From positions 3,312,501-3,376,500 of the forward strand of contig NZ_CP106869.1 of NCBI RefSeq assembly GCF_025665335.1: 64,000 bases of DNA, written 5' to 3'. The DNA comes from Xanthomonas sp. AM6. Lineage in GTDB: Bacteria; Pseudomonadota; Gammaproteobacteria; Xanthomonadales; Xanthomonadaceae. The translations under genes and the position numbers were made by a program. The notes beneath the pieces are model-generated. The model did no database searches and was not told the origin of the DNA. It saw nothing but the letters and a program-made list of their open reading frames with translations. Numbering within the stretch: position 1 is the stretch's first letter; every line of letters begins with the position of its first letter. Of this stretch, positions 1 through 64,000 are shown piece by piece.

Positions 1-626
1 GTCCAGCCTGACCACACTCGGTTGCGCTAGCGATTCATTCATCGTGCTTACGAAAAATCCACCTGTGACTGTTGGCTGTCCTGTCGCGCATCGGACCACT
101 GCGGCGACGCCTGCGGCTGGCAACGCCGCTACCGTTGGCCGGCCGCCGGCGCGGAGCGAGATCGCGCGGCCATCTCGCCGACCAGGCATCCCGGGCGCTC
201 GCCCGGCCGCAGGTCGGCATCGCGCGCCAGCGTGTGCCACCGGCCAGCGCCAGCGCGCTCCATCCGATCCGCTGCAGATGGCGGCGCGATGGCTGCATTG
301 CAAGCTCCTGCGCCGGATCGTGCGCCAAGGCCCGCATGTTCGCCGCCAAGCCAGGAGCTGCATCCACAGCTCCAGCCAAAGCGCACTCCATCCGATCCGC
401 TGTAGATCGCGGCGCAACGGATGCATTGCAGGTTTTTCCTGCGCCGGGTCGTGCGCCGAGACCTGCGCCCAGATCTGCACGTTCGCCGCCAACCCGGAAA
501 CCCGCATCGACACCACCAGTCTAAGCCGTTCGCAGCCGCACCACATCTGCCATGCGCCGCCTCCCCGGCTTCGCGCGCAGGTGCTAGTGTGCGCGGCTCC
601 CCGTTCCCGTCCCCCGCAGGCACGCG
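1..626. other. Gene-free left edge
   Basis: I see no convincing gene here. Open frames exist on both strands, but the best (minus strand, 35-391) is proline/arginine/alanine-rich, matches no family I know and runs through a duplicated segment (254-512). The last 60 bases before 627 would hold the promoter of the MATE gene; no clear -35/-10 pair stands out. Confidence 0.6.
254..512. repeat. Imperfect tandem duplication, about 120 bp, two copies
   Basis: Copy 1 spans about 254-367 and copy 2 about 381-512. Both begin GCGC(G/A)CTCCATCCGATCCG. They share in order a GATCCGCTG(C/T)AGAT core, TGCATTGCA, CCTGCGCCGG and GTTCGCCGCCAA, with substitutions and a few indels. The copies have diverged enough to show the duplication is not recent. 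Function is unknown. Confidence 0.75.
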
Positions 627-2087
627 ATGGCCAAGTCCGCCGCTCTCACCGAAGGCCCGATCGGCCGGCAGCTGCTGCTGTTCTCGCTGCCGATCCTGGC
701 CGGGAACATCGCGCAGTCGCTGAACGGGTCGGTCAATGCGATCTGGGTGGGCCGCTACCTCGGCGAGGCGGCGCTGACCGCGGCGGCCAACGCCAACAGC
801 ATCATGTTCTTCCTGATCGGCTCGGTCTTCGGCATCGGCATGGCCTCCACCATCCTGATCGGCCAGGCCATGGGCCGCGGCGACGTGGCGCAGGCGCGGC
901 GGGTGATGGGCACCAGCGCGACCTTCTTCATCGGCATCTCGGTGCTGATCGCGGCCGGCGGCTGGTGGCTGGCGCGGCACCTGCTGGCGGCGATGGGCAC
1001 GCCGGCCGCCTCGCTGCCGCTGGCCGAGGCCTACCTGCGGGTGATCTTCCTGGCGATGCCGCTGCTGTACGCGTTCGCGTTCCTGTCCGCGGCGCTGCGC
1101 GGCACCGGCGATTCGCGCACGCCGTTCCGCTTCCTGCTGCTGTCGGTGGCGCTGGACATCGGCTTCAATCCGCTGCTGCTGTTCGGGCTGGGGCCGTTCC
1201 CGAAGCTGGGCATCGCCGGCGCCGCCTGGGCCACGCTGATCGCGCAGGGCATCGCCCTGGCCGGGCTGCTGCTGTACCTGCGCCACACGCGCCACGTGCT
1301 GTGGCTGGGCCGCCAGGATGCGCGGCTGTTCCGCATCGATCCGACGATCCTGCGCGCGCTGGTGGTCAAGGGCGTGCCGATGGGCCTGCAGATGGTGCTG
1401 ATCTCGCTGGCGATGATCGTGATGATGTCGATGGTCAACGGCTACGGCACCGACACCTCGGCCGCCTACGGCGCCGCGCTGCAGCTGTGGACCTACCTGC
1501 AGATGCCGGCGATGGCGATCGGCGCGGCGTGCTCGTCGATGGCCGCGCAGAACGTCGGCGCGCAACGCTGGGACCGGGTCGCGGCGACCGCGCGGCAGGG
1601 CGTGCTGTTCAACTTCCTGCTGACCGGCGCGCTGATCGCGCCGCTGATCCTGCTCGACCGCTGGACCCTGGCGCTGTTCCTGCCGCCGCACAGCGCCGCG
1701 CTGGAGATCGCGCGCCACCTCAACCATATCGCGGTGTGGTCGTTCCTGTTCTTCGGCGTGACCTTCGTGATCTCCGGCGTGGTCCGCGCCACCGGCGCGG
1801 TGATCCCGCCGCTGCTGATCCTGGCGCTGTCGCTGTGGGGCATCCGCGTGCCGTTCGCGCAGTTGCTGCAGCCGCACCTGGGCGCCGATGCGGTGTGGTG
1901 GAGCTTCCCGACCAGCGCGACCTGCGCGATGCTGATGTCGCTGGCCTATTACCGCTGGGGCAACTGGCGCAAGGCGCAGATGCTGGCCAAGCCGCGCCCG
2001 GAGGAAATGGCCCACCCCGCGGAAGTGCCGGCGCAGCCGCCCGCGCCGGTCGCGGACGTGCCGGTCGCGCAGGGGCGGGCGCGCTGA
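627..2087 (+). CDS. MATE family multidrug/Na+ antiporter
   Basis: A 486-residue inner-membrane transporter of the multidrug and toxic compound extrusion family, which expels organic cations or drugs in exchange for H+ or Na+. It shows about twelve hydrophobic segments in two MatE repeats (roughly residues 17-177 and 245-405). The start of the family is clear in the LPILAGNIAQSLNGSVNAIW stretch and in GQAMGRGD after the second helix. The last 40 residues are a hydrophilic Ala/Pro-rich tail. The ATG at 627 follows a GCAGG ribosome site. The gene stands alone on the plus strand, with the convergent ribosomal operon ending downstream. The substrate cannot be told from sequence. Confidence 0.93.
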   Translation: MAKSAALTEGPIGRQLLLFSLPILAGNIAQSLNGSVNAIWVGRYLGEAALTAAANANSIMFFLIGSVFGIGMASTILIGQAMGRGDVAQARRVMGTSATFFIGISVLIAAGGWWLARHLLAAMGTPAASLPLAEAYLRVIFLAMPLLYAFAFLSAALRGTGDSRTPFRFLLLSVALDIGFNPLLLFGLGPFPKLGIAGAAWATLIAQGIALAGLLLYLRHTRHVLWLGRQDARLFRIDPTILRALVVKGVPMGLQMVLISLAMIVMMSMVNGYGTDTSAAYGAALQLWTYLQMPAMAIGAACSSMAAQNVGAQRWDRVAATARQGVLFNFLLTGALIAPLILLDRWTLALFLPPHSAALEIARHLNHIAVWSFLFFGVTFVISGVVRATGAVIPPLLILALSLWGIRVPFAQLLQPHLGADAVWWSFPTSATCAMLMSLAYYRWGNWRKAQMLAKPRPEEMAHPAEVPAQPPAPVADVPVAQGRAR

Positions 2088-2168
2088 GCGCTGGTATTCG
2101 CGGTTCGGTCCAGGCGATAGCGCCTGTGGGCACTCCTTCAGGCGCGGCAGGCCTGCTCGGTAACGCCC

Positions 2169-2342
2169 GTGGCGACTGAAGTCGCTCCTGCATACAGCCT
2201 GCGGCAACTGCGCGAAAACACTCTCGCTTCGTCTCGGCCGAAGCGGCATCGAGGGAACGCGGTCAAGCTGACGCCGCCGAGGCTTGGCCGCACGGAGGGT
2301 CCGCGGCTGCGTTCGGTCGCGGTTGAAACCGCCCCTGCAGGA
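2169..2342. repeat. Two degenerate REP-like palindromes
   Basis: Copy 1 (2169-2190) reads GGCGACTGAAGTCGCTCCTG and copy 2 (2316-2342) reads GTCGCGGTTGAAACCGCCCC. Both are variants of the GTCGCGGCTGAAGCCGCTCC palindrome that recurs at 9495, 37271, 40474 and 45514. Confidence 0.6.
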
Positions 2343-2470
2343 AGCTGACTGCGCACTGCAGGAAGGACTCCAGCCCCGACCGGAATCTCCAGTCCGCGCC
2401 ATGCCCAACACACGCCGGCACATCGGACGCAACGGCGCGTCGCTCCGACATCGCAGTCATACCGCCCCAC

Positions 2471-2500
2471 AAACGCAAACGGCCGCCCGAAGGCGGCCGT
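2471..2500 (-). terminator. Intrinsic terminator of the rpsP-rimM-trmD-rplS operon
   Basis: A 9-bp perfect stem (2479-2487 with 2492-2500) closed by a TTCG tetraloop on the minus strand is followed by a T-rich run (GTTTGCGTTT). It sits 29 bases past the rplS stop. Confidence 0.85.
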
Positions 2501-2528
2501 CGCGGCAGCGACCGGAGTCGCTGGGGTC

Positions 2529-2945
2529 TTACTCGGCCTTGGCGGCGGCCGCAGCGGCCTGGCGCGCGACCTTGGCCTGCGCAGCGGCGGCCAGATCTTC
2601 CTTGATGCGGGCGGCCTTGCCTTCCAGGCCACGCAGGTAGTACAGCTTGCCGGCGCGGACCTTGCCGCGGCGCTTCACTTCGACCGAGTCGATGATGGCG
2701 CTGTGGCTCTGGAACACGCGCTCCACGCCGAAGCCGTGGGAGATCTTGCGCACGGTGAACGAGGAGTTCAGGCCGGCGTTCTTGGTGCCGATCACCACGC
2801 CTTCGTAGGCCTGCACGCGCTCGCGGTTGCCTTCCTTCACCTTGACGTTGACGACGATGGTGTCGCCCTGGTTGAACTCCGGCAGCTTGCGCTGGATCTG
2901 GGCGGCTTCGAAGTCGGCCAGGATGGTCTTGTTGAGCTTGCTCAT
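2529..2945 (-). CDS. rplS: 50S ribosomal protein L19
   Basis: L19 sits at the interface of the large and small subunits near the A site. The 138-residue product begins [16 protein letters not shown] and contains the conserved [26 protein letters not shown] and [20 protein letters not shown] blocks. The usual length is about 115; the excess is a C-terminal Ala/Lys tail from about residue 115. I chose the ATG at 2943-2945, where the family begins, rather than an in-frame start 108 bases upstream. It is the last gene of the ribosomal operon, 132 bases after trmD, and ends just before a strong terminator. Confidence 0.98.
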
Positions 2946-3077
2946 GGTGGGCACCGCTTGTGTCTGGTGAGGTGGTCCGGCAGTCGCCGCACGGCGATTG
3001 CGCGATATACGGATGGGCCAAGCACAGAAGGGCTTGACCGGAAAGCCGGGCATTTTAACCCAGTCGTGCCGCCGTGG

Positions 3078-3860
3078 CTAGGGCTTGGATGGATTTTCCT
3101 GCGCGGGCGCCGGATCGGCCTGCAGGCCCTGGCGGAATTCCTCCAGCAGCCGCCGGTCGGCCGCGCCCAGCGCTGCCTCGTCCAGCAGCTCCGGGCGCCG
3201 CAGCCAGGTCCGGCCCAACGCCTGCATGCGCCGCCAGCGCGCGATCGCGGCGTGGTTGCCGGAGCGCAGGATGGCCGGCACCTCGCCCAGCGCGTGTTCG
3301 CGCGGGTGGGTGTAGTGCGGGCAGTCGAGCAGGCCGTCCGGGCCTTCGAAGCTGTCCTGGGCGGCGGACTCGGCGTCGTTCAGCGCGCCCTCCTGCAGCC
3401 GGGTCACCGCGTCGACCAGCACTGCCGCGGCGAGCTCGCCGCCGGACAGCACGTAGTCGCCGATCGAGATCTCCTCGTCCACCGCGGCGGCGACGAAGCG
3501 TTCGTCCACGCCTTCGTAGCGGCCGCACAGCAGCACCAGCCGCGGCAGCGCCGCCAGCTGGCGCGCCTTGGCCTGGGTCAGCGGCGTGCCCTGCGGGCTC
3601 AGGTAGATCACCGGCGCCGGCTGCGGGTCGGCCTCACGCACCGCCTGCAGGCAGGCCTGCAGCGGCTCGATCATCATCACCATGCCGGGGCCACCGCCGA
3701 ACGGGCGGTCGTCCACCTTGCGGTAGCCGCCGCTGGCGTAGTCGCGCGGGTTCCAGCCGTGCAGCGCCAGCAGCGCGCGCTCCTGCGCACGCCCGACCAC
3801 GCCGAACGCGGCGCACTGGGCGACGAACTCGGGGAACAGGCTGATGACGTCGATGCGCAT
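3078..3860 (-). CDS. trmD: tRNA (guanine-N1-)-methyltransferase TrmD
   Basis: Methylates G37 next to the anticodon in tRNAs reading CNN-type codons, using S-adenosylmethionine, and so prevents +1 frameshifting. The 260 residues start [12 protein letters not shown]. The trefoil-knot SAM site is visible in [12 protein letters not shown] (111-122) and [14 protein letters not shown] (132-145). The N-terminal GGGPGMVM loop is at about 55-62. Length and motifs are normal for the family. It lies between rimM and rplS, as in most gammaproteobacteria. Confidence 0.98.
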
Positions 3861-3866
3861 GAGGCC

Positions 3867-3898
3867 GGGAATGGAGAGTCGAAAATGGGGAATGGGAA
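3867..3898. repeat. GGGAATGG short-repeat patch
   Basis: The trmD-rimM spacer carries near-repeats of GGGAATGG (GGGAATGGAGAGTC, then ATGGGGAATGGGAA). Similar GGGAAT-type runs are common between genes in xanthomonads (known from general experience, not tested here). A short GCGGCCGCATGGCCGC hairpin follows. Confidence 0.45.
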
Positions 3899-3933
3899 CA
3901 GCAAGAGCGAAAGCGGCCGCATGGCCGCCTCGC

Positions 3934-4446
3934 TCAGAACTCGGGGTCCCAATCGACGACGATCAGGTTGGCGTCGAAATCCACCGACTTGACGTAGTCC
4001 GGCTGCACGAACGGCAGCAGCCGCTCGCGGTCGCCGCGCACCACCAGCACGTCGTTGGCGCCGTTGGAGAACAGGTGCGAGACCTGCCCCAGCGCCACGC
4101 CCTCGACGGTGCGCACGTCCAGGCCTTCCAGGTCCACCCAGTAGTACTCGTCGGGCTTGGGCGGCGGCAGGGTGTCGCGCGCCACGTAGATCTCGGTGCC
4201 GCGCAGCGCCTCGACCGCGTCGCGATCGGTGACGTCGGGCAAGGTGACGACCAGATGCTTGCTGGATTCGCGCCCGCGCACGCCGCTGAGGGTGCTCTCG
4301 CTGCCGTCGGGCTTGCGCACGATCCAGGGCTGATAGCGAAAAATGGCGAGGCGCGGCTCGGTCCACGACTCGAGCTTGGCCTCGCCACGTACGCCGAAGG
4401 CGCCCAGGATCCTGCCCAGCAGGATGCGGCGCTGGCTGTCTTTCAT
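3934..4446 (-). CDS. rimM: 16S rRNA processing protein RimM
   Basis: A ribosome-assembly factor that binds S19 in the 30S head and is needed for 16S rRNA maturation. The 170-residue product has the N-terminal RimM barrel with [17 protein letters not shown] (9-25) and a C-terminal PRC-barrel that includes [13 protein letters not shown]. The length is typical. It starts 42 bases after rpsP and is followed by a 73-base spacer with short repeats before trmD. The operon order is conserved. Confidence 0.97.
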
Positions 4447-4488
4447 GGGTGCAAAACCGAAGGGCCGCGCGTGGCGCGGCCCGCAGGA

Positions 4489-4749
4489 TCAGGCCGCGGC
4501 GGCCTGGGCCTTGGTCGCTTCCTTGTACAGGTTGCGCACCTTGTCGGTCAGCTGCGCGCCATTGGAGACCCAATGGTCCACGCGCGGCAGGTCGAGCACG
4601 ATGCGCGGCTCGGCGCCCTGCGCGACCGGGTTGTAGTAGCCCAGGCGCTCGATGTTGCGGCCGTCGCGCGCGCTGCGCACGTCGGTGACGATGATGTGGT
4701 AGAAGGGGCGCTTCTTGGCGCCGCCACGGGTAAGGCGAATCTTGACCAT
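4489..4749 (-). CDS. rpsP: 30S ribosomal protein S16
   Basis: A small-subunit protein needed for 30S assembly. The 86 residues begin [19 protein letters not shown] and contain the [19 protein letters not shown] and [17 protein letters not shown]-like blocks typical of S16. First gene of the rpsP-rimM-trmD-rplS operon, with a near-consensus promoter 50-80 bases upstream. Confidence 0.98.
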
Positions 4750-4800
4750 GGTGAGTTTTCCGGTGTTGCCCAGTCGCCAGGATGGCGCGGTAAGCCGGCG

Positions 4801-4829
4801 ATTATAGCGGGCGCCCGGAACGCTGCCAA
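4801..4829 (-). promoter_or_regulatory. Sigma-70 promoter of the rpsP operon
   Basis: On the minus strand TTGGCA (4824-4829) is separated by 17 bases from a perfect TATAAT (4801-4806). Transcription would start near 4794, about 45 bases before the rpsP ATG. Confidence 0.85.
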
Positions 4830-4845
4830 GTCGCCCCCCGATTCG

Positions 4846-5649
4846 TCAGATCGCTTGCCAGGGCTGGGTCTGCACGGCTTCGTTCAGCATCCGCAACAGC
4901 TCGTCGGCCGGCGCCAGCGGCCGCCCGTCGATGGCGGCGATGGCCTGCTGGCCGCGCGCATTGCAGGCGAACACCGCCCAGCCCCCCGCCAGCACGTCCT
5001 GCAGCTGCAGCGGCCGCACCTGTTGCGCCACGCCGAGCGCGGCCAGGCCGGCCTGCAGCAGCCGCTCCTGGGTGCCGCGCAGGGCCGGCGCCTGCGGCCA
5101 CACCACGCCCTGCCCGTCCCACGCGCCCAGGTTCCAGATCGATCCCTCGGCGACCAGGCCCTGCGCGTCGACGAACAGCGCATCGTCGAAACCGGCCTGC
5201 AACGCGAGCCGACGCTGGTGGAACAGCGCGAAGGTGCCGGCGTGCTTGATCTGCGGCAGTTCGCGCTGGAACACCACGCTGCGCACCCGCAGCGGCGTGG
5301 CGTCGGCCTGTGCGGGCGCGGCCAGCGAGACCAGCAGCTGCGCCGCGCAGGCCGCATCCGCGCGGCGGAAATCGAAGTCCGGCGCGAACACGCTGGCGCG
5401 CAGCGACGCGTCGCCGCTGCCGAATGCGTGCAGCGCGGCGCGCAACTCGGCGCGGATCCGCTCGGCCGGCAGTTCGCTGCCGAACAGCGCGCGGGTGGCC
5501 GCATCGAGCCGCTGCAGATGCAGGTCGAACCCGCGCACCGCGCCGTTGCGCACCTGCATCGTGCTGAAGTGGCCGTAGTTGACCAGCGCCGGCGCGGCCA
5601 GCGCGGCCGCGCTCGCCGGGCGTCCGTTGCAGAACAGCTGCGCGCTCAC
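4846..5649 (-). CDS. Class IV aminotransferase, aminodeoxychorismate lyase-like
   Basis: A PLP-fold type IV enzyme, probably converting 4-amino-4-deoxychorismate to p-aminobenzoate for folate, though branched-chain or D-amino-acid transamination is an alternative. The 267 residues include [15 protein letters not shown] near the N-terminus, the PLP-lysine region QIKHAGTF and [12 protein letters not shown], which corresponds to the family's E-x-x-x-x-N cofactor loop. I place the start at GTG 5647-5649, because the frame opens directly into VSAQLFCNG and this GTG overlaps the TGA of the upstream monooxygenase (GTGA), implying translational coupling. An ATG further upstream would lie wholly inside the previous gene. 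Confidence 0.8.
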
Positions 5650-6716
5650 AGCAGCGCCTGCGCCTGATCCCACCAGGTCTGCACCAGCGCCGCCGCCGGC
5701 TGCGCCGGCGCCATCCACGCCGATTGGCCGGCCCAGGCCTGCATCGCCGCCAGCCGGTCTTCGCGCGCGGCGGCCTGGCGCATCGGCGCGGTCAGCCCGC
5801 GCTGCACCGGGTAGGGGCGCGGTGGCGGCGCCGTCGGTTCGGCCGCGGCGCGCACGTAGTCGGTGGCCAGGCCACGGCCGAGACGGCCGGAGAAGGCACG
5901 GGTCAGCGCGGTCTGTTCCGGCTCGGCGTCTGCCAGCGCCTCGGCCCAGGCCGGCGCCAGCGCCGCCTCTGGGGTGCGCAGGAAGGCGGTGCCGATCTGT
6001 ACCGCGCTAGCCCCCAGGGTCAGCGCCGCGGCGATGCCGCGGCCATCGGCGATGCCGCCGGCGGCGATCACCGGCACGTCGAGCCGGTCGGCCAGCCGCG
6101 GCAGCAGCGCGAACAGCCCGGTCAGCTGCTGCTCGGCACGCGCGGCATCGAACGCGCCGCGGTGGCCGCCGGCCTCCGCGCCCTGCGCGACCACCGCATC
6201 GGCACCGGCCGCCTGCGCCGCCAGCGCCTCGTCCAGGGTGGTGGCGCAGGCGAACCAGGCGATGCCGGCCTGCTTCAGCTGCGCGACGAAGGCGGGCGGA
6301 AACAGGCCCATGATCGACGAGGCCACCGCCGGGCGTGCGGCAAGCAGCGCGGCGCATTGCGCTTGGAAATCGGCCGGACCGGCGTCGCCGGCGGCCGCGT
6401 CCACCGGCGGCCCCCACTGCGCCAGAAAATCGCACATGGCGGCCTCCGCGGCGGCATCGCGCAGCGGCGGCGGGTCGGGCACCCACAGGTTGACCTGCGC
6501 CGGCCCGCTGCTGTCGCGCCGGAACGCATCCATCCAGGTGCCGATGTCGGCGGCCGACGACAGCACCGCGCCCATCGCGCCCATGCCGCCGGCCTGCGCG
6601 ACCGCCACCGACAACGGCACCGGGCAGGCGCCGGCCATCGGCGCCAGCAGGATCGGCGTGCGCAGGCCGAAGTGCGCGCAGAACGCGGTCACGCGGTGGT
6701 GCAGGGAATCGTTCAT
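5646..6716 (-). CDS. Nitronate monooxygenase / NAD(P)H-dependent flavin oxidoreductase
   Basis: An FMN-dependent TIM-barrel enzyme of the 2-nitropropane dioxygenase family, which detoxifies alkyl nitronates such as 3-nitropropionate. The 356-residue product has the family's PILLAPMAG start (about 24-32), the catalytic-histidine motif [10 protein letters not shown] and the phosphate-binding [15 protein letters not shown] segment. The start is the ATG at 6714-6716, where the family begins; the open frame extends 318 bases further through non-coding sequence. Its stop overlaps the start of the class IV aminotransferase. No clear functional link between the two is known to me. Confidence 0.88.
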
Positions 6717-7051
6717 GGCGTGGGAATGCCGCAGTCGCGGCGTGTCGGAGGATGCAGCGGATGATATCGCCGGCGTCCGCGCGGTGGTCGCCGTGCGAAA
6801 GGTGCGTGAGGGACGACGAAGGTCTCCGATCGAGAACGAGGCGGCGTGGCCACGATCTCTTCCGCCACTCCATTGCGTGGTGAGGCGCCTTCGTCCTTCC
6901 CTCACCTGGCTCGTCGATGCATGGTCGGGCGGCTTCGCGCCGTACCCTGGCCCAAGCCGCCATGAATGGCTGGGTGCTTCGTCCCACCCCTCTCCCGGGA
7001 GAGGGGCTTGAGAATGCGCCGGCTCCCTTTCCAAGGAGCCGTTGGGCGGGC
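6717..7051. other. Gene-free spacer with two inverted repeats
   Basis: Between the monooxygenase start and the ffh stop. It holds a long imperfect inverted repeat (6801-6906) and a perfect 20-bp palindrome CCCCTCTCCCGGGAGAGGGG (6987-7006). The latter has no T-run on either side, so it is not a classical terminator. No gene is supported. Confidence 0.55.
6801..6906. repeat. Imperfect inverted repeat, arms about 20 bp
   Basis: The left arm (6801-6822) contains GTGAGGGACGACGAAGG. The right arm (6888-6906) reads CCTTCGTCCTTCCCTCACC, its near complement, with about 65 bases between the arms. It could fold in RNA or be a remnant of a non-autonomous element. Confidence 0.5.
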
Positions 7052-8431
7052 TCAGCGGAACGGCAGGCCGCCGCGGCCGCCCATGCCGCCCATCATGCCC
7101 TTCATGCCGCGCATCAGGCCCTTCATGCCGCCGCCGGCCATCTTCGACATCATCTTTTCCATCTGCTGGTACTGCTTCATCAGCTTGTTGACGTCGGCCG
7201 GCTGGGTGCCGGAACCGCGGGCGATGCGGGCGCGGCGCGAACCGTTGAGCAGGGTCGGGTTGCGCCGCTCCTTCTTGGTCATCGAGCCGATGATGGCGAT
7301 CATTCGCGGCACGTCCTTGTTGCCGGCGACCTGCTGCTTGAGGTGCTCGGGGATCTGGCCCATGCCCGGCAGCTTGTCCATCAGCCCGGAGATGCCGCCC
7401 ATGTTCTGCATCTGCTCGAGCTGGTCGCGCATGTCGTTGAGGTCGAACTTCTTGCCCTTGGCGACCTTCTCGGCGAGCTTCTGCGCCTTGTCCTTGTCGA
7501 CCTGGTGCTCGACCTGCTCGACCAGCGACAGCACGTCGCCCATGTCCAGGATGCGGCTGGCCAGGCGGTCGGGATGGAACACGTCCAGGCCGTCGGGCTT
7601 CTCGCCCACGCCGATGAACTTGATCGGCTTGCCGGTGATGTAGCGCACGCTCAGCGCCGCGCCGCCGCGGGCGTCGCCGTCGGTCTTGGTCAGCACCACG
7701 CCGGTCAGCGGCAGCGCTTCGCTGAACGCCTTGGCGGTGGTGGCCGCGTCCTGGCCGGTCATCGCGTCGACCACGAACAGGGTTTCGGCCGGGTTGATCG
7801 CGGCGTGCAGCGCCTTGATCTCGGTCATCATCGCTTCGTCGATGGCCAGGCGGCCGGCGGTGTCGACCAGCAGCACGTCGACGAAGGACTTGCGCGCATC
7901 GGCGATCGCGGCGCGGACGATGTCCACCGGCTGCTGCGAGGCCTCGGACGGGAAGAACAGCACCCCGACCTGCTCGGCCAGGGTCTTGAGCTGCTCGATC
8001 GCGGCCGGGCGGTAGACGTCGGCCGAGACCACCATCACCTTCTTCTTGCGCTTTTCCTTCAGGTGCTTGGCCAGCTTGCCGACCGTGGTGGTCTTGCCCG
8101 CGCCCTGCAGGCCGGCCATCAGCACGATCGCCGGCGCCGGCACGTTGAGGTTGAGGTCGCTGGCGGCCGAGCCCATCACCGTGGTCAGCTCGTCGCGCAC
8201 GACCTTGATCAGCGCCTGGCCCGGGGTCAGGCTCTTGAGCACTTCCTGGCCGACCGCGCGCACCTTGATGCGCTCGATCAGGGCCTGCACCACCGGCAGC
8301 GCGACGTCGGCCTCGAGCAGCGCAATGCGCACTTCGCGGGTGGCTTCGCGGATGTTCTCCTCGGTCAGGCGGCCGCGCCCGCGCAGGCGCTGCATGGTGC
8401 CGGAGAGGCGTTGGGTGAGGGATTCGAACAT
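7052..8431 (-). CDS. ffh: Signal recognition particle protein Ffh
   Basis: The GTPase of the bacterial SRP. With 4.5S RNA it binds signal sequences of nascent membrane proteins and docks with FtsY. The 459 residues show the N domain, the G domain with [15 protein letters not shown] (about 109-123), DTAGR and [10 protein letters not shown], and the methionine-rich M domain with the SRP-RNA helix-turn-helix [16 protein letters not shown]. The C-terminus is a run of GMKG/GMMGG repeats. The length is normal. It is divergent from a ypjD-like gene, the same neighbour as in E. coli. Confidence 0.98.
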
Positions 8432-8463
8432 GCGGGCGGGTCGCAGACGGGAAACGGCCGTCG

Positions 8464-8469
8464 ATTATA
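8464..8469 (-). promoter_or_regulatory. Probable -10 box of ffh
   Basis: A perfect TATAAT on the minus strand, 33 bases before the ffh start codon. No good -35 hexamer is present at 16-18 bases; a TTGGCG lies too close (12 bases). Confidence 0.6.
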
Positions 8470-8665
8470 GCCGCGCCTGCCCGCCAACCCCGAGACGGCC
8501 ATGCCTTGGCCCTGGCGCCGCCGCGCTACCGGCAGGCGCCCGACCCGGCGCCCTGCCCGAGGGCGCTCAGCAGGGCCCAGGCGCACCACGCGCCGCGGCC
8601 GGCGCGCGGGCCGAGGACGCCCGCCCGCCGCCACGAGCCCAGGCCCGATATGCGAAACTGGCGCG

Positions 8666-9460
8666 ATGCTCCTGATCCTCGTCGCGACCCTGCTGTACCT
8701 GACCGCCACCGGCCTGCTGGTCGGCTCGGTGGTGCGCGACCGGGTCGAGCGCAGCCGCGGCTGGCTGTGGGCGGCGCTGCCGGCGGTGGCGCTGCACGCG
8801 GGCTACCACGTGCAGGTGGCGCTGCATACCGCCGGCGGACCGGACATGCACTTCTTCGCCGCGCTGTCGCTGGTCAGCCTGGGCATGGCGCTGATGACGA
8901 CGCTGGTCGGCGCCAGCGGCCGCATGGCGGCGCTGGGGGTGGTGGTGTTCCCGCTGTCGGCCGCGCTGCTGCTGGCCTACCACTCGCACGGCCACGAACC
9001 GGCGCCGATGCTGGACTGGCGGCTGCAGCTGCACGCGTGGATGGCGCTGCTGGCCTACGCCACGCTGGGCATCGCCGCGCTGCTGGCGGTGATGCTGTGG
9101 CTGCAGGAGCGCGCGCTGCGGCGCCGCGACTTCCATCCGTGGCTGCGCGCGCTGCCGCCGCTGACCGCGCTGGAGACGCTGCTGTTCCGCACCATCGTGG
9201 TCGGCTTCATCCTGCTGACCCTGACCCTGCTGACCGGGGTGCTGTTCGTGCAGGATTTCCTGGCGCAGCGGCTGGTGCACAAGACCGTGCTCAGCGTGCT
9301 GTCGTGGATCGTGTTCGGCGCGCTGCTGTTCGGCCGCTGGCGCTATGGCTGGCGCGGGATCAAGGCGGTGCACTGGACGCTGGCGGCGATGCTGTTGCTG
9401 CTGCTGGCGTTCTTCGGCAGCAAGTTCGTGATCGAACTGGTGCTCGGCCACCCGCAGTAG
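8666..9460 (+). CDS. YpjD/CcsA-family inner-membrane protein
   Basis: A 264-residue integral membrane protein of the cytochrome c assembly (CcsA/YpjD) superfamily, with about eight hydrophobic segments. Conserved histidines occur in LHAGYHVQ (about 42-49), in LHAWMALLAYATLG and in VHKTVLSVLSW. It lacks the tryptophan-rich WWD haem-handling signature, so the YpjD branch is more likely than a true haem lyase component. I chose the ATG at 8666, which begins the first membrane helix; the upstream 55 codons are arginine-rich noise. The E. coli homologue, also next to ffh, has been linked to divalent-metal efflux/tolerance; the role here is inferred only from position. Confidence 0.8.
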   Translation: MLLILVATLLYLTATGLLVGSVVRDRVERSRGWLWAALPAVALHAGYHVQVALHTAGGPDMHFFAALSLVSLGMALMTTLVGASGRMAALGVVVFPLSAALLLAYHSHGHEPAPMLDWRLQLHAWMALLAYATLGIAALLAVMLWLQERALRRRDFHPWLRALPPLTALETLLFRTIVVGFILLTLTLLTGVLFVQDFLAQRLVHKTVLSVLSWIVFGALLFGRWRYGWRGIKAVHWTLAAMLLLLLAFFGSKFVIELVLGHPQ

Positions 9461-9494
9461 CGGCCGCGGGGCAGCCAGGGCGCCACGCTTCCCC

Positions 9495-9581
9495 TGCAGG
9501 AGCGGCTTTCAGCCGCGACAGGATGTCTCCGCAACCGAAATCCCCCTGCGCCGGCGCTGCGGCTGAAGCCGCTCCTACAGG
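9495..9581. repeat. REP-like palindrome pair, inverted
   Basis: Two copies of the GGAGCGGCTTTCAGCCGCGAC-type palindrome in opposite orientation (about 9495-9522 and 9559-9581), between convergent ends of the ypjD-like gene and galM. The pair can form strong hairpins on either strand and may protect or terminate both transcripts. Confidence 0.75.
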
Positions 9582-9616
9582 AAGCGCGCGCACTGCCGGC
9601 AGCGCTGCATCACCCC

Positions 9617-10669
9617 TCAATCGGCCAGCGCAGCCTCGACCGCGTCCCAATCGGCATTCGCGCCGACGTCGGCGAAGCGGTACTCGATGCGGTGCCGGTA
9701 GACCTGGCCGGGACGCAGGATCGTGTCGGGGAAGCCCGGCTGGTTCGGTGCGTCCGGGTAGCCCTGCGGCTCCAGGCACACGCCGCGGCCGAGCTGCGGA
9801 TGCTGGCGATCCAGGCCCTGCCCTTCGTACAGCTGCAGCGCGGGCGCGGTGCTGGCGATGCGCATGGCCACGCCGCTGTGCGGCGAATACAGCACGGCGC
9901 TGCAGTCGCGCGTGTCGGCCAGCACCAGGCAGTGGTCGTAGCCGCTGCTCAGGCGCAGCTGCGGATCGGCTGCGATGTCCTTGTCGGCGATCGCGCGCGG
10001 CGTGCGGAAATCGAACGGCGTGCCGGCCACGCCGGCGATCGCGCCGCTCGGCAGCAGCGCCGCGTCGGCCACCGGCAGGTAGCGGTCGGCCGGCACCCGC
10101 AGCCACTGCGCGGCGGCGGCGACGCCGGCATCGCCGGCCAGGTTGAAATACGGATGGTGGGTGAGATTGAGCGGGGTCGGCGCGTCGGTCTGCGCGGCGA
10201 ACTGCAGTTCCAGCGTGCGGCCGTGCACGCTGAACTCGGCACCGACCTGCACGTTGCCCGGATAGCCTTCCTCGCCGGCCGGCGAGTCGTAGCCCAGCTG
10301 CAGGTTGCGCCCGGACTGCGCCCGCACCGACCACACCCGGCGCCCGAATCCGAGCGCGCCGCCGTGCAGGTGGTTGGCGCCTTCGTTGGCAGTGAGCGCA
10401 TGGCGTTGCCCGTCCACGCTGAAGGCCGAGCCGGCGATGCGGTTGCCGAAGCGGCCGACGAGCACGCCCAGGTAGGCCGGATCGTGCAGGTAGGCGTCCA
10501 GCGTCGGCAGGCCGAGCACCAGTTCGGTGCGGCCGCGCGCGGTGTCCAGGCTGAGGCTGCGCAGCAGGCCGCCGTAGGTCAGCACTTCCGCGCGCAGGCC
10601 CGCGCCGCTGTCCAGGACCAGGCGTTGGATGGCGGTACCGTCGGGAAGCTGGCCGAAGATCGATGACAT
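9617..10669 (-). CDS. galM: Aldose 1-epimerase (mutarotase)
   Basis: Interconverts alpha and beta anomers of aldoses such as galactose, glucose or L-arabinose. The 350-residue protein has the family's GRFGNRIAG (72-80), NHLHGG (99-104), catalytic NLTHHPYFNL (168-177) and the glutamate-bearing CLEPQGYPDAPN near the C-terminus, all intact. It has no signal peptide and is probably cytoplasmic. It is divergent from the GH51 arabinofuranosidase, so I infer that it supplies the right anomer of released arabinose to the dehydrogenase pathway at 33671-40462. Confidence 0.93.
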   Translation of the reverse strand: MSSIFGQLPDGTAIQRLVLDSGAGLRAEVLTYGGLLRSLSLDTARGRTELVLGLPTLDAYLHDPAYLGVLVGRFGNRIAGSAFSVDGQRHALTANEGANHLHGGALGFGRRVWSVRAQSGRNLQLGYDSPAGEEGYPGNVQVGAEFSVHGRTLELQFAAQTDAPTPLNLTHHPYFNLAGDAGVAAAAQWLRVPADRYLPVADAALLPSGAIAGVAGTPFDFRTPRAIADKDIAADPQLRLSSGYDHCLVLADTRDCSAVLYSPHSGVAMRIASTAPALQLYEGQGLDRQHPQLGRGVCLEPQGYPDAPNQPGFPDTILRPGQVYRHRIEYRFADVGANADWDAVEAALAD

Positions 10670-11274
10670 GCAGGAGTCCTGGTTGAGGGCGTGGCGGGTG
10701 CGCTTGCACGCGGGTCGCGCAGCATAACCAGCGCAGGCGGTCGCAAGCCACCGATCGCGCCCTGTGCATCTCCTGCATTCGAATGCAGGTTGGCTCCCGC
10801 TCGCGCGACACAGCCGCGAGCGTGCTGCGCAACACAGAATGCGCCGGTCTGCGGCATTGCATCATTGCAATCCCCATATCGATACGCGGAGATAAATCAT
10901 TGGTCGGCCATCCGCCGCTCCTCTATCTTCGATCCGCGCACAGGGGAGCGCACGGCGTCGCGCCACATCGGCAGCAATGCGAATCGGCCATGGCAGCGAG
11001 GATTCACGTCATTGGCCGCACTGCACCGGCCTGCCCATGCTCGAACCGTGGCCGGGGACCGCAGCCAGGCGGCCGCCGCGCCGCTGCACCATCACCGATC
11101 ACAAGGACCGCGATCTGCACCGATACCGCCACACCGCCACGCCCTGCCACCTGCCACTGCCGACCGCCACCATGCATGCGCCAGATTGCGCCGAACCGCC
11201 GCATGCGGTCGCTCCCGCCCGCACCGGCATGGCGTCCGTGCACGCTCCATCGTCCATCCACCAGGAGACCCCCG
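10670..11274. promoter_or_regulatory. Divergent control region of galM and GH51, with two palindromes
   Basis: This 605-base region contains a perfect 18-bp palindrome CCTGCATTCGAATGCAGG (10772-10789) and, 66 bases on, a 16-bp dyad ATTGCATCATTGCAAT (10856-10871). Both are well placed to be operators for divergent promoters. The stretch 10872-10910 is AT-richer than its surroundings. No gene is supported in the rest; the frames that cross it lack family similarity. A good AGGAG site lies at 11263-11267 before the GH51 start. Confidence 0.55.
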
Positions 11275-12867
11275 ATGCTCTCGACCCGCTCACTGAAGAA
11301 CGCCGCGCTGCGCTGGCGGCAGCGCCTGCCGCTGGCCGCCGCGGTGGCCGCGTTGACCCTGGGCGCCGGGCTGGCGCAGGCCGCCGACGTCGAGGTGCGC
11401 GGCACGCTGCGCGCCGACCAGCCGGGCGCGCAGGTTTCGCGCAACCTGTTCGGCCAGTTCGCCGAACACCTGGGCAACGGCATCTACGGCGGCGTGTGGG
11501 TCGGGCCTGACTCGAAGATCCCCAACACCCGCGGCTACCGCAACGACGTGGTCGCGGCGCTGAAGGCGCTGGAGGTGCCCAACATCCGCTGGCCCGGCGG
11601 CTGCTTCGCCGACGAGTACCACTGGCGCGACGGCATCGGCCCGCGCGCCAAGCGCCCGGTCAGCATCAACAGCCACTGGGGTGGCGTCGAGGAACCCAAC
11701 AGCTTCGGCACCCACGAGTTCCTGGACTTCACCGAACTGCTCGGCACCCAGGCCTACGTGGCCGGCAACGTCGGCGACGCCGCGCCGGACGAGATGGCGC
11801 AGTGGGTCGAGTACATGACCGCGCCGACCAAGTCCACGCTGGCCAACCAGCGCCGCAGCAACGGCCGCGATGCGCCGTGGAAGGTGCCGTTCTTCGGCGT
11901 CGGCAACGAACTGTGGGGCTGCGGCGGCAACATGCGCGTGGAATACGCCGCCGACGTGTACCGGCGCTACCAGACCTTCGTCAAGGCGCCGGCCGGGCAG
12001 AAGATCATGAAGATCGCGCCCGGCCCCAGCGACGCCGACTACCACTGGACCGAAGTGATGATGCGCGAGGCCACCAGGTACATGGACGGGCTGAGCATGC
12101 ACTACTACACCATTCCCGGCGGCTGGCCGCCGCGCGCCTCCTCCACCGATTTCGACGAGACCGCGTGGATCGAGACGTTGTCGCGCACGCTGCTGATGGA
12201 CGAACTGATCGGCAAGCACAGCGCGATCATGGACAAGTACGACCCGGGCAAGAAGGTCGCGCTGGTGGTCGACGAATGGGGCACCTGGTACAGCGGCCTG
12301 CCCAACGTCAACCCGGGTTTCCTGCGCCAGCAGAACACGCTGCGCGACGCGCTGGTGGCCTCGCTCAACCTGGACATCTTCGTGCAGCACGCCGAGCGCG
12401 TGCGCATGGCCAACATCGCGCAGATGATCAACGTGCTGCAGGCGATGATCCTCACCGACGGCGACAGGATGCTGCTGACCCCGACCTACCACGTGTTCGC
12501 GATGTACAAGCCGTACCAGGACGCGACCGCGCTGCCGCTGCAGATCAAGACGCCCGACTACAAGCACGGCGACTACACGGTGCCGTCGGTGCACGGCTCG
12601 GCGGTCAAGGCGAAGGACGGCCACGTCTACGTGGCGCTGACCAACCTGGACCCGAACCGCGCCGCGGACGTCGAGGTCAAGGTGGACGGCGTGCAGGCCA
12701 GCGGCGTCGGCGGGCAGATCCTCACCGCGCCGAAGATCACCGCGCTCAACACCTTCGAACAGCCGCAGGCGGTGAAGCCGGCCGCGTTCGGCGGCGCCAG
12801 CCTGCAGGGCGGCACGCTGAAGGTGGCGCTGCCGGCCAAGGCGATCGTGATGCTGAAACTGCACTAG
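11275..12867 (+). CDS. GH51 alpha-L-arabinofuranosidase, exported
   Basis: Removes terminal alpha-L-arabinofuranosyl residues from arabinoxylan, arabinan or arabinogalactan. The 530-residue protein starts with a signal peptide (basic RWRQR, hydrophobic core, cleavage near ALAQAA-type sequence at 34-37), so it probably acts in the periplasm or outside. The GH51 core has GNLFGQF-like NLFGQFAEHLG (58-67), RWPGGCFADEYHW (105-117), the acid/base Glu212 in GVGNELWG and the nucleophile Glu334 in VVDEWGTW. A C-terminal beta domain follows. The start is the ATG at 11275, eight bases after AGGAG. An intrinsic terminator follows. It belongs functionally with the arabinose genes at 25060-40462. Confidence 0.95.
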   Translation: MLSTRSLKNAALRWRQRLPLAAAVAALTLGAGLAQAADVEVRGTLRADQPGAQVSRNLFGQFAEHLGNGIYGGVWVGPDSKIPNTRGYRNDVVAALKALEVPNIRWPGGCFADEYHWRDGIGPRAKRPVSINSHWGGVEEPNSFGTHEFLDFTELLGTQAYVAGNVGDAAPDEMAQWVEYMTAPTKSTLANQRRSNGRDAPWKVPFFGVGNELWGCGGNMRVEYAADVYRRYQTFVKAPAGQKIMKIAPGPSDADYHWTEVMMREATRYMDGLSMHYYTIPGGWPPRASSTDFDETAWIETLSRTLLMDELIGKHSAIMDKYDPGKKVALVVDEWGTWYSGLPNVNPGFLRQQNTLRDALVASLNLDIFVQHAERVRMANIAQMINVLQAMILTDGDRMLLTPTYHVFAMYKPYQDATALPLQIKTPDYKHGDYTVPSVHGSAVKAKDGHVYVALTNLDPNRAADVEVKVDGVQASGVGGQILTAPKITALNTFEQPQAVKPAAFGGASLQGGTLKVALPAKAIVMLKLH

Positions 12868-12924
12868 TCGGCGGACGCCGTCGCGCCATCCCCTCCCGCT
12901 GCAGGCGCGGGCAGGTCGTCCGCA

Positions 12925-12954
12925 CCGCGCCGGCGTCGCCGGCGCGGTTTTTTT
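12925..12954 (+). terminator. Intrinsic terminator of the GH51 gene
   Basis: A 10-bp perfect stem (12925-12934 with 12938-12947) and a GTC loop, followed by seven T residues. The T-run touches the stop codon of the convergent gene ending at 12953. Confidence 0.92.
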
Positions 12955-13426
12955 ATTCCTGCGGCTCGGACAGCAGCGCGAACAGCGAGTCGCCGTTGGG
13001 CGAGATCAGGTCGCTGACCGCCCAGCAGCCATTGCCGCGCCGCTGCAGCTCGATCTTCACCGAACCTGGCGTACTGGCCGCACCGTCCTGCGCCAGGTGG
13101 TAGTCCACGCGGACTTCCAGGACGGTGGCCAGGGCGCCGCCGGAAACCAGGGTGAAGCGCGGCTTGCCGGCGATGTCGCCGTCCTGCGCGCTGGTCCACG
13201 GATCGTAGTCCAGCCGGCAGATGCCCTCGCGCTCGGCGCAGGCCAGCTCGGCCTTGACCGCATGGGCGAAGGACGGCGTCAGCAATCCGTCCAGGTTCTG
13301 CGGCCGCCAATAGAAATCGCGCGCCTGGTACAGCCGCTCGGCCACCTGCAGCGGCGTCGCGCACGGCGGCGCCTGCGCCGCGGCGAGCGCCGGCAGCAAG
13401 GCGAGGATGGCAACGAATCGACGCAT
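12953..13426 (-). CDS. Secreted protein, possibly DUF3828-like
   Basis: A 157-residue product with a clear signal peptide (MRRFVAILALLPALAAAQA). The mature part has LYQARDFYWRPQNLDGLL, then DYDPWTSAQDGD, a beta-rich stretch (LATVLEVRVDYHLA) and a C-terminal WAVSDLISPNGDSLFALL. This pattern (a YDP[FW]T...QD block, then W-x-[IV]-x-D[IL] and S-L-x-x-L near the end) resembles the DUF3828 family, whose function is unknown. I offer this as a resemblance, not a confirmed match. The stop codon lies in the T-run of the opposing terminator. Confidence 0.6.
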   Translation of the reverse strand: MRRFVAILALLPALAAAQAPPCATPLQVAERLYQARDFYWRPQNLDGLLTPSFAHAVKAELACAEREGICRLDYDPWTSAQDGDIAGKPRFTLVSGGALATVLEVRVDYHLAQDGAASTPGSVKIELQRRGNGCWAVSDLISPNGDSLFALLSEPQE

Positions 13427-13489
13427 GCACGGCTCCGGTATCGGGGCGCCTATGAAGCCCGGATCGCGGCCCGCGCGCAAGCGCCGGGC

Positions 13490-13521
13490 AAAAAAAAGGG
13501 GAGCCGGCGTACCGGCTCCCC
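13490..13521 (-). terminator. Intrinsic terminator of the EF-G-like gene
   Basis: A GGGGAGCCGG/CCGGCTCCCC stem (13498-13521, 4-base loop), followed on the minus strand by eight T residues. It lies 34 bases past the stop at 13555. Confidence 0.93.
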
Positions 13522-13554
13522 AAGGTCCAACTGCTGCGCAGCAGGCAGATGCGC

Positions 13555-15618
13555 TCATGCCGCCCTGACCGCCTCGTAGCCGTCGAAGGTCATGCTCGCC
13601 GACGCGCGTCCCTGGGTCAGCGAACGCAATGCGGTGGCGTAGGCCTGCAGCTGCGCCAGCGGCGCATGCGCGACCACGTCCGCGCGCGTGCCGTGCTCGG
13701 CGATCGCCACGACGCGCCCGTCGCGCCGCTGCAGGTCGCCGAGCACGTCGCCGACGCTGGCGGCCGGTGTGTCGATCGCCAGCGCCATCACCGGCTCCAG
13801 CAGCAGCGTGCCGGCCTGCGCCAGCGCCGCCTTCACCGCCTCCGACGCCGCGCGCTGGAACGCCATGTCCGACGAATCCACCGCGTGCGCCAGGCCATCG
13901 ACCAGCGCGACCTCCACGCCGACCACCGGGTAGCCGCGCGGGCCCTGCGCCAGCGCCGCGCGCACGCCCTTCTCGGTCGCGGCGACGAACGCCTTCGGCA
14001 CCACGCCGCCGCGGCTGCGGTCCACGAACACGACCTCGCCGTCCGCGCGCGGCACTAGGTCCAGCACCACCTGCGCGAACTGGCCATGACCGCCGTTCTG
14101 CTTGGACAGCCGCCCGACCACGCCCGGCGCGGCCGCGCGCAGCGTCTCCTGGTAGGCCACGCGCGGCGCGCCGGTGCGCACGTCCACGTGCCACTCGCTG
14201 CGCAGGCGCTCCACCATCACCTCCAGGTGCAGCTCGCCCATGCCCCAGACCAGGGTCTCGCCGGTCTCGGCATCGCTGTCGACGCGGAACGAGGGATCTT
14301 CCTGCGCCAGCCGCGCCAGTCCCTGCCCCATCCGCACCAGCTCCGCGGCATTGGCCGCGCGCAGCCGCCACGCCAGCACCGGCGGCTGCGTGCGGATGCT
14401 TTCCAGCACCCAGCGCTCGCTGCCGCCGCTGAGCGTCTCGCCGCTGGCCGCGTCCTTCCAGCCGAGGACGGCGACGATCTCGCCGGCGACCGCCTGCGCC
14501 ACGTCATGGGTGCGCTGCGCCTGCACCACCGCCAAGCGCCCGACCCGGCGCGTGCGCCGCGCCTGCGACGCCCACACCGTGTCGCCGACGCGCAAGGTGC
14601 CGGCATACACGCGCACGAACGCCAGCGGCCCCTGCGCGGTATGCGCGACCTTGAACACCAGCGCCGCCAGCGGACCGGACGGGTCCGGCGCCAGCAGCGC
14701 CGTGGCGGCGGCATCGCGGCCGCCTGCAGCGTCCGCGTCGCGCGTGGCCGGCACCGGCGGGCGCTCCAGCGGCGACGGCAGCCAGTCGACGATCGCGTCC
14801 AGCAACGGCTCGATGCCCTTGCTCTTGAACGCCGAGCCGGCCAGCACCGGCACCCCGGCGCCGGCCACGGTGGCGCGGCGCAGTGCGGCGCGCAGCGTGT
14901 CGTCGTCGATCGCCCGCTCCTCCAGATAGGCCTGGGCCAGCGCGTCGTCGTGCTCGGCCACTTCGGCGATCAAGCGCTCGCGCGCCGCGGCGAACGTCGT
15001 GGCATCGTCGCTGTTCCAGGCGCGCGCGGTCATGCGCCCGTCGCCGTCCCACGCCAGCACGCGGCGGCCGACCAGGTCGGCCCAGCCGTCGAAACCGGAG
15101 TCGCCCGGCAGCGGCACGCCGACCGCCCACACCGTGGCGTCGAGCTTGCTGCGCAGCTGTTCCAGCACGCCGTCGAACGAGGCGCCGGCGCGGTCCATCT
15201 TGTTGACGAACGCGAGCAGCGGCACACCGTGCCGGCGCGCCTGGCGCCACACGGTTTCCGATTGCGGCTGCACGCCGTCGACCGCGGAGAACACCGCGAC
15301 CGCGCCATCGAGCACGCGCAGCGAACGCTCCACCTCGATCGCGAAATCGATGTGGCCGGGAGTGTCGATCAGGGTGAGCCGATGCGCCGGCTGCCCGCGC
15401 GCGGACCACTGCGCCTGCACCGCGGCCGCGCCGATGGTGATGCCGCGGGCGCGCTCGATGTCGGAGAAGTCGGTGGTGGCGGCGCCGTCGTGGACTTCGC
15501 CGACGCGATGGATCGCGCCGGTGGCCCACAGCAGGCGTTCGGTGAGGGTGGTCTTGCCGGCGTCGATGTGGGCGATGATGCCGAGGTTGCGCCAGCGGGA
15601 AAGGGTTTGGGTGTTCAT
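13555..15618 (-). CDS. Elongation factor G paralogue
   Basis: A translational GTPase of the EF-G family, not located in a str operon and so a second copy or EF-G2 type. The 687 residues show every G motif intact: AHIDAGKT (16-23), RGITI (58-62), DTPGH (85-89), NKMD (139-142) and GSAFK. Domains II-V follow, including GELHLEVMVERL. I chose the ATG at 15616-15618 because the family starts just before the first G motif; an in-frame GTG at 15640-15642 would add eight residues. EF-G paralogues can act in ribosome recycling, stress or drug protection (tetracycline-protection proteins are of this fold); which applies here is unknown. A leader ORF and hairpins precede it. Confidence 0.88.
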   Translation of the reverse strand: MNTQTLSRWRNLGIIAHIDAGKTTLTERLLWATGAIHRVGEVHDGAATTDFSDIERARGITIGAAAVQAQWSARGQPAHRLTLIDTPGHIDFAIEVERSLRVLDGAVAVFSAVDGVQPQSETVWRQARRHGVPLLAFVNKMDRAGASFDGVLEQLRSKLDATVWAVGVPLPGDSGFDGWADLVGRRVLAWDGDGRMTARAWNSDDATTFAAARERLIAEVAEHDDALAQAYLEERAIDDDTLRAALRRATVAGAGVPVLAGSAFKSKGIEPLLDAIVDWLPSPLERPPVPATRDADAAGGRDAAATALLAPDPSGPLAALVFKVAHTAQGPLAFVRVYAGTLRVGDTVWASQARRTRRVGRLAVVQAQRTHDVAQAVAGEIVAVLGWKDAASGETLSGGSERWVLESIRTQPPVLAWRLRAANAAELVRMGQGLARLAQEDPSFRVDSDAETGETLVWGMGELHLEVMVERLRSEWHVDVRTGAPRVAYQETLRAAAPGVVGRLSKQNGGHGQFAQVVLDLVPRADGEVVFVDRSRGGVVPKAFVAATEKGVRAALAQGPRGYPVVGVEVALVDGLAHAVDSSDMAFQRAASEAVKAALAQAGTLLLEPVMALAIDTPAASVGDVLGDLQRRDGRVVAIAEHGTRADVVAHAPLAQLQAYATALRSLTQGRASASMTFDGYEAVRAA

Positions 15619-15641
15619 GAGATGGGTTCCAGATGCCAACA

Positions 15642-15681
15642 CGGGGAGGCCGCATGCCCCGGTTGGCGCGTGGGCATGCGG
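15642..15681 (-). promoter_or_regulatory. Two mutually exclusive hairpins in the EF-G-like 5' leader
   Basis: Hairpin 1 pairs 15672-15681 with 15650-15659 (10 bp, CCGCATGCCC). Hairpin 2 pairs 15657-15661 with 15642-15646 (5 bp, CGGGG/CCCCG). They share 15657-15659 and cannot form together. Both lie between the stop of a nine-codon leader ORF and the main start codon. The arrangement suits leader-peptide control, but no T-run follows, so any effect would be on translation. Confidence 0.45.
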
Positions 15682-15711
15682 CTAGGTTTCGGGTTCGGCT
15701 GCGTGGTGCAT
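15682..15711 (-). CDS. Candidate nine-residue leader peptide
   Basis: Reads MHHAAEPET then TAG. An AAGGAG ribosome site sits eight bases before its ATG, the best such site in this neighbourhood and better than that of the main gene. The stop codon abuts a 10-bp hairpin. Its size and place match leader ORFs that sense ribosome stalling, such as the one ahead of tet(M) (known family biology). That it works this way here is inference, and translation is unproven. Confidence 0.4.
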   Translation of the reverse strand: MHHAAEPET

Positions 15712-15762
15712 GGCACGTTCTCCTTCGCGTCCGGGAAGTGGGAAAACTGGAAAAAAGGCAAT

Positions 15763-15784
15763 AAAAAAGCACCCATCGGGTGCT
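15763..15784 (-). terminator. Intrinsic terminator of the M19 peptidase gene, or attenuator ahead of the EF-G-like gene
   Basis: An AGCACCC/GGGTGCT stem (15768-15784), then a minus-strand T-run TTTTTTAT. It is 278 bases past the M19 stop and only about 30 bases before the leader ORF's ribosome site, leaving little room for a separate promoter. The stretch 15785-16062 shows no gene I can support. Confidence 0.75.
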
Positions 15785-16062
15785 CGTCTGCGGCGGATCG
15801 GCGGTGGCGGAGCGCTACGGCTCGGCTCGTTCCATCCCGTCAGGCAGGCGCACCCGGCCTGCGCTGGCGCGCAGGGCGTTGGTCGGCAATATCAGCAGCG
15901 GTGCGTGCGGCATGGGGACGGCAGTCGATACGGTGGACGAGGCCGCAAGTCTGGACCTGCGCCAGGGCCGGGTCAATGCGCGGGACGCATCGCCACTGGA
16001 ACAGTCCGGCGCGGCGCATGCAACGCCGCGCTGCGCCGATGCGCGCGATCGCGTGCGCGCGT

Positions 16063-17214
16063 TCAAGCCGCCCAGATCTCGCCGAAGACGCGGTCGAAGT
16101 TCAGCCCCAGCACCTTCTCGGCCACCCGCGCGCCGTAGCCGTGGCGCAGCAACGCATCGGCGACGCGTTCGAGCTTGCGCGGGGTGTTGACGTCGGACAG
16201 GTACGGCGTGCGGTTCTCGCCGGGCGCACCGACGCCGTCCTTGCGGCGCTGTTGCATCAGCCGGTCCATGTCGCGCTTGTCCTGCTCGGTGACCGGGAAG
16301 AACAGCGAATCGGTGCCGATGCCGACGTGGTCCTCGCCGCACACGTCCAGCGCATGCAGCATGTGCCGCATGTAGTCGGCCAGCTGCGGCTGGCGGCTGT
16401 CCTCGGTCAGGAACGGCAGCATGTAGATGCCCATCACCCCGCCCTTGTCGGCCAGTGCGCGCATGTCGCGATCGTGCTTGTTGCGCGGATGCGCGAACAC
16501 CGCGCTGCAGCCGGCGTGGGTGATCACCGGCGGGCGCTGCGACAGCGCGATGCCGTCGCGGGTGGTCTGCGCGTTGGAGTGGCTGAGGTCCAGCGCCACG
16601 CCGAGCCGGTTCATCCGCGCGATCGCCTCGCGCCCGAGCGCGGTGACGCCGCCGGCCTCGTCGTCCAGGCAACCGGCGCCGAACGGCGAGCCGTGGTTGT
16701 AGGACAGCTGCATCACGCGCACGCCGAGCTGGCGGAACAGGTCGATGCGCTCGGGCTGGTCCTCCAGCATCGCCGCCGACTCGAAGGAGAAGATCAGCGC
16801 GATCCGTCCTTCGCGCCTGGCCCGCTGCAGGTCGTCGTGGCGCAGCACCTTGAGGAAGTGCTGCGGCTGGTTCTCGACCAGCGCCTGCGCGGCGGCGATG
16901 TCGCGCACCGCCGCCTCGAAACCGCCGTCGGCATCGCCCAGCGTGGTCTTCAGCGCGCTCACCCCGGATTCGCGCAGCTGGCGCAGCCGCGCGGCGTCGT
17001 CCGCGTTGCCGAACACCTGGCCGATCGAGGCCAGGGTGTTGGCGTCGAGCACCAGCGCGCGCCGGTACAACGCCGCGGCGTCGCGCGCGCCCTCGCCGTT
17101 CGCAATGGGTGCCGCGGTCCTCGCCGCTGCCGCCACCGTGCCCGGCAGCATCCCGGCGAGCAGTGCGCTGCCGGAGAGACCCAACCATTGCCGCCGCGTC
17201 CATGTCTGGCTCAT
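16063..17214 (-). CDS. Membrane dipeptidase (M19) family protein
   Basis: A 383-residue TIM-barrel protein of the renal dipeptidase family, exported by a Tat-type signal (TRRQWLGLSG, 6-15). Members hydrolyse dipeptides with two zinc ions. The bridging-glutamate region IFSFESAAML and the two later histidine motifs LDLSHS and PVITHAGC are present. The N-terminal His-x-Asp pair that holds the first zinc is replaced by Asn-Thr in VLDANTLAS (56-63), so metal binding may be altered. The start at 17212-17214 precedes the Tat motif; the open frame runs 78 bases further but adds nothing family-like. It is divergent from the antiporter. Confidence 0.85.
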   Translation of the reverse strand: MSQTWTRRQWLGLSGSALLAGMLPGTVAAAARTAAPIANGEGARDAAALYRRALVLDANTLASIGQVFGNADDAARLRQLRESGVSALKTTLGDADGGFEAAVRDIAAAQALVENQPQHFLKVLRHDDLQRARREGRIALIFSFESAAMLEDQPERIDLFRQLGVRVMQLSYNHGSPFGAGCLDDEAGGVTALGREAIARMNRLGVALDLSHSNAQTTRDGIALSQRPPVITHAGCSAVFAHPRNKHDRDMRALADKGGVMGIYMLPFLTEDSRQPQLADYMRHMLHALDVCGEDHVGIGTDSLFFPVTEQDKRDMDRLMQQRRKDGVGAPGENRTPYLSDVNTPRKLERVADALLRHGYGARVAEKVLGLNFDRVFGEIWAA

Positions 17215-17431
17215 CGCTGTTTCCTGCATTCGGTGTGGTGACGCCGCCGCGACCGCGATGGCTGCGCGCGCCCAGCGCGCATAGCACTGCATCCGGCGCG
17301 CGGCGATCAGTGCCGAAAGTACCGTCGGCGCAGCGCCGCCGTGCCGACCGGCGGCGGGCCCGGCACCGGCCTGCGTGGATTTCCTGGCGCCACGCTCCTA
17401 TCATCCGCCGACCTATCAAGGATGCGCGCCC

Positions 17432-18700
17432 ATGACCACCCCGCAGATGTCGGTGTATTTCTTTCTGCAGGCGGCGGCGATCCTGCTGGCGTGCCGGCTG
17501 GTCGGGCTGCTCGCCAAGCGCGTGGGCCAGCCGCAGGTGGTCGGCGAAATGATCGCCGGCGTCGCCCTGGGGCCGTCGCTGTTCGGCCTGGTGCTGCCGG
17601 ACGTGCAGCAGGCCCTGTTCCCCAAGCAGACCCTGGACGTGCTGTACGTGGCCGCGCAGCTCGGCGTCGGCCTGTACATGTTCCTGGTCGGCACCGACTT
17701 CCGCGGCGACCATTTCCGCGCGCGCTACCGCAGCGCGATGACCGTGTCGCTGGCCGGCATCGCGGTGCCGTTCGTGCTCGCGTTTGCGCTGGTGCCGTGG
17801 CTGCTGCACACCCCGGGCCTGTTCTCGGCCAAGGCCAAGGTCCTGGAAGCCTCGCTGTTCCTGGGCGCGGCCATCGCCATCACCGCTTTCCCGATGCTGG
17901 CGCGGATCATCCACGAGCGCGGCCTCACCGGCAGCCCGCTCGGCACCCTGGCGCTCACCGCCGGCGCGGTCGACGACGCCGCGGCGTGGTGCATCCTCGC
18001 CGTGGTGCTGGCCAGCTTCGGCGGCAGCTGGAACAGCGCCTACCTGGCGATCGGCGGCGGCGTGGGCTACGCGCTGTTCATGATGCTGGTTGGCCGCCAC
18101 TGGTTGCGCCGCCTAGCCGACCGCGTGCGTCCCGACCAGCCGCTCAACGCCAGCGTGCTGGCGGTGGTGCTGATGCTGTTCTGCGTCAGCGCCTGGGCGA
18201 TGGACGCGATCGGCATCCACGCGGTGTTCGGCGGCTTCCTGCTCGGCGCCTGCCTGCCCAAGGGCGCGCTGACCGAGAAGCTGCGCGAGCAGCTGCAGCC
18301 GTTCGTGGTGGTGTTCCTGCTGCCGATGTTCTTCACCTTCTCCGGGCTCAAGACCCAGCTCAGCGTGCTGCTGGACCCGCAGATCCTGCTCGCCGCGGTG
18401 GTGATCCTGCTGGCCTCGTTCCTGGGCAAGGGCATCGCCTGCTGGGCCGCGGCACGCGCCAGCGGCGAGAACAACCGCGACGCGATGGCGATCGGCGCGC
18501 TGATGAACGCGCGCGGGCTGATGGAACTGATCATCATCAACATCGGCCTGCAAGCCGGGGTCATCGAACAGGGCCTGTTCTCGATCCTGGTGCTGATGGC
18601 GATCGTGTCCACGCTGATGGCCACGCCGCTGTTCAACTGGGTGATGCGCCGCGCCGCCGCGCGCGAGGCGGCGCCGGCCGCGGCCAACGGCGCGCTGTAG
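17432..18700 (+). CDS. Kef-type / CPA2 cation:proton antiporter
   Basis: A 422-residue inner-membrane protein of the monovalent cation:proton antiporter-2 family with about twelve hydrophobic segments. Family marks include VGQPQVVGEMIAGVALGPS in the second helix, LFLGAAIAITAFPMLARII and the paired-aspartate LTAGAVDDAAAWC, which forms the ion site. There is no C-terminal RCK/TrkA-N domain, so unlike KefB/KefC it lacks a nucleotide-sensing module. The ATG at 17432 has an AAGGA site upstream; the frame extends 19 codons further back without a membrane segment. Ion specificity (K+ or Na+) cannot be told. Confidence 0.9.
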   Translation: MTTPQMSVYFFLQAAAILLACRLVGLLAKRVGQPQVVGEMIAGVALGPSLFGLVLPDVQQALFPKQTLDVLYVAAQLGVGLYMFLVGTDFRGDHFRARYRSAMTVSLAGIAVPFVLAFALVPWLLHTPGLFSAKAKVLEASLFLGAAIAITAFPMLARIIHERGLTGSPLGTLALTAGAVDDAAAWCILAVVLASFGGSWNSAYLAIGGGVGYALFMMLVGRHWLRRLADRVRPDQPLNASVLAVVLMLFCVSAWAMDAIGIHAVFGGFLLGACLPKGALTEKLREQLQPFVVVFLLPMFFTFSGLKTQLSVLLDPQILLAAVVILLASFLGKGIACWAAARASGENNRDAMAIGALMNARGLMELIIINIGLQAGVIEQGLFSILVLMAIVSTLMATPLFNWVMRRAAAREAAPAAANGAL

Positions 18701-18721
18701 CGCGCCGCGCGTGCAGCGGGC

Positions 18722-19654
18722 CTAGGCTGCGTCCACGCGCCATCCCGGCGGCAGGCCGGCGACGAGGTGCGCCTGCAGGGCGCGCACCTTCGGAGTGAAG
18801 TCGCCGCGGTCGGCGACGCACAGGTACAGCCGCATCGGTTCGGGCGCGGCGTTGACCGCGCCGGCGGCGTCGTATTCGAACAGGGCGCGCAGCGCGCCGC
18901 GCTGCAGGTACGGTTGCGCCACGAACGCGGCCAGCCGGGTGATGCCGCCGCCGGCCGCGGCCATGCCGGCGAGCGCGTCGATGTCGTCGCCGACCAGCGC
19001 CGGCGTCACCTCCGCGTCGAAGCGCACGCCGTCGCGAATGAAGCCCCAGCGCAGGTAACGCCCGTCCACTGCCCAGCGCAGCAGCAGGCAGGCATGGTCC
19101 TTGAGGTGCTCAGGCGTCGTCGGCGTGCCGGCGCGCGCCAGGTACTCGGGCGCGGCGCAGAACACGAACGGCACCGCTGCGATGCAGCGCGCGACCAGAC
19201 CGTCCTGCAGCTGCGGTTCGATGCGGATGCTGACGTCCACGCCCTCCTGCGCGTGATCGACGCGGTGGTCGGCGCTGAGCAGTTCGATCGACAGGCGCGG
19301 GTAACGCGCCGCCAGCGCCGGCAACAGCGGCGCCAGCACGTGCCGGCCGAACGCGGCGGTGCTGGCCACGCGCAGGCGGCCTTCCGGCTCGGCATGCCGG
19401 TCGGCGACCGACTGCCGCGCACGTTCCAGGTCCTGTTCCACCTGCCGCACCTGCTCCAGGTACAGCGCGCCGCGCTCGGTCAGCGCCAGGCTGCGCGTGC
19501 TGCGGTTGAGCAGACGCACGCCCAGGTGCGCCTCCAGCCGCGCGATGTTCTGGCTCACCGCCGCCGCGCTCACGCCCAGCGCCCTGGCGCCGCCGGCGAC
19601 GCTGCCGGCCTCGACGGTGTGGATGAAGCTGCGGATGGACTGGAGGATGTTCAA
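18722..19654 (-). CDS. LysR-family transcriptional regulator
   Basis: A 310-residue regulator with an N-terminal winged helix (FIHTVEAGSVAGGARALGVSAAAVSQNIARLEAHLGVRL) and a C-terminal periplasmic-binding-like effector domain (about 90-295). I place the start at TTG 19652-19654, which gives the usual LysR length before the helix-turn-helix; an ATG at 19706-19708 would add 18 residues and overlap the putative operator. It is divergent from a DUF2798 gene and probably controls it, since LysR regulators commonly act on the divergent neighbour. The C-terminus lies 21 bases from the convergent antiporter. Confidence 0.85.
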   Translation of the reverse strand: MNILQSIRSFIHTVEAGSVAGGARALGVSAAAVSQNIARLEAHLGVRLLNRSTRSLALTERGALYLEQVRQVEQDLERARQSVADRHAEPEGRLRVASTAAFGRHVLAPLLPALAARYPRLSIELLSADHRVDHAQEGVDVSIRIEPQLQDGLVARCIAAVPFVFCAAPEYLARAGTPTTPEHLKDHACLLLRWAVDGRYLRWGFIRDGVRFDAEVTPALVGDDIDALAGMAAAGGGITRLAAFVAQPYLQRGALRALFEYDAAGAVNAAPEPMRLYLCVADRGDFTPKVRALQAHLVAGLPPGWRVDAA

Positions 19655-19687
19655 GATGGGGGCCGGTATACGCGATGCAGTCGTAAG

Positions 19688-19700
19688 TTGCAGTTTACAA
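19688..19700. promoter_or_regulatory. T-N11-A LysR-type site
   Basis: TTGCAGTTTACAA is a TTG...CAA dyad of exactly the T-N11-A form favoured by LysR proteins. It lies between the divergent LysR gene and the DUF2798 gene. Confidence 0.5.
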
Positions 19701-19792
19701 AGTCGCAAGCCGCGCCCGCCTGTCGGCGCTGCGGAACGCTTGCTAACGTGCCGCCTCCCGAGCCGTCAGGCCGCATCATCGAGGCATCGCCC

Positions 19793-20059
19793 ATGCAGGA
19801 ATTCGACATCGCCGCGCCACGCCGCCCGAAACTGGGCGCGCGCACCACCCCGTTTGTGTTCGCCTTCTACATGGCCACGATCATGGCCATGCTGATGTGC
19901 CTGGTGATCACCGCGGCCAATGCCGGGCTCGGCGACGGCTATCTGCAGCGTGTGCTGGGCGCCTACCAGTTGGCGATGCCAACCGCGTTCTGCTGCATCC
20001 TGGTGGTGCGGCCGCTGGTGCAGCGGTTGGTGGCGGCGACGGTGCACCCGCCGCGTTAA
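19793..20059 (+). CDS. DUF2798 family small membrane protein
   Basis: An 88-residue protein with two hydrophobic helices (about 21-45 and 58-78) joined by NAGLGDGYLQRVLGAYQLAMP. The layout fits the DUF2798 family, short two-helix membrane proteins of unknown function often found next to LysR genes. The ATG at 19793 has a GAGG ribosome site ten bases upstream. It is probably induced by the divergent LysR protein through the T-N11-A element. Confidence 0.75.
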   Translation: MQEFDIAAPRRPKLGARTTPFVFAFYMATIMAMLMCLVITAANAGLGDGYLQRVLGAYQLAMPTAFCCILVVRPLVQRLVAATVHPPR

Positions 20060-20317
20060 ACGATGTCCCCGGATGTCGCGGCGCACACGCCCCGCCCCGC
20101 GCCGCCTGGCAAGTTGCTGCCGGCCCAGCGCCTGGCTTGCGGCGCGGCAATGCGTGATGCGCATCGAAATCCCGAACCGAACTGCTCACGCCTCGCGCGC
20201 GCGCCGATGACGGCCCGGCCATCGTTGGCTACGCTGGGGGCGGCGCCGGATGCGATGGCGCGGCGGCCATGCGCCGCCGCACCGGCTCGACGAAGATCCC
20301 ACAGAGGAGCATGTGCG

Positions 20318-21643
20318 ATGACCTTGTCTGTTGCCGGCCGTCCGCTTCGATCCGCGCGCACGCTCTCCGAACCCGCGCAACTGACGCTCGCCTGCATCGA
20401 TGGCGGCATGCCATGGGTCCAATGGGCGAGCGAGTCCACCGCCGAGCGCTACGACTTCGCGGACGAACGCAGCCTGCTCGATGCCGTGCAACAAGGACTG
20501 CATGGCGCGCCCATGATCTGGCTGCCGCGGCTGGGCCTGCAGATCGGTCCGGCCAAATTGCTGACGATGAGCGGCGGGAACGCCGCGGCGCTGCGGCGCG
20601 CCGAAAGCGGCGAGGACAGCGCGGCGCTGGCGCGGGAGGTGCAGCGCGTGCTGGCCGCACACGACCTGGTGACCAACGCCGAGCTGGCTTCCGGCGACGC
20701 GTTCCTGGCCGAACTCGGCGTGGACGCGGCCCCGTTGCTGCAGGTGCTGGGCTTCGACGAGCGCGTGGCGGTATGGCGCCTGGCGGTGGCGTCCGCGCAG
20801 CTGGACGCGCGCGCCGCCCGCCGTCGCGAAGCCGCCGGCTTCGCCCTGGCGCAGGCGCGGACCCCTTTGGAATTCTGCGACTACTACCGTTATTACCTGC
20901 AGTCGGCCGCCGACGGAGGCAGCGCGGCCACGCGCCAGCAGGCCACGACCGACGCGCTGCACGCCCTGTTGCCGTCGCTGTTCGATGCGCTCAACAGGCT
21001 GCAGTTCGACAGCCCGCCCTCGCCGAGCGAGATGCAATACGCCGTCGTCCGCTACCTGGCGACGGGGCGCACGGTCGGCTTCCCGCGCCTGTCGCTGGCC
21101 GCGCAACAGATCGCAAGCCGGGCCCCGCGCCTGGGCAGCGACTCCGCCGGCGTCCGCCGCGCCGTCGCGTCCGTGCTGCAGACGGTGCAGGCGTCGCTGG
21201 GCAGTGGCCGGCTGCGGCCAGGACGCGTTGGCCAGGACGGCACCAGCCTGCAGTTCCTGGTCGAAGAAGGACAGCAGCGCGTGCTGTTGCAGCTTGCCGG
21301 CAACGCCCTGACGATCGCCGAACTCGCAGTGCCCCTTGCGCCCGCCGACACGACCGCCGAGGCGCCGTCGCCTGCGCTGGCGTGGCGGGACGCTGACGCC
21401 GCCGCCGCGCCGCCACCGTCGCGCCAAGACACCGGGCAACGCCTCGAGCAAGCGCAACGCGAGCTGCAGCAGGCCTTGGAGGCGTCGGAGCGGCTCGTCG
21501 AAGCGGCCCAATCCGCCGCGACGGCCGCCATCCGGCAAGCCAGCGAGGCCGCCGATGCCACCATCAACGCGGCGCTGCAACAGCTCGATGCCGCCGTCTC
21601 CGCGGCGAAGAACGCTGCGGCGGGCAGCGCAACCAGGACGTAG
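20318..21643 (+). CDS. Hypothetical protein with C-terminal alanine-rich coiled coil
   Basis: I do not recognise this 441-residue protein. The first 360 residues look globular and soluble, with no signal peptide or membrane helix (it starts MTLSVAGRPLRSARTLSEPA; later EFCDYYRYYLQSAADGG and LLPSLFDALNRLQFDSPPSPSEMQ). The last 75 residues, from about 365, are a Gln/Glu/Ala heptad-like coiled coil (RLEQAQRELQQALEASERL, then ATAAIRQASEAADATI). An AGGAG sits eight bases before the ATG at 20318, and codon use matches its neighbours, so it is probably a real gene. Neighbours give no function. The preceding 258 bases hold no gene. Confidence 0.75.
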   Translation: MTLSVAGRPLRSARTLSEPAQLTLACIDGGMPWVQWASESTAERYDFADERSLLDAVQQGLHGAPMIWLPRLGLQIGPAKLLTMSGGNAAALRRAESGEDSAALAREVQRVLAAHDLVTNAELASGDAFLAELGVDAAPLLQVLGFDERVAVWRLAVASAQLDARAARRREAAGFALAQARTPLEFCDYYRYYLQSAADGGSAATRQQATTDALHALLPSLFDALNRLQFDSPPSPSEMQYAVVRYLATGRTVGFPRLSLAAQQIASRAPRLGSDSAGVRRAVASVLQTVQASLGSGRLRPGRVGQDGTSLQFLVEEGQQRVLLQLAGNALTIAELAVPLAPADTTAEAPSPALAWRDADAAAAPPPSRQDTGQRLEQAQRELQQALEASERLVEAAQSAATAAIRQASEAADATINAALQQLDAAVSAAKNAAAGSATRT

Positions 21644-21786
21644 TTGCGCTGCCGGCACCGGGTGCGGCGGCGATGACCGGCAGCCCCAGCATCACCAGCG
21701 CGCGCGGAAGCCGCTGCGGCCCACGGTCGGCTCCGTCAACAACGGACGGGGCGCCAGGCGCGCCGCGCCAGCAGCGCATCGGCCGC

Positions 21787-22506
21787 TCACAACGGGGTCA
21801 GCCGCCACAAGCCGTAGGGATTGGCGAACAGGTCCCCGGGCGCGAACTGGGTGCTGGGTTCGGCGTCGAGCCGATAGCGCGGCGCCTGCGGCGCGACCGA
21901 GAAGGTATGGCCTTCGCGTACGGCCGGCGCCTCGGTGAACAGATACCAGGTGAAGGTGTGCAGCAACCCCACCGGATCGGACGCCGCTTGCGCATCGACG
22001 ATCGCGTCCTTCATGCCGAAATGGTGCATGCCGCAGGAATGGACCTGCTCACCGGTGATGTTCAGCACGTACGCGCGATGCGCGCTGCACCGGGACAGGT
22101 CCGCGCAGAGCTGGCGCCATGCCGCCGGGCCGTGCGCCACGCCGCTGCTCTCCACCTTCACCCCCAGGCCGCCGGCATCCAGCAGCCCCGCGGCCGCCTG
22201 CATCATCGCTTCGGCACGCACCCTGGAACCGCCCGCGCCGATCAGATAGACGACGGATGCATGGGCGTCGATGCGCGCCATCTCGGGCGAGCCGCGCCAG
22301 TGCGGTCCGGCCGCGGCGAACGCCGCCGCCATGCGTGGATCGCGCGACTCGTATTCCAGTTCGAACGCATCGCCGCTTTCCATGTGCAGCAGGATCCGCC
22401 CGGCAAAGAGATAACCGCCACTGTCGCGGACGATGCGCGCGACCAGATCCGAGCGATCCTGCCAGGGACCTGGAATGCACAGCACGATTTTCGGGGGATC
22501 GATCAA
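21787..22506 (-). CDS. DUF4261-like protein
   Basis: A 239-residue soluble protein. The C-terminal half has HSCGMHHFGMKDAIVDAQ, then a helix (VGLLHTFTWYLFTEAP) and VREGHTFSVAPQAP. This resembles the DUF4261 pattern of a GM-x-x-FG block, a helix and an end GDT-like turn. The family's function is unknown. The start is a TTG at 22504-22506 with AAGGAG eight bases upstream; no ATG lies near. It is only 18 bases after the stop of a truncated GST remnant, so it may be cotranscribed with it. Confidence 0.65.
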   Translation of the reverse strand: MIDPPKIVLCIPGPWQDRSDLVARIVRDSGGYLFAGRILLHMESGDAFELEYESRDPRMAAAFAAAGPHWRGSPEMARIDAHASVVYLIGAGGSRVRAEAMMQAAAGLLDAGGLGVKVESSGVAHGPAAWRQLCADLSRCSAHRAYVLNITGEQVHSCGMHHFGMKDAIVDAQAASDPVGLLHTFTWYLFTEAPAVREGHTFSVAPQAPRYRLDAEPSTQFAPGDLFANPYGLWRLTPL

Positions 22507-22524
22507 GGTGGCGGCTCCTTGCCG

Positions 22525-22641
22525 TCAGCTGCCGGGCACGCTCGAGCGGAATGGCGACTGGTCCGTCACGCCGGCTTCTTCGGCGCACCACGACACCTTG
22601 CGCACGTTGCTCGCGGTGCGACGACCCCAGATCTTCAGCAT
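22525..22641 (-). pseudogene. 5' remnant of a glutathione S-transferase gene
   Basis: The first 25 codons, MLKIWGRRTASNVRKVSWCA then EEAGV, match the N-terminus of the intact GST at 24198-24818 (MLKIWGRHNSSNVRKVLWCA, EEAGV) with five differences. The DNA matches at most positions too. After codon 25 the similarity ends abruptly, and the frame runs on for 13 codons to TGA. It is therefore a deleted duplicate or a fusion scar, located immediately before the DUF4261-like gene. The rest of 22507-22837 has only the GGDEF promoter. Confidence 0.8.
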
Positions 22642-22711
22642 GCGCCGCTCCCGATGTGTCCGCGGATTCTACCGGGTGCAGCGCGCGACGGCCGCGATCG
22701 TGCGGCCGGTC

Positions 22712-22740
22712 CCGACATCCGCCGACGATGGCATTATCAT
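22712..22740 (+). promoter_or_regulatory. Probable promoter of the diguanylate cyclase
   Basis: CCGACA (22712-22717), a 17-base gap, and TATCAT (22735-22740). The -10 overlaps an in-frame ATG at 22739, which argues that translation starts downstream at TTG 22838. Confidence 0.5.
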
Positions 22741-22837
22741 GACCTGCATTCGCGCCGCGCCTGCCGAGCCGTTGCGACGTGGGACCCGGACGCCCGCCAG
22801 CACTGGCCGGCGTCGATCCGCTGCCGAGGAGCCGAAC

Positions 22838-23920
22838 TTGAGCAAGACCCCGCCACCGCAAACCGACACGCCCGCCCCCCTGGCAGCCGAATCGCCCCAG
22901 GCCGACACGCCCGGACACCAGGGCGCGCCCGTGCCATTCAACGAACTGCAGCGCCTCGCCTCGCTGAAGCGCTACCGGGTGCTGGACACCGATCCCGAGC
23001 AGGCCTACGACGACCTGACCACGCTGGCCTCGGCCGTCTGCAAGGCGCCGATCGCGCTGATCTCGCTGATCGACAGCGACAGGCAGTGGTTCAAGGCGCG
23101 CGTGGGCATGGACACGACGGAGACGCCGCGCGAGCTGGCGTTCTGCGCGCATGCCATCCTGCAGCCGGACTACGTGCTCGAAGTGGGCGACGCGCAACTG
23201 GACCCGCGCTTCGCCGGCAATCCGCTGGTCACCGGCGACCCCGGCATCCGGTTCTACGCCGGTGCGCCGTTGGTGAGCTCCGACGGCATGCCGATCGGCA
23301 CGGTATGCGTGATCGACCGCATGCCGCGCACGTTGTCCGAAGAGGAGCGCAAGGCGCTGCAGTCGCTGTCGCGGCAGGTGGTGGCACAATTGGAACTGCG
23401 CCAGGCGATGGCCGGCCTGGAACTGGAAAGCATGACCGACCCGCTGACCTCGCTGTGGAACCGCCGCAGCCTGGACCGCAAGCTGCACGCGGCGTGGGAC
23501 GTGCACATGCTGGACAAGACGCCGCTGAGCCTGCTGATGATCGACCTCGACCACTTCAAGAGCATCAACGACAGCTTCGGCCATCCGGCGGGCGACCAGG
23601 TGCTGGCGCAGGCCGCCGCGATCATCCGCGACAACGCCGGGGCCGACGCGATCGCCGCACGCTTCGGCGGCGAGGAGTTCTGCGTGGTGTTGGCGGACAC
23701 CGATGCGGCGCAGGCGCAACGCACCGCCGAGACGATCCGCGCGGCGCTGCAGGCGGCGGCGTGGCCGCACCGCCAGGTCACCGCCAGCATCGGCGTCGCC
23801 ATCGCCGACGTCGGCGATGGCAGTTTCCCCAACGTGCTGCTGGCGCGCGCCGACCGCGCGCTCTACATCGCCAAGCACGAAGGCCGCAACCGCGTGGCGG
23901 TGTTCAACGGTTGGGGCTGA
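22838..23920 (+). CDS. GAF-GGDEF diguanylate cyclase
   Basis: Makes the second messenger cyclic di-GMP from two GTP. The 360 residues carry an N-terminal GAF domain (about 45-175, including RFYAGAPLVSSDGMPIGTVC) and a GGDEF domain (about 200-355) with the substrate motif DLDHFKSINDSFGH and an active-type GGEEF signature. The inhibitory RxxD site expected five residues before GGEEF reads AGAD, so product feedback at that site is probably lost. I chose TTG 22838 (after GAGGAG) over ATG 22739, which lies in the -10 box. There is no membrane segment, so it is a soluble sensor; the GAF ligand is unknown. Confidence 0.9.
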   Translation: MSKTPPPQTDTPAPLAAESPQADTPGHQGAPVPFNELQRLASLKRYRVLDTDPEQAYDDLTTLASAVCKAPIALISLIDSDRQWFKARVGMDTTETPRELAFCAHAILQPDYVLEVGDAQLDPRFAGNPLVTGDPGIRFYAGAPLVSSDGMPIGTVCVIDRMPRTLSEEERKALQSLSRQVVAQLELRQAMAGLELESMTDPLTSLWNRRSLDRKLHAAWDVHMLDKTPLSLLMIDLDHFKSINDSFGHPAGDQVLAQAAAIIRDNAGADAIAARFGGEEFCVVLADTDAAQAQRTAETIRAALQAAAWPHRQVTASIGVAIADVGDGSFPNVLLARADRALYIAKHEGRNRVAVFNGWG

Positions 23921-24197
23921 TGCAGCGTAGGCCCAGCGCAGTCGCCCGGCTGCGCGCGCGGCCGCCGTTGCGCCCTGCTCGCCCGACTCGCTTCTGCAAC
24001 GCCGTCGCATCCACACGCGGCCATTGCCGCGTGTCCCGGCGCAGCGACAGCGCTTTTCCCACGCGAAAACCACGGCCCCGGACCGTGATCGCGAACGCAT
24101 GGCGCGATTTCCGGGGATAAGCCGCAAGGCACGCGTACGACCGGAGACGCCCCGCCACGAACCGGCGCGGCGCTGTCGGCCGCAGACCACGCCACGC

Positions 24198-24818
24198 TCA
24201 GGTCAGCGGCGTCATCACGCCCTTGCGGTAGGCCGGGCGTTGCTGCAGGCGCGCATACCAGTCCTGCAGATGCGGCAGCGCGGGCCGTTCGATCGGCATC
24301 TCGAACCAGGCGTAGACGAAGCTGCCCAGCGGGATATCGCCCATCGCGAACTGCGCGCCCGACAGCCACGGCTGCTGCGCCAGCGCCGCGTCGGCGAGCG
24401 CCAGCAGTTCGCCCGAACGCGCCAGGGCGGCGGCGATCCTGGCCTCGTCGCGCGCTTCGGGCGCGGTGCGCAGCGTGCCCCAGAACAGATCGCGGAACGG
24501 GCCGGCGAAACTCGAGGTGGTCCAGTCCATCCACCTGTCGCCGAGCGCGCGCATGGCCGGATCGTCGGGGTACAGCGTGCCCGGCGCGTAACGCGCGGCC
24601 AGATAGCGCACGATGGCGTTGGACTCCCACAGCGCCAGGCCATCGTCCTCGATCGCCGGCACCAGCCCGTTGGGATTCATCGCGCGGTAGTGCGGCTCGC
24701 CGGTCCCGCCGAACGCGCCGCCGACCTGGATCGATTCGTAGGGCACCCCGGCTTCCTCGGCGCACCACAGCACCTTGCGCACATTGCTTGAGTTGTGTCG
24801 TCCCCAGATCTTCAGCAT
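24198..24818 (-). CDS. Glutathione S-transferase family protein
   Basis: A 206-residue two-domain GST. The N-terminal thioredoxin-like half starts MLKIWGRHNSSNVRKVLW, where a serine near position 10-11 is the likely glutathione-activating residue. It also has the cis-proline segment NPNGLVPAIEDDGLALWESNAIVRYLA (53-79). The helical C-terminal half contains the conserved FAMGDIPLGSFVYAW N-capping motif. GSTs of this kind conjugate or reduce electrophiles with glutathione. A broken copy of its 5' end lies 2.2 kb away. Gene-free flanks of about 240-280 bases show nothing I can name. Confidence 0.92.
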   Translation of the reverse strand: MLKIWGRHNSSNVRKVLWCAEEAGVPYESIQVGGAFGGTGEPHYRAMNPNGLVPAIEDDGLALWESNAIVRYLAARYAPGTLYPDDPAMRALGDRWMDWTTSSFAGPFRDLFWGTLRTAPEARDEARIAAALARSGELLALADAALAQQPWLSGAQFAMGDIPLGSFVYAWFEMPIERPALPHLQDWYARLQQRPAYRKGVMTPLT

Positions 24819-25059
24819 GGCAGCGCTCCTGTCGCGAGCGCCAATTCTAGGCCGCCGCGCGCGCCTGCGGCGGCGCCGCTTGCGATCGCGGTTGCGATGG
24901 CGCCAGGCAACGGCACGGATGCAACCTGCGCCGACCGGCGCGACATCGCGCACCAGCGCAGGTCTCGCCATCGGCATCGCGGGCGCTGCCGCCGCGCCTG
25001 CGCGCAGGTCGCCGGAGGCTGCGCGGATGCGCCAGCAGCCGCGCGCGGCGGTGCCAGGC

Positions 25060-27048
25060 TCAGTCGAACTGCAGCACGAAGCCGCCGCGCGCCGGCAATG
25101 CCACTTCCACGGTCTGCGCCGGCGGCACCTCGATGCGGCGGCTGGCCAGGCCCAGCGGGCCGTCGCCGTCGAGGATCAGGCGCGCGCCGCGTCCGCCCAC
25201 GCCGAGCTCGGCCAGGTCCAGGCGCAGCGTGCGCGGCTGCGCATCGGCGTTGATGCCGGCCACGTACCAGCGCGCGCCGCCACGCCGCGCGAACACCGCG
25301 AAGCGCCCGGGGTAGCCATCCACGTAGCGGCTGTCGTCCCACACCGACGGCAGTTCGCGCAGCAGCGCGCGCACCTCCGGCGCGGCCTTTTCCAGATTCT
25401 CGGGGGTCTCGGCGTAATGCTGGATGCCGGACACGAACAGCACCGTCTCGGCCAGTTCGAACCCCGGCGTGGTGCGCCGTTGCACCTTGTCGTTGAGCTT
25501 GACCAGGGCCAGCGGGGTGAAGTCCATCGGGTCGAACACGTTGCGCGCGAACGGCAGCATCGCCGCATGCGCCGGCACCTGGTCGGCATTGGCCTGCTCG
25601 AAGGTGGCGAACTCCAGGCCGCGCACCGCCTCCATCGTCATCAGGTCCGGCCAGGTGCGCTGCCAGCCGCGCGGCAAGGTGGCGCCGTGGAAGTTGAGCA
25701 GCAGGCCGTACGGCGCGGCGTCCTCCATGATGTCCAGGTAATAGCCGATCATCGACTGCCCGTCGCCGCCGAAGAAATCGATCTTCACTCCGGCCACGCC
25801 CAGCGCCTTGAGCCGTTCGAACTCGCGGAGGCGGCTGGCGTGGCTCAGCATGCGGTCGCGCGGGGTCTGCGGCGCATCGTTCCAGCTGCCGGCCGAGTTG
25901 TACCAGAGCAGGATCGCGACCTGCCTGGCGCGCGCGTAGGCGATCAGTTCGCGCATCCGCTCTTCGCCGATCTGGGTGTCCCACAGCGCGTCGATCAAGG
26001 TATAGCGCCAGCCCATGCGCGCGGCGAAGTCGATGTAGCGCTTCTGCACCTCGAAGGTGGTGGCGCCGTCGCCGAGCAGCGGCCAGCTCCACGACGCCTT
26101 GCCCGGCTGCGGCGGCGCCACCGGCGCGCGCGCGGGCGGATCGGCCAGGTCGGTGCCGAGCGTGGACTCGGCGACGGTCTTCAGGCTGCCGACCGCGACG
26201 ATGCGCCACGGCGAGCGCCACGGCAGCGCGAAGCGGGGGTTGGCGGCGCCGCCGGGCAGTACCTCGCGCGGATCGGGCATGCCGATCGCGTACTCGCCGG
26301 GTACGCCGGCGACGTCGCGCAGGCGGCTGCCGGCATGACCGCGGCCGAGCGAGCCTTCGCTGAGCAGCACCCAGTCCGCATCCTGGCGGAACAGCGCCGG
26401 ATACACCCAGCCGGCGGCCAGCGGCGATGGCGTGCCCACCGCCACGTCCTGCAGGTAGTACTCCTCGTACGAGGGGTTGGTCCTGCCGAACCCGGTCTTG
26501 GCCGGCGACATCGGCTGCAGCCAGGCGCGCGTGGCGGCGGCGAAACGGAACGTGGTGGCGTCCTCGCGCAGCTGCCGGATCCGCGCGTCGCGCCCGGGAA
26601 AGCCGTAGCGGAACGCGACGCCGTCGTCGGAGACCTGGAATTCGATCTGCAGGCGCTCGCCGTTGGCGCCGCGCCAGGAAAACACGCGGCGGTTGGCGTG
26701 ATAGTCGTTGATGCGCCGCTTGCCGGTGAGCAGTTCGTAACGGTCGTGCACCGTCGCGACGGGCGACACCTCGAGCAGGCGCAGGCCCTTGGAGAAATCG
26801 GCATCGTCGCGGACCAGGCCCAGGCGCGAGCGCAGCAGCACCTCGCGTCCGTCGCGCAGCACGCGGTAGTGCGCGGTGCCGGCCTCGTCCAGGCTCAGCT
26901 GCGCGCGCAGCGTCGCGTCCGGACTGGCCACCTCGCCGACCATGCGCTCGGCGGCCAGCGCCGGCAGCGCGCACAGCAACGCGCATGCCGCGACGAGGAC
27001 CGCCGCCGTCATGCGCCAGCGGCTCAGAACTGCGGATTCTTTTCCCAT
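25060..27048 (-). CDS. GH97 glycoside hydrolase, exported
   Basis: A 662-residue enzyme of family 97, with a signal peptide (SRWRMTAAVLVAACALLC, cleavage near ALPALAA), an N-terminal beta-sandwich and a TIM barrel. The barrel has WRYTLIDALWD, GVKIDFFGGDGQ with the aspartate that serves as nucleophile in retaining members, and TMEAVRGLEF with the acid glutamate. GH97 enzymes act on alpha-glucosides or alpha-galactosides, and one Bacteroides member is a beta-L-arabinopyranosidase. The arabinose operon makes an arabinose- or galactose-linked substrate likely here (inference). I chose the ATG at 27046-27048 (GAGG site, full signal peptide); an ATG at 27012 is possible. It overlaps the GH127 gene by 25 bases and ends the operon. 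Confidence 0.88.
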   Translation of the reverse strand: MGKESAVLSRWRMTAAVLVAACALLCALPALAAERMVGEVASPDATLRAQLSLDEAGTAHYRVLRDGREVLLRSRLGLVRDDADFSKGLRLLEVSPVATVHDRYELLTGKRRINDYHANRRVFSWRGANGERLQIEFQVSDDGVAFRYGFPGRDARIRQLREDATTFRFAAATRAWLQPMSPAKTGFGRTNPSYEEYYLQDVAVGTPSPLAAGWVYPALFRQDADWVLLSEGSLGRGHAGSRLRDVAGVPGEYAIGMPDPREVLPGGAANPRFALPWRSPWRIVAVGSLKTVAESTLGTDLADPPARAPVAPPQPGKASWSWPLLGDGATTFEVQKRYIDFAARMGWRYTLIDALWDTQIGEERMRELIAYARARQVAILLWYNSAGSWNDAPQTPRDRMLSHASRLREFERLKALGVAGVKIDFFGGDGQSMIGYYLDIMEDAAPYGLLLNFHGATLPRGWQRTWPDLMTMEAVRGLEFATFEQANADQVPAHAAMLPFARNVFDPMDFTPLALVKLNDKVQRRTTPGFELAETVLFVSGIQHYAETPENLEKAAPEVRALLRELPSVWDDSRYVDGYPGRFAVFARRGGARWYVAGINADAQPRTLRLDLAELGVGGRGARLILDGDGPLGLASRRIEVPPAQTVEVALPARGGFVLQFD

Positions 27049-28979
27049 ACCGGCCTCGCGCGGCAATAGACCGCATAGCGCTCGTGGGCGATGCGGTAGA
27101 ACGGCACCAGGGTCAGCGGGCCCTGCAGGCCGTCGGCCTCGAACACCAGCTCCTGGCCTTGGCGCTTGCGCGCCCACAGCTGTTCCGGCGCGAAGTACAC
27201 CGCCGGCAGCTGGCGGCCGACGATCCGGTTCAACGACGGCCGCTGGTCGGACACGTGCAGCTGCGCCGGATCGATGCCGTCGCTGCCCAGCTGCGCGGCC
27301 AGCACCAGCGGGCCGTACATCATCGCCTGCAGGCTGGGTTCGTCGGGCAGCGGCGCGGCGTGCAGCGCCATCGGCAGGTCCAGCTCGATGCGGTCGCCGT
27401 CGGCGAAACGGCGTTCCACCTTCAGGTAGCTGCCCGGTGTCGCCTCGACCGCCTGCGCCTTGCCGTTGATGCGCAGGCGCACGCCCCGGGTCGCCCAGTA
27501 GGGAATGCGCAGACGCAGCGTCATCCGCTGCGCGCGCTTGCACTGGAACTCCAGCACGGTGCCTTCCTGCTGCGGAAAGCGGGTGCGCTGGGTCACGCGC
27601 AGGCCGCGCTCGGGCCAGTCCAGCTGCGAGGCGATGAACAGGTTGACGGTGAGCCCGGCGTCGTCGCGGAAGTAGATGCTGTCGTTGCTCTTGGCGAACT
27701 CCTCCACGCCGGTGCCGGTGCAGCACCAGAACGAGGCGAACGGGGTGTTGTACAGCTTCCAGTACCCGGCATCCATCGGCACGAAGTACATCATCATGCC
27801 GGCTTCGTCCTGGGTGCCCAGGCGCGCGTTGAACAGCACGCGCTCGTAGTAGTCCATCAGCGCCGCGTCCGGCTGCCAGGTGTACAGGTGGCGGGTCAGC
27901 TTGAGCATGTTGTAGCTGCAGCAGCATTCGTGGCTGTGCCCGCTCAGGCGCCCGGCGAAGTGGTCGGGCTTGCCGAACATCTCGAAGTCGCTGGTGCCGC
28001 CGGTGCAATAGGCATGGTGGCCGCTGACCGTGCGCCAGAAGAATTCGGCGATCTGCCGCTGGCGCGGCTCGCCGCCGATCTCGTAGGCGCGCGCGGCGGC
28101 GACGATCTTCGGGATCTGGGTGTTGGCGTGCAACCCGGCCAGCGCGTCGCGACCCTGCGCCAGCGGCTCGAGCAGCGAGGCCTGCTCGTAGCGTGCGGCC
28201 CAGCGCCGGTACTTGTCGTCGCCGCTGAGCAGGTACAGCTCCAGCAGCGACTCGTGCACGCCGCCGAACTCCACGCCGAGGATGCGCTGCCACTGCGCGT
28301 CGTCGAAACCGTCCATCCACGCGCCCAGCCAGTCGGCGAAGCGCTGCGCGGTGCGCAGCGCCTGCGCGTTGCCGGCGTGGCGGGCCATGTCCAGGTGCCC
28401 GGCCAGGATCTTGTGCGCGGTGTAGATCGGCACCCACACCTCCTCGCGGCGGCCGAGCCGGTCGTAGAACGAGGACGGGTACGCGCCGAGGTAGCCGTCC
28501 GCGCGCTGGCAGCGCGCCAGCTCGGCGACCAGCGCATCGGCCTTGTCCTTCAGCGCGGCGTCGCCAGTGGCCGCGTACAGCAGCGCACAGGCCGACAGGT
28601 AGTGGCCGCCGGCGAAATGCCCGCGGATCTCGCAGTGCGGCGACTCCCAGCCGCCCAGCGGCTCGGCCTGGGAGTCCAGGCCCGCGGTGAGCCGGAAAGT
28701 GTGCAGCAGGCGCTCGTTGGGAATGGACATCAGGTAGCGGCGGTCGCGCTCGCGCGCCTGCAGGAACGGGCCGTCGAGCAGTTGCACCTGGCCCATGGCG
28801 AACGGCTGCTCGCGCAGCTGCACGGACGGCTGCCGTTTCGCCGCCGCCGGCTCGGCCGGTGGCGTCAGGGCCAGCGCATCCCCATGCGCCAGCACCCCCA
28901 GCGCGGCCAGCGAAGCGCCGCCGTACTGGAGGAAATCGCGCCGTGTGCAGGCCAGGCCTGGATCCTCATGCTCCGTCAT
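27024..28979 (-). CDS. GH127 beta-L-arabinofuranosidase, exported
   Basis: Releases L-arabinose from beta-linked arabinofuranosides such as those on hydroxyproline-rich plant glycoproteins (extensin). The 651 residues begin with a Tat signal (CTRRDFLQYGGASLAALG, 11-28), so it is folded before export. The all-alpha barrel holds the zinc/cysteine centre: HSHECCCSYNM with Glu351 and Cys352-354, and FWCCTGTG with Cys419-420, one of which is the unusual cysteine nucleophile known for this family. The ATG overlaps the stop of the permease gene upstream (ATGA), so it is cotranslated with the transporter. Confidence 0.93.
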   Translation of the reverse strand: MTEHEDPGLACTRRDFLQYGGASLAALGVLAHGDALALTPPAEPAAAKRQPSVQLREQPFAMGQVQLLDGPFLQARERDRRYLMSIPNERLLHTFRLTAGLDSQAEPLGGWESPHCEIRGHFAGGHYLSACALLYAATGDAALKDKADALVAELARCQRADGYLGAYPSSFYDRLGRREEVWVPIYTAHKILAGHLDMARHAGNAQALRTAQRFADWLGAWMDGFDDAQWQRILGVEFGGVHESLLELYLLSGDDKYRRWAARYEQASLLEPLAQGRDALAGLHANTQIPKIVAAARAYEIGGEPRQRQIAEFFWRTVSGHHAYCTGGTSDFEMFGKPDHFAGRLSGHSHECCCSYNMLKLTRHLYTWQPDAALMDYYERVLFNARLGTQDEAGMMMYFVPMDAGYWKLYNTPFASFWCCTGTGVEEFAKSNDSIYFRDDAGLTVNLFIASQLDWPERGLRVTQRTRFPQQEGTVLEFQCKRAQRMTLRLRIPYWATRGVRLRINGKAQAVEATPGSYLKVERRFADGDRIELDLPMALHAAPLPDEPSLQAMMYGPLVLAAQLGSDGIDPAQLHVSDQRPSLNRIVGRQLPAVYFAPEQLWARKRQGQELVFEADGLQGPLTLVPFYRIAHERYAVYCRARPVWEKNPQF

Positions 28980-30004
28980 GCGTCCGCTCCCGATTCCGGC
29001 ATGCGCCGGGTCAATAGGCGCTGCAGCAGGCAGAACACCAGCAGCAGCGCGCCGATGACGATGCGTGTCCACCACGAGCTGAGCGTGCCGTCGAACACGA
29101 TCAGGGTCTGGATCACGCCCAGGATCAGCACGCCGAACAGCGTGCCGATCACGTAGCCGCTGCCGCCGGCCAGCAGGGTGCCGCCGATCACCACCGCGGC
29201 GATCGCGTCCAGCTCCAGGCCCAGCGCATGCAGGCTGTAGCCGGACAGCATGTAGAACGTGCACACCACCCCGGCCAGCGCCGAGCAGAACCCGCTGAAG
29301 GCATAGACCTTGACCTGGGTGGCGGCCACCGGCAGGCCCATCAGCCGCGCCGAGACTTCGCTGCCGCCCAGCGCGTACACGCTGCGGCCGAAGCGCGTGC
29401 AGTGCGCCAGCCACGCGCCCAGCGCCACCGTGGCCAGCGCGATCAGCGCGCCGACCGACAGCGAGGCGCCGGCGCCGATCGGCACGCGGAACTGGGCGAT
29501 GGCCACGTACAGCGCATCGTCGATCGGGATCGAATCGACGCTGATCAGGTAGCTGGCGCCGCGCGCCAGGAACATGCCGGCCAGGGTCACCACGAACGGC
29601 TGCAGCCGGTAGCGCTGGATCAGCATGCCCATGAACGCGCCGAACAGCGCACCGAGCAGCAGCACCAGCGGGATCGCCGCCAGCGGCGACCAACCGTGGC
29701 GCTGCACCAGCGAGGCCGACAGCACCGTGGTGAAGGCGATCACCGCGCCCACCGACAGGTCGATGCCGCCGCTGAGGATCACGAAGGTCATGCCGACCGC
29801 GGCGATGCACAGGAAGGCGTTGTCGATCAGCAGATTGGCGAACACCTGCGGCGACAGGAAGCCGTCGTAGAGCGCACCGCCGGCGCCGATCATGGCCACG
29901 AACAGGGCCACGGTGATCGCCAGCGGCAGGCGCGCGCCGTGCAGCAGCGTGCCGGCGCGGCGCAGGCCGCGCGCGTTCTCGATCGGTGCGCCGGTCGCGC
30001 TCAT
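28976..30004 (-). CDS. yjfF: ABC sugar transporter permease, YjfF-type
   Basis: A 342-residue inner-membrane permease of the ribose/galactofuranose class with about nine hydrophobic segments. The family block FVILSGGIDLSVGAVIAFT (about 75-93) and the second-half copy LDAIAAVVIGGTLLAGGSG are clear. It pairs with the YtfT-type permease to form the channel of a YtfQRT-YjfF transporter, which in E. coli takes up galactofuranose. Start and stop both overlap neighbours as ATGA, so all four transporter genes after ytfQ are translationally coupled. Here L-arabinose (probably the furanose form) is the likely cargo. Confidence 0.9.
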   Translation of the reverse strand: MSATGAPIENARGLRRAGTLLHGARLPLAITVALFVAMIGAGGALYDGFLSPQVFANLLIDNAFLCIAAVGMTFVILSGGIDLSVGAVIAFTTVLSASLVQRHGWSPLAAIPLVLLLGALFGAFMGMLIQRYRLQPFVVTLAGMFLARGASYLISVDSIPIDDALYVAIAQFRVPIGAGASLSVGALIALATVALGAWLAHCTRFGRSVYALGGSEVSARLMGLPVAATQVKVYAFSGFCSALAGVVCTFYMLSGYSLHALGLELDAIAAVVIGGTLLAGGSGYVIGTLFGVLILGVIQTLIVFDGTLSSWWTRIVIGALLLVFCLLQRLLTRRMPESGADA

Positions 30005-31056
30005 CGGCGCGCTCCCGGTTCCGGGCGCCGCACCCAGCCGCGCACGTTGGCGCGGAACTGCGGCGACTGCAGCAGCATCACCGCGAACACCAGCAGCGCC
30101 TTGATCAGCATGTTGACCTGCGCCGGCACGCCGAGCGCGTAGATCGTCGCGGTCAGGGTCTGGATGATCAGTGCGCCGATCAGGCTGCCGGCCAGGCTGA
30201 AGCGGCCGCCGTCGAGCAGCGTGCCGCCCAGTGTCACCGCCAGGATCGCATCCAGCTCCATCAGCTGGCCGGCGTTGTTGGCGTCGGCGCTCTTGACGTT
30301 GGAACTGATCAGCAGCCCGGCCAGGCCGGCGCTGAAGGCGCAGAACACGTACAGCAGCACCGCGATCAGCCGCGCCTTGACCCCGGCCACGCGCGCCGCG
30401 CGCGGGTTGTGCCCGATCGCACGCACGAACAGGCCCAGCGCGGTGCGCCCGAGCAGCAGCTGCAAGGCCACGAACACCGCCGCGACCACGAACAGCGCGA
30501 ACGGCAGGCCGAGCAGGAAGCCGTTGCCCAGGTAGAAGTACGGCGGGTAGTAGATGGTCAGGATCTGGCCGTCGCCGATCAGCTGGGCCACGCCGCGCCC
30601 GGCCACCATCAGGATCAGCGTGGCGATGATCGGCTGCATGCCGACCTTGACCACCAGCAGCCCGTTCCACAGCCCGCACGCGGCGGCGACCAGCAATGGC
30701 GCGGCGATCACCGCCCACAGCGGGAAGCGGCTGTGCTCGCCGCCGCCGATCATCCACGCCGCCACCGTGGCGGCGATCGCCACCACCGCGCCGACCGAGA
30801 TGTCCAGGCCGCGCACCGCGATCACCAGGGTCATGCCCAGCGCGACCAGCGCCAGCGGCGCGGCGCGGTTGCCGATGTCGACCAGGTTGCCGTACAGGTG
30901 CCCGTCGCGCCATTGCAGCGCCAGGAAGCCGGGATTCCACAGGCCGTTGCCGAGCAGCAGCAGCGCCAGCGTCGCCAGCGGCCAGAACAAGGGATGGGCG
31001 AGGATGCGCGCCGGCAATCGCGGCGCGCTCGGCGAGGACGTGGCCGCCGCGCTCAT
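30001..31056 (-). CDS. ytfT: ABC sugar transporter permease, YtfT-type
   Basis: A 351-residue permease of the same class, with LVIAVRGLDISVGAVVAIAAT (about 76-96) and LDAILAVTLGGTLLDGGRFS in the second half. It ends in an Arg/Pro-rich cytoplasmic tail (RGWVRRPEPGARR). The ATG overlaps the ytfR stop and its own stop overlaps the yjfF start. Together with YtfR and YtfQ it forms the uptake system of the arabinose operon. Confidence 0.9.
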   Translation of the reverse strand: MSAAATSSPSAPRLPARILAHPLFWPLATLALLLLGNGLWNPGFLALQWRDGHLYGNLVDIGNRAAPLALVALGMTLVIAVRGLDISVGAVVAIAATVAAWMIGGGEHSRFPLWAVIAAPLLVAAACGLWNGLLVVKVGMQPIIATLILMVAGRGVAQLIGDGQILTIYYPPYFYLGNGFLLGLPFALFVVAAVFVALQLLLGRTALGLFVRAIGHNPRAARVAGVKARLIAVLLYVFCAFSAGLAGLLISSNVKSADANNAGQLMELDAILAVTLGGTLLDGGRFSLAGSLIGALIIQTLTATIYALGVPAQVNMLIKALLVFAVMLLQSPQFRANVRGWVRRPEPGARR

Positions 31057-32567
31057 GCCGCCGCGCTCCCGGCGATCAGTTCGAACACCGCGCGCTCGCC
31101 GCAACCGCCCGGCAGTTCGCCGACCAGGCGCCGTTCGCGCAGCACCGCGATGCGGTCGGCGATGCGCTCGATCTCGGCGACCTCGGCGGAAATGAACAAC
31201 ACCGCCATGCCCTCGCGGGCCAGCGCCAGGATCCGGGTCATGATGTCCTGCTTGGCGGCGATGTCGATGCCGCGGGTGGGTTCGTCGAGGATCAGCAGCC
31301 GCGGCCGCGTCGCCAGCCAGCGCGCCAGCACCACTTTCTGCTGGTTGCCGCCGGACAGCAGCCCGACCGGCGTGTCCACGCTGGGGGTCTTGATGCCCAG
31401 CACGTCCACGTAGCCCTGCGCGATGCGCAGCTGCTCGGCCAGCGGCAGGAAGCGGCGCAGGCCCATGCGCGCCTGCAGCGCCAGCACGATGTTCTCGCGC
31501 ACCGACAGCTCGGCGACGATGCCGTCGGTCTTGCGCTCTTCCGGGCACAGCGCCAGGCCGTGGGCGATCGCGTCGGGCGGGCCGCGCAGCGCCACCTCGC
31601 GGCCGTCGATGGACACGCGCCCGCAATCGGCGCGGTCCAGGCCGAACAGCAGCCGCGCCAGTTCGGTGCGGCCGGCGCCGAGCAGGCCGGCCAGGCCCAG
31701 CACCTGGCCGCGGCGCAGGTGCAGGTCGACCGGATGCAGCTGGCCGCGCCGGCCCAGGCCCTGCGCCTGCAACAGCACCGGCGCGTCCTCGGGCGCCGCG
31801 GCGCGCACCGCGGCGGCGGCGGCCGCGGCCACGTCGAGTTCGCGCCCGACCATCGCCGCGACCAGCCGCGGCGCCGGCAGGTCGGCGGCCAGGTACTCGC
31901 CGACCAGGCGGCCGTTGCGCAGCACGCTGATGCGGTCGGACACCGCGTACACCTGGTCGAGGAAGTGGGTCACGAACAGGATCGCCATGCCCTGCTCGCG
32001 CAGCGCACGCATGACCCGGAACAGTTCGGCGACCTCGCCCTCGTCGAGGCTGGAGGTGGGCTCGTCGAGGATCAGCACCCGCGCCGACACGCTCAGCGCG
32101 CGCGCGATCGCCACCATCTGCTGCACCGCCACCGGGTAGCTGGACAGCGTGCGGCGCACGTCGATGTCCACGCCCAGGCGCTGCAGGCACGCGCGCGCAT
32201 CGCCCTCGACGCGGCGCCAGTCGATGCGCCGCGGCCAGCCCTTGAGCGGATAGCGGCCGGCGAAGATGTTCTCGGCCACCGACAGGTTCGGGCACAGGTT
32301 CACTTCCTGGTACACGGTGCTGATGCCCAGCTGCTGCGCCTGCAGCGGCGAGGCCGGGGCGATGGCGTCGCCGCCCAGCGCCATGCGCCCGGCGTCGGGC
32401 GCGACCACGCCGGTCAGCAGCTTGATCAGGGTCGACTTGCCGGCGCCGTTCTGGCCCATCAGCGCGTGGATCTCGCCGGCGCGCAGGCACAGCGCCACGT
32501 CTTCCAGCGCGGCGACGCCGGCGTAGGCTTTGCTCAGGCCCTGCGCGTGCAGCACGATGGGGATCAT
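31053..32567 (-). CDS. ytfR: Sugar ABC transporter ATP-binding protein, YtfR-type
   Basis: A 504-residue tandem ATPase that powers import. The first half has Walker A GQNGAGKSTL (about 39-48), a divergent signature SYPVAVQQM and Walker B VLILDEPTSSLD. The second half has a degenerate Walker A (GLLGAGRTEL), an intact LSGGNQQKV signature and LLILDEPTRGIDI. This asymmetry is normal for ribose/arabinose-type importers. An Ala-rich linker joins the halves (about 249-262). It starts 13 bases after ytfQ and overlaps ytfT by four bases. Confidence 0.95.
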   Translation of the reverse strand: MIPIVLHAQGLSKAYAGVAALEDVALCLRAGEIHALMGQNGAGKSTLIKLLTGVVAPDAGRMALGGDAIAPASPLQAQQLGISTVYQEVNLCPNLSVAENIFAGRYPLKGWPRRIDWRRVEGDARACLQRLGVDIDVRRTLSSYPVAVQQMVAIARALSVSARVLILDEPTSSLDEGEVAELFRVMRALREQGMAILFVTHFLDQVYAVSDRISVLRNGRLVGEYLAADLPAPRLVAAMVGRELDVAAAAAAAVRAAAPEDAPVLLQAQGLGRRGQLHPVDLHLRRGQVLGLAGLLGAGRTELARLLFGLDRADCGRVSIDGREVALRGPPDAIAHGLALCPEERKTDGIVAELSVRENIVLALQARMGLRRFLPLAEQLRIAQGYVDVLGIKTPSVDTPVGLLSGGNQQKVVLARWLATRPRLLILDEPTRGIDIAAKQDIMTRILALAREGMAVLFISAEVAEIERIADRIAVLRERRLVGELPGGCGERAVFELIAGSAAA

Positions 32568-32580
32568 CGGCGGCGCTCCG

Positions 32581-33573
32581 TCAGTACTTGCGCTTGGGCA
32601 GCTCGGCGGCGGCCTGCTCCTGGGTATAGACCGATTCTTCGACCACGATGCGCTTGGGCAGCGGCTTGCCGGCCTTGACGTCGCGAATCGCCTGCACCAG
32701 CTGCGGGCCGAGCAGCGGATTGCATTCGACGGTGACGTTGAGCTTGCCGGCCTGCATCGCCTCGAACGCGCCCTTCACCCCGTCGATCGAGATCACCAGG
32801 ATGTCCTTGCCCGGCTTCAGCCCGGCCTCCTCGATCGCCTGGATCGCGCCGATCGCCATGTCGTCGTTGTGCGCGTACAGCACGTCGATGTTGCGTCCTT
32901 CCGACTTCAGGAACGCCTCCATCACTTCCTTGCCCTTGGCGCGGGTGAAGTCGCCGCTCTGCGAGCGCACCACCTGGAAGCGCGGGTTGGCGGCGATGAC
33001 TTCCTTGAAGCCTTTCATGCGGTCGATCGCCGGCGCCGAGCCGACCGTGCCCTGCAGTTCGACGATGCGCACCGGCGTGTCGCCGTCCTTCAGCGGCGAC
33101 TGCTGCTGCAGCCAGCGCCCGGCCTTGCGGCCTTCCTCGACGAAGTCCGAGCCGATCAGGGTGACGTACAGGCTGTCGTCGGACACCTTGACCGCGCGGT
33201 CGGTCAGCACCACCGGGATGTTGGCGGCCTTGGCCTCGCGCAGCACGGTCTCCCAGCCGGATTCGACCACCGGCGAGAACGCGATCACGTCCACGCGCTG
33301 GGCGATGAACGAACGCAGCGCCTTGATCTGGTTCTCCTGCTTCTGCTGCGCATCGGAGAACTTCAGCTTCATGCCGGCCTGCTCGATCGCCTGCTTCACC
33401 GAGGCGGTGTTGGCGGTGCGCCATTCGCTCTCGGCGCCGACCTGGCTGAAGCCGACGGTGATCTGGCTCTGCTTGCCGGCCATCTCCTTGCCACCGCCGG
33501 AACACGCGGCCAACGCCGCCCCCAGCAGCACCGCCAGACCCAACGCTGCCGCACGCACACCCGACTTCCGCAT
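32581..33573 (-). CDS. ytfQ: Sugar ABC transporter substrate-binding protein, YtfQ-type
   Basis: A 330-residue periplasmic pentose/furanose-binding protein. It has a signal peptide ending in LAACSGGG, a lipobox, so it may be a lipoprotein. The mature part starts ITVGFSQVGAESEWRTAN, the pattern of E. coli YtfQ, and continues with IAQRVDVIAFSPVVESGWE and VLYAHNDDMAIGAIQAIEEAG. It has the best ribosome site of the operon (AGGAGG, five bases before ATG), in line with the high level needed for a binding protein. A 97-base gap separates it from the dehydrogenase gene, so it may also have its own promoter. Confidence 0.93.
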   Translation of the reverse strand: MRKSGVRAAALGLAVLLGAALAACSGGGKEMAGKQSQITVGFSQVGAESEWRTANTASVKQAIEQAGMKLKFSDAQQKQENQIKALRSFIAQRVDVIAFSPVVESGWETVLREAKAANIPVVLTDRAVKVSDDSLYVTLIGSDFVEEGRKAGRWLQQQSPLKDGDTPVRIVELQGTVGSAPAIDRMKGFKEVIAANPRFQVVRSQSGDFTRAKGKEVMEAFLKSEGRNIDVLYAHNDDMAIGAIQAIEEAGLKPGKDILVISIDGVKGAFEAMQAGKLNVTVECNPLLGPQLVQAIRDVKAGKPLPKRIVVEESVYTQEQAAAELPKRKY

Positions 33574-33670
33574 AACCCCTCCTCGTTCGTTGCACGCTGG
33601 CGGCCGCGCGGCCTTCGCGCCGCGGCGGCCGCCCACCCTCCCAGGCCGGCGCGCGAGTGGATCGATCAGT

Positions 33671-35110
33671 TCATCCCGCGAATGTATAGGCCGTCTTGAC
33701 CGTCGTATAGAACTCCACCGCATAGCGGCCCTGTTCGCGCGGGCCGTAGCTGGAGGCCTTGCGCCCGCCGAACGGCACGTGCGGGTCGACCCCGGCGGTG
33801 GGCAGGTTGACCATCACCATGCCGGCCTGCGCGTGCCGCTTGAAATGCGTGGCGTGCTTGAGCGAGCGCGTGGCGATGCCGGCGCACAGGCCGAATTCGG
33901 TGTCGTTGGCCAGCGCCAGCGCATGCTCGTAGTCGTCGGCCGGCATCACCGCCGCGACCGGGCCGAACACTTCCTCGCGCGCAATGCGATGCTGCGGCTG
34001 CGCGGCGATCAGCGCCGGACGCATGTAGTGGCCCCGGTGCTCGCACTCCAGCGCGTCGCCGCCGTACAGCAGTTCGGCGCCCTCTTCCTGGGCGATGCGC
34101 ACGTAGTCGCGGTCCTGCGCGAACTGGCCGGCGCTGGCGACCGGGCCGATGTCGATGCCCGGGGTCAGCGCATGGCCGATCTTCAGCGTGGCCAGGCGCT
34201 TGGCCACGCGCGCGACGAATTCGTCGTACACCGCGCGCTCCACGATCAAGCGGCTGGAGGCAGTGCAGCGCTGGCCGGTGGAGAAGTAGGCGCCGTTGAC
34301 CGCGATCTCCACCGCCAGGTCCAGGTCCGCGTCGGCCAGCACCACCAATGGATTCTTGCCGCCCATTTCCAGCTGGATCTTCAGCCCGCGCGCGGCGGCC
34401 TGCTTGAGCAGATGGTTGCCGGTGGGCACCGAGCCGGTGAAGCTCAGCGCGTCGATGCCGCGCTCTTCCACCAGCGCCTGGCCGACCGTGCGGCCGCTGC
34501 CGATCACCAGGTTGAACGCGCCATCGGGCAGGCCGGCGCGGCTGAGGATCTCGGCCAGCGCCCAGGCGCAGCCGGGCACGATCTCGGCCGGCTTGAACAC
34601 CACGCTGTTGCCGTAGGCCAGCGCCGGGGCGATCTTCCAGGCCGGGATCGCCAGCGGGAAATTCCACGGCGCGATGATGCCGACCGTGCCGACCGGCTCG
34701 CGGGTGATCTCCACGTCCACGCCGGGGCGGGTGGAGGCGAGCTTCTCGCCGGGAATGCGCAGGGCCTCGCCGGCGAAGAACTTGAAGATCTGTCCGGCGC
34801 GCGCGGCCTCGCCGATGCTCTCCGGCAGGGTCTTGCCTTCCTCGGACGCCAGCAGCGTGCCCAGTTCCTGCTTGCGCGCCAGGATCTCGCTGCCGACGAA
34901 GTCCAGCGCGTCGGCGCGCTGCTGCGGCGTGCTCGCCGCCCACTTGGCCTGCGCCGCGTTGGCCGCGGCGATCGCGCCGCGCACCGCAGCGGCGTCGACG
35001 CTGCCGACCTCGCCGACCGGCGCCGACAGGTCGGACGGGTTCTCGTCCGCCGCGACGTCGCTGCCGGCCACCCACTGGCCGTCGATGTAGCTCTGGAAAC
35101 GCTCGCTCAT
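33671..35110 (-). CDS. Alpha-ketoglutaric semialdehyde dehydrogenase
   Basis: Last step of the non-phosphorylating L-arabinose route: 2-oxoglutarate semialdehyde + NAD(P)+ to 2-oxoglutarate, which enters the TCA cycle. The 479 residues have a full aldehyde dehydrogenase fold: APWNFPLAIPAWKIAPAL, the cofactor loop FTGSVPTG, the general-base glutamate in LEMGGKNPL and the catalytic cysteine in STGQRCTASSRL. Family alone would also allow succinate semialdehyde or other substrates; I choose this one because the gene sits 17 bases after a keto-deoxy-arabonate dehydratase. It starts MSERFQSYIDGQWVAG. Confidence 0.87.
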   Translation of the reverse strand: MSERFQSYIDGQWVAGSDVAADENPSDLSAPVGEVGSVDAAAVRGAIAAANAAQAKWAASTPQQRADALDFVGSEILARKQELGTLLASEEGKTLPESIGEAARAGQIFKFFAGEALRIPGEKLASTRPGVDVEITREPVGTVGIIAPWNFPLAIPAWKIAPALAYGNSVVFKPAEIVPGCAWALAEILSRAGLPDGAFNLVIGSGRTVGQALVEERGIDALSFTGSVPTGNHLLKQAAARGLKIQLEMGGKNPLVVLADADLDLAVEIAVNGAYFSTGQRCTASSRLIVERAVYDEFVARVAKRLATLKIGHALTPGIDIGPVASAGQFAQDRDYVRIAQEEGAELLYGGDALECEHRGHYMRPALIAAQPQHRIAREEVFGPVAAVMPADDYEHALALANDTEFGLCAGIATRSLKHATHFKRHAQAGMVMVNLPTAGVDPHVPFGGRKASSYGPREQGRYAVEFYTTVKTAYTFAG

Positions 35111-35127
35111 GCCATTCTCCTGTTCGG

Positions 35128-36135
35128 TTACAGCGCGCGCACGCCGCCCAGCGCGAACCCGGCCGACACCCGCTGCAGCGGATTGACCAGCGCCGCGCCC
35201 AGCTCCGGCAGTTCGATCTCGAAACGGTCGCCCGGTTCGGCCTGCACGCCGTCGGCGAAGCTCAGCGTGGCGGTGCCGAAGAAATGCAGGTGCACGTCGC
35301 CGGGCACGCGATGCGCAGCGTACTTGAAGTGGTGGTATTCCAGATTGGCCAGCGAGTGGCACATGTTGGCCTCGCCGGTGACGAAGGGCTTCTCCCAGAT
35401 CACCGCCTCGCCGCGGCGGATGCGGCTGCTGCCGCGCAGGTCGCGCGGCAGGTCGCCCGTGCGCAGCTCCGGGCCGACCGCACAGGCGCGCAGCTTGGAA
35501 TGGGCCAGGTACAGATAGTTCTGGCGCTCGGTGACGTGGTCGGAGAATTCGTTGCCCAGCGCGAAGCCGAGCCGGTACGGCACGCCGTCGGCGCCGATCA
35601 CGTACAGCCCGACCAGTTCCGGTTCCTCGCCGCCGTCCAGCGCGAAGTCCGGCGACGGCAACGGCGCGCCCGGCGCGACCAGGATGCCGCCATCGCCCTT
35701 GTAGAACCATTCCGGCTGCGCGCCGGGCTGGCCGTCGCGCGGGATGCCGCCTTCCACGCCGAGCTGGAAGATCTTCATCGAATCGGTGAGCGTGCCCTGG
35801 CTGGCCTGCTGCTGCAGGTTCTGGTGCATCGCATCGCGCGTGGCGGCGCTGCCCAGGTGGGTCAGGCCGGTGCCGGTGACGCGGCAATGCGCCGGGTCCG
35901 GATGGGTCAGCGGCGACAGCACGCGGTTGTCGGCCAGCAGTTCGGCGTAGTCGAGCACGACGTCGCCGAGCTGGTGCGTGGCGTAGTCGTCCAGGCCGGT
36001 GCCGGCGGCCAGCGCGGCGTTGGCCAGCGCGTAGGTCGAACCGACTTCGCGCAGCAAGCGCACCTGGGTGCCGTCCGCCTCCACCACGCCCACGCTGGGG
36101 ATGCCGGACTCGTCGAGCAGTTGGATCAATCGCAT
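35128..36135 (-). CDS. FAH-fold 2-keto-3-deoxy-L-arabonate dehydratase (AraD1/GguC-like)
   Basis: A 335-residue protein of the fumarylacetoacetate hydrolase superfamily, AraD1/GguC branch. In the pathway it would dehydrate 2-keto-3-deoxy-L-arabonate to 2-oxoglutarate semialdehyde. It begins MRLIQLLDESGIPSVGVVEADG. The metal-site region is GNEFSDHVTERQNYLYLAHSK (about 196-216), followed by the conserved FVTGEANMCHSLANLEYHHFKY. It is the first gene of the minus-strand operon, 17 bases before the semialdehyde dehydrogenase, with an ACAAATATC element upstream. The specific reaction is inferred from neighbours; many bacteria use an unrelated DHDPS-type dehydratase for this step. Confidence 0.8.
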   Translation of the reverse strand: MRLIQLLDESGIPSVGVVEADGTQVRLLREVGSTYALANAALAAGTGLDDYATHQLGDVVLDYAELLADNRVLSPLTHPDPAHCRVTGTGLTHLGSAATRDAMHQNLQQQASQGTLTDSMKIFQLGVEGGIPRDGQPGAQPEWFYKGDGGILVAPGAPLPSPDFALDGGEEPELVGLYVIGADGVPYRLGFALGNEFSDHVTERQNYLYLAHSKLRACAVGPELRTGDLPRDLRGSSRIRRGEAVIWEKPFVTGEANMCHSLANLEYHHFKYAAHRVPGDVHLHFFGTATLSFADGVQAEPGDRFEIELPELGAALVNPLQRVSAGFALGGVRAL

Positions 36136-36222
36136 GAATCGGTCGCCTGTCGGAATGCGAAACAGCGGCGCGCGGCAGAAACGCCGACGCGGCGGATGCG
36201 GGTTCCATTCTGGCTGGGCGAC

Positions 36223-36241
36223 CGATATGCAACAAATATCG
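36223..36241. promoter_or_regulatory. Operator candidate for the arabinose operon
   Basis: CGATATGCAACAAATATCG is a dyad (CGATAT/ATATCG arms, 7-base centre) in an AT-rich island between araD1 (minus) and the LysR gene (plus). Its ACAAATATC half recurs twice, as an inverted pair, in the other divergent promoter of the island (38606-38631). Confidence 0.65.
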
Positions 36242-36285
36242 TTTTTGGCTTAATGTATACGAACATTCATATGCATTGGGCCGCC

Positions 36286-37269
36286 ATGCCTGCCGCCACG
36301 CCCTGGTTCGTCCGCGCCCGCCTGAAGACCCGGCAATTGATGCTGCTGCTGGCGATCGAGGAGGAAGGCAACATCCATCGCGCCGCCGAGACCTTGAACA
36401 TGTCGCAGCCGGCCGCGTCGAAGCTGCTGAAGGACCTGGAGGACATGATGGCGGTGCCGCTGTTCGAGCGCCTGCCGCGCGGCATGCGCCCGACCTGGTA
36501 CGGCGAGGCGATGATCCGCCACGCGCGCATCGCCCTGTCCAGCCTGGGCGAGGCCGGCGCCGAGATCGAGGCGCTGAAGGCCGGCTATTTCGGCAGCGTC
36601 AGCGTCGGCGCGATCGCCGGGCCGGCGATGACCCTGCTGCCGGCCGCGCTGGCCCGGGTCACCGAACAGCACCCGTTGCTGCGCGTGGCGCTGCGCGTGG
36701 ACGGCAGCGACGTGCTGCTGGAGCAGCTGGCGCAGAACAAGCTGGACATCGTGGTGGCGCGGCTGTTCGCGCGCCACGACAAGCGCAACCTGCACTACCA
36801 GGCGCTGGCCGAGGAAGAGGTCTGCGCGATCGCCCGCCCCGGCCATCCGCTGCTGGCGCTGCGGCAGCCGGCGCTGCGCGAGCTGGCCGCGGCCGGCTGG
36901 ATCGTGCCGCCGGACGGCAGCGTGCTGCGCCACCGCTTCGAACTGATGTTCCAGAACGCCGGGCTGGAGCCGCCCAAGCGCGTGGTGGAGACCTCCGCGC
37001 TGGTGCTGCTGCCGCAGCTGCTGCGCCACGGCGACTACCTGGCGGTGGTGCCGGTGGACGTGGCCCGGCATTTCGCCGACCACGGCAGCGTGGCGATCGT
37101 GCCGGTGGAACTGTCGTGCCGGATGGACGCGTTCGGCATCGTCACCCGCACCGACTGGCTGCTGTCGCCGGGCGCGCGGATCATGCTGCAGGCCCTGCAG
37201 GCCGCGGCCGGCCCGGTCTACGGCTACGTCGCCCCGGCCGAGGAGGCGGATGCGCGAACGGAGGGATGA
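36286..37269 (+). CDS. LysR-family regulator of the arabinose genes (GbpR-like)
   Basis: A 327-residue regulator with the winged helix RLKTRQLMLLLAIEEEGNIHRAAETLNMSQPAASKLLKDLE and a two-lobe effector domain (about 95-300, with YFGSVSVGAIAGPAMTLLP and VPPDGSVLRHRFE). It resembles GbpR/GguR regulators, which respond to arabinose or galactose and control sugar-binding-protein operons. It lies inside the island, divergent from araD1, and probably binds the ACAAATATC elements. Three in-frame ATGs (36253, 36271, 36286) precede the domain, none with a clear ribosome site; I chose the last, so up to 11 more residues are possible. Confidence 0.87.
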   Translation: MPAATPWFVRARLKTRQLMLLLAIEEEGNIHRAAETLNMSQPAASKLLKDLEDMMAVPLFERLPRGMRPTWYGEAMIRHARIALSSLGEAGAEIEALKAGYFGSVSVGAIAGPAMTLLPAALARVTEQHPLLRVALRVDGSDVLLEQLAQNKLDIVVARLFARHDKRNLHYQALAEEEVCAIARPGHPLLALRQPALRELAAAGWIVPPDGSVLRHRFELMFQNAGLEPPKRVVETSALVLLPQLLRHGDYLAVVPVDVARHFADHGSVAIVPVELSCRMDAFGIVTRTDWLLSPGARIMLQALQAAAGPVYGYVAPAEEADARTEG

Positions 37270-37270
37270 T

Positions 37271-37740
37271 GTCGGGGCTGAAGCCCCTCCTACAGTGCAC
37301 CCAGCCGACCAACCGCAAGCCCCTTGTGGGAGCGACTTCGGTCGCGACGAGCGAAGCGGCCAACATTCCGTCTTCGGACACCGTCGGGGCTGCAGCCCCT
37401 CCACAGCGCACCCAGCCAATCCACCGCAAGTCCCTTGTAGGAGCGGCTTCAGCCGCGACCGAACGAAGCGATCAACATTCTGTCTTCGGACACCGTCGGG
37501 CTGAAGCCCCTCCCCACAGCGCACCCAGCCAGTCCGCCGCAAGTCCCTTGTAGGAGCGGCTTCAGCCGCGACCGAACGGAGCCGCGCCCCATGCGCACCG
37601 CCAAAGCGTCGGAGCCGAAGCCCTCCCACAGTGCAACCCGCCAGGCAATCGCGACCATCTTGTGGGAGCGACTTCAGTCGCGACGAGCGGAGCCTGGAAG
37701 CGCGATCGTTTCAACGATCGGTCGGAGCCCAAGCCCCTCC
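37271..37740. repeat. Tandem REP array, 112-113 bp unit, just over four copies
   Basis: Units begin with GTCGG(G/A)GC at 37271, 37383, 37495, 37608 and 37721 (partial), so spacings are 112, 112, 113 and 113. Each unit holds two different palindromes in alternation, GGGGCTGAAGCCCC and GTAGGAGCGGCTTCAGCCGCGAC, joined by a conserved CGCAAG(T/C)CCCTTGT. The second palindrome matches the single REP pairs elsewhere in the window. The array fills the gap between the LysR gene and the convergent dehydrogenase; no gene is present. Confidence 0.93.
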
Positions 37741-37766
37741 GACATGTCAGCGATGCACCCGCTCGC

Positions 37767-38564
37767 TCAGGTCCACCCCGCATCCACCACGAACTCCTGC
37801 GCCGTGATCGCGCGCGCCTCGTCCGAGGCCAGGAACAGCGCCATGCGCGCGATGTCCTCCGGCATCACCTTGTCCGGCAGGCACTGGTTGCGCGCCAGTT
37901 CGCGCTCGCCGGCCTCGTCCAGCCACAGGGTGACCTGGCGCTCGGTCATCACCCAGCCCGGGGTCAGCACGTTGATGCGGATCCGCGATGCGCCCAGCTC
38001 GCGCGCCAGGCCGCGGGTCAGCCCGTTCACCGACGACTTGGCGGTGGCGTACACCGGATAGCCGCCGGTCTTGCTCTGCCAGCCGGTGGAGCCGAGATTG
38101 ACGATCGAACCGCCGCCGAGCCGCTGCATGCCCGGCACCGCCGCCTGGATCGCGAAGAACGCGGCGCGCTCGTTGATCGCCACGCAGCGCTCCCAGTACT
38201 CCGGGGTCACCGCGTCCAGCGCATGCCGGTCGTCGCTGCCGACGTTGTTGAGCAGCACATGGAAGTCGCCCAGCTCGGCGGCCGCCTCGCGCAGCGCCGC
38301 CTGCAATGCCGCCACGTCGGTGACGTCGCACCGGCGCCACCACGGCCTGGCCAGGCCGGCCGCGGCCAGCCGCTCGGCCAGCGCCGCGCTGGCCTCGGCG
38401 GCCACGTCGACGAAGGCGACCTGCGCGCCCTGCCCGGCGAACGCCTCCACCAGGGCCGCGCCGATGCCCGACCCGCCGCCGGTGATGAAGACGCGGCGCC
38501 CCTGCAGGCTGCCGTAGGTTGCGTTGCCGATGCCGGAAGGCGCCGCGCTTGCCGTGTTGTCCAT
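37767..38564 (-). CDS. SDR sugar dehydrogenase, probably L-arabinose 1-dehydrogenase
   Basis: A 265-residue classical short-chain dehydrogenase: cofactor motif TGGGSGIG (28-35), NNVG (106-109), catalytic Ser159 and the Y172-x-x-x-K176 pair, and C-terminal VVDAGWT. It probably oxidises L-arabinose to L-arabino-lactone with NAD(P)+, the first step of the route completed by its neighbours; D-galactose or D-xylose are alternatives for the same family. It is divergent from the arabinonate dehydratase, with a shared operator between them. The start is the ATG at 38562-38564; the frame extends 15 codons upstream into the operator. Confidence 0.82.
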   Translation of the reverse strand: MDNTASAAPSGIGNATYGSLQGRRVFITGGGSGIGAALVEAFAGQGAQVAFVDVAAEASAALAERLAAAGLARPWWRRCDVTDVAALQAALREAAAELGDFHVLLNNVGSDDRHALDAVTPEYWERCVAINERAAFFAIQAAVPGMQRLGGGSIVNLGSTGWQSKTGGYPVYATAKSSVNGLTRGLARELGASRIRINVLTPGWVMTERQVTLWLDEAGERELARNQCLPDKVMPEDIARMALFLASDEARAITAQEFVVDAGWT

Positions 38565-38594
38565 GCCGTTTCGCTCTAGGTGGAGAGGAGTTTC

Positions 38595-38646
38595 GATATA
38601 TGAAAACAAATATCCATAGTCAGATATTTGTTATTTTTCATGTATC
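38595..38646. promoter_or_regulatory. Divergent operator between the arabinose dehydrogenase and arabinonate dehydratase
   Basis: Contains a perfect inverted repeat ACAAATATC (38606-38614) and GATATTTGT (38623-38631) with an 8-base centre. Each arm continues outward as an ATGAAAA-type sequence and a GAT end, so the dyad spans 38595-38646 with one 4-base offset. The region is strongly AT-rich against a 70% GC background and matches the element at 36223-36241. Confidence 0.75.
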
Positions 38647-38737
38647 AATATGCCCGCTAGCATCGCCGACGTAAAGCACCCGGGCGACGCCGCGCAGGCA
38701 CCGATCCGGCCGATCAGGACTTCAGGATTCCGCCAGC

Positions 38738-40462
38738 ATGGGCTCACCCACCAAACCGGTCCGCCGCAGCCAGGCGTGGTTCGGTCGCGAAGGCAAGCAG
38801 GGTTTCTACTACCGCAGCTGGCTCAAGAGCGCAGGCCACCCGCATGACATGTTCGACGGGCGCCCGGTGATCGGCATCTGCAACACCTGGTCGGAACTGA
38901 CCCCGTGCAACGGCCACCTGCGCGAACTGGCCGAGCACGTCAAACGCGGCGTCTACGAGGCCGGCGGGTTCCCGCTGGAATTCCCGGTGATGTCGCTGGG
39001 CGAGACGCAGATGCTGCCCACCGCGATGCTGTTCCGCAACCTGGCCAGCATGGACGTGGAGGAATCGATCCGCGCCAATCCGCTGGACGGCGTGGTGCTG
39101 CTGATGGGCTGCGACAAGACCACCCCGTCGCTGCTGATGGGCGCGGCCAGCGTGGACCTGCCGACGATCGGGTTGTCCGGCGGCCCGTCGCTGTCGGGCA
39201 ACTGGCGCGGGCAGCCGCTGGGCTCGGGCACCGGCGTGATCCAGATGTCGGAGATGGTCCGCGCCGGCACCCTGGCGCAGGACGAATTCGTCGAGGCCGA
39301 GGCCTGCATGCAGCGCTCCAAGGGCAGCTGCATGACCATGGGCACCGCCTCGACGATGGCGAGCATGGTCGAGGCGCTGGGCATCTCGCTGCCGGAGAAC
39401 GCGGCGATCCCGGCGGTCGATTCGCGCCGCGCGCGGCTGGCCCGGCTCAGCGGCCGGCGCATCGTGCAGATGGTGGAGGAAGACCTGCGCATGTCGCAGG
39501 TGCTGACCCGGCGCGCGTTCGAGAACGCGATCAAGGTCAACGCGGCGATCGGCGGCTCCACCAACGCGGTGATCCACCTGCTGGCCATCGCCGGGCGCCT
39601 GGGCGTGCAGCTGAGCCTGGACGACTGGGACCAGCTGGGGTCGCGGCTGCCGTGCCTGGTCAACCTGAAACCGTCCGGCCAGTACCTGATGGAAGACTTC
39701 TACTACGCCGGCGGCTTGCCGGCGGTGATGCGCGAGCTCGGCGCCGAACTGGACCTGGACGCGCTCACCGTCAACGGCCGCACCCTGGGCCAGAACGTGG
39801 CCGACGCGCCGTGCTGGAACCGCGACGTCATCCACGCGCTGGACACCCCGTTCCGCGAGCACGCCGGCATCGCCGTGCTGCGCGGCAACCTGGCCCCCGA
39901 CGGCGCGGTGATCAAGCCTTCGGCCGCCTCGCCGCACCTGCTGCGGCACCGCGGCCGCGCGGTGGTGTTCGAGAGCATCGAGGACATGAAGGCGCGCATC
40001 GACGACGAGGCGCTGGACATCGACGCCGACTGCATCATGGTGCTGAAGAACTGCGGCCCGCGCGGCTACCCGGGCATGGCCGAGGTCGGCAACATGCCGC
40101 TGCCGCCGAAGCTGCTGCGCGCCGGCGTCACCGACATGGTGCGCATCTCCGACGCGCGCATGAGCGGCACCGCCTACGGCACCGTGGTCCTGCACGCCTC
40201 GCCCGAGGCCGCCACCGGCGGCACCCTGGCCCTGGTGCGCGACGGCGACATCATCGAACTGGACGTGCCCGGGCGCTCGCTGCACCTGGAGGTCAGCGAC
40301 GAGGAACTGCTGCGCCGGCGCAGCGAATGGACTCCGCCGCCGACGCCGCTGCGCGGCTGGAGCAAGCTGTACGTGGAGCACGTGCAGCAGGCGCACCTGG
40401 GCGCGGACCTGGATTTCCTGGTCGGCGGCAGCGGCGCCGACGTGGCGCGCGATTCGCACTAG
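38738..40462 (+). CDS. L-arabinonate dehydratase (IlvD/Edd family)
   Basis: Dehydrates L-arabinonate to 2-keto-3-deoxy-L-arabonate. The 574 residues have the three cluster-binding cysteines of the pentonate dehydratases: Cys57 (ELTPCNGH), Cys125 (LMGCDKTTP) and Cys198 (KGSCMTMGTAS). They match the spacing known for the [2Fe-2S] Rhizobium L-arabinonate dehydratase (59/127/200, from memory). Also present are the Mg-binding NAAIGGSTNAVIHL and the C-terminal VRISDARMSGTAYGTVVLH with the catalytic serine. Dihydroxy-acid dehydratase is the main alternative, but the N-terminal RRSQAWFG and the context favour a sugar acid. An operator lies upstream and a REP pair downstream. Confidence 0.9.
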   Translation: MGSPTKPVRRSQAWFGREGKQGFYYRSWLKSAGHPHDMFDGRPVIGICNTWSELTPCNGHLRELAEHVKRGVYEAGGFPLEFPVMSLGETQMLPTAMLFRNLASMDVEESIRANPLDGVVLLMGCDKTTPSLLMGAASVDLPTIGLSGGPSLSGNWRGQPLGSGTGVIQMSEMVRAGTLAQDEFVEAEACMQRSKGSCMTMGTASTMASMVEALGISLPENAAIPAVDSRRARLARLSGRRIVQMVEEDLRMSQVLTRRAFENAIKVNAAIGGSTNAVIHLLAIAGRLGVQLSLDDWDQLGSRLPCLVNLKPSGQYLMEDFYYAGGLPAVMRELGAELDLDALTVNGRTLGQNVADAPCWNRDVIHALDTPFREHAGIAVLRGNLAPDGAVIKPSAASPHLLRHRGRAVVFESIEDMKARIDDEALDIDADCIMVLKNCGPRGYPGMAEVGNMPLPPKLLRAGVTDMVRISDARMSGTAYGTVVLHASPEAATGGTLALVRDGDIIELDVPGRSLHLEVSDEELLRRRSEWTPPPTPLRGWSKLYVEHVQQAHLGADLDFLVGGSGADVARDSH

Positions 40463-40473
40463 CGGCGCGCTGT

Positions 40474-40543
40474 TGTAGGAGCGGCGTCAGCCGCGACGGG
40501 CTTTACCGATACATCCTGTCGCGGCTGAAGCCGCGCCTACAGG
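40474..40543. repeat. REP palindrome pair
   Basis: Inverted pair at 40474-40498 (GTAGGAGCGGCGTCAGCCGCGAC) and 40517-40543, starting 12 bases after the dehydratase stop. It probably serves as its 3' end. Confidence 0.8.
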
Positions 40544-40681
40544 AGACATCCAACCGGCCATGGCGCATGCAGCCATGGTCCTGCACGGAAGCCTTGCCCA
40601 GGAACCGGACACGCGCCGGGTCACCGAAACGTCATCAACCGCCTCTAGCCTGCGCCGCATCCAAGGGGGCAAGGCGGGTCG

Positions 40682-41206
40682 GTGGCGGCACATCCCAAGC
40701 GCGCGTGGGCGCGCATGTTCGCGGAACACGGCCCGGTGCTGCGCGGCTTCTTCGTGCGCCGCGGCGCCAACGAGGATGCCGAGGACATGGTGCAGGAAAC
40801 CTATCTGCGCCTGCTGCGCGCGCACCAGCAGCAGGGCGAGGCGATCGCCAATCCCGAAGCCTATCTGTACACGGTGGCGCTGAACCTGGCGCGCGAGCAG
40901 GCCGCGCGGCGCAAGCAGGCGCCGCTGCGGATCGACGAGATGGAACAGTTCTCGCAATTGCTGGCCGCAGGGGACGACGTGGAAGACGCGGCACAGCGCC
41001 GTCATCGGCAACAGCGCCTGCAGGTCCTGCTGGCCGGCCTGCCCGCACGCACCCGCGCGGTGCTGGTGATGCAATACCGCGACGGCCTCAGCTACAAGCA
41101 GATCGCCGAGCGCATGGGCGTGTCCGCGCACATGGTCAAGAAGCACGTGGTGCGCGGGCTGTCCGCGTGCCGGCGGGCCCTGGCCGACAGCGGGGAAAGC
41201 TGGTGA
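40682..41206 (+). CDS. ECF sigma factor, FecI-type
   Basis: A 174-residue extracytoplasmic-function sigma factor. Region 2 is visible in RRGANEDAEDMVQETYLRLLR (about 27-47) and NPEAYLYTVALNLAREQ. Region 4 is at YRDGLSYKQIAERMGVSAHMVKKHVVRGL (about 132-160). It starts with GTG at 40682, and the stop overlaps the GTG of the anti-sigma gene. Such factors normally switch on a TonB receptor operon in response to a surface signal; none is adjacent here, so the target is unknown. Confidence 0.9.
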   Translation: MAAHPKRAWARMFAEHGPVLRGFFVRRGANEDAEDMVQETYLRLLRAHQQQGEAIANPEAYLYTVALNLAREQAARRKQAPLRIDEMEQFSQLLAAGDDVEDAAQRRHRQQRLQVLLAGLPARTRAVLVMQYRDGLSYKQIAERMGVSAHMVKKHVVRGLSACRRALADSGESW

Positions 41207-42282
41207 ACGAGCCCGCCTTCCCGACCCGCAGCGCCACCGCCGAGGCCGCGCACTGGCACGCGCTGCAACGCATGCAGCCGCTGGACGCCACGCAGCAGGC
41301 GCAGCTCATGGACTGGCTGACCGCATCGCCGCTGCACCTGCGCGAATACATGGCGGTGCTGCGCGTGGCCGGCGAACTGGGCGCGGCGCTGCGCGGCATG
41401 GACCTGGACGTGGACGCGCTGCTCGATGCCGACCGCCGCGCGGACGCGGCTCCCGCGCCGCGCAACGTGATCGCGCTGCCGCTGCCGCAGCGGCCGCCAC
41501 GGCACGTGGCGGCGGCGCCTTGCGCCGCGCGCCGCAGCGCGCGCCTGCGCGGCTGGGCCATGGGCCTGTCCGCGGCGCTGTGCGGGGTGGCGGTACTCGC
41601 CGGTTGGGCCTGGCCGCGCACGCACACCTACACCACCGCGCACGGCGAGCAGCGCAGCGTGCGGCTGGCCGATCGCAGCGTGGTGCGTCTCAACGCGCAG
41701 AGCAGCGTGCGCGCGACCATGACCCCGTGGCGCCGCGAGCTGCAGCTGCTGCAAGGCCAGGCCAGCTTCGTGGTCGCGCCGGATCGGCGCCCGCTGCAGG
41801 TGCTGGCGGGCGCGCTGCGGGTCGAGGACATCGGCACCACCTTCGACATCGCCCTGTATCGGCAGCAGGCGCGCATCGACGTGGCCGAGGGCCGCGTCCA
41901 CGTCTGGCATGCCGATCGCCCGCGGCAGCCGATGCTGGCCGATCTCGGCGCCGGGCAGAGCGCGCGCATCGATGCCGCCACCGGCAAGGTCGAACTGGCC
42001 AGTGAGGACGTCGCCGCCATGCATGCCTGGTGGCAACGCCGCATCGTGTTCCGCGACGAGCCGCTGGCCAACGTGGCCGAGGATTTCAATCGCTTCAACC
42101 ACACCCGCCTGCTGATCGACGATGCCGCCGCGGGGGCGATGCGCCTGACCGGCAACCTGCGCGGCGACGACATCGCCTCGCTGCGCACCTTCCTCGCCAG
42201 CCAGCCGACGCTGCGCGTCACCGCCGGCGCCGACGCGATCCGGGTCGGCAGCCGCGCCGCACCGCCGCAGGCCGCGCACTAG
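41203..42282 (+). CDS. FecR-type anti-sigma/sigma regulator
   Basis: A 359-residue inner-membrane regulator partnering the upstream sigma factor. The cytoplasmic N-terminus (1-110) has the DUF4880-like block AHWHALQRMQPLDATQQAQL. One membrane helix lies at about 113-131 (GWAMGLSAALCGVAVLAGWAW). The periplasmic FecR domain follows (about 140-240: VRLADRSVVRLNAQSSV, VEDIGTTFDIALY), then a DUF4974-like end (FRDEPLANVAEDFNRFN). It starts with GTG at 41203 inside the sigma stop codon (GTGA), so the pair is coupled. Confidence 0.9.
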   Translation: MNEPAFPTRSATAEAAHWHALQRMQPLDATQQAQLMDWLTASPLHLREYMAVLRVAGELGAALRGMDLDVDALLDADRRADAAPAPRNVIALPLPQRPPRHVAAAPCAARRSARLRGWAMGLSAALCGVAVLAGWAWPRTHTYTTAHGEQRSVRLADRSVVRLNAQSSVRATMTPWRRELQLLQGQASFVVAPDRRPLQVLAGALRVEDIGTTFDIALYRQQARIDVAEGRVHVWHADRPRQPMLADLGAGQSARIDAATGKVELASEDVAAMHAWWQRRIVFRDEPLANVAEDFNRFNHTRLLIDDAAAGAMRLTGNLRGDDIASLRTFLASQPTLRVTAGADAIRVGSRAAPPQAAH

Positions 42283-42663
42283 CGCGACGCCGATCGCCGA
42301 ACGCGGCGGCCAACCTTGCGCGCAGCTGCGGAGCCTGCGCCCATCGTGTGGTTTACAAAAGGACTGACGGATCGCCAAGGGCTTCGCACCCCTGCACAAA
42401 CGGAACGCCGCTCGTCGTACGAGCGCCGTTCCAGCGACCCGGATCGTCTCGCCATTGCACACGCGACAGGCATGCGGGCGACGCCAGTACGCCGACATCC
42501 CGCGCATCGCAGCCGCTCATGCATCGGGAACAGGGATCCCGGCTCCCGGCTCCCGGCTTCAGCACCGGCATCGCAGCGGCGCATTACGCCACGCCGCATG
42601 CGCGCCGATGCAGCGACAGCAGCCGGGTCGCAGGACCCGGCCGCCGCACGCTCGGCCCGCGCC
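42283..42663. other. Gene-free stretch after fecR with a large hairpin
   Basis: At the place where a TonB receptor would be expected there is only a 381-base non-coding region. It holds a 14-bp stem with one mismatch and a CGT loop (42402-42415 with 42419-42432), and short CGGCTCCCGG direct repeats around 42538-42560. No T-run follows the hairpin. No gene is supported on either strand. Confidence 0.55.
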
Positions 42664-43050
42664 TCAGGCCTGCTTCGGATCCGGGCCGTAGGCGTTGGCG
42701 CCCTTGGTGCCTTCCATGAACATGAAGACCAGCACCACCACGCCACCCAGGTAGGGAATCAGGCCCAGCAGCACGTACCAGCCGGACTTGCCCTGGTCGT
42801 GGAAGCGGCGCACCTGCACCGCGATCGACGGCACCAGCACCGCCAGCGAGTACAGGCCCAGCAGCACGATCGCCACCAGCGACAGCGCACTGGTGCCGTT
42901 CTGGCCGCCCACGCCGCCGCCGACACCCATCAACACCATCAGCACGGTGATCACCACGATGTTCAACAGCGTGAACATCCAATACTCCTTACGCCGCGAA
43001 CGCCCGGAAAAATCCGCGTAGCGCTTGAGCGGCATCAACATCCATTCCAT
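42664..43050 (-). CDS. DUF805 family inner-membrane protein
   Basis: A 128-residue protein with three or four hydrophobic helices. The DUF805 signature is plain: an N-terminal YADFSGRSRRKEYWMFTLLN (12-31) and the loop VRRFHDQGKSGWYVLLGLIP (about 82-101). Members (YhaH/YhaI type) have no settled function. The ATG at 43048-43050 follows an AAGGGA site; an upstream in-frame ATG adds only basic residues. Confidence 0.9.
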   Translation of the reverse strand: MEWMLMPLKRYADFSGRSRRKEYWMFTLLNIVVITVLMVLMGVGGGVGGQNGTSALSLVAIVLLGLYSLAVLVPSIAVQVRRFHDQGKSGWYVLLGLIPYLGGVVVLVFMFMEGTKGANAYGPDPKQA

Positions 43051-43162
43051 TGTGTTTCCCTTTTTCTTGAACCGCTGCCTCACTGCAGCGGGCGGCATGG
43101 TGGCATAAACGCCGCCGCATGGAAACGCTTACAACGCGGTACCAGCCGGCGGTCGCGGGCCG

Positions 43163-44548
43163 CTACTCGCTTGCCGCTTCCAGCGCCTGCGCCAGGCGCT
43201 CCACCGCGATCACTTCCATGCCCTTGACCACGCCCGTCTTCGGCGCATTGGCCTTGGGCACGATGGCGCGCTTGAAGCCGTGCGTGGCCGCTTCGCGCAG
43301 CCGGTCCTCGCCGTTGGGCACCGGGCGGATCTCGCCGGACAGGCCGACCTCGCCGAAGGCGATGGTCTTCTCCGCCAGCGCGCGGTCGCGCAGCGAGGAC
43401 AGCACCGCCAGCAGCACCGGCAGGTCGGCCGCGGTCTCCTGCACGCGGATGCCGCCGACCACGTTGACGAACACGTCCTGGTCGCCGACCACGATGCCGC
43501 CGTGCCGGTGCAGCACCGCCAGCAGCATCGCCAGCCGGTTCTGTTCCAGGCCCACCGCCACCCGCCGCGGGTTGGACAGCGGCGAGGCATCCACCAGCGC
43601 CTGCACTTCCACCATCAGCGGCCGCGTGCCCTCGCGCGTCACCATCACGCAGCTGCCGGGCTGGTTGGCGCTGCTGCCGGACAGGAAGATCGCCGACGGG
43701 TTGGACACTTCCTTCAGCCCCTTCTCGCCCATCGCGAACACGCCCAGTTCGTTGACCGCGCCGAAGCGGTTCTTGAACGCGCGCAGCAGGCGGAAGCGGC
43801 TGCCGCTCTCACCCTCGAAATACAGCACCGCATCGACCATGTGCTCGAGCACGCGCGGCCCGGCGATGCCGCCCTCCTTGGTCACGTGGCCGACCAGGAA
43901 CACCGCGGTGCCGGTCTCCTTGGCATAGCGCACCAGTCGCGCCGCGCTCTCGCGCACCTGGCTGACCGAACCGGGCGCGGCGGTCAGCGACTCGGTCCAC
44001 AGGGTCTGCACCGAATCGGCCACGATCAGCTTGGGCCGCGCCGCGCTGGCATGCTGCAGGATCTGCTCGATGCCGGTCTCGGCCAGCGCATTGAGGCCGT
44101 CCAGCGGCAGGTCCAGGCGCACCGCGCGGCCGGCGACCTGCGCCAGCGACTCCTCGCCGGTCACGTACAGCACCGGCAGCGTGCCGGCCATCTTGGCCAG
44201 CGCCTGCAGCAGCAGCGTCGACTTGCCGATGCCCGGGTCGCCGCCGATCAGCACCACCGCGCCTTCGACCAGGCCGCCGCCGAGCACCCGGTCGAACTCG
44301 CCGATGCCGGTGGACACGCGCGCCTGGTCGCGATGCTCCACGTCCTTGAGCGCGGTGATCTTCGGCGTCTCGGCCTTGCCGGCCCAGCCGCTGCGCCGCG
44401 CCGCGGCCGGCGCCTTGGCCGCCGACGCGCTTTCCAGCACGATCTCGCTCAGCGAATTCCATGCGCCGCACTCGGTGCACTGGCCCTGCCACTTGGTGTA
44501 TTCGGCGCCGCAGTCGCCGCACACATAGGCCGTTTTCGCCTTCGCCAT
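43163..44548 (-). CDS. radA: DNA repair protein RadA (Sms)
   Basis: A RecA-like, DnaB-type helicase that drives branch migration during recombinational repair. The 461 residues have the N-terminal zinc finger (Cys10, Cys13, Cys27, Cys30 in CGDC...CTEC), Walker A GGDPGIGKSTLL (about 95-106), the RadA-specific KNRFG motif and a C-terminal Lon-protease-like domain (VVGGIRVQETAADLPVLLAVLSS). The length is normal. It stands alone on the minus strand. Confidence 0.97.
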   Translation of the reverse strand: MAKAKTAYVCGDCGAEYTKWQGQCTECGAWNSLSEIVLESASAAKAPAAARRSGWAGKAETPKITALKDVEHRDQARVSTGIGEFDRVLGGGLVEGAVVLIGGDPGIGKSTLLLQALAKMAGTLPVLYVTGEESLAQVAGRAVRLDLPLDGLNALAETGIEQILQHASAARPKLIVADSVQTLWTESLTAAPGSVSQVRESAARLVRYAKETGTAVFLVGHVTKEGGIAGPRVLEHMVDAVLYFEGESGSRFRLLRAFKNRFGAVNELGVFAMGEKGLKEVSNPSAIFLSGSSANQPGSCVMVTREGTRPLMVEVQALVDASPLSNPRRVAVGLEQNRLAMLLAVLHRHGGIVVGDQDVFVNVVGGIRVQETAADLPVLLAVLSSLRDRALAEKTIAFGEVGLSGEIRPVPNGEDRLREAATHGFKRAIVPKANAPKTGVVKGMEVIAVERLAQALEAASE

Positions 44549-45057
44549 CTCGCTGTTTCCGGTTGCCGTGATGCACCAGCATAGTGGCTGGCGGTCTCAG
44601 GTTGCGCGACAGGATGCGGGCCACCGCCAGCAACGCCCGCCGCGATGCGCGCGGCGCGGCAGGTCCCGCGCCGCGTAGATGCCCATGCGCCGGGTATCGA
44701 CGTCGCGCAGGTTCCCGGGTCAGCGATGTCCCTCGTGGCCACGATTCGCGCAACGCAGCGTGTGCTTCGCAGCACATGGCTGCCAAGCACAAATGCGGCG
44801 CGGGCCGGATCCGACCGGCGCAGGACGTCACGTCGGTCACGCCCATCGCGGTCGGTCCTTCACCGCACCATGCGCAGCGCCATCGTTGCGGCGCAGCACT
44901 CCTTTCACGCCGCGCTGCATTTGCCGATTTAGCATCGGCCCAGGAGCGGCGGTGCCCGTCACTGGATCGTGTCGGCATCGGGCAAGGCACGGCCGCTCTG
45001 CGTCGCTCCCGTCCAGCGGGGCGCCACATCGCACCTACCAAACGGACGAGGCTACCC
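44549..45057. other. Gene-free stretch between radA and the SapA-like gene
   Basis: 509 bases with open frames but no family-like protein, no ribosome-site-backed start and no clear terminator. It must contain divergent promoters for radA and the secreted-protein gene. A less GC-rich patch (CATTTGCCGATTTAGCATC, around 44919-44937) is the likeliest promoter zone for the plus strand. Confidence 0.5.
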
Positions 45058-45483
45058 ATGCGATATCTCACCCTGATGCTGTTCACCCTGCTCGCGCTCG
45101 GCTATGCGGGCGCAGCCCGCGCCGACGGCTGCGGCGGCAACCTGATCGACCACAAGCCCGTGCGCATCGGCGGCGAAAAGGTCGGCGAGCTGCAGCTGTA
45201 CTACAACGGCGGCAACGGCAAGAACTGCGCGGTGTTCGCGCACGCCGGCCCGACCTGGGGCAAGGCTTTGACCACCAGCGTGGAGGTCTACGTGTGCAAG
45301 CCCAACAAGAACAACTGCGGCGTGTGGCAATGGGATCCGTGGTGGGACCGCGACGACGGCACCTATTCCTACCAGGCCGGCCCGGTGCGCATCGACGGCC
45401 GCAACAAGTGCGTGCAGTCGATCGGCTACATCGACTACAGGGGCCAGACCGGCATCGCCGTGTCGGATGTGCATTGCCGCTAG
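45058..45483 (+). CDS. Secreted protein resembling Streptomyces spore-associated protein A
   Basis: A 141-residue product with a signal peptide (MRYLTLMLFTLLALGYAGAARA). The mature part, about 118 residues with six cysteines, has ELQLYYNGGNGKNCAVFAH, then TTSVEVYVC, YSYQAGPVRIDGRNKCVQS and a final DVHCR. The YN-x-x-x-G-x-NC...Y-x-Y-x-AGPV...CV...HC order recalls actinomycete SapA-like proteins, whose function is unknown. The resemblance is from memory of the pattern. Paired cysteines suggest disulfides in a periplasmic or extracellular protein. A REP pair follows the stop. Confidence 0.75.
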   Translation: MRYLTLMLFTLLALGYAGAARADGCGGNLIDHKPVRIGGEKVGELQLYYNGGNGKNCAVFAHAGPTWGKALTTSVEVYVCKPNKNNCGVWQWDPWWDRDDGTYSYQAGPVRIDGRNKCVQSIGYIDYRGQTGIAVSDVHCR

Positions 45484-45513
45484 CAGGCCTTTCCCGATAC
45501 CGCTCGCGCGCCC

Positions 45514-45581
45514 TGTAGGCGCGGCTTCAGCCGCGACACGCGTACCGATAGTGCCTGTCGCGGCTGAAGCCGCTCCTGCAG
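45514..45581. repeat. REP palindrome pair
   Basis: Two inverted copies of the GCGGCTTCAGCCGCGAC palindrome (45514-45540 and 45556-45581), in the convergent gap between the SapA-like gene and the M61 peptidase. Confidence 0.8.
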
Positions 45582-45687
45582 AAGCAATGCAAGCACATCA
45601 GCGCCTGACCTTCACCGCCGCGTGCGAGCGGCGGCTGCGCGCTTGTGATCACGCAGCCGATGCAGACCGTGCCGCGGCGCGCGGGAC

Positions 45688-47577
45688 TCAACGCGCCTTG
45701 TACAGCTCGCTCAGCCGGTCCGGCTTGCCGGCAATGCGCTCCAGGTGCGGATACTGCAGGCCGCCGTGGTAGTCGATGCGCAGCGTGTCGTAGCGGTTGC
45801 CGCGCTTGACCAGCAGTTCGATCGGCGCGGTGCCGCCCTTCGCCGCGGTGATCGCCTCCTTGATGACGTCGGCGCTGTATTCGCGGCCGTTGACCGCGAC
45901 GATGCCGTTGCCGGCGATGATGCCGGCGGCGAACGCCGGGCCGTCCCACAGCACGTCCTGCACCACGCCCTTGTCGTCCAGGCTCAGGCCCAGCGAATAG
46001 GTCAGGCCGATGCTCTTCTTGGTCGTCTCGTAGGCCTTGGTGGCCTCGTTCGGCTGGTCGGTATAGACCAGTTTCCAGCCGCTGGCCTCGATGCCGCCGA
46101 CCAGCGGGCCATGGCCGTCGACGCGGCTGCGCAGGAACGCGGCCCAGTCGTACTTGGCCACGCCGTTTAGCGTGGCGACGATGTCGTCGAAGGTGTACGG
46201 GTTCACGTCCCAGGCGCCGTCGTGCATGCCGAAGAAGGCCTTGGCGAAGTCGTCGATCGAGCGCTTGTTGCCGCTCAGCTCGCGCAGCTTGGCGTCGGTC
46301 TCCAGCCACAGCATCTGCCCGCCGGAATAGTAGTCCTCGCTCATCTGGTAGCTGCGGTAGGCGCGCGGCCGGCGCATCGACATGGTCGGGTCGTTGGTGG
46401 TGTCCTGCAGCGCGCGCCAGGCCATGCCGGGACGGCCGCGCTGGTAGGTCGCGGCGACCTCGGCAAGCATGTCGCGCGCCTGCGCCTGCGTCCACAGGCC
46501 CGCGCGCGCGGCCAGCACCTCGCCGAAGAACTGGGTCTGGCCTTCGTACAGCCACAGCAGGCTGTCGCCCATCGGCACGTTGAAGCTCGGCGTGGCCAGG
46601 TCGGCGCCGCGGCGGTACTTGCCGTTCCAGGAATGGTTGAACTCGTGCGCGAGCAGGTCGCGTCCCGCCCAGCTCTTGTCCCACTCGGTGAAGTAGTTGG
46701 GCGGGCCGCTGTTCTCGCTGGAACGGTGATGCTCCAGGCCGATGCCGCCGAGCTTCTCGGTCAACGCCAGCAGGAACTCGTAGTGATCGAAATGGCGCGC
46801 GGCGTACAGCCTGTCCATCTGCTGCACCAGCGCCGCATGCGCCTTGATCTGCTCGGGCTTGGCCTCCAGCGACTTGGCTTCGTCGGCGAACACGTTCAGG
46901 TACACCGGCGCCTTGCCGCCGGCGTCCAGCGCGACGCGCTTGTAGTACTTGCCGGCGAACATCGGCGAATCGACCAGGTCGTCGAAGTCGATCGGCTTGA
47001 ACGTCACCGTATCGCCGACCCGGCCGGCGGTCTCCAGCGCGGTGGCATAGCTCCAGCCCGGCGGCAGGGTCACGCTGGCCTGGGTCATGATGTTGCGCGC
47101 GTAGTAACCGGCCGGGTACAGCGCGGTGGTGTTCCACTGCAGGTTGAGCATCTCCGGGGTCATCATCACCCGGCCCTGGCCGTCGCCCTGCGAGGACAGG
47201 AACTGGTACTCGGCGACGATCTCGCGCGCGCCCTGCGGTACCTCGATCTTGAACGCGTACACGTCGAGCTGGTCGCGCTTCCACGGCAGTACCTGGCCGT
47301 TGGCCTTGACCACCAGCCCGGCCAATTTGTCGATCGGCCCGGTCGGCGAATGGTTGCCGGGGATCCACTGCGGATACAGCAGGGTCATCGGCCCCGGCGT
47401 GGCCGGGATGGTGGTGCGCACGCGGAAGATGCGGCGCGCCAGGTCGGTGGCATCGACGTCGATCTTCAGCGTGCCGGCGAACGGCACGTCCTGCGGCGGC
47501 GCGGTCTGCGCCGTGGCCTGGAAGGCGGTGGTGGCGGCCAGCAGCAACGGCGCCATCCAGGCGGTGGACTTGTTCAT
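45688..47577 (-). CDS. M61 glycyl aminopeptidase with PDZ domain, exported
   Basis: A 629-residue zinc aminopeptidase that prefers N-terminal glycine or alanine. A signal peptide (to about residue 23, FQATAQ) directs it to the periplasm. The zinc motif is HEFNH in LLAHEFNHSWNGKY, with the third ligand in LYEGQTQFFGE further on. The C-terminal quarter is a PDZ domain (SLGLSLDDKGVVQDVLWDGPAFAAGIIAGNGIVAVNG). The ATG at 47575-47577 begins the signal peptide. The 291 bases upstream, to the MarR gene, hold nothing I can name. Confidence 0.93.
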   Translation of the reverse strand: MNKSTAWMAPLLLAATTAFQATAQTAPPQDVPFAGTLKIDVDATDLARRIFRVRTTIPATPGPMTLLYPQWIPGNHSPTGPIDKLAGLVVKANGQVLPWKRDQLDVYAFKIEVPQGAREIVAEYQFLSSQGDGQGRVMMTPEMLNLQWNTTALYPAGYYARNIMTQASVTLPPGWSYATALETAGRVGDTVTFKPIDFDDLVDSPMFAGKYYKRVALDAGGKAPVYLNVFADEAKSLEAKPEQIKAHAALVQQMDRLYAARHFDHYEFLLALTEKLGGIGLEHHRSSENSGPPNYFTEWDKSWAGRDLLAHEFNHSWNGKYRRGADLATPSFNVPMGDSLLWLYEGQTQFFGEVLAARAGLWTQAQARDMLAEVAATYQRGRPGMAWRALQDTTNDPTMSMRRPRAYRSYQMSEDYYSGGQMLWLETDAKLRELSGNKRSIDDFAKAFFGMHDGAWDVNPYTFDDIVATLNGVAKYDWAAFLRSRVDGHGPLVGGIEASGWKLVYTDQPNEATKAYETTKKSIGLTYSLGLSLDDKGVVQDVLWDGPAFAAGIIAGNGIVAVNGREYSADVIKEAITAAKGGTAPIELLVKRGNRYDTLRIDYHGGLQYPHLERIAGKPDRLSELYKAR

Positions 47578-47868
47578 TGGGTCTCCAGTGAGGGATACGG
47601 CGGACGGGCAACCCCTGATCCTATGCCGGCGATGCCGGAGTGCTCTATGCCATTGGTCATGCTTCGGCGCCATCGGCGCCCTCGACATCAACGCGTTCAC
47701 GCCTCGCGGTGTTGGCCATGCATCGTTGCCGCCAGGGCCCGGCGATCATTCGGGGACAGGAACACGCGCTATCGCATTGGCCCGCGGATCACGCCGGTAT
47801 TTAGCCGACGGCGCTGTCTGGCAAGCGCAGGTCCGTGCAGTCTCTGCCGCAGGCAGCGCGACGGCGCT

Positions 47869-48303
47869 TCAGGCGCGATTGAGCTTCCCGAGCAGTGCCA
47901 CCAGCTGCGCCAGCTCGGCATCGTCCCAGTGCGCCAGGCGCGCCAGGAACATCTCGGCCTTGACCGCATCGGCCGCCTGCAGGCGCCGGTCGCCCGCATC
48001 GGTCAGGCGGTACACGGTTCCGCGGCCGTCGTCCGGATCGGCCATCGCCTTCACCAACCGGTGCTCGCTCAGCGACTTCGCCAGCCGGCTGACCGCGCTC
48101 TTGTCCATGCCGAGCAACTCGGCCAGGCGCCCGGCCTTGCTGGGACCATGGCGCGCGAGCGCAGCGGCCAGCTGATACGCGGCGGGCTGCAGATCGGGGT
48201 GGAAACGCGCGGCCGACGCGGCCATGACCGCGCGCGACGCCGCCAGCAAGGCGCTCAGCTCGCCGCCCAACTCCCCGACCAGTGCCGCATGACGTCTGCC
48301 CAT
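47869..48303 (-). CDS. MarR-family transcriptional regulator
   Basis: A 144-residue winged-helix regulator. The helix-turn-helix is in GPSKAGRLAELLGMDKSAVSRLAKSL (about 61-86) and the wing in DPDDGRGTVYRLTDAG. I chose the ATG at 48301-48303, preceded by GGAGAAC; an ATG at 48333 adds ten residues. It is divergent from an SDR gene, and a perfect 16-bp palindrome lies between them, the standard arrangement for a MarR protein that represses itself and its neighbour until it binds a small ligand. Confidence 0.88.
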   Translation of the reverse strand: MGRRHAALVGELGGELSALLAASRAVMAASAARFHPDLQPAAYQLAAALARHGPSKAGRLAELLGMDKSAVSRLAKSLSEHRLVKAMADPDDGRGTVYRLTDAGDRRLQAADAVKAEMFLARLAHWDDAELAQLVALLGKLNRA

Positions 48304-48359
48304 GTTCTCTCCGCATGCATCAAAAGTGCGCATGGACACGCCGCAGCATTCGTGATTTA

Positions 48360-48375
48360 GTTGATATATATCAAC
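48360..48375. promoter_or_regulatory. Probable MarR operator
   Basis: GTTGATATATATCAAC, a perfect 16-bp palindrome, eight bases before the SDR start codon and 57 before the MarR start. The TATATA centre may double as a -10 element. If so, the SDR message would be almost leaderless, which fits the absence of a ribosome site there. Confidence 0.75.
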
Positions 48376-48382
48376 CAAACCG

Positions 48383-49276
48383 ATGCCCGCCATGCCCACC
48401 CTTCCCACGATCCTCATCACCGGCGCGACCGATGGCATCGGCCAGCTGGCCGCGCTGGCGCTGGCACGCCGCGGAGCACGCCTGGTGCTCACCGCACGCA
48501 GCCAGGTCAAAGCGGACAGGACCCGCTCCGCGATCCAGGCCGCCGCTCCGGCCACGCCGGTCGATGTGCATTATGTGGATTTTTCCGATCTTTCGGCAGT
48601 CGCGGCGACCAGCAGGGCGATCGCCCGGCAGCATCCCCGCATCGACGTGCTGATCAACAACGCAGGACTGCATGCCTTCCAGCAGCGCGTCAGCAAGGAC
48701 GGCTATGCGGAAATGATCGCGGTCAACTACTTCGCCCCGTGGCTGCTGACCCATATCCTGCAGGAAACCCTGTTGCATTCCGCGCCGTCGCGCGTCGTCA
48801 CGGTCGGCTCGGAGGCCTCCCGCCATAGCGGCCCCCTGGCCATCGAACGCGACCTGCTGGACATCGCCCCTTTCGGCGTACGCGGATCCTCGCGGATCTA
48901 TGGCCGCAGCAAGCTGCTGGACATCATGTTTTCCCTGGAGCTGGCGCGTCGGCTTCGCGGCAGCGGGGTGACGGTCAACTGCCTGTGCCCCGGTTTCAAC
49001 GTCACCAGCCTCGGCCGGGAATTGGGCTTCGCACGGCCGCTGGCCAGGCTGCTGCAATGGTTCGACATCGGCGATCCCCGACACGGCGCCGACGGCATCG
49101 TACGGCTTGCGGTCGATCCGGTTTTCGGCCGCCAGACCGGCGCCTATGTGTCGGCGAAGCATGTCCGCGCGCTGACCCCGTGGGGGCCGGGGAACAGCGA
49201 CGCGGCAAGGCGGCAGTTGTGGGATGCGACGGCCGACCTGCTTGCCCGGTTCGTCGCACCCGCCCCTGCGCGGTGA
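48383..49276 (+). CDS. SDR family oxidoreductase, retinol-dehydrogenase-like
   Basis: A 297-residue short-chain dehydrogenase: cofactor motif TGATDGIG (13-20), NNAG (92-95), the active-site serine in VGSEAS and the Y-x-x-x-K pair in IYGRSKLLD. The extended C-terminus (from about 240) resembles the retinol dehydrogenase/WWOX-like branch. The substrate is unknown. The start is ATG 48383, or ATG 48392 three codons on; neither has a ribosome site. It is controlled, by inference, by the divergent MarR protein. Confidence 0.87.
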   Translation: MPAMPTLPTILITGATDGIGQLAALALARRGARLVLTARSQVKADRTRSAIQAAAPATPVDVHYVDFSDLSAVAATSRAIARQHPRIDVLINNAGLHAFQQRVSKDGYAEMIAVNYFAPWLLTHILQETLLHSAPSRVVTVGSEASRHSGPLAIERDLLDIAPFGVRGSSRIYGRSKLLDIMFSLELARRLRGSGVTVNCLCPGFNVTSLGRELGFARPLARLLQWFDIGDPRHGADGIVRLAVDPVFGRQTGAYVSAKHVRALTPWGPGNSDAARRQLWDATADLLARFVAPAPAR

Positions 49277-49355
49277 ACGCGGCGCCCACGCGCGATACCT
49301 CTCGACTGGCGCGGCCCACGCGATCGCCAACAAGGAGCACGCCTGCGCCGCAACG

Positions 49356-49383
49356 AAAAAGGCCGCCCGGAGGCGGCCTTCTT
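49356..49383 (-). terminator. Intrinsic terminator of cyoABCD
   Basis: A GGCCGCC/GGCGGCC stem (49361-49367 with 49372-49378, 4-base loop), flanked on the minus strand by TTTTT. It lies 45 bases past the cyoD stop. The shorter T-run on the other side may also stop the SDR transcript. Confidence 0.85.
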
Positions 49384-49427
49384 GCGCTCACGCGGACGAC
49401 GTGAGCATGCCTTGCGCGTGCGCGCCC

Positions 49428-49766
49428 TCAATGCATCATGTTGACGTTGAGGTTGTGCATGACCCACAGCGAGCCGATCACCACGATGCCGATGATCAGC
49501 AGCGAGAACAGGCCCACGTGCACGTTGGAGCGCTGCTCGGCGGAGCGGTCCATGTGCAGGAAGTAGATCAGGTGCACCAGCATCTGCACCGCGGCCAGCA
49601 CCGCGATGACGACGACGGTCACGCCCTTGGGGAACGCGCCGCTCATGACCATGCCGAACGGGATCACGGTGAGGATCACCGCCATCACGAAGCCGATCAG
49701 ATAGGACTTCAGGCCGCCGCCGTGCGATTGCTCGGCGTGTGCGTCGGAAGGATGGTGGTTGGCCAT
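49428..49766 (-). CDS. cyoD: Cytochrome o ubiquinol oxidase subunit IV
   Basis: The small 112-residue subunit of the cytochrome bo3 quinol oxidase, with three membrane helices (LKSYLIGFVMAVILTVIPFG, then VTVVVIAVLAAVQMLVHLIYFLH, and GLFSLLIIGIVVIGSLWVMHNLN). It begins [13 protein letters not shown]. It assists assembly of the copper site in subunit I in E. coli. Its ATG overlaps the cyoC stop by one base (TAATG). No cyoE haem O synthase gene follows; the operon ends here. Confidence 0.96.
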   Translation of the reverse strand: MANHHPSDAHAEQSHGGGLKSYLIGFVMAVILTVIPFGMVMSGAFPKGVTVVVIAVLAAVQMLVHLIYFLHMDRSAEQRSNVHVGLFSLLIIGIVVIGSLWVMHNLNVNMMH

Positions 49767-50389
49767 TACAGCGCTCCCAGCAGGTAGACGATGGTGAACA
49801 CGCCGATCCAGATCACGTCCAGGAAGTGCCAGAACAGGCTCAGGCACGCCAGGCGGGTGGTGTTGCGCGGAGTCAGGCCGTTCCTGGCGATCTGGATCAC
49901 CAGCACCGCCATCCACAGCAGGCCGGAGGCCACGTGCAGGCCGTGGGTGCCGACCAGGGTGAAGAACGCGGACAGGAACGCGCTGCGGCCCGGACCGGCG
50001 CCCTCTTCGATCAGGTGATGGAATTCGTAGATTTCCATGCCCAGGAAGCCCAGGCCCAGCGCCGCGGTGACCGCCAGCCAGCCGTACAGGCCGCCCAGGC
50101 TGCGCTTGTGCGCGGAGATCATCGCCAGGCCGAAGCTCAGGCTGCTGAACAGCAGCAGGAAGGTTTCCACCAGCACGAACTTCAGGTCGAACAGTTCCTT
50201 GGCGGTGGGACCGTCCACCGTCGCGCCGGCCAGCACCGCATAGGTGGCGAACAGGCCGGCGAAGATGAGGCAGTCGCTCATCAGGTAGACCCAGAACCCG
50301 AACACGGTGTTGCCGCCGCTGTCGTGGTGGGCGTGGTCGTCGTGGCCGTCGGCGTGGACGGCGTGGCTCTCAATCGTCGTGGTGGACAT
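49766..50389 (-). CDS. cyoC: Cytochrome o ubiquinol oxidase subunit III
   Basis: A 207-residue subunit of the haem-copper oxidase with five membrane helices. The His-rich N-terminus ([18 protein letters not shown]) is followed by [22 protein letters not shown] and the conserved [14 protein letters not shown] near residue 140. The length is normal. It starts one codon-length after cyoB. Confidence 0.97.
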
Positions 50390-50392
50390 GGT

Positions 50393-52393
50393 TCAGACCG
50401 CCTTTGCGGCCAGCGCCGCCTGTTGCTGCTCCAGCAGGGCGAAACGCGCGTTCTCGATGCGTTCCACCTCTTCCGCCGGGACCCAGTAGTCGACGTCGTC
50501 GTCGAACGTACGCGCGATGAAGCTGCCGATCATGCCGACCAGGCCGATGATCGCCATCCACCAGATGTGCCAGATCAAGCCGAAGCCCAGCACCACGCTG
50601 AAGGCGCCGATCCAGAACCCGGCCGCGGTGTTGCGCGGCATGTGGATCGCTTCGTACTTGGCCGGACGCGTCCAGCCCTTGCCCTTGAGCTTGTCTTCCC
50701 AGAACTGGTCGCGGTCGTCGACGTGCGGCAGCACGGCGAAGTTGTAGAACGGCGGCGGCGAGGAGGTCGCCCACTCCAGGGTGCGGCCGTCCCACGGATC
50801 GCCGGTCAGGTCCAGGTTGTCCTTGCGCTTCCAGACGCTGTAGCCGATCTGCACCAGGTTCAGGAAGATGCCGATGCCGATGATCGCCGCGCCGGCCGCG
50901 GCCACCATCAGCCACGGCGCCCACTCCGGATGGTTGTAGCTGTTCATGCGCCGGGTCATGCCCATGAAGCCGAGCACGTACAGCGGCATGAAGGCGACGA
51001 AGAAGCCGATGATCCAGCACCAGAACGAGGCCTTGCCCAGCGTCTCGTTGAGCTTGAAGCCGAACGCCTTCGGGAACCAGTAGGTCAGGCCGGCCAGGTA
51101 GCCGAACACCACGCCGCCGATGATCACGTTGTGGAAGTGGGCGATCAGGAACAGGCTGTTGTGCAGCACGAAGTCCACCGCCGGGATCGCCAGCATCACC
51201 CCGGTCATGCCGCCGATGGTGAAGGTGATGATGAAGCCGATCGTCCACAGCACCGGCGAGGTCATGTGCACGCGGCCGCGGAACATGGTGAACAGCCAGT
51301 TGAAGATCTTCACCCCGGTGGGGATGGAGATGATCATCGTGGTGATGCCGAAGAACGCATTGACGTTGGCGCCCGAGCCCATCGTGAAGAAGTGGTGCAG
51401 CCACACGATGAAGGACAGCACGCCGATGCACGAGGTGGCGTAGACCATCGAGGTGTAGCCGAACAGGCGCTTGCGGCTGTACGTGGCGATCAGTTCGGAG
51501 AAGATGCCGAACGCCGGCAGGATCAGGATGTAGACCTCCGGGTGGCCCCAGATCCAGATCAGGTTGACGTACATCATGGCGTTGCCGCCGCCGTCGTTGG
51601 TGAAGAAGTGCGTGCCCAGGTAGCGGTCGGCGCCCAGCAGCGCCAGCGCCACGGTCAGGATCGGGAATGCGGCGATGATCAGGATGTTGGTGATCAGCGC
51701 GGTCCAGGTGAAGATCGGCATGCGCATCAGGGTCATGCCCGGCGTGCGCATGCGCATGATCGTCACGAAGAAGTTGATGCCGGTCAGCAAGGTGCCCAGG
51801 CCGGATATCTGCAGGGCCCAGATGTAGTAGTCCACGCCGACCCCGGGACTGTATTCGAGCCCGGACAACGGCGGATACGCCAGCCAGCCGGTCTGCGCGA
51901 ACTCGCCCACGCCCAGCGAGATGTTGATCAGCGCCGCGCCGGCCACGAACAGCCAGAAGCTCAGCGAGTTCAGGAACGGGAACGCCACGTCGCGCGCGCC
52001 GATCTGCAGCGGCACGATCAGGTTCAGCAGGCCGGTCATGAACGGCATGGCCATGAAGAAGATCATGATCACGCCGTGCGCGGTGAAGATCTGGTCGTAG
52101 TGGTGCGGCGGCAGGATGCCCTCGTTGCCGCCATGCGCGATCGCCTGCTGGGTGCGCATCATCGCCGCGTCGGCGAAGCCGCGCAGCAGCATCACCAGCG
52201 CCACGATGATGTACATGACGCCGATGCGCTTGTGGTCCACCGAGGTGAACCATTCGTGCCAGAGGTAGCCCCACTTCTTGTACTTGGTGATCGCCGCGGC
52301 GATCAGCAGGCCGAGCAGGCCGGCGCCGGCGAGGGCGCCCATGATGATCGGCTCGTGGTACGGAACCGCCTCGAGCGTGAGTTTGCCTAGCAT
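50393..52393 (-). CDS. cyoB: Cytochrome o ubiquinol oxidase subunit I
   Basis: The catalytic, proton-pumping subunit that reduces O2 to water with electrons from ubiquinol. The 666 residues contain the haem and copper ligands in [24 protein letters not shown] (with the His-Tyr crosslink pair), LHHFFTMG and [12 protein letters not shown] chose the ATG at 52391-52393, which overlaps the cyoA stop (TGATG) and has a GGAG site; the open frame extends seven codons further into cyoA. Confidence 0.98.
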
Positions 52394-53334
52394 CACTTGT
52401 CTCCAGAAGTGCACATGGCGACCGGCTCAGCAGCCGATGCCGGATGGTCGTCGTGGCCTTCCATGTGGTGGCCCTTGCCCATCATGTATTTGTCGATCAG
52501 CGACTTGAACATGCCGTCCTGCACCGACGAGTAGTAGGTCACCGGGTACTGCGCCTTGTCGTTGCGGTTGGCGGCCAGGACCTGGAACTCGGTCTGGTCC
52601 AGCGCCTTCGGCGCGGCCTTGACCTTGGCCACCCAGGCGTCGAAGCCGGCCTGGTCGGTGGCGTGCGCGGTGAAGGCCATCTTCGAGAAGCCGTGGCCGC
52701 TGTAGTTCGCCGACAGGCCGAAGTAGTCGCCCGGCTCGTTGGCGATCAGGTGCAGCTTGGTCTCCATGCCGGCCATCGCGTAGATCTGCGTGCCCAGGTG
52801 CGGGATGAAGAACGAGTTCATCACCGTATCGGAGGTGATCCTGAAGTTCAGCGGCGTATCCACCGGGAACGCGATCTCGTTGACCGTGGCGATGCCCTGC
52901 TCCGGGTAGATGAACATCCACTTCCAGTCCAGCGCCACCGCCTCGATGACGATCGGCTTCACGTCCGACTCCAGCGGCTTGTACGGGTCCAGCGCATGCG
53001 AGGAGCGCCAGGTCAGCACCGCCAGCACCAGGATGATCATGCACGGGATCGACCACACCACCACCTCGATCGCGGTGGAGTGCGACCAGTTCGGCTCGTA
53101 GCGGGCCTTGGTGTTGGAGGCGCGGTAACGCCAGGCGAAGGCCAGGGTCATCACGATGACCGGGATCACCACCAGCAGCATCAGCACCACCGAGGTGATC
53201 AGCAACGTCTTTTCGTCGTGGCCGATCTGCCCCTTGGGGTTGAGGATGGCCGAGTCGCACCCGGCCAGCAGCAATGCGGGCAGGAGCAACAGGCCGGAGC
53301 GCAGCGAGCGCCGGAGTTGTTTCAACGGAATCAT
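52393..53334 (-). CDS. cyoA: Cytochrome o ubiquinol oxidase subunit II
   Basis: A lipoprotein subunit with lipobox LLLAGCDSA (about 20-28), two membrane helices and a cupredoxin domain. As in quinol oxidases the copper-A ligands are absent from the periplasmic domain ([21 protein letters not shown]). The 313-residue length is usual, with a His-rich C-terminus ([13 protein letters not shown]). First gene of cyoABCD. The start is the ATG at 53332-53334. Confidence 0.97.
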
Positions 53335-53711
53335 CGAACGATCCAATTGCGTAGGGGATGCGGACCGCGCAATGGCGAACGGGAGCGGCGCAGAGCGGCG
53401 TTTCCACGTTTCCTGCGGCGTCCTGGCCGGCATGCGCGATCGACCACGCATTTTATGCTGCCCTGCGGCATCTCCGAAAGCCATTGACAAGGCCGAGCGT
53501 GCGCACAGGCGTGTTTTTGCGTGCGACACATTGCCGCACCTGGGTGCGGCGGATCGCCGCATCCGCTCCACCGCGCGGGCAATGCCGCCGTTCCGTCACA
53601 ATTGGAGAGGCACGGCGGCGCGCCTGTCTTGGGCGAAGGCACCTGCCCTGGCCAGGCGCCGGTAGCCACCGGCCGACGGCAGCCGCAGCAACGGCGTCAA
53701 GCCGGTCGGAC
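53335..53711. other. Region upstream of cyoA
   Basis: 377 bases between the end of the YheO-like regulator gene and cyoA, both on the minus strand. It must contain the cyo promoter. A minus-strand TAAAAT hexamer near 53450 is a possible -10, with no convincing -35. A TTGTCA near 53487 is too far away. There is no TTGAT-N4-ATCAA FNR box. A GC-rich hairpin (around 53546-53563) may end the upstream transcript. No gene is supported. Confidence 0.5.
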
Positions 53712-54485
53712 CTAGCGCGGCGCCGCCGCCTTCTTCTGCTTGATCTGCTCGATGTAGTTGTAGATGGTGAAGCGGCTGACCCCCAGTGCCGCCGCCACCT
53801 GCTCCACGCTGTTGCGGATCAGGAACAGGCCGCGATGCATCATCGCCTCCACCGCGTACATCTTCTCTTCCTTGTTCATCAGCGCCGGCGGCTTCATGAA
53901 GCGCTTGACCGCGTCGTCGATGATCTCCTGCATCATCGCCTCCAGGCCGACCTCCCCGGCGGGGGCCTCGCTGCGCGGCGGCCTGGCCTTCCGGTGCAGC
54001 ATCTGCTCCAGCCAGCCGTGGGCCATCTCGAACACGGTCATGTCGGCATTGAGGCACAGCGCGGCCACCGGCAGGCCGGCGCCGTCGCGGAACAGCAGGG
54101 TGGCCGAACGCAGGTGGCGGCCGGCGGCGTTGGTGGTCTGGTACTCGTCGACGATCGACCAGCTGATCCGGCCGGTGCCCTCGACGTCGCGGTAGAGCTC
54201 GCTGAAGCCGGCGTCCTCGCGCGGGCCGCTGAGGATCGGGTCGCCGAGGTTGCGTCCGGACACATGGCCGTTGGCGATGGCCAGCACCGACGCATCGGGC
54301 CTGGACAGGTCGTGCAGCACCACTTCGATGTTCTCGCCGATCACCGCGCCGAGCAGGGTCACCACCGGTTCGAGCAACGCGAACAGGTCGCGCACCTGCA
54401 CGCCCTCCCCCAGCCCTTGCGCAGGCGCCGCCTGGGCGCGCTTGCGCCTGGCGGCCGGCGCCCTGCCGTTTTTCGCTGTTGCCAT
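53712..54485 (-). CDS. YheO-like PAS/HTH transcriptional regulator
   Basis: A 257-residue regulator with an N-terminal YheO-type PAS domain (about 40-150: LLEPVVTLLGAVIGENIEVVLHDLSRP, IANGHVSGRNLGDPIL) and a C-terminal helix-turn-helix (RGLFLIRNSVEQVAAALGVSRFTIYNYIEQIK, about 214-245). The same layout occurs in DauR, the repressor of D-arginine use in Pseudomonas. I chose the ATG at 54483-54485; the frame runs 44 codons further without family sequence. It is divergent from the S10 peptidase operon and probably represses it through the palindrome at 54632-54646. Confidence 0.87.
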   Translation of the reverse strand: MATAKNGRAPAARRKRAQAAPAQGLGEGVQVRDLFALLEPVVTLLGAVIGENIEVVLHDLSRPDASVLAIANGHVSGRNLGDPILSGPREDAGFSELYRDVEGTGRISWSIVDEYQTTNAAGRHLRSATLLFRDGAGLPVAALCLNADMTVFEMAHGWLEQMLHRKARPPRSEAPAGEVGLEAMMQEIIDDAVKRFMKPPALMNKEEKMYAVEAMMHRGLFLIRNSVEQVAAALGVSRFTIYNYIEQIKQKKAAAPR

Positions 54486-54606
54486 TGAATCGTCCGTTCC
54501 GAGGAATGCCTGGCGAAGGTGCACCAGCCATCTTGCCGGCTGCGTCCGCGGGCGTCGAGACAACGGCGCATCGCGCGGATCGGCACACGAAGATCGTGAC
54601 GCGGTC

Positions 54607-54646
54607 TTGACATACAAATTATTTTTCTATATCAACAAACTGTTGA
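54607..54646 (+). promoter_or_regulatory. Promoter of the peptidase operon with overlapping operator
   Basis: A perfect TTGACA (54607-54612), a 17-base gap and TATCAA (54630-54635). A perfect dyad TCAACA-AAC-TGTTGA (54632-54646) covers the -10 and the start point, a classic repressor position. Transcription would begin near 54642, about 90 bases before the first gene. The same AT-rich stretch probably serves the divergent regulator. Confidence 0.78.
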
Positions 54647-54733
54647 AGCAGCATCGCGACGGCCAGGGGGGCCGCCGCCGCCCACGCAACGGGCGTCCAG
54701 CCACGCGTCACCAGGGGAACCACCGAGCCGCCC

Positions 54734-56335
54734 ATGCCGACGTCCGCGCCGTCCGCCAGATCGTGCTGTCGCGCCAATGCCTGGCTGCGTCCGTTCGGGG
54801 CCGCGGCGGCGCTGTGGCTGGCCGGCGTCGGCGCGGTTGCGGCGGCGGTCCCGGCGCATGCCGACGTGCAGGTGCGCTCGGCCGGCAGCGTCGCCATCGA
54901 AGGCCAGGGCACGCTGCGCTACACGGCCGAGGCCGGCCTGCTGCCGATCCTGGAAGACGCGACCGGGCGCCTGCAGGCCTCGGTGTTCTTCGTCGGCTAC
55001 GGCCTCGCCGACGCGGCCAGCCAGGCGCGGCCGTTGACCTTCCTGTGGAACGGCGGCCCCGGCTCCAACGCCGCGCAGCTGCACATGGGCGTGGGCCCGC
55101 GGCGCCTGGACACCGCCGACCGCCTGCCGGACTGGACGCCGGCGCAGAGCGAACGGCCGCTGGTCGACAACGCCGACAGCTGGCTGGGGGCCAGCGATCT
55201 GGTGTTCGTCGATCCGGTCGGCACCGGCTACAGCCGCGCGGTCGAGGCCAAGGACCTGCCGCTGCTGTATGCCGCGCATGGCGATGCGGAAGTGATCGCC
55301 GAGGCGATCCGGGTCTACCTGGCCCGCCACGACGCCTGGGACCGCCCGCTGTACCTGGCCGGCGAAAGCTACGGCGTGACCCGCGCGATGCTGGTCGCCG
55401 AGATATTGGAGCGCCGCGGCATGCCGGTGCGCGGCGTGGTGCTGGTGTCCTACAACCTCGACCTGGGCGCGCCGCCGGCGGCGTATCCGGAGGACGCGCT
55501 GAACCTGCCGCAGTTCACCGCCGCAGCGCACTACCACCGGCGCCTGGACGCCACGCTGCAGGCGCTCGACGCGGCGACGGCGGTGGCCCGGGCGCAGGCG
55601 TGGATGCAGCACGACTACCTGCCGTTCCTGGCCACCGCGGCCACGCAGGCGCCGCAGGCGCGGCAGCGGATTCTTGACGGGCTGGTGCGCTTCACCGGCC
55701 TGCGCGCGCAGGACATCGATGCCAAGCAGCTGACCGTGTCCACCGCCGACTTCGCCGACCGCCTGCTCGCCGACCAGGGGCGCGAACTGGGCCGCTACGA
55801 CCTGCGCATGACCGCGCCGCGGCGCGCCAAGGACGCGCCGTGGATGCCCGGGATCGACCCGAGCCTGATGCCGATGGCCGGGCTGATGAACGGCACCTCG
55901 CGCGTGTTCAACCGCTACCTGCGCCAGCAGCTCGGCTTCGAGAGCGACCTGGCGTATCGCGGCCCGTTCGGCGACGTGCTGCATCCGCTGCCGCGCCACA
56001 CCGACCCGAAGACCGGCATGCCGGACGACTGGATGGCGCAGCGCTGGGATTTCGCGCAGAAGATTCCCACCGGCGCGGATGCGCCGCTGCGCAAGGCGAT
56101 GGACCAGGACCCGCAGCTGCGCGTGCTGACCCTGCGCGGCCGCTACGACGGCTGGCCGTGCGAAAGCTCGGTGGAAACCACCCGCGCCGCCGGCCCGCGC
56201 TACGCCGCGCGGGTGACCAACCTGTGCCTGCAGGGCGGGCACATGTGGTACTCCGAACGCGCCAGCCGTGCCCAGGGCCGCCGCGCGTTCGAGCAGTTCC
56301 TCGCCGCCTCCGCTCCCCTTCCCAGCACGGACTAG
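54734..56335 (+). CDS. S10 serine carboxypeptidase, exported (first of three)
   Basis: A 533-residue serine carboxypeptidase, which removes C-terminal amino acids from peptides, often at acidic pH. A long signal peptide ends near AAVPAHA (about 43). Family motifs: oxyanion loop WNGGPGSNAAQ, DPVGTGYSRAV, catalytic serine in AGESYGVTR, aspartate in LRGRYDGWP and histidine in LQGGHMWYSE. It starts at the ATG 54734; no strong ribosome site. Three bases separate it from the next S10 gene. First gene of an operon that runs off the right edge. Confidence 0.92.
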   Translation: MPTSAPSARSCCRANAWLRPFGAAAALWLAGVGAVAAAVPAHADVQVRSAGSVAIEGQGTLRYTAEAGLLPILEDATGRLQASVFFVGYGLADAASQARPLTFLWNGGPGSNAAQLHMGVGPRRLDTADRLPDWTPAQSERPLVDNADSWLGASDLVFVDPVGTGYSRAVEAKDLPLLYAAHGDAEVIAEAIRVYLARHDAWDRPLYLAGESYGVTRAMLVAEILERRGMPVRGVVLVSYNLDLGAPPAAYPEDALNLPQFTAAAHYHRRLDATLQALDAATAVARAQAWMQHDYLPFLATAATQAPQARQRILDGLVRFTGLRAQDIDAKQLTVSTADFADRLLADQGRELGRYDLRMTAPRRAKDAPWMPGIDPSLMPMAGLMNGTSRVFNRYLRQQLGFESDLAYRGPFGDVLHPLPRHTDPKTGMPDDWMAQRWDFAQKIPTGADAPLRKAMDQDPQLRVLTLRGRYDGWPCESSVETTRAAGPRYAARVTNLCLQGGHMWYSERASRAQGRRAFEQFLAASAPLPSTD

Positions 56336-56338
56336 CCC

Positions 56339-57859
56339 ATGCGCCCGACGACCGCACGCCCCGGCCCCGTGCCGCCGAAGACCCGCTCGCCGTTGCCGAT
56401 GCTGGCGCTGGCCCTGGCCCTGGCGGCGATGCTGGCCGCCGGCGGCGCGCACGCCGCCGAGCCGGGCTTCGTCGATCCGGCCACGCTGGACCGGGTGACG
56501 CTGCCGACGCCGGTGACCACGCACCACCGCGGCACGTTCAACGGCCAGCGCATCGACTACGTCGCGACGGTGGAAACGTATGCCACGAACGACGCCGACG
56601 GACGCCCGGCGGCGCGCCTGGTCTCCACCGCCTACGTCGCCACGTCCGCCGACGGCGCGCGGCCGGTGATCTTCGCCTTCAACGGCGGCCCGATCGCCGC
56701 CAGCACGCCGCTGCATTTCGGCCTGCTCGGCCCGCAGCGGCTGGCCGTGCCCGACGACCTGCACGCCGCTGCCGCCGGTTTCAGGCTGGTGGACAACCGC
56801 CATTCGCCGCTGGACGCGGCCGACATCGTCATCTTCGATCCGGCCAGCACCGGCTACAGCCGGGTCGCCGACGGCGTGGCGCCGAGCAGCCAGTTCTCCA
56901 CCCGCGCCGACGCGCGCCAGCTCGCGCAGCTGGTGACGGCATGGCTGGACCGGCACGGCCGCCGCGGCGCGCCGGTGTACCTGCTGGGCGAAAGCTACGG
57001 CACCTTGCGCGCGCCGGAAGCGGCCGCGCAACTGAAGGCCGCCGGCACCGCGGTGGACGGCATCATCCTGCTCGGCCAGGCCGCCAACATCCTCGAATAC
57101 GCGCAGCGGCGCGACAACATCGTCAGCTACGCGGTGTCGCTGCCGACCCTGGCCGCGCTCGGCTGGTACCACGGCAAGGTCGATCGCGGCGGGCGCAGCC
57201 TGGCGCAGTTCGTCGATGCGGCGGCCGCGTACGGCCGCGACCGCTACCTGACCACGCTGTTCCTCGGCAACCGCGCCAGCGCGCAGCAACGCGAAGAGGT
57301 GGCGCAGGCACTGCAAGGCTTCACCGGCCTGCCGGCGCAGGCCTGGCTGCAGGCCGACCTGAAGGTCTCCAAGGTCGCCTATGCGCGGCAGCTGTTCCCA
57401 GGGCGGATCCTGTCGGCCAGCGATGGCCGCTACCTGCTCGATGCGCAGGGCCACTCCAGCAGCATGCCCGACTACAACGCCGTGGCCGAGCGCTATTACC
57501 GGCAGGTGCTGAAGGTGCCGGCGCAGGCCGGCCGCTATTCCACCGCGCTGCCGACCTCCAGCGACTTCAACGCCTGGGACTGGGACGCCAACAAGTCGCC
57601 GTTCGGCGACTACCCGTGGGTCGGGCAGCTGCGCGAGCTGCTGGCGTCCAATCCGACGTGCCGGCTGCTGGTCGGCAACGGCTACTACGACAGCCAGACC
57701 ACGCTCGGCGCGATGGACTACCTCGCCGCGCAATCGGGCTTCCCGATGCAGCAGGTGCGCACCCGCTACTACGAGGGCGGACACATGATGTACACGGTCG
57801 AACGCAGCGCCGCCGACCTCGCGCAGGACATCCGGCAGATGGTGCGCCGCACCTGGTGA
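56339..57859 (+). CDS. S10 serine carboxypeptidase, exported (second), atypical oxyanion motifs
   Basis: A 506-residue S10 protein with a signal peptide (core MLALALALAAMLAAGGAHA, to about 40). The nucleophile LLGESYGTLR, the aspartate region VGNGYYDSQT and histidine EGGHMMYT are intact. However, the oxyanion loop reads FNGGPIAAST instead of NGGPG and the second glycine motif reads FDPASTGYSR instead of D-P-x-GTG-[YF]S. Both changes also distinguish it from its two neighbours. It may have a different specificity or reduced activity. It begins three bases after the first S10 gene. Confidence 0.9.
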   Translation: MRPTTARPGPVPPKTRSPLPMLALALALAAMLAAGGAHAAEPGFVDPATLDRVTLPTPVTTHHRGTFNGQRIDYVATVETYATNDADGRPAARLVSTAYVATSADGARPVIFAFNGGPIAASTPLHFGLLGPQRLAVPDDLHAAAAGFRLVDNRHSPLDAADIVIFDPASTGYSRVADGVAPSSQFSTRADARQLAQLVTAWLDRHGRRGAPVYLLGESYGTLRAPEAAAQLKAAGTAVDGIILLGQAANILEYAQRRDNIVSYAVSLPTLAALGWYHGKVDRGGRSLAQFVDAAAAYGRDRYLTTLFLGNRASAQQREEVAQALQGFTGLPAQAWLQADLKVSKVAYARQLFPGRILSASDGRYLLDAQGHSSSMPDYNAVAERYYRQVLKVPAQAGRYSTALPTSSDFNAWDWDANKSPFGDYPWVGQLRELLASNPTCRLLVGNGYYDSQTTLGAMDYLAAQSGFPMQQVRTRYYEGGHMMYTVERSAADLAQDIRQMVRRTW

Positions 57860-57937
57860 CATTCCGCAGTACCGCAGCACCCGCCGTTCGCGCTCCATCC
57901 ACCCCACCCCGCCCACCGCCAGCCAGCGAGTCCGCCC

Positions 57938-60181
57938 ATGTCATCCGTTGCCCGCCATCGTCTTTCCCAGGTCATTTCGCGCGTGCTGCGCTGCCCGGCC
58001 AGCGCGCTCCTGCTGCTGCCGTCCGTCGCGCTCGCCCAGCAGGACGACGGCGCGGCCGCCGCCAAGCAGCTGGACACCATCACCGTGACCGCGCAGAAGC
58101 GCAGCGAGCGCCTGCAGGACGTGCCGATGTCGGTGCAGGTGCTCAACACCGAGAAGATGAGCAGCGAAGGCAGCTACAAGCTGGCCGACTATTTCGCCCA
58201 GTTGCCCGGCCTGTCCTACATCCAGTCGCCGATGAGCAGCAACATCGTGCTGCGCGGCATCGCCACCGATTCCGGCCTCGGCAGCCGCCCGACCTCGGGC
58301 ATCGTCATCGACGACGTGCCCTACGGGTCGGCGCTCAGCACCGGCGCGATCCCCGACCTGGACCCGTCGGACCTGCAGCAGATCGAAGTGCTGCGCGGCC
58401 CGCAGGGCACGCTGTACGGCGCCAGCAGCATGGGCGGGCTGATCAAGTACGTGATGGCCGATGCCGACACCGGCGCGACCTTCGGCCGGGTCGAGGCCGG
58501 CGGCTCCAGCGCCGCGCACGGCGGCTCCGGCTACAACGCGCGCACCTCGGTGAACCTGCCGTTCTCCGATCGCTTCGCGCTGCGGGTCAGCCTGTTCCAG
58601 CGCCAGGACCCGGACTTCATCCGCAACGCCAACGGCGGCGACGAGAACGACAGCCAGGTGCGCGGCGGCCGCGTCTCGGCGCTGTGGAACGTCACCGACA
58701 CGGTGACCGTGCGCTCCTCGGCGCTGTTCCAGGACACCGAGACCGGCTCCAGCTCGGTGGTCGATACCGATCCCGACCTGCATCCGCTGTTCGGCCAGTA
58801 CCGCCACGACCGCATCCGTGGCGGCGACACCTTCAAGGGCCAGGTGCGCTTCTACACCACCAAGGTCAGCTGGGACCTGGGCTGGGCCACGCTGGACAGC
58901 ATCAGCGGCTACGCCCAGCATCGCAGCCGTGCCTACCAGGACGTGGGCTACACCACCATCGGCCGGCTCGCGCCGGTGTTCGCCGGCATCTTCGGCCTGG
59001 ACAGCGACACCCCCAGCTCGCTGATCGACAACCGCTACAACACCGACCGCACCACCCAGGAAGTGCGGCTGGTCTCGCAGGGCGAACGCGCGCTGGACTG
59101 GCAGGCCGGCGCGTTCTACAGCGACGAGGAAGCCAAGAGCACGCAGAACTTCTACATCGCCGACAAGCGCAGCGGCACCATCTACCGCGACTTCCCGCTG
59201 CTGGTCTCGCTGGGCGACAGCAGCTACCGCGAAAAGGCCGTGTACGCCGACGCCACCTACCACTTCACCCCGCAGTTCGACATCCAGCTCGGCGCCCGCT
59301 ACGCGCGCAACAGCCTGCGCGAGAACAGCGACACCGGCGGCCTGCTGCAGGACCCGACCCAGACCTTCGACAGCAACAAGGACAGCGCCACCACCTACCT
59401 GTTCTCGCCGCGCTACCGCTTCAACGACGAGCTGATGGCTTACCTGCGCGTGGCCTCCGGCTACCGCGCCGGCGGCAGCAACGGCACGCTGGTGGCCAAC
59501 ATCCCGTTCTCCTACGACTCCGACAGCCTGTGGAGCTACGAGCTGGGCCTGAAGACGCAGCTGCTGGACCGTTCGCTGAGCCTGGACGCGGCGCTGTTCC
59601 ATATCGACTGGAGCGATCTGCAGATCTCGCAGGTCGAGCCGACCCTGGGCAGCAGCTACACCACCAACGCCGGCAAGGCCACCAGCCAGGGCCTGGAACT
59701 GTCCGCCACCTGGGTGCCGACGGCCGACTGGAAAGTCACCGCCAGCTACGCCTACACCGACGCCAGCCTGGCCGAGGACATCCCCGGCTACGTCGAGGGT
59801 TCCTCCGCCTACGGCAGGGACGGCGATCGCCTGCCGTACTCGGCGCGCAACAGCGCCGCAGCCTCGCTCAAGCGCTACTTCGCGCTGGGCGACAACCTGG
59901 AAGGCTTCCTCGGCGCCGACGTGGCCTACATGGGCGAGCGCGACATGGAGTTCACCACCTCGGCCAACATCCCGCGCATCCACCTGCCCAGCTACACCAC
60001 CGTCGGCCTCAACGCCGGCGTGCAGGGCCAGGCCTGGAGCGCCACGCTGTACGTGCGCAACCTCACCGACGAGGTCGGCTACATCAACGCCAACCGCCGC
60101 GGCTCGCTGGCCGGCTCGCCGCTCGGGGCGACGCTGATCCAGCCGCGCACGGTCGGCGTGACCGTGGCCTGGGACTATTGA
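57938..60181 (+). CDS. TonB-dependent outer-membrane receptor
   Basis: A 747-residue receptor that imports a large substrate through the outer membrane with energy from TonB/ExbBD. A signal peptide (ALLLLPSVALA) is followed by a TonB box DTITVTAQKRSE (about 46-57), a plug domain with VLRGPQGTLYGASSMGGLI (about 151-169), a 22-strand barrel and a terminal aromatic (VTVAWDY). It lies in the middle of the peptidase operon, so peptides or a peptide-like molecule are the likely cargo; iron-chelate uptake cannot be excluded. It has no N-terminal signalling extension, so it is not a partner for the FecI/FecR pair. Confidence 0.93.
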   Translation: MSSVARHRLSQVISRVLRCPASALLLLPSVALAQQDDGAAAAKQLDTITVTAQKRSERLQDVPMSVQVLNTEKMSSEGSYKLADYFAQLPGLSYIQSPMSSNIVLRGIATDSGLGSRPTSGIVIDDVPYGSALSTGAIPDLDPSDLQQIEVLRGPQGTLYGASSMGGLIKYVMADADTGATFGRVEAGGSSAAHGGSGYNARTSVNLPFSDRFALRVSLFQRQDPDFIRNANGGDENDSQVRGGRVSALWNVTDTVTVRSSALFQDTETGSSSVVDTDPDLHPLFGQYRHDRIRGGDTFKGQVRFYTTKVSWDLGWATLDSISGYAQHRSRAYQDVGYTTIGRLAPVFAGIFGLDSDTPSSLIDNRYNTDRTTQEVRLVSQGERALDWQAGAFYSDEEAKSTQNFYIADKRSGTIYRDFPLLVSLGDSSYREKAVYADATYHFTPQFDIQLGARYARNSLRENSDTGGLLQDPTQTFDSNKDSATTYLFSPRYRFNDELMAYLRVASGYRAGGSNGTLVANIPFSYDSDSLWSYELGLKTQLLDRSLSLDAALFHIDWSDLQISQVEPTLGSSYTTNAGKATSQGLELSATWVPTADWKVTASYAYTDASLAEDIPGYVEGSSAYGRDGDRLPYSARNSAAASLKRYFALGDNLEGFLGADVAYMGERDMEFTTSANIPRIHLPSYTTVGLNAGVQGQAWSATLYVRNLTDEVGYINANRRGSLAGSPLGATLIQPRTVGVTVAWDY

Positions 60182-60189
60182 TGTGCGCT

Positions 60190-60213
60190 GCCGGCCGCCG
60201 CGCGGCGGCCGGC
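60190..60213 (+). terminator. Strong hairpin after the receptor gene
   Basis: A 10-bp perfect GC stem (GCCGGCCGCC with GGCGGCCGGC, GCGC loop), followed by CTTTCC. The weak T-run suggests a partial terminator or mRNA-stability element that lowers expression of the genes downstream. Confidence 0.55.
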
Positions 60214-60239
60214 CTTTCCCCCCGTTGCGGAATGTCCCG

Positions 60240-61724
60240 ATGAAATGGATGCATGGCCTGGTGGCGCTGCTGGTTGCCGCGCTGCCGATCGCCGCCGTCG
60301 CCGCCGACGCGGCGCCGGTCGCCCAGCCGACGTTGCTGTCCAGCCCGAAGCAGGCCCGCCTCGGCGAGCAGCGGCTGCGCTACCGGGTCAGCTTCGACCA
60401 ACTCGATCTGCCCGGCGCCGACGGCACGCCCGCCGCCTCGATCAGCGCCATCGGCTACCTGGCCGAGCGCGCCGACGCCGGCACGCGGCCGCTGTTGTTC
60501 GCCTTCAATGGCGGGCCCGGCGCGTCGTCGGTGCTGCAGGTGGAAGGCCTCGGCCCGCTGCTGCGCGTGCGCGACGGCACGCGGCAGACGCTGGTCGCCA
60601 ATCCGCACAGCATTCTCGACGCCGCCGACCTGGTGTTCATCGATCCGCCCGGCACCGGCTTCAGCCGGGCGCCCGCCGACGCCGCCGCGCGCGAGCGCTA
60701 CTGGTCCGACCATGGCGACGCCAAGGCCGTGGCGGCGATGATCCGGCACTGGCGCAAGGCGCACGGGCGCGAACGCGCGCCGCTGTACGTCGCCGGCGAA
60801 AGCTATGGCGGCTACCGCCTCGCCCTGCTCGCCGCCGAGATCGGCGACCTGCGTCCGGCCGGGGCGCTGCTGGTCTCGCCGCTGCTCGATGCCACCAGCG
60901 GCGACGACAGCGCCGGCAACGACCTGCGCGCGATGTTCGACCTGCCCGCGTTGGCCGTCGCCGCCGCGGCCCACGGCAAGGGCGAATTGGCCGGGCAGCC
61001 GGTGGAACAGGTCTATGCGCAGGCGCGGTCGTTCGCGCTCGGCGACTACGCGCAGGCGCTGCTGCAGGGCAGCGCCTTGCCGGCCGACGCGCGCAGCCGC
61101 ATGGCCGCGCGCCTGGCCGCGCTGCTGGGCCTGCCGCCACAGGCTGTTCTGGCCGCCGACCTGCGTCCGGACGTGGAGACCTTCCGGCTCGGCCTGCTGG
61201 CCGCCGATGGCCGGCAGATCGGCCGGCTCGACAGCCGCATCGTCGCGCCCCTGCCGGCCCCACAGGCAGCCGACAACGGCCGGCTCTCGGCCGCCAACGA
61301 TCCGGCGCTCAACCTCGGCCGCAGCAACCGGATCCACTCCACGGTGATGGCCGACTACCTGCACGGCCTGTTCGGCGCCGGGCTGCCGCACGACTACGTG
61401 AGCCTGGACATCGACATCGCCATGGCCTGGCGCTTCGCCGCCGACGACGGCGCCGGCCCGCGCCCGTTCGGCGCCGCGATGCGCTTCAATCCCACGCCGA
61501 ACCTGGCGCGGCTGGCGCAGGCCAACCCCGACTTCCGGGTGCTGGCGCTCAACGGCTACTACGACCTGGCCGTGCCCGCGCTCGGCCCGTGGTATGCGCT
61601 GCACCACAGCGCGCTGGATCCGGCGCGCATCGAGTTCCGCCTCCTGCCCAGCGGCCATGCCGTGTTCGCCGAAGAAGCGCTGCGCCCGCAGCTGCACACC
61701 CTGCTGAAGGATTTCCTGAAATGA
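60240..61724 (+). CDS. S10 serine carboxypeptidase, exported (third)
   Basis: A 494-residue S10 protein with a signal peptide (MKWMHGLVALLVAALPIAAVAA). All motifs are regular: FNGGPGASSV, DPPGTGFSRAP, nucleophile VAGESYGGYR, aspartate LNGYYDLAVP and histidine LPSGHAVFAEE. The ATG at 60240 begins the signal peptide. The stop overlaps the start of the amidohydrolase (ATGA), so the two are coupled. It differs enough from the other two copies that the set looks like old duplicates with divided specificity. Confidence 0.92.
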   Translation: MKWMHGLVALLVAALPIAAVAADAAPVAQPTLLSSPKQARLGEQRLRYRVSFDQLDLPGADGTPAASISAIGYLAERADAGTRPLLFAFNGGPGASSVLQVEGLGPLLRVRDGTRQTLVANPHSILDAADLVFIDPPGTGFSRAPADAAARERYWSDHGDAKAVAAMIRHWRKAHGRERAPLYVAGESYGGYRLALLAAEIGDLRPAGALLVSPLLDATSGDDSAGNDLRAMFDLPALAVAAAAHGKGELAGQPVEQVYAQARSFALGDYAQALLQGSALPADARSRMAARLAALLGLPPQAVLAADLRPDVETFRLGLLAADGRQIGRLDSRIVAPLPAPQAADNGRLSAANDPALNLGRSNRIHSTVMADYLHGLFGAGLPHDYVSLDIDIAMAWRFAADDGAGPRPFGAAMRFNPTPNLARLAQANPDFRVLALNGYYDLAVPALGPWYALHHSALDPARIEFRLLPSGHAVFAEEALRPQLHTLLKDFLK

Positions 61725-63757
61725 CCCGCACGCGGCTGCTGGCCGCCACCCTGGCCTCGGCCTGCGCGTTCGCCGCCCATGCCGCGTCGGCGCCGACACC
61801 GGCGCCGCAGTCGCTGGTGCTGATCGCCAACGGCGAGACCGTCGGCTACCTGAAGGCGTCCGCGCACGGCGACACCTACGAGGTCGACTACCACGTCGAC
61901 AACAACGGCCGCGGCCCCAAGCACCACGAGACGATCGTGCTCGGCGAACACGCGCTGCCGCTGGCGTGGACCGTCGCCGGCACCTCGCTGATGGGCGGCC
62001 AGGTCGCCGAGCGCTACCGCTGGCACGACGGCGTCGCCGAATGGAGCAGCCAGGCCGACCGCGGGCGTACGCCGCAGCCGCAACCGAAGCTGTACGTCAC
62101 CAACGACAGCAGCCCGTGGGCGAAGTGGACCTACGCCAAGGCCCTGCTGGCCGCGCCCGGCCAGCGCCTGGACGTGCTGCCCAACGGCCGCATGCAGCTC
62201 GCGCTGGTCGGCACGCTCGCGCTGCCGGGCGCCACCGGCGCGCCGCCGGTGCAGGCACGGCTGCTGCGGCTGTCCGGCCTGGACTTGGAACCGCACTACC
62301 TCGCCATCGATGCGAACGACGCGTTGCTGGCCGACCTCGACGACGACGCGGTGGCGATCCGCGAGGGCTACCAGGCGCAACTGGGCACGCTGACCGATGC
62401 GGTCAAGGCGCAGCAACTGGCGCATGCGCAGGCCCTGCAGCGCCAGCTCGCGCATCCGCTGGAGCGCGGCCTGTGGCTGCGCAACGTGCACGTGTTCGAT
62501 CCGGTCAACGGGCTGCGCAGCGATGCGGTCAACATCCACGTCGCCGACGGGCACATCGTCTCGGTGGACGCGCAATGGCGGCCGGCGCCCGGCGACCGCG
62601 TCTACGACGGCGGCGGCGGCACGGTGATCCCGGGCCTGCACGACATGCATTCGCACAGCACCCTGTCCTCGGGGCTGTGGTACCTGGCCGCGGGCGTCAC
62701 CAACACCCGCGACATGGGCAACGACAACACGTTCCTGCTCGACCTCGTCGCGCGCATCGACCGCGGCGAGATCGCCGGCCCGCGCATCGTCCGCAACGGC
62801 TTCCTCGAAGGCCGCAGCGCGTATTCGGCGCGCAACGGCTTCGTCGTCGACACGCTCGACGACGCGCTGAAGGACGTCGCCTGGTACAAGGACCACGGCT
62901 ACTGGCAGATCAAGCTCTACAACTCGATGAACCCGGCCTGGGTGGCGCCGATCGCCGAGCGCGCGCACGCGCTGGGCATGGGCGTCACCGGCCACATTCC
63001 GGCCTTCACCAACGCCGACGCGATGATCGCCGCCGGCTACGACGAGATCACCCACATCAACCAGCTGATGCTCGGCTGGGTGCTGGCTCCGCACGAGGAC
63101 ACGCGCACGCCGCTGCGGCTGACCGCGATGCAGCGCGTCGCCGGCCTCGACCTGGACGCGCCGCAGGTGCGCCGCACGCTGGACCTGATGCGCCAGCGCG
63201 ACATCGCCCTGGACACCACCGAAGTGATCCTGGAACGGCTGATGCTCAGCCGCGCCGGCAGCGTGCTGCCCGCCGACGCGCCGTACCTGTCGCACATGCC
63301 GATCGCCTACCAGCGCTACCGCCAGCGCACCTTCGTGCCCGATCTCGACGCGCAGGCCGACGCGCGCTACCGCCAGGCGCTGGACAAGACGCTGCAGCTG
63401 ATCGGACGCCTGCACCGGCAGGGCACCGTGCTGCTGCCCGGCACCGACGACACCACCGGCTTCACCGTGCACCGCGAACTGGAGCTGTACGTCGCCGCCG
63501 GGCTGACCCCGCAGCAGGCGCTGCGCGCCGGTACCTGGCAGAGCGAGCAGCATTTCGGCCGCAGTGACCGGCTCGGCAGCGTGCATCCGGGCAAGCAGGC
63601 CGACTTCGTGCTGCTGCCCAGCGACCCGACCGCCGACATCGCCGCGATCCGCCGGCCCGCGCTGGTGGTGAAGGACCGGCAGCTGTACCTGCCCGCCGAG
63701 ATCTACCGCGCCCTGGGCGTGGAACCGTTCGCGCCGGCCCCCAAGCACATCCAATGA
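61721..63757 (+). CDS. Exported amidohydrolase, imidazolonepropionase/prolidase-like, with extra N-terminal domain
   Basis: A 678-residue metal-dependent hydrolase. A signal peptide (to AAHAASA, about 23) precedes an unassigned beta-rich domain (about 28-255, QSLVLIANGETVGYLKASAH). Then comes an amidohydrolase barrel with DMHSHST (metal pair), a lysine in QIKLYNS, histidines in VTGHIPA and EITHINQ, and the aspartate in LPGTDDTTG. It ends with the typical GSVHPGKQADFVLL. This class includes Xaa-Pro dipeptidases, so it probably cleaves dipeptides or cyclic or modified amides left by the S10 enzymes (inference). It overlaps both neighbours as ATGA. Confidence 0.87.
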   Translation: MTRTRLLAATLASACAFAAHAASAPTPAPQSLVLIANGETVGYLKASAHGDTYEVDYHVDNNGRGPKHHETIVLGEHALPLAWTVAGTSLMGGQVAERYRWHDGVAEWSSQADRGRTPQPQPKLYVTNDSSPWAKWTYAKALLAAPGQRLDVLPNGRMQLALVGTLALPGATGAPPVQARLLRLSGLDLEPHYLAIDANDALLADLDDDAVAIREGYQAQLGTLTDAVKAQQLAHAQALQRQLAHPLERGLWLRNVHVFDPVNGLRSDAVNIHVADGHIVSVDAQWRPAPGDRVYDGGGGTVIPGLHDMHSHSTLSSGLWYLAAGVTNTRDMGNDNTFLLDLVARIDRGEIAGPRIVRNGFLEGRSAYSARNGFVVDTLDDALKDVAWYKDHGYWQIKLYNSMNPAWVAPIAERAHALGMGVTGHIPAFTNADAMIAAGYDEITHINQLMLGWVLAPHEDTRTPLRLTAMQRVAGLDLDAPQVRRTLDLMRQRDIALDTTEVILERLMLSRAGSVLPADAPYLSHMPIAYQRYRQRTFVPDLDAQADARYRQALDKTLQLIGRLHRQGTVLLPGTDDTTGFTVHRELELYVAAGLTPQQALRAGTWQSEQHFGRSDRLGSVHPGKQADFVLLPSDPTADIAAIRRPALVVKDRQLYLPAEIYRALGVEPFAPAPKHIQ

Positions 63758-64000
63758 ATCCGATCCCCCGACCTATGCCCATCCCCCATTCCGCCTCCTC
63801 CGACACCGTGTCCGCGCGCCTGCGCGCGCTGGGCCTGGCGTTGCCGCCGCCGCTGCGCGTGCCCGATGGCGTGATCCTGCCGTTCGCGCCGGTGCACGTG
63901 GTCGGCACGCGCGTGCTGATCTCCGGCCACGGCCCGCAACACCCGGACGGGCGCATGGCCGGCGGCGGCCGCATCGGCGAAGACCTGGACGAAGCCCAGG
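63754..64000 (+). CDS. RidA family protein, partial (runs off the window)
   Basis: Only the first 82 codons are present. The sequence ARLRALGLALPPPLRVPDGV then ILPFAPVHVVGTRVLISGHGPQ matches the N-terminal half of RidA/YjgF-type proteins, which hydrolyse reactive enamines and imines made by PLP enzymes. The ATG overlaps the amidohydrolase stop (ATGA), so it is part of the peptide operon. This implies that a PLP enzyme acting on the released amino acids may follow beyond the window. Confidence 0.8.
   Translation, partial: MNPIPRPMPIPHSASSDTVSARLRALGLALPPPLRVPDGVILPFAPVHVVGTRVLISGHGPQHPDGRMAGGGRIGEDLDEAQ

Follow-up and report, generated by a model that had tools for sequence, protein, structure and literature searches.

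Genes of the operon

The window analysed here, a stretch of 64,000 nucleotides from Xanthomonas sp. AM6, ends within an operon of ten linked genes in the order S10A-S10B-TonB receptor-S10C-amidohydrolase-RidA1-PLP enzyme-RidA2-M61A-M61B, with a YheO/DauR-type regulator diverging from it. An earlier note on this DNA had named the regulator and the genes up to RidA1; all are present in the window at the places it gave, and Pfam matches bear out their identities. The operon does not stop at RidA1, and four more genes (L005:1808-6984) lie past the window end. A racemase, a D-aminoacylase or a permease had been expected there; the downstream genes are none of these, encoding instead a PLP enzyme, RidA2 and two M61 metallopeptidases.

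53712-54485, minus strand: YheO/DauR-type regulator, PAS_6 (96 bits) and HTH_22 (76 bits), both above cut-off; ATG start at 54485; divergent from the operon
54607-54612, plus strand: promoter-like TTGACA, followed at 54628 by TATATC (spacer 15) or at 54630 by TATCAA (spacer 17)
54632-54646, plus strand: palindrome TCAACA-AAC-TGTTGA, proposed operator, overlapping the operon promoter
54734-56335, plus strand: S10A, serine carboxypeptidase-like; Peptidase_S10 47 bits; signal peptide
56339-57859, plus strand: S10B, serine carboxypeptidase-like; Peptidase_S10 36 bits; signal peptide
57938-60181, plus strand: TonB-dependent outer-membrane receptor; Pfam plug 63 bits, barrel 121 bits
60240-61724, plus strand: S10C, serine carboxypeptidase-like; Peptidase_S10 65 bits; signal peptide
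61721-63757, plus strand: amidohydrolase; Pfam 54 bits; signal peptide; beta-rich N-terminal domain
63754-64278, plus strand: RidA1 (YjgF-type); YjgF_endoribonc 52 bits; runs past the window end at 64000
64307-65581, window numbering, beyond the window: PLP enzyme with Tat signal; Aminotran_5 118 bits
65578-66018, window numbering, beyond the window: RidA2 with signal peptide; Ribonuc_L-PSP 108 bits
66015-67718, window numbering, beyond the window: M61A metallopeptidase; Pfam M61 and HExxH
67744-69483, window numbering, beyond the window: M61B metallopeptidase; Pfam M61 and HExxH

The close coupling described before, by ATGA overlaps and small gaps, holds when measured. Overlaps of 4 bases (ATGA) join S10C to the amidohydrolase and the amidohydrolase to RidA1, and the gaps are 3 bases between S10A and S10B, 78 between S10B and the receptor and 58 between the receptor and S10C. 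Past the window the junctions are 28 (RidA1/PLP), -4 (PLP/RidA2), -4 (RidA2/M61A) and 25 bases (M61A/M61B). Signal peptides were called by eye, without a predictor; RidA1 appears to have none, which corrects the earlier note.

All three S10 proteins of the window exceed the Peptidase_S10 cut-off of 21.9 bits and carry Ser-Asp-His triad motifs (GESYG, Asp and His in S10A), and they are predicted carboxypeptidases of family S10. The triad residues are identical in 100 of 100 aligned S10 proteins, 96 from the loci surveyed below and four from this genome; since 19 of the original 119, those without a GESYG-type motif, had been removed beforehand, the constancy of the Ser is a result of that selection. 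The M61 assignment of M61A and M61B, at 26.4 and 25.5 bits barely above the Pfam cut-off of 22, is a prediction from this match and the HExxH motifs (HEMAH, HEMFH).

The amidohydrolase (53.9 bits, cut-off 25) is assigned to the amidohydrolase superfamily by its Pfam match and metal-site motifs. Residues H310, H312, K398, H425, H445 and D576, which we take to be metal ligands, are invariant among 26 amidohydrolase sequences. The best fold matches of its predicted structure (pLDDT 90.8) are prolidase and the Arg/Lys carboxypeptidase Cc2672, followed a little lower by ochratoxin A amidohydrolases; ADH3 and ochratoxinase are both among the best 50. It shares the barrel and metal-site motifs of the superfamily with these enzymes, whereas the beta-rich N-terminal domain of ~190 residues is extra, and identity to the best 50 fold matches listed is 13-22%. 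The earlier note had taken the prolidase-like character as a sign of a proline substrate; against the Xaa-Pro dipeptidase equivalog (NF051886) the protein scores 85 bits, far under the 500-bit cut-off, and we rejected that identity.

For the PLP enzyme the Aminotran_5 cut-off is 21.5 bits, and K252 and R404 are invariant in 45 sequences; it is classed by sequence as PLP fold type I, class V, with a PLP-binding lysine. In its twin-arginine signal R12 is invariant and R13 is found in at least 90% of the 45 sequences. The RR-plus-hydrophobic pattern occurs in 79 of 88 called PLP-enzyme ORFs, where some exceptions or calls are affected by a wrong start. Tat export in the manner of PvdN is thus predicted. 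The closest solved fold and sequence profile are those of the cysteine desulfurases SufS and CsdA, in which the Cys loop is catalytic. In contrast to these, the kit enzyme has a Tat signal, and the family alignment has a gap at the Cys-loop segment; a desulfurase identity was rejected, the loop being gapped in the three profile alignments shown. PvdN and PtaA, PLP enzymes of pyoverdine tailoring, are described as Tat-exported to the periplasm with their cofactor (PMC6206403). The kit enzyme resembles them in its Tat signal and matches the PvdN model NF051467, at 41 bits against a cut-off of 650; unlike them it adjoins hydrolases and an importer, not siderophore synthesis.

RidA1 (cut-off 35 bits) and RidA2 (cut-off 27) are assigned to the Rid family by their Pfam matches; RidA2 falls under the TIGR00004 cut-off, with 94.5 of 106 bits. 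The receptor reaches the cut-off of none of the 24 NCBIfam models in its listing, and with the TonB siderophore receptor model TIGR01783 it scores 154.3 bits, below 223.5. These bacteria have many TonB receptors, for most of which no substrate is known.

Conservation and regulation

We retrieved 80 loci with the PLP enzyme as sole query. S10 genes were found in 52, any receptor in 50, a class I aminotransferase in 41, an APC permease in 40, M61 in 36, an ornithine cyclodeaminase family gene in 32, RidA2 in 17 and RidA1 in 12. An amidohydrolase was counted in 46, which may include paralogues, since the survey threshold was also passed in four of five contrast loci chosen for amidohydrolase paralogues (L094-L098). 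Those five loci hold no other gene of the kit, as we call this gene set, except a partial receptor match in L096. At least two hydrolase types occur in 50 of the 80 loci, with gene order and strand varying between clades; at the survey thresholds the PLP enzyme stands in 22 without an S10, amidohydrolase, M61, receptor or APC partner. Among 149 sampled genomes of the family the PLP enzyme (E<=1e-30) is present in four, this one included, and amidohydrolase copies of at least 59% identity occur in exactly those four, the remaining matches being at most 45% identical.

The kit is a conserved set of genes that occur together more often than by chance. A lack of co-conservation in relatives had been named as what would speak against the operon; the 80 loci gave no such result. 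By its genes this is a predicted TonB-dependent utilisation locus, in which receptor, exported hydrolases and regulator are conserved together, the regulator being of YheO type in 10 of the 80 loci and Lrp in 31. The earlier note knew of no named system with three S10 genes around a TonB receptor, and in the literature that we searched, including PMC6206403, PMC11640390 and PMC12502724 and judged mostly from search results, neither the trio nor the kit is described.

S10A, S10B and S10C fall into three separate clades (support 1.0, 0.989 and 0.986), and 30 of the 80 loci, one of them fragmented (L075), carry all three. We nevertheless rejected the trio as the core of the kit. Two close relatives, X. 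massiliensis (L015) and Stenotrophomonas sp. MMGLT7 (L016), have the regulator, receptor, amidohydrolase, RidA1, PLP enzyme and M61 and no S10 gene in the locus, so the trio is an add-on.

The promoter was recognised by comparing relatives; a sigma-70 and terminator scan gave scores near shuffle level. The promoter and palindrome stretch is nearly unchanged in L011, L014 and L015, and in L016 the palindrome is kept with TTGACA at a different spacing. The 4.9 Mb genome contains a single exact TATCAACA-N3-TGTTGA. Across 11 loci with this type of regulator we counted 19 motif sites against no reversed-motif site with at most one mismatch, and 44 against four with at most two. Five loci that were not used to derive the motif (L031, L039, L063, L072 and L087) account for 16 of the 19, and these sites precede receptor, RidA1, M61, PLP or S10B units, the one at L072:1965 being intragenic. 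In Betaproteobacteria the palindrome recurs ahead of separate kit units. From this co-occurrence TCAACA-N3-TGTTGA is probably the operator of the YheO-type regulator. A motif site in Mitsuaria (L117) was set aside as outside the kit, with no kit gene nearby. DauR and E. coli YheO carry PAS_6 and HTH_22 domains like the kit regulator and differ from it in regulon; a literature search by name, judged from its results, returned no operator for either.

Neighbourhood of phenylalanine and tyrosine breakdown

In five contexts the kit, or a sister cluster, is linked to genes of Phe/Tyr breakdown. In Duganella (L138) one strand reads transaminase-PhhB-PhhA-HPPD-APC-M61-amidohydrolase-amidohydrolase, with the aromatic transaminase, PhhB, PhhA and HPPD all above curated cut-offs. 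R. violae (L116) has a second HPPD and a fumarylacetoacetase, above cut-off, with three one-mismatch operator copies 0.6-0.8 kb ahead, preceding an unnamed ORF. A fumarylacetoacetase above cut-off precedes M61 in a Bordetella MAG (L093), and an aromatic transaminase above cut-off is found in four alphaproteobacterial kit loci (L037, L038, L043 and L067); one also adjoins the PLP gene on a short contig (L091). In Sphingomonas liriopis (L139) PhhA, a transaminase (above cut-off) and PhhB adjoin receptors, three S10 genes and an amidohydrolase of a shorter type. This locus has no PLP enzyme, its HPPD appears truncated, and its kit-like genes are 29-42% identical to the kit queries.

As a broad claim, co-localisation with HPPD fails, nearly all examined kit genomes keeping the gene elsewhere. 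Of 49 kit genomes searched, 48 have it, and it lies within ~20 kb of the PLP locus only in R. violae (contigs compared by hand). The Duganella HPPD lies in a second half of the kit, on another contig than the PLP locus, and in the Bordetella MAG the HPPD and kit contigs differ. Most of the kit is present in Shewanella mangrovi (L018), which has no HPPD at E<=1e-30 or 1e-60, and 12 of the 49 genomes lack an aromatic transaminase at E<=1e-60. The Xanthomonas sp. AM6 operon has no aromatic-catabolism gene, and its genome no kit-type APC at E<=1e-50. Operator copies near the catabolic genes are imperfect, with two mismatches ahead of APC in Duganella and also inexact ahead of HPPD in R. violae; a related HPPD in Parahaliea has no copy with fewer than two mismatches.

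Proposed function and alternatives

The observed gene content, catalytic residues, co-conservation, palindrome with its positions and Phe/Tyr-gene neighbourhood in five contexts suggest to us, with a probability of roughly 0.57, that the operon serves the TonB-dependent use of a peptide or N-acyl amino acid from which aromatic amino acids are obtained. In what follows, the direction of transport, the substrate, binding by the regulator, the order of the enzymes and their periplasmic location are our proposals. The receptor would carry the substrate through the outer membrane. In the periplasm the three S10 enzymes of differing lineage would trim its C-terminus and the two M61 enzymes its N-terminus, and the amidohydrolase would cleave the last amide or dipeptide. 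The Tat-exported PLP enzyme may then act on an amino acid whose alpha-carboxylate is free, and secreted RidA2 hydrolyse any resulting imine or enamine. Uptake of Phe/Tyr or their keto acids into the cell would follow, in many relatives by way of the kit-type APC permease that was not found here, and PhhA, aromatic transaminase, HPPD and fumarylacetoacetase would burn them. The YheO-type regulator may govern all units through TCAACA-N3-TGTTGA. More tentatively, at a little short of even odds, we see a widespread, undescribed and modular feeding system for aromatic peptides or amides, in which an exported PLP enzyme and RidA convert an amino acid outside the cytoplasm, with a YheO/TCAACA-N3-TGTTGA regulon in part of its range and Phe/Tyr catabolism in several lineages.

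The earlier reading of this DNA, in which a peptide-like substrate is imported and broken down under regulation, is supported; a proline-rich, cyclic or D-amino-acid peptide, with a DauR-type regulator sensing a D-amino acid, is not, and we consider it improbable. The regulator type and the prolidase fold group of the amidohydrolase agree with such a substrate, as does the ornithine cyclodeaminase-family gene of 32 loci, one tested product of which matches best a pyrroline/piperideine-carboxylate reductase model (223 bits, cut-off 322). Yet the ~16 neighbour clusters that were named, from among the commoner ones, hold no gene specific to such residues, and no racemase, D-aminoacylase or D-amino-acid dehydrogenase; the amidohydrolase is far from the Xaa-Pro model, and the links are aromatic instead. 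The Phe/Tyr neighbourhoods make Phe/Tyr the likelier products. They also count, as five contexts of one pathway (Duganella, S. liriopis, R. violae, the Bordetella MAG and the alphaproteobacterial loci), against scavenging of peptides of any composition with only incidental aromatic neighbours. That explanation would account for several exopeptidase types together, for HPPD lying elsewhere in nearly all kit genomes examined, and for the use of S10 and M61, both broad families; we think it unlikely.

That a siderophore-like peptide is tailored or recycled here, with the PLP enzyme modifying a residue in the manner of PvdN in pyoverdine and the receptor retrieving the product, seems very unlikely. 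The six hydrolases indicate breakdown, the catabolic link is to Phe/Tyr, and the named neighbour clusters include no peptide synthetase; this is set against the receptor's resemblance to siderophore receptors, the weak PvdN match, the Tat export that PvdN and PtaA share, and a pair resembling an iron- or cobalamin-type ABC transporter by eye (clusters 16 and 24) in three loci. We give still less credence to defence, not nutrition, by detoxification of an aromatic amide such as an ochratoxin-type N-acyl-phenylalanine. ADH3 and ochratoxinase do match the amidohydrolase model, but prolidases and Cc2672 match it better, and an importing receptor with several exopeptidases would presumably be superfluous in such a locus.

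The proposed TonB-dependent utilisation operon has near counterparts among known systems. Lasso-peptide isopeptidase loci, which occur in sphingomonads and Caulobacter, likewise set a peptidase beside a TonB receptor, in related taxa, but the isopeptidase is S9 and the kit peptidase S10. S9 was counted in five survey loci, all Nitrospirillum, and the one tested scored 94 bits, below the isopeptidase cut-off of 400. TonB-dependent utilisation loci comprise polysaccharide-type loci and the CUT loci of Xanthomonas. Like these, the kit has a receptor, exported hydrolases and a regulator of its own, joined in relatives by catabolic genes and a permease of the inner membrane. Unlike them it has a peptide- or amide-like substrate by our reading, an operon without glycosidases or SusD, and an exported PLP enzyme and RidA. 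If the reading is right, the kit would be the peptide equivalent of a polysaccharide utilisation locus, extending such loci from sugars to peptides or amides, and would give this branch of YheO-type regulators a proposed operator and regulon. It would enlarge the small set of known periplasmic PLP enzymes, point to a role for a secreted RidA, and be relevant to how phenylalanine amides such as ochratoxin are broken down. With a receptor linked in one conserved kit to identified hydrolases, to a regulator and its proposed operator and to a catabolic pathway, substrate and regulation can be tested together.

Extent of the operon and its proteins

Every gene named by the earlier note, which described an operon of three S10 carboxypeptidases, a TonB receptor, an amidohydrolase and RidA, was found in the window of this complete 4.9 Mb genome. 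The operon as drawn up to RidA stands, and past that gene (RidA1) it extends by four more, beyond the window end (window numbering):
64307-65581, PLP enzyme
65578-66018, RidA2
66015-67718, M61A
67744-69483, M61B

Four operon junctions are 4-base ATGA overlaps, and the widest gap is 78 bases. A possible defence gene, encoding a CAP12/Pycsar TIR effector domain, lies directly 3′ of M61B on the opposite strand (69813-70682 in window numbering; L005:7314-8183, minus strand, in the downstream stretch). Outside the operon, behind the divergent YheO-type regulator, genes for subunits I and II of a haem-copper oxidase were recognized by eye from the sequence (50393-53571, minus strand).

The operon proteins look functional. 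S10A, S10B and S10C each exceed the Pfam cut-off and each carry the Ser, Asp and His motifs. These residues are identical in all 100 aligned S10s (96 from survey loci and four from this genome). As 19 of 119 sequences without a GESYG-type motif were removed beforehand, the agreement tests the triad freely at Asp and His but not at Ser. The metal-site residues of the amidohydrolase are invariant (26 sequences) and its predicted structure is confident (pLDDT 90.8); among solved structures that model is matched best by prolidases and by the Arg/Lys carboxypeptidase Cc2672, and slightly less well by ochratoxin A amidohydrolases. Both M61A and M61B have HExxH, with Pfam scores barely above cut-off.

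Among 45 PLP enzyme sequences, R12 of the twin-arginine motif is invariant and R13 is found in at least 90%; lysine K252 and R404 are both invariant, and R404 presumably holds the substrate carboxylate, as in SufS. The closest folds are CsdA and SufS. A desulfurase was considered and rejected: the catalytic-cysteine loop of CsdA/SufS falls in an alignment gap, so the PLP enzyme should not be one. Precedents for Tat-exported PLP enzymes are PvdN and PtaA (PMC6206403).

Conservation of the gene kit in relatives

A single search of genome contigs with the PLP alignment yielded 254 stretches (239 relatives), and the best 80 of the 239 were kept. The nearest named PLP match is X. bonasiae FX4 (90%); the search may omit records lying very close to the window. 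Among these best 80 of 239, S10 was present in 52 loci, a TonB receptor of any type in 50 (two types, ~750 and ~1000 residues), class I aminotransferase in 41 and APC permease in 40. Less frequent were M61 (36 loci), an ornithine cyclodeaminase-family protein (32), Lrp (31), RidA2 (17), RidA1 (12) and the YheO regulator (9, or 10 at a looser threshold). The amidohydrolase count, 46, is not strictly of orthologues because paralogues passed the same threshold in four of five contrast loci (L094-L098), which were chosen for holding one. At least two hydrolase types occur in 50 of the 80 loci. Clades vary markedly in gene order and strand. Judged from this linkage, the genes are a real kit; no description of it was found in the literature searched, mostly without subscription papers.

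No kit partner was detected at survey thresholds beside the PLP enzyme in 22 of the 80 loci. Seventeen of these are labelled or classed Bacteroidota or Acidobacteria, two (L064 and L091) are contigs of at most 3.5 kb, and in L087 the remaining kit genes lie just past the flank, as seen in its extension L116 (Roseateles violae). With looser thresholds M61 adjoins the PLP gene in some Bacteroidota, and S10 appears in two Bacteroidota loci (L026 and L034).

The kit has a patchy distribution. With this genome included each time, the PLP enzyme was found in 7 of 20 genomes from the genus and 4 of 149 of a family sample (both E ≤ 1e-30), and in 3 of 398 of a phylum sample (E ≤ 1e-60). In the family sample an amidohydrolase of at least 59% identity occurs in exactly the four PLP-positive genomes, all other matches being at most 45%.

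S10A, S10B and S10C form three clades (supports 1.0, 0.989 and 0.986) with several genera in each, and all three occur in 30 of the 80 loci, L075 among them to be discounted for its fragmented hits. Taking 43 of the 80 loci and leaving out L075, the resulting 42 hold 108 S10 intervals (tblastn) versus 182 Pfam S10 matches across the same 42 whole genomes, an approximate comparison since the methods differ. By its phylogeny the trio is old and recurrent, yet accessory, because X. massiliensis and Stenotrophomonas sp. MMGLT7 lack S10 at the locus though the kit core is present. Around the fourth S10 gene of this genome (G000:C1:2816101-2817228, in L006) no further kit gene was found within 18 kb.

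Four kit loci (L031, L039, L040, L072) have two PLP copies each. An S9 peptidase is part of the kit in Nitrospirillum (L055, L057, L058, L069, L078); the L058 copy is Dpp5-like, with lasso-peptide isopeptidase resemblance below cut-off.

A candidate operator

Between the regulator and S10A is a promoter-like stretch, TTGACATACAAATTATTTTTCTATATCAACAAACTGTTGAAG, overlapped by the palindrome TCAACA-N3-TGTTGA at 54632-54646; the genome has a single copy of TATCAACA-N3-TGTTGA. We propose this palindrome specifically as a candidate operator. Sites with at most one mismatch occur in 7 of 10 survey loci with the regulator versus 6 of 70 without; in one of those six, L063, the regulator lies just past the flank (L118), and in the other five the sites fall within called ORFs. 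L014, L015 and L016 are not independent because the motif was first noticed partly in them. The independent cases are loci of Duganella, Roseateles (two), Pelomonas and Mitsuaria, with 16 sites together, standing separately ahead of receptor, RidA1, M61, PLP or S10B units; one (L072:1965) is within M61 and three overlap small, possibly spurious unnamed ORFs. Across the 11 loci with this regulator type (233 kb) there are 19 sites of at most one mismatch versus none for the reversed motif. In Shewanella L018 the motif occurs as a variant whose spacer is longer, and it was not found in Parahaliea L020 and L025.

In three Betaproteobacteria a MarR-type regulator and an enolase-superfamily gene adjoin each other and the kit, with operator-like sites near (L116:12128-13999, L063:12317-14213, L072:3-1695).

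A probable link to Phe/Tyr catabolism

When the operator was traced beyond the kit in R. violae, a second HPPD and a fumarylacetoacetase turned up, each above its curated cut-off, with three one-mismatch operator copies 0.6-0.8 kb upstream of HPPD, ahead of an unnamed ORF. In Duganella (L138) genes for aromatic transaminase, PhhB, PhhA, HPPD, APC, M61 and two amidohydrolases follow one another in that order, and an Lrp-like gene diverges from them. No other kit-type APC permease was found in this genome at E ≤ 1e-50, and the remaining kit half is on a separate contig (L031). A Bordetella MAG has fumarylacetoacetase immediately before M61, and kit loci L037, L038, L043 and L067, like the short contig L091, contain an aromatic transaminase. 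Sphingomonas liriopis has a second cluster (two receptors, three S10, an ornithine cyclodeaminase-family gene and a shorter-type amidohydrolase, at 29-42% identity to kit queries, with no PLP gene) that adjoins PhhA, transaminase and PhhB; the HPPD there appears truncated. All five contexts belong to one pathway.

HPPD was found in 48 of 49 kit genomes, Shewanella mangrovi being the one where it was not, and near the PLP locus in R. violae only, as far as contigs are comparable; in the Bordetella MAG it is on another contig than the kit. No aromatic transaminase match was found in 12 of the 49. Weighing these findings against the five contexts, we regard Phe/Tyr as the likely product, at slightly better than even odds. 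We give uptake and periplasmic hydrolysis of Phe/Tyr peptides or amides a probability of about 0.57. General peptide scavenging by the same kit we consider rather unlikely beside the five catabolic contexts; it was weighed slightly up, and the Phe/Tyr reading slightly down, since the S. liriopis cluster bears no more than a distant resemblance to the kit. The D-amino-acid and proline substrates suggested by the earlier note gained no support from the analysis.

Within the S. liriopis Phe/Tyr string, an HPPD piece is apparently fused to a VOC protein (L139:2868-3434). An alphaproteobacterial MAG has a beta-eliminating lyase of threonine aldolase type (L067:8456-9538) next to its aromatic transaminase and PLP genes.
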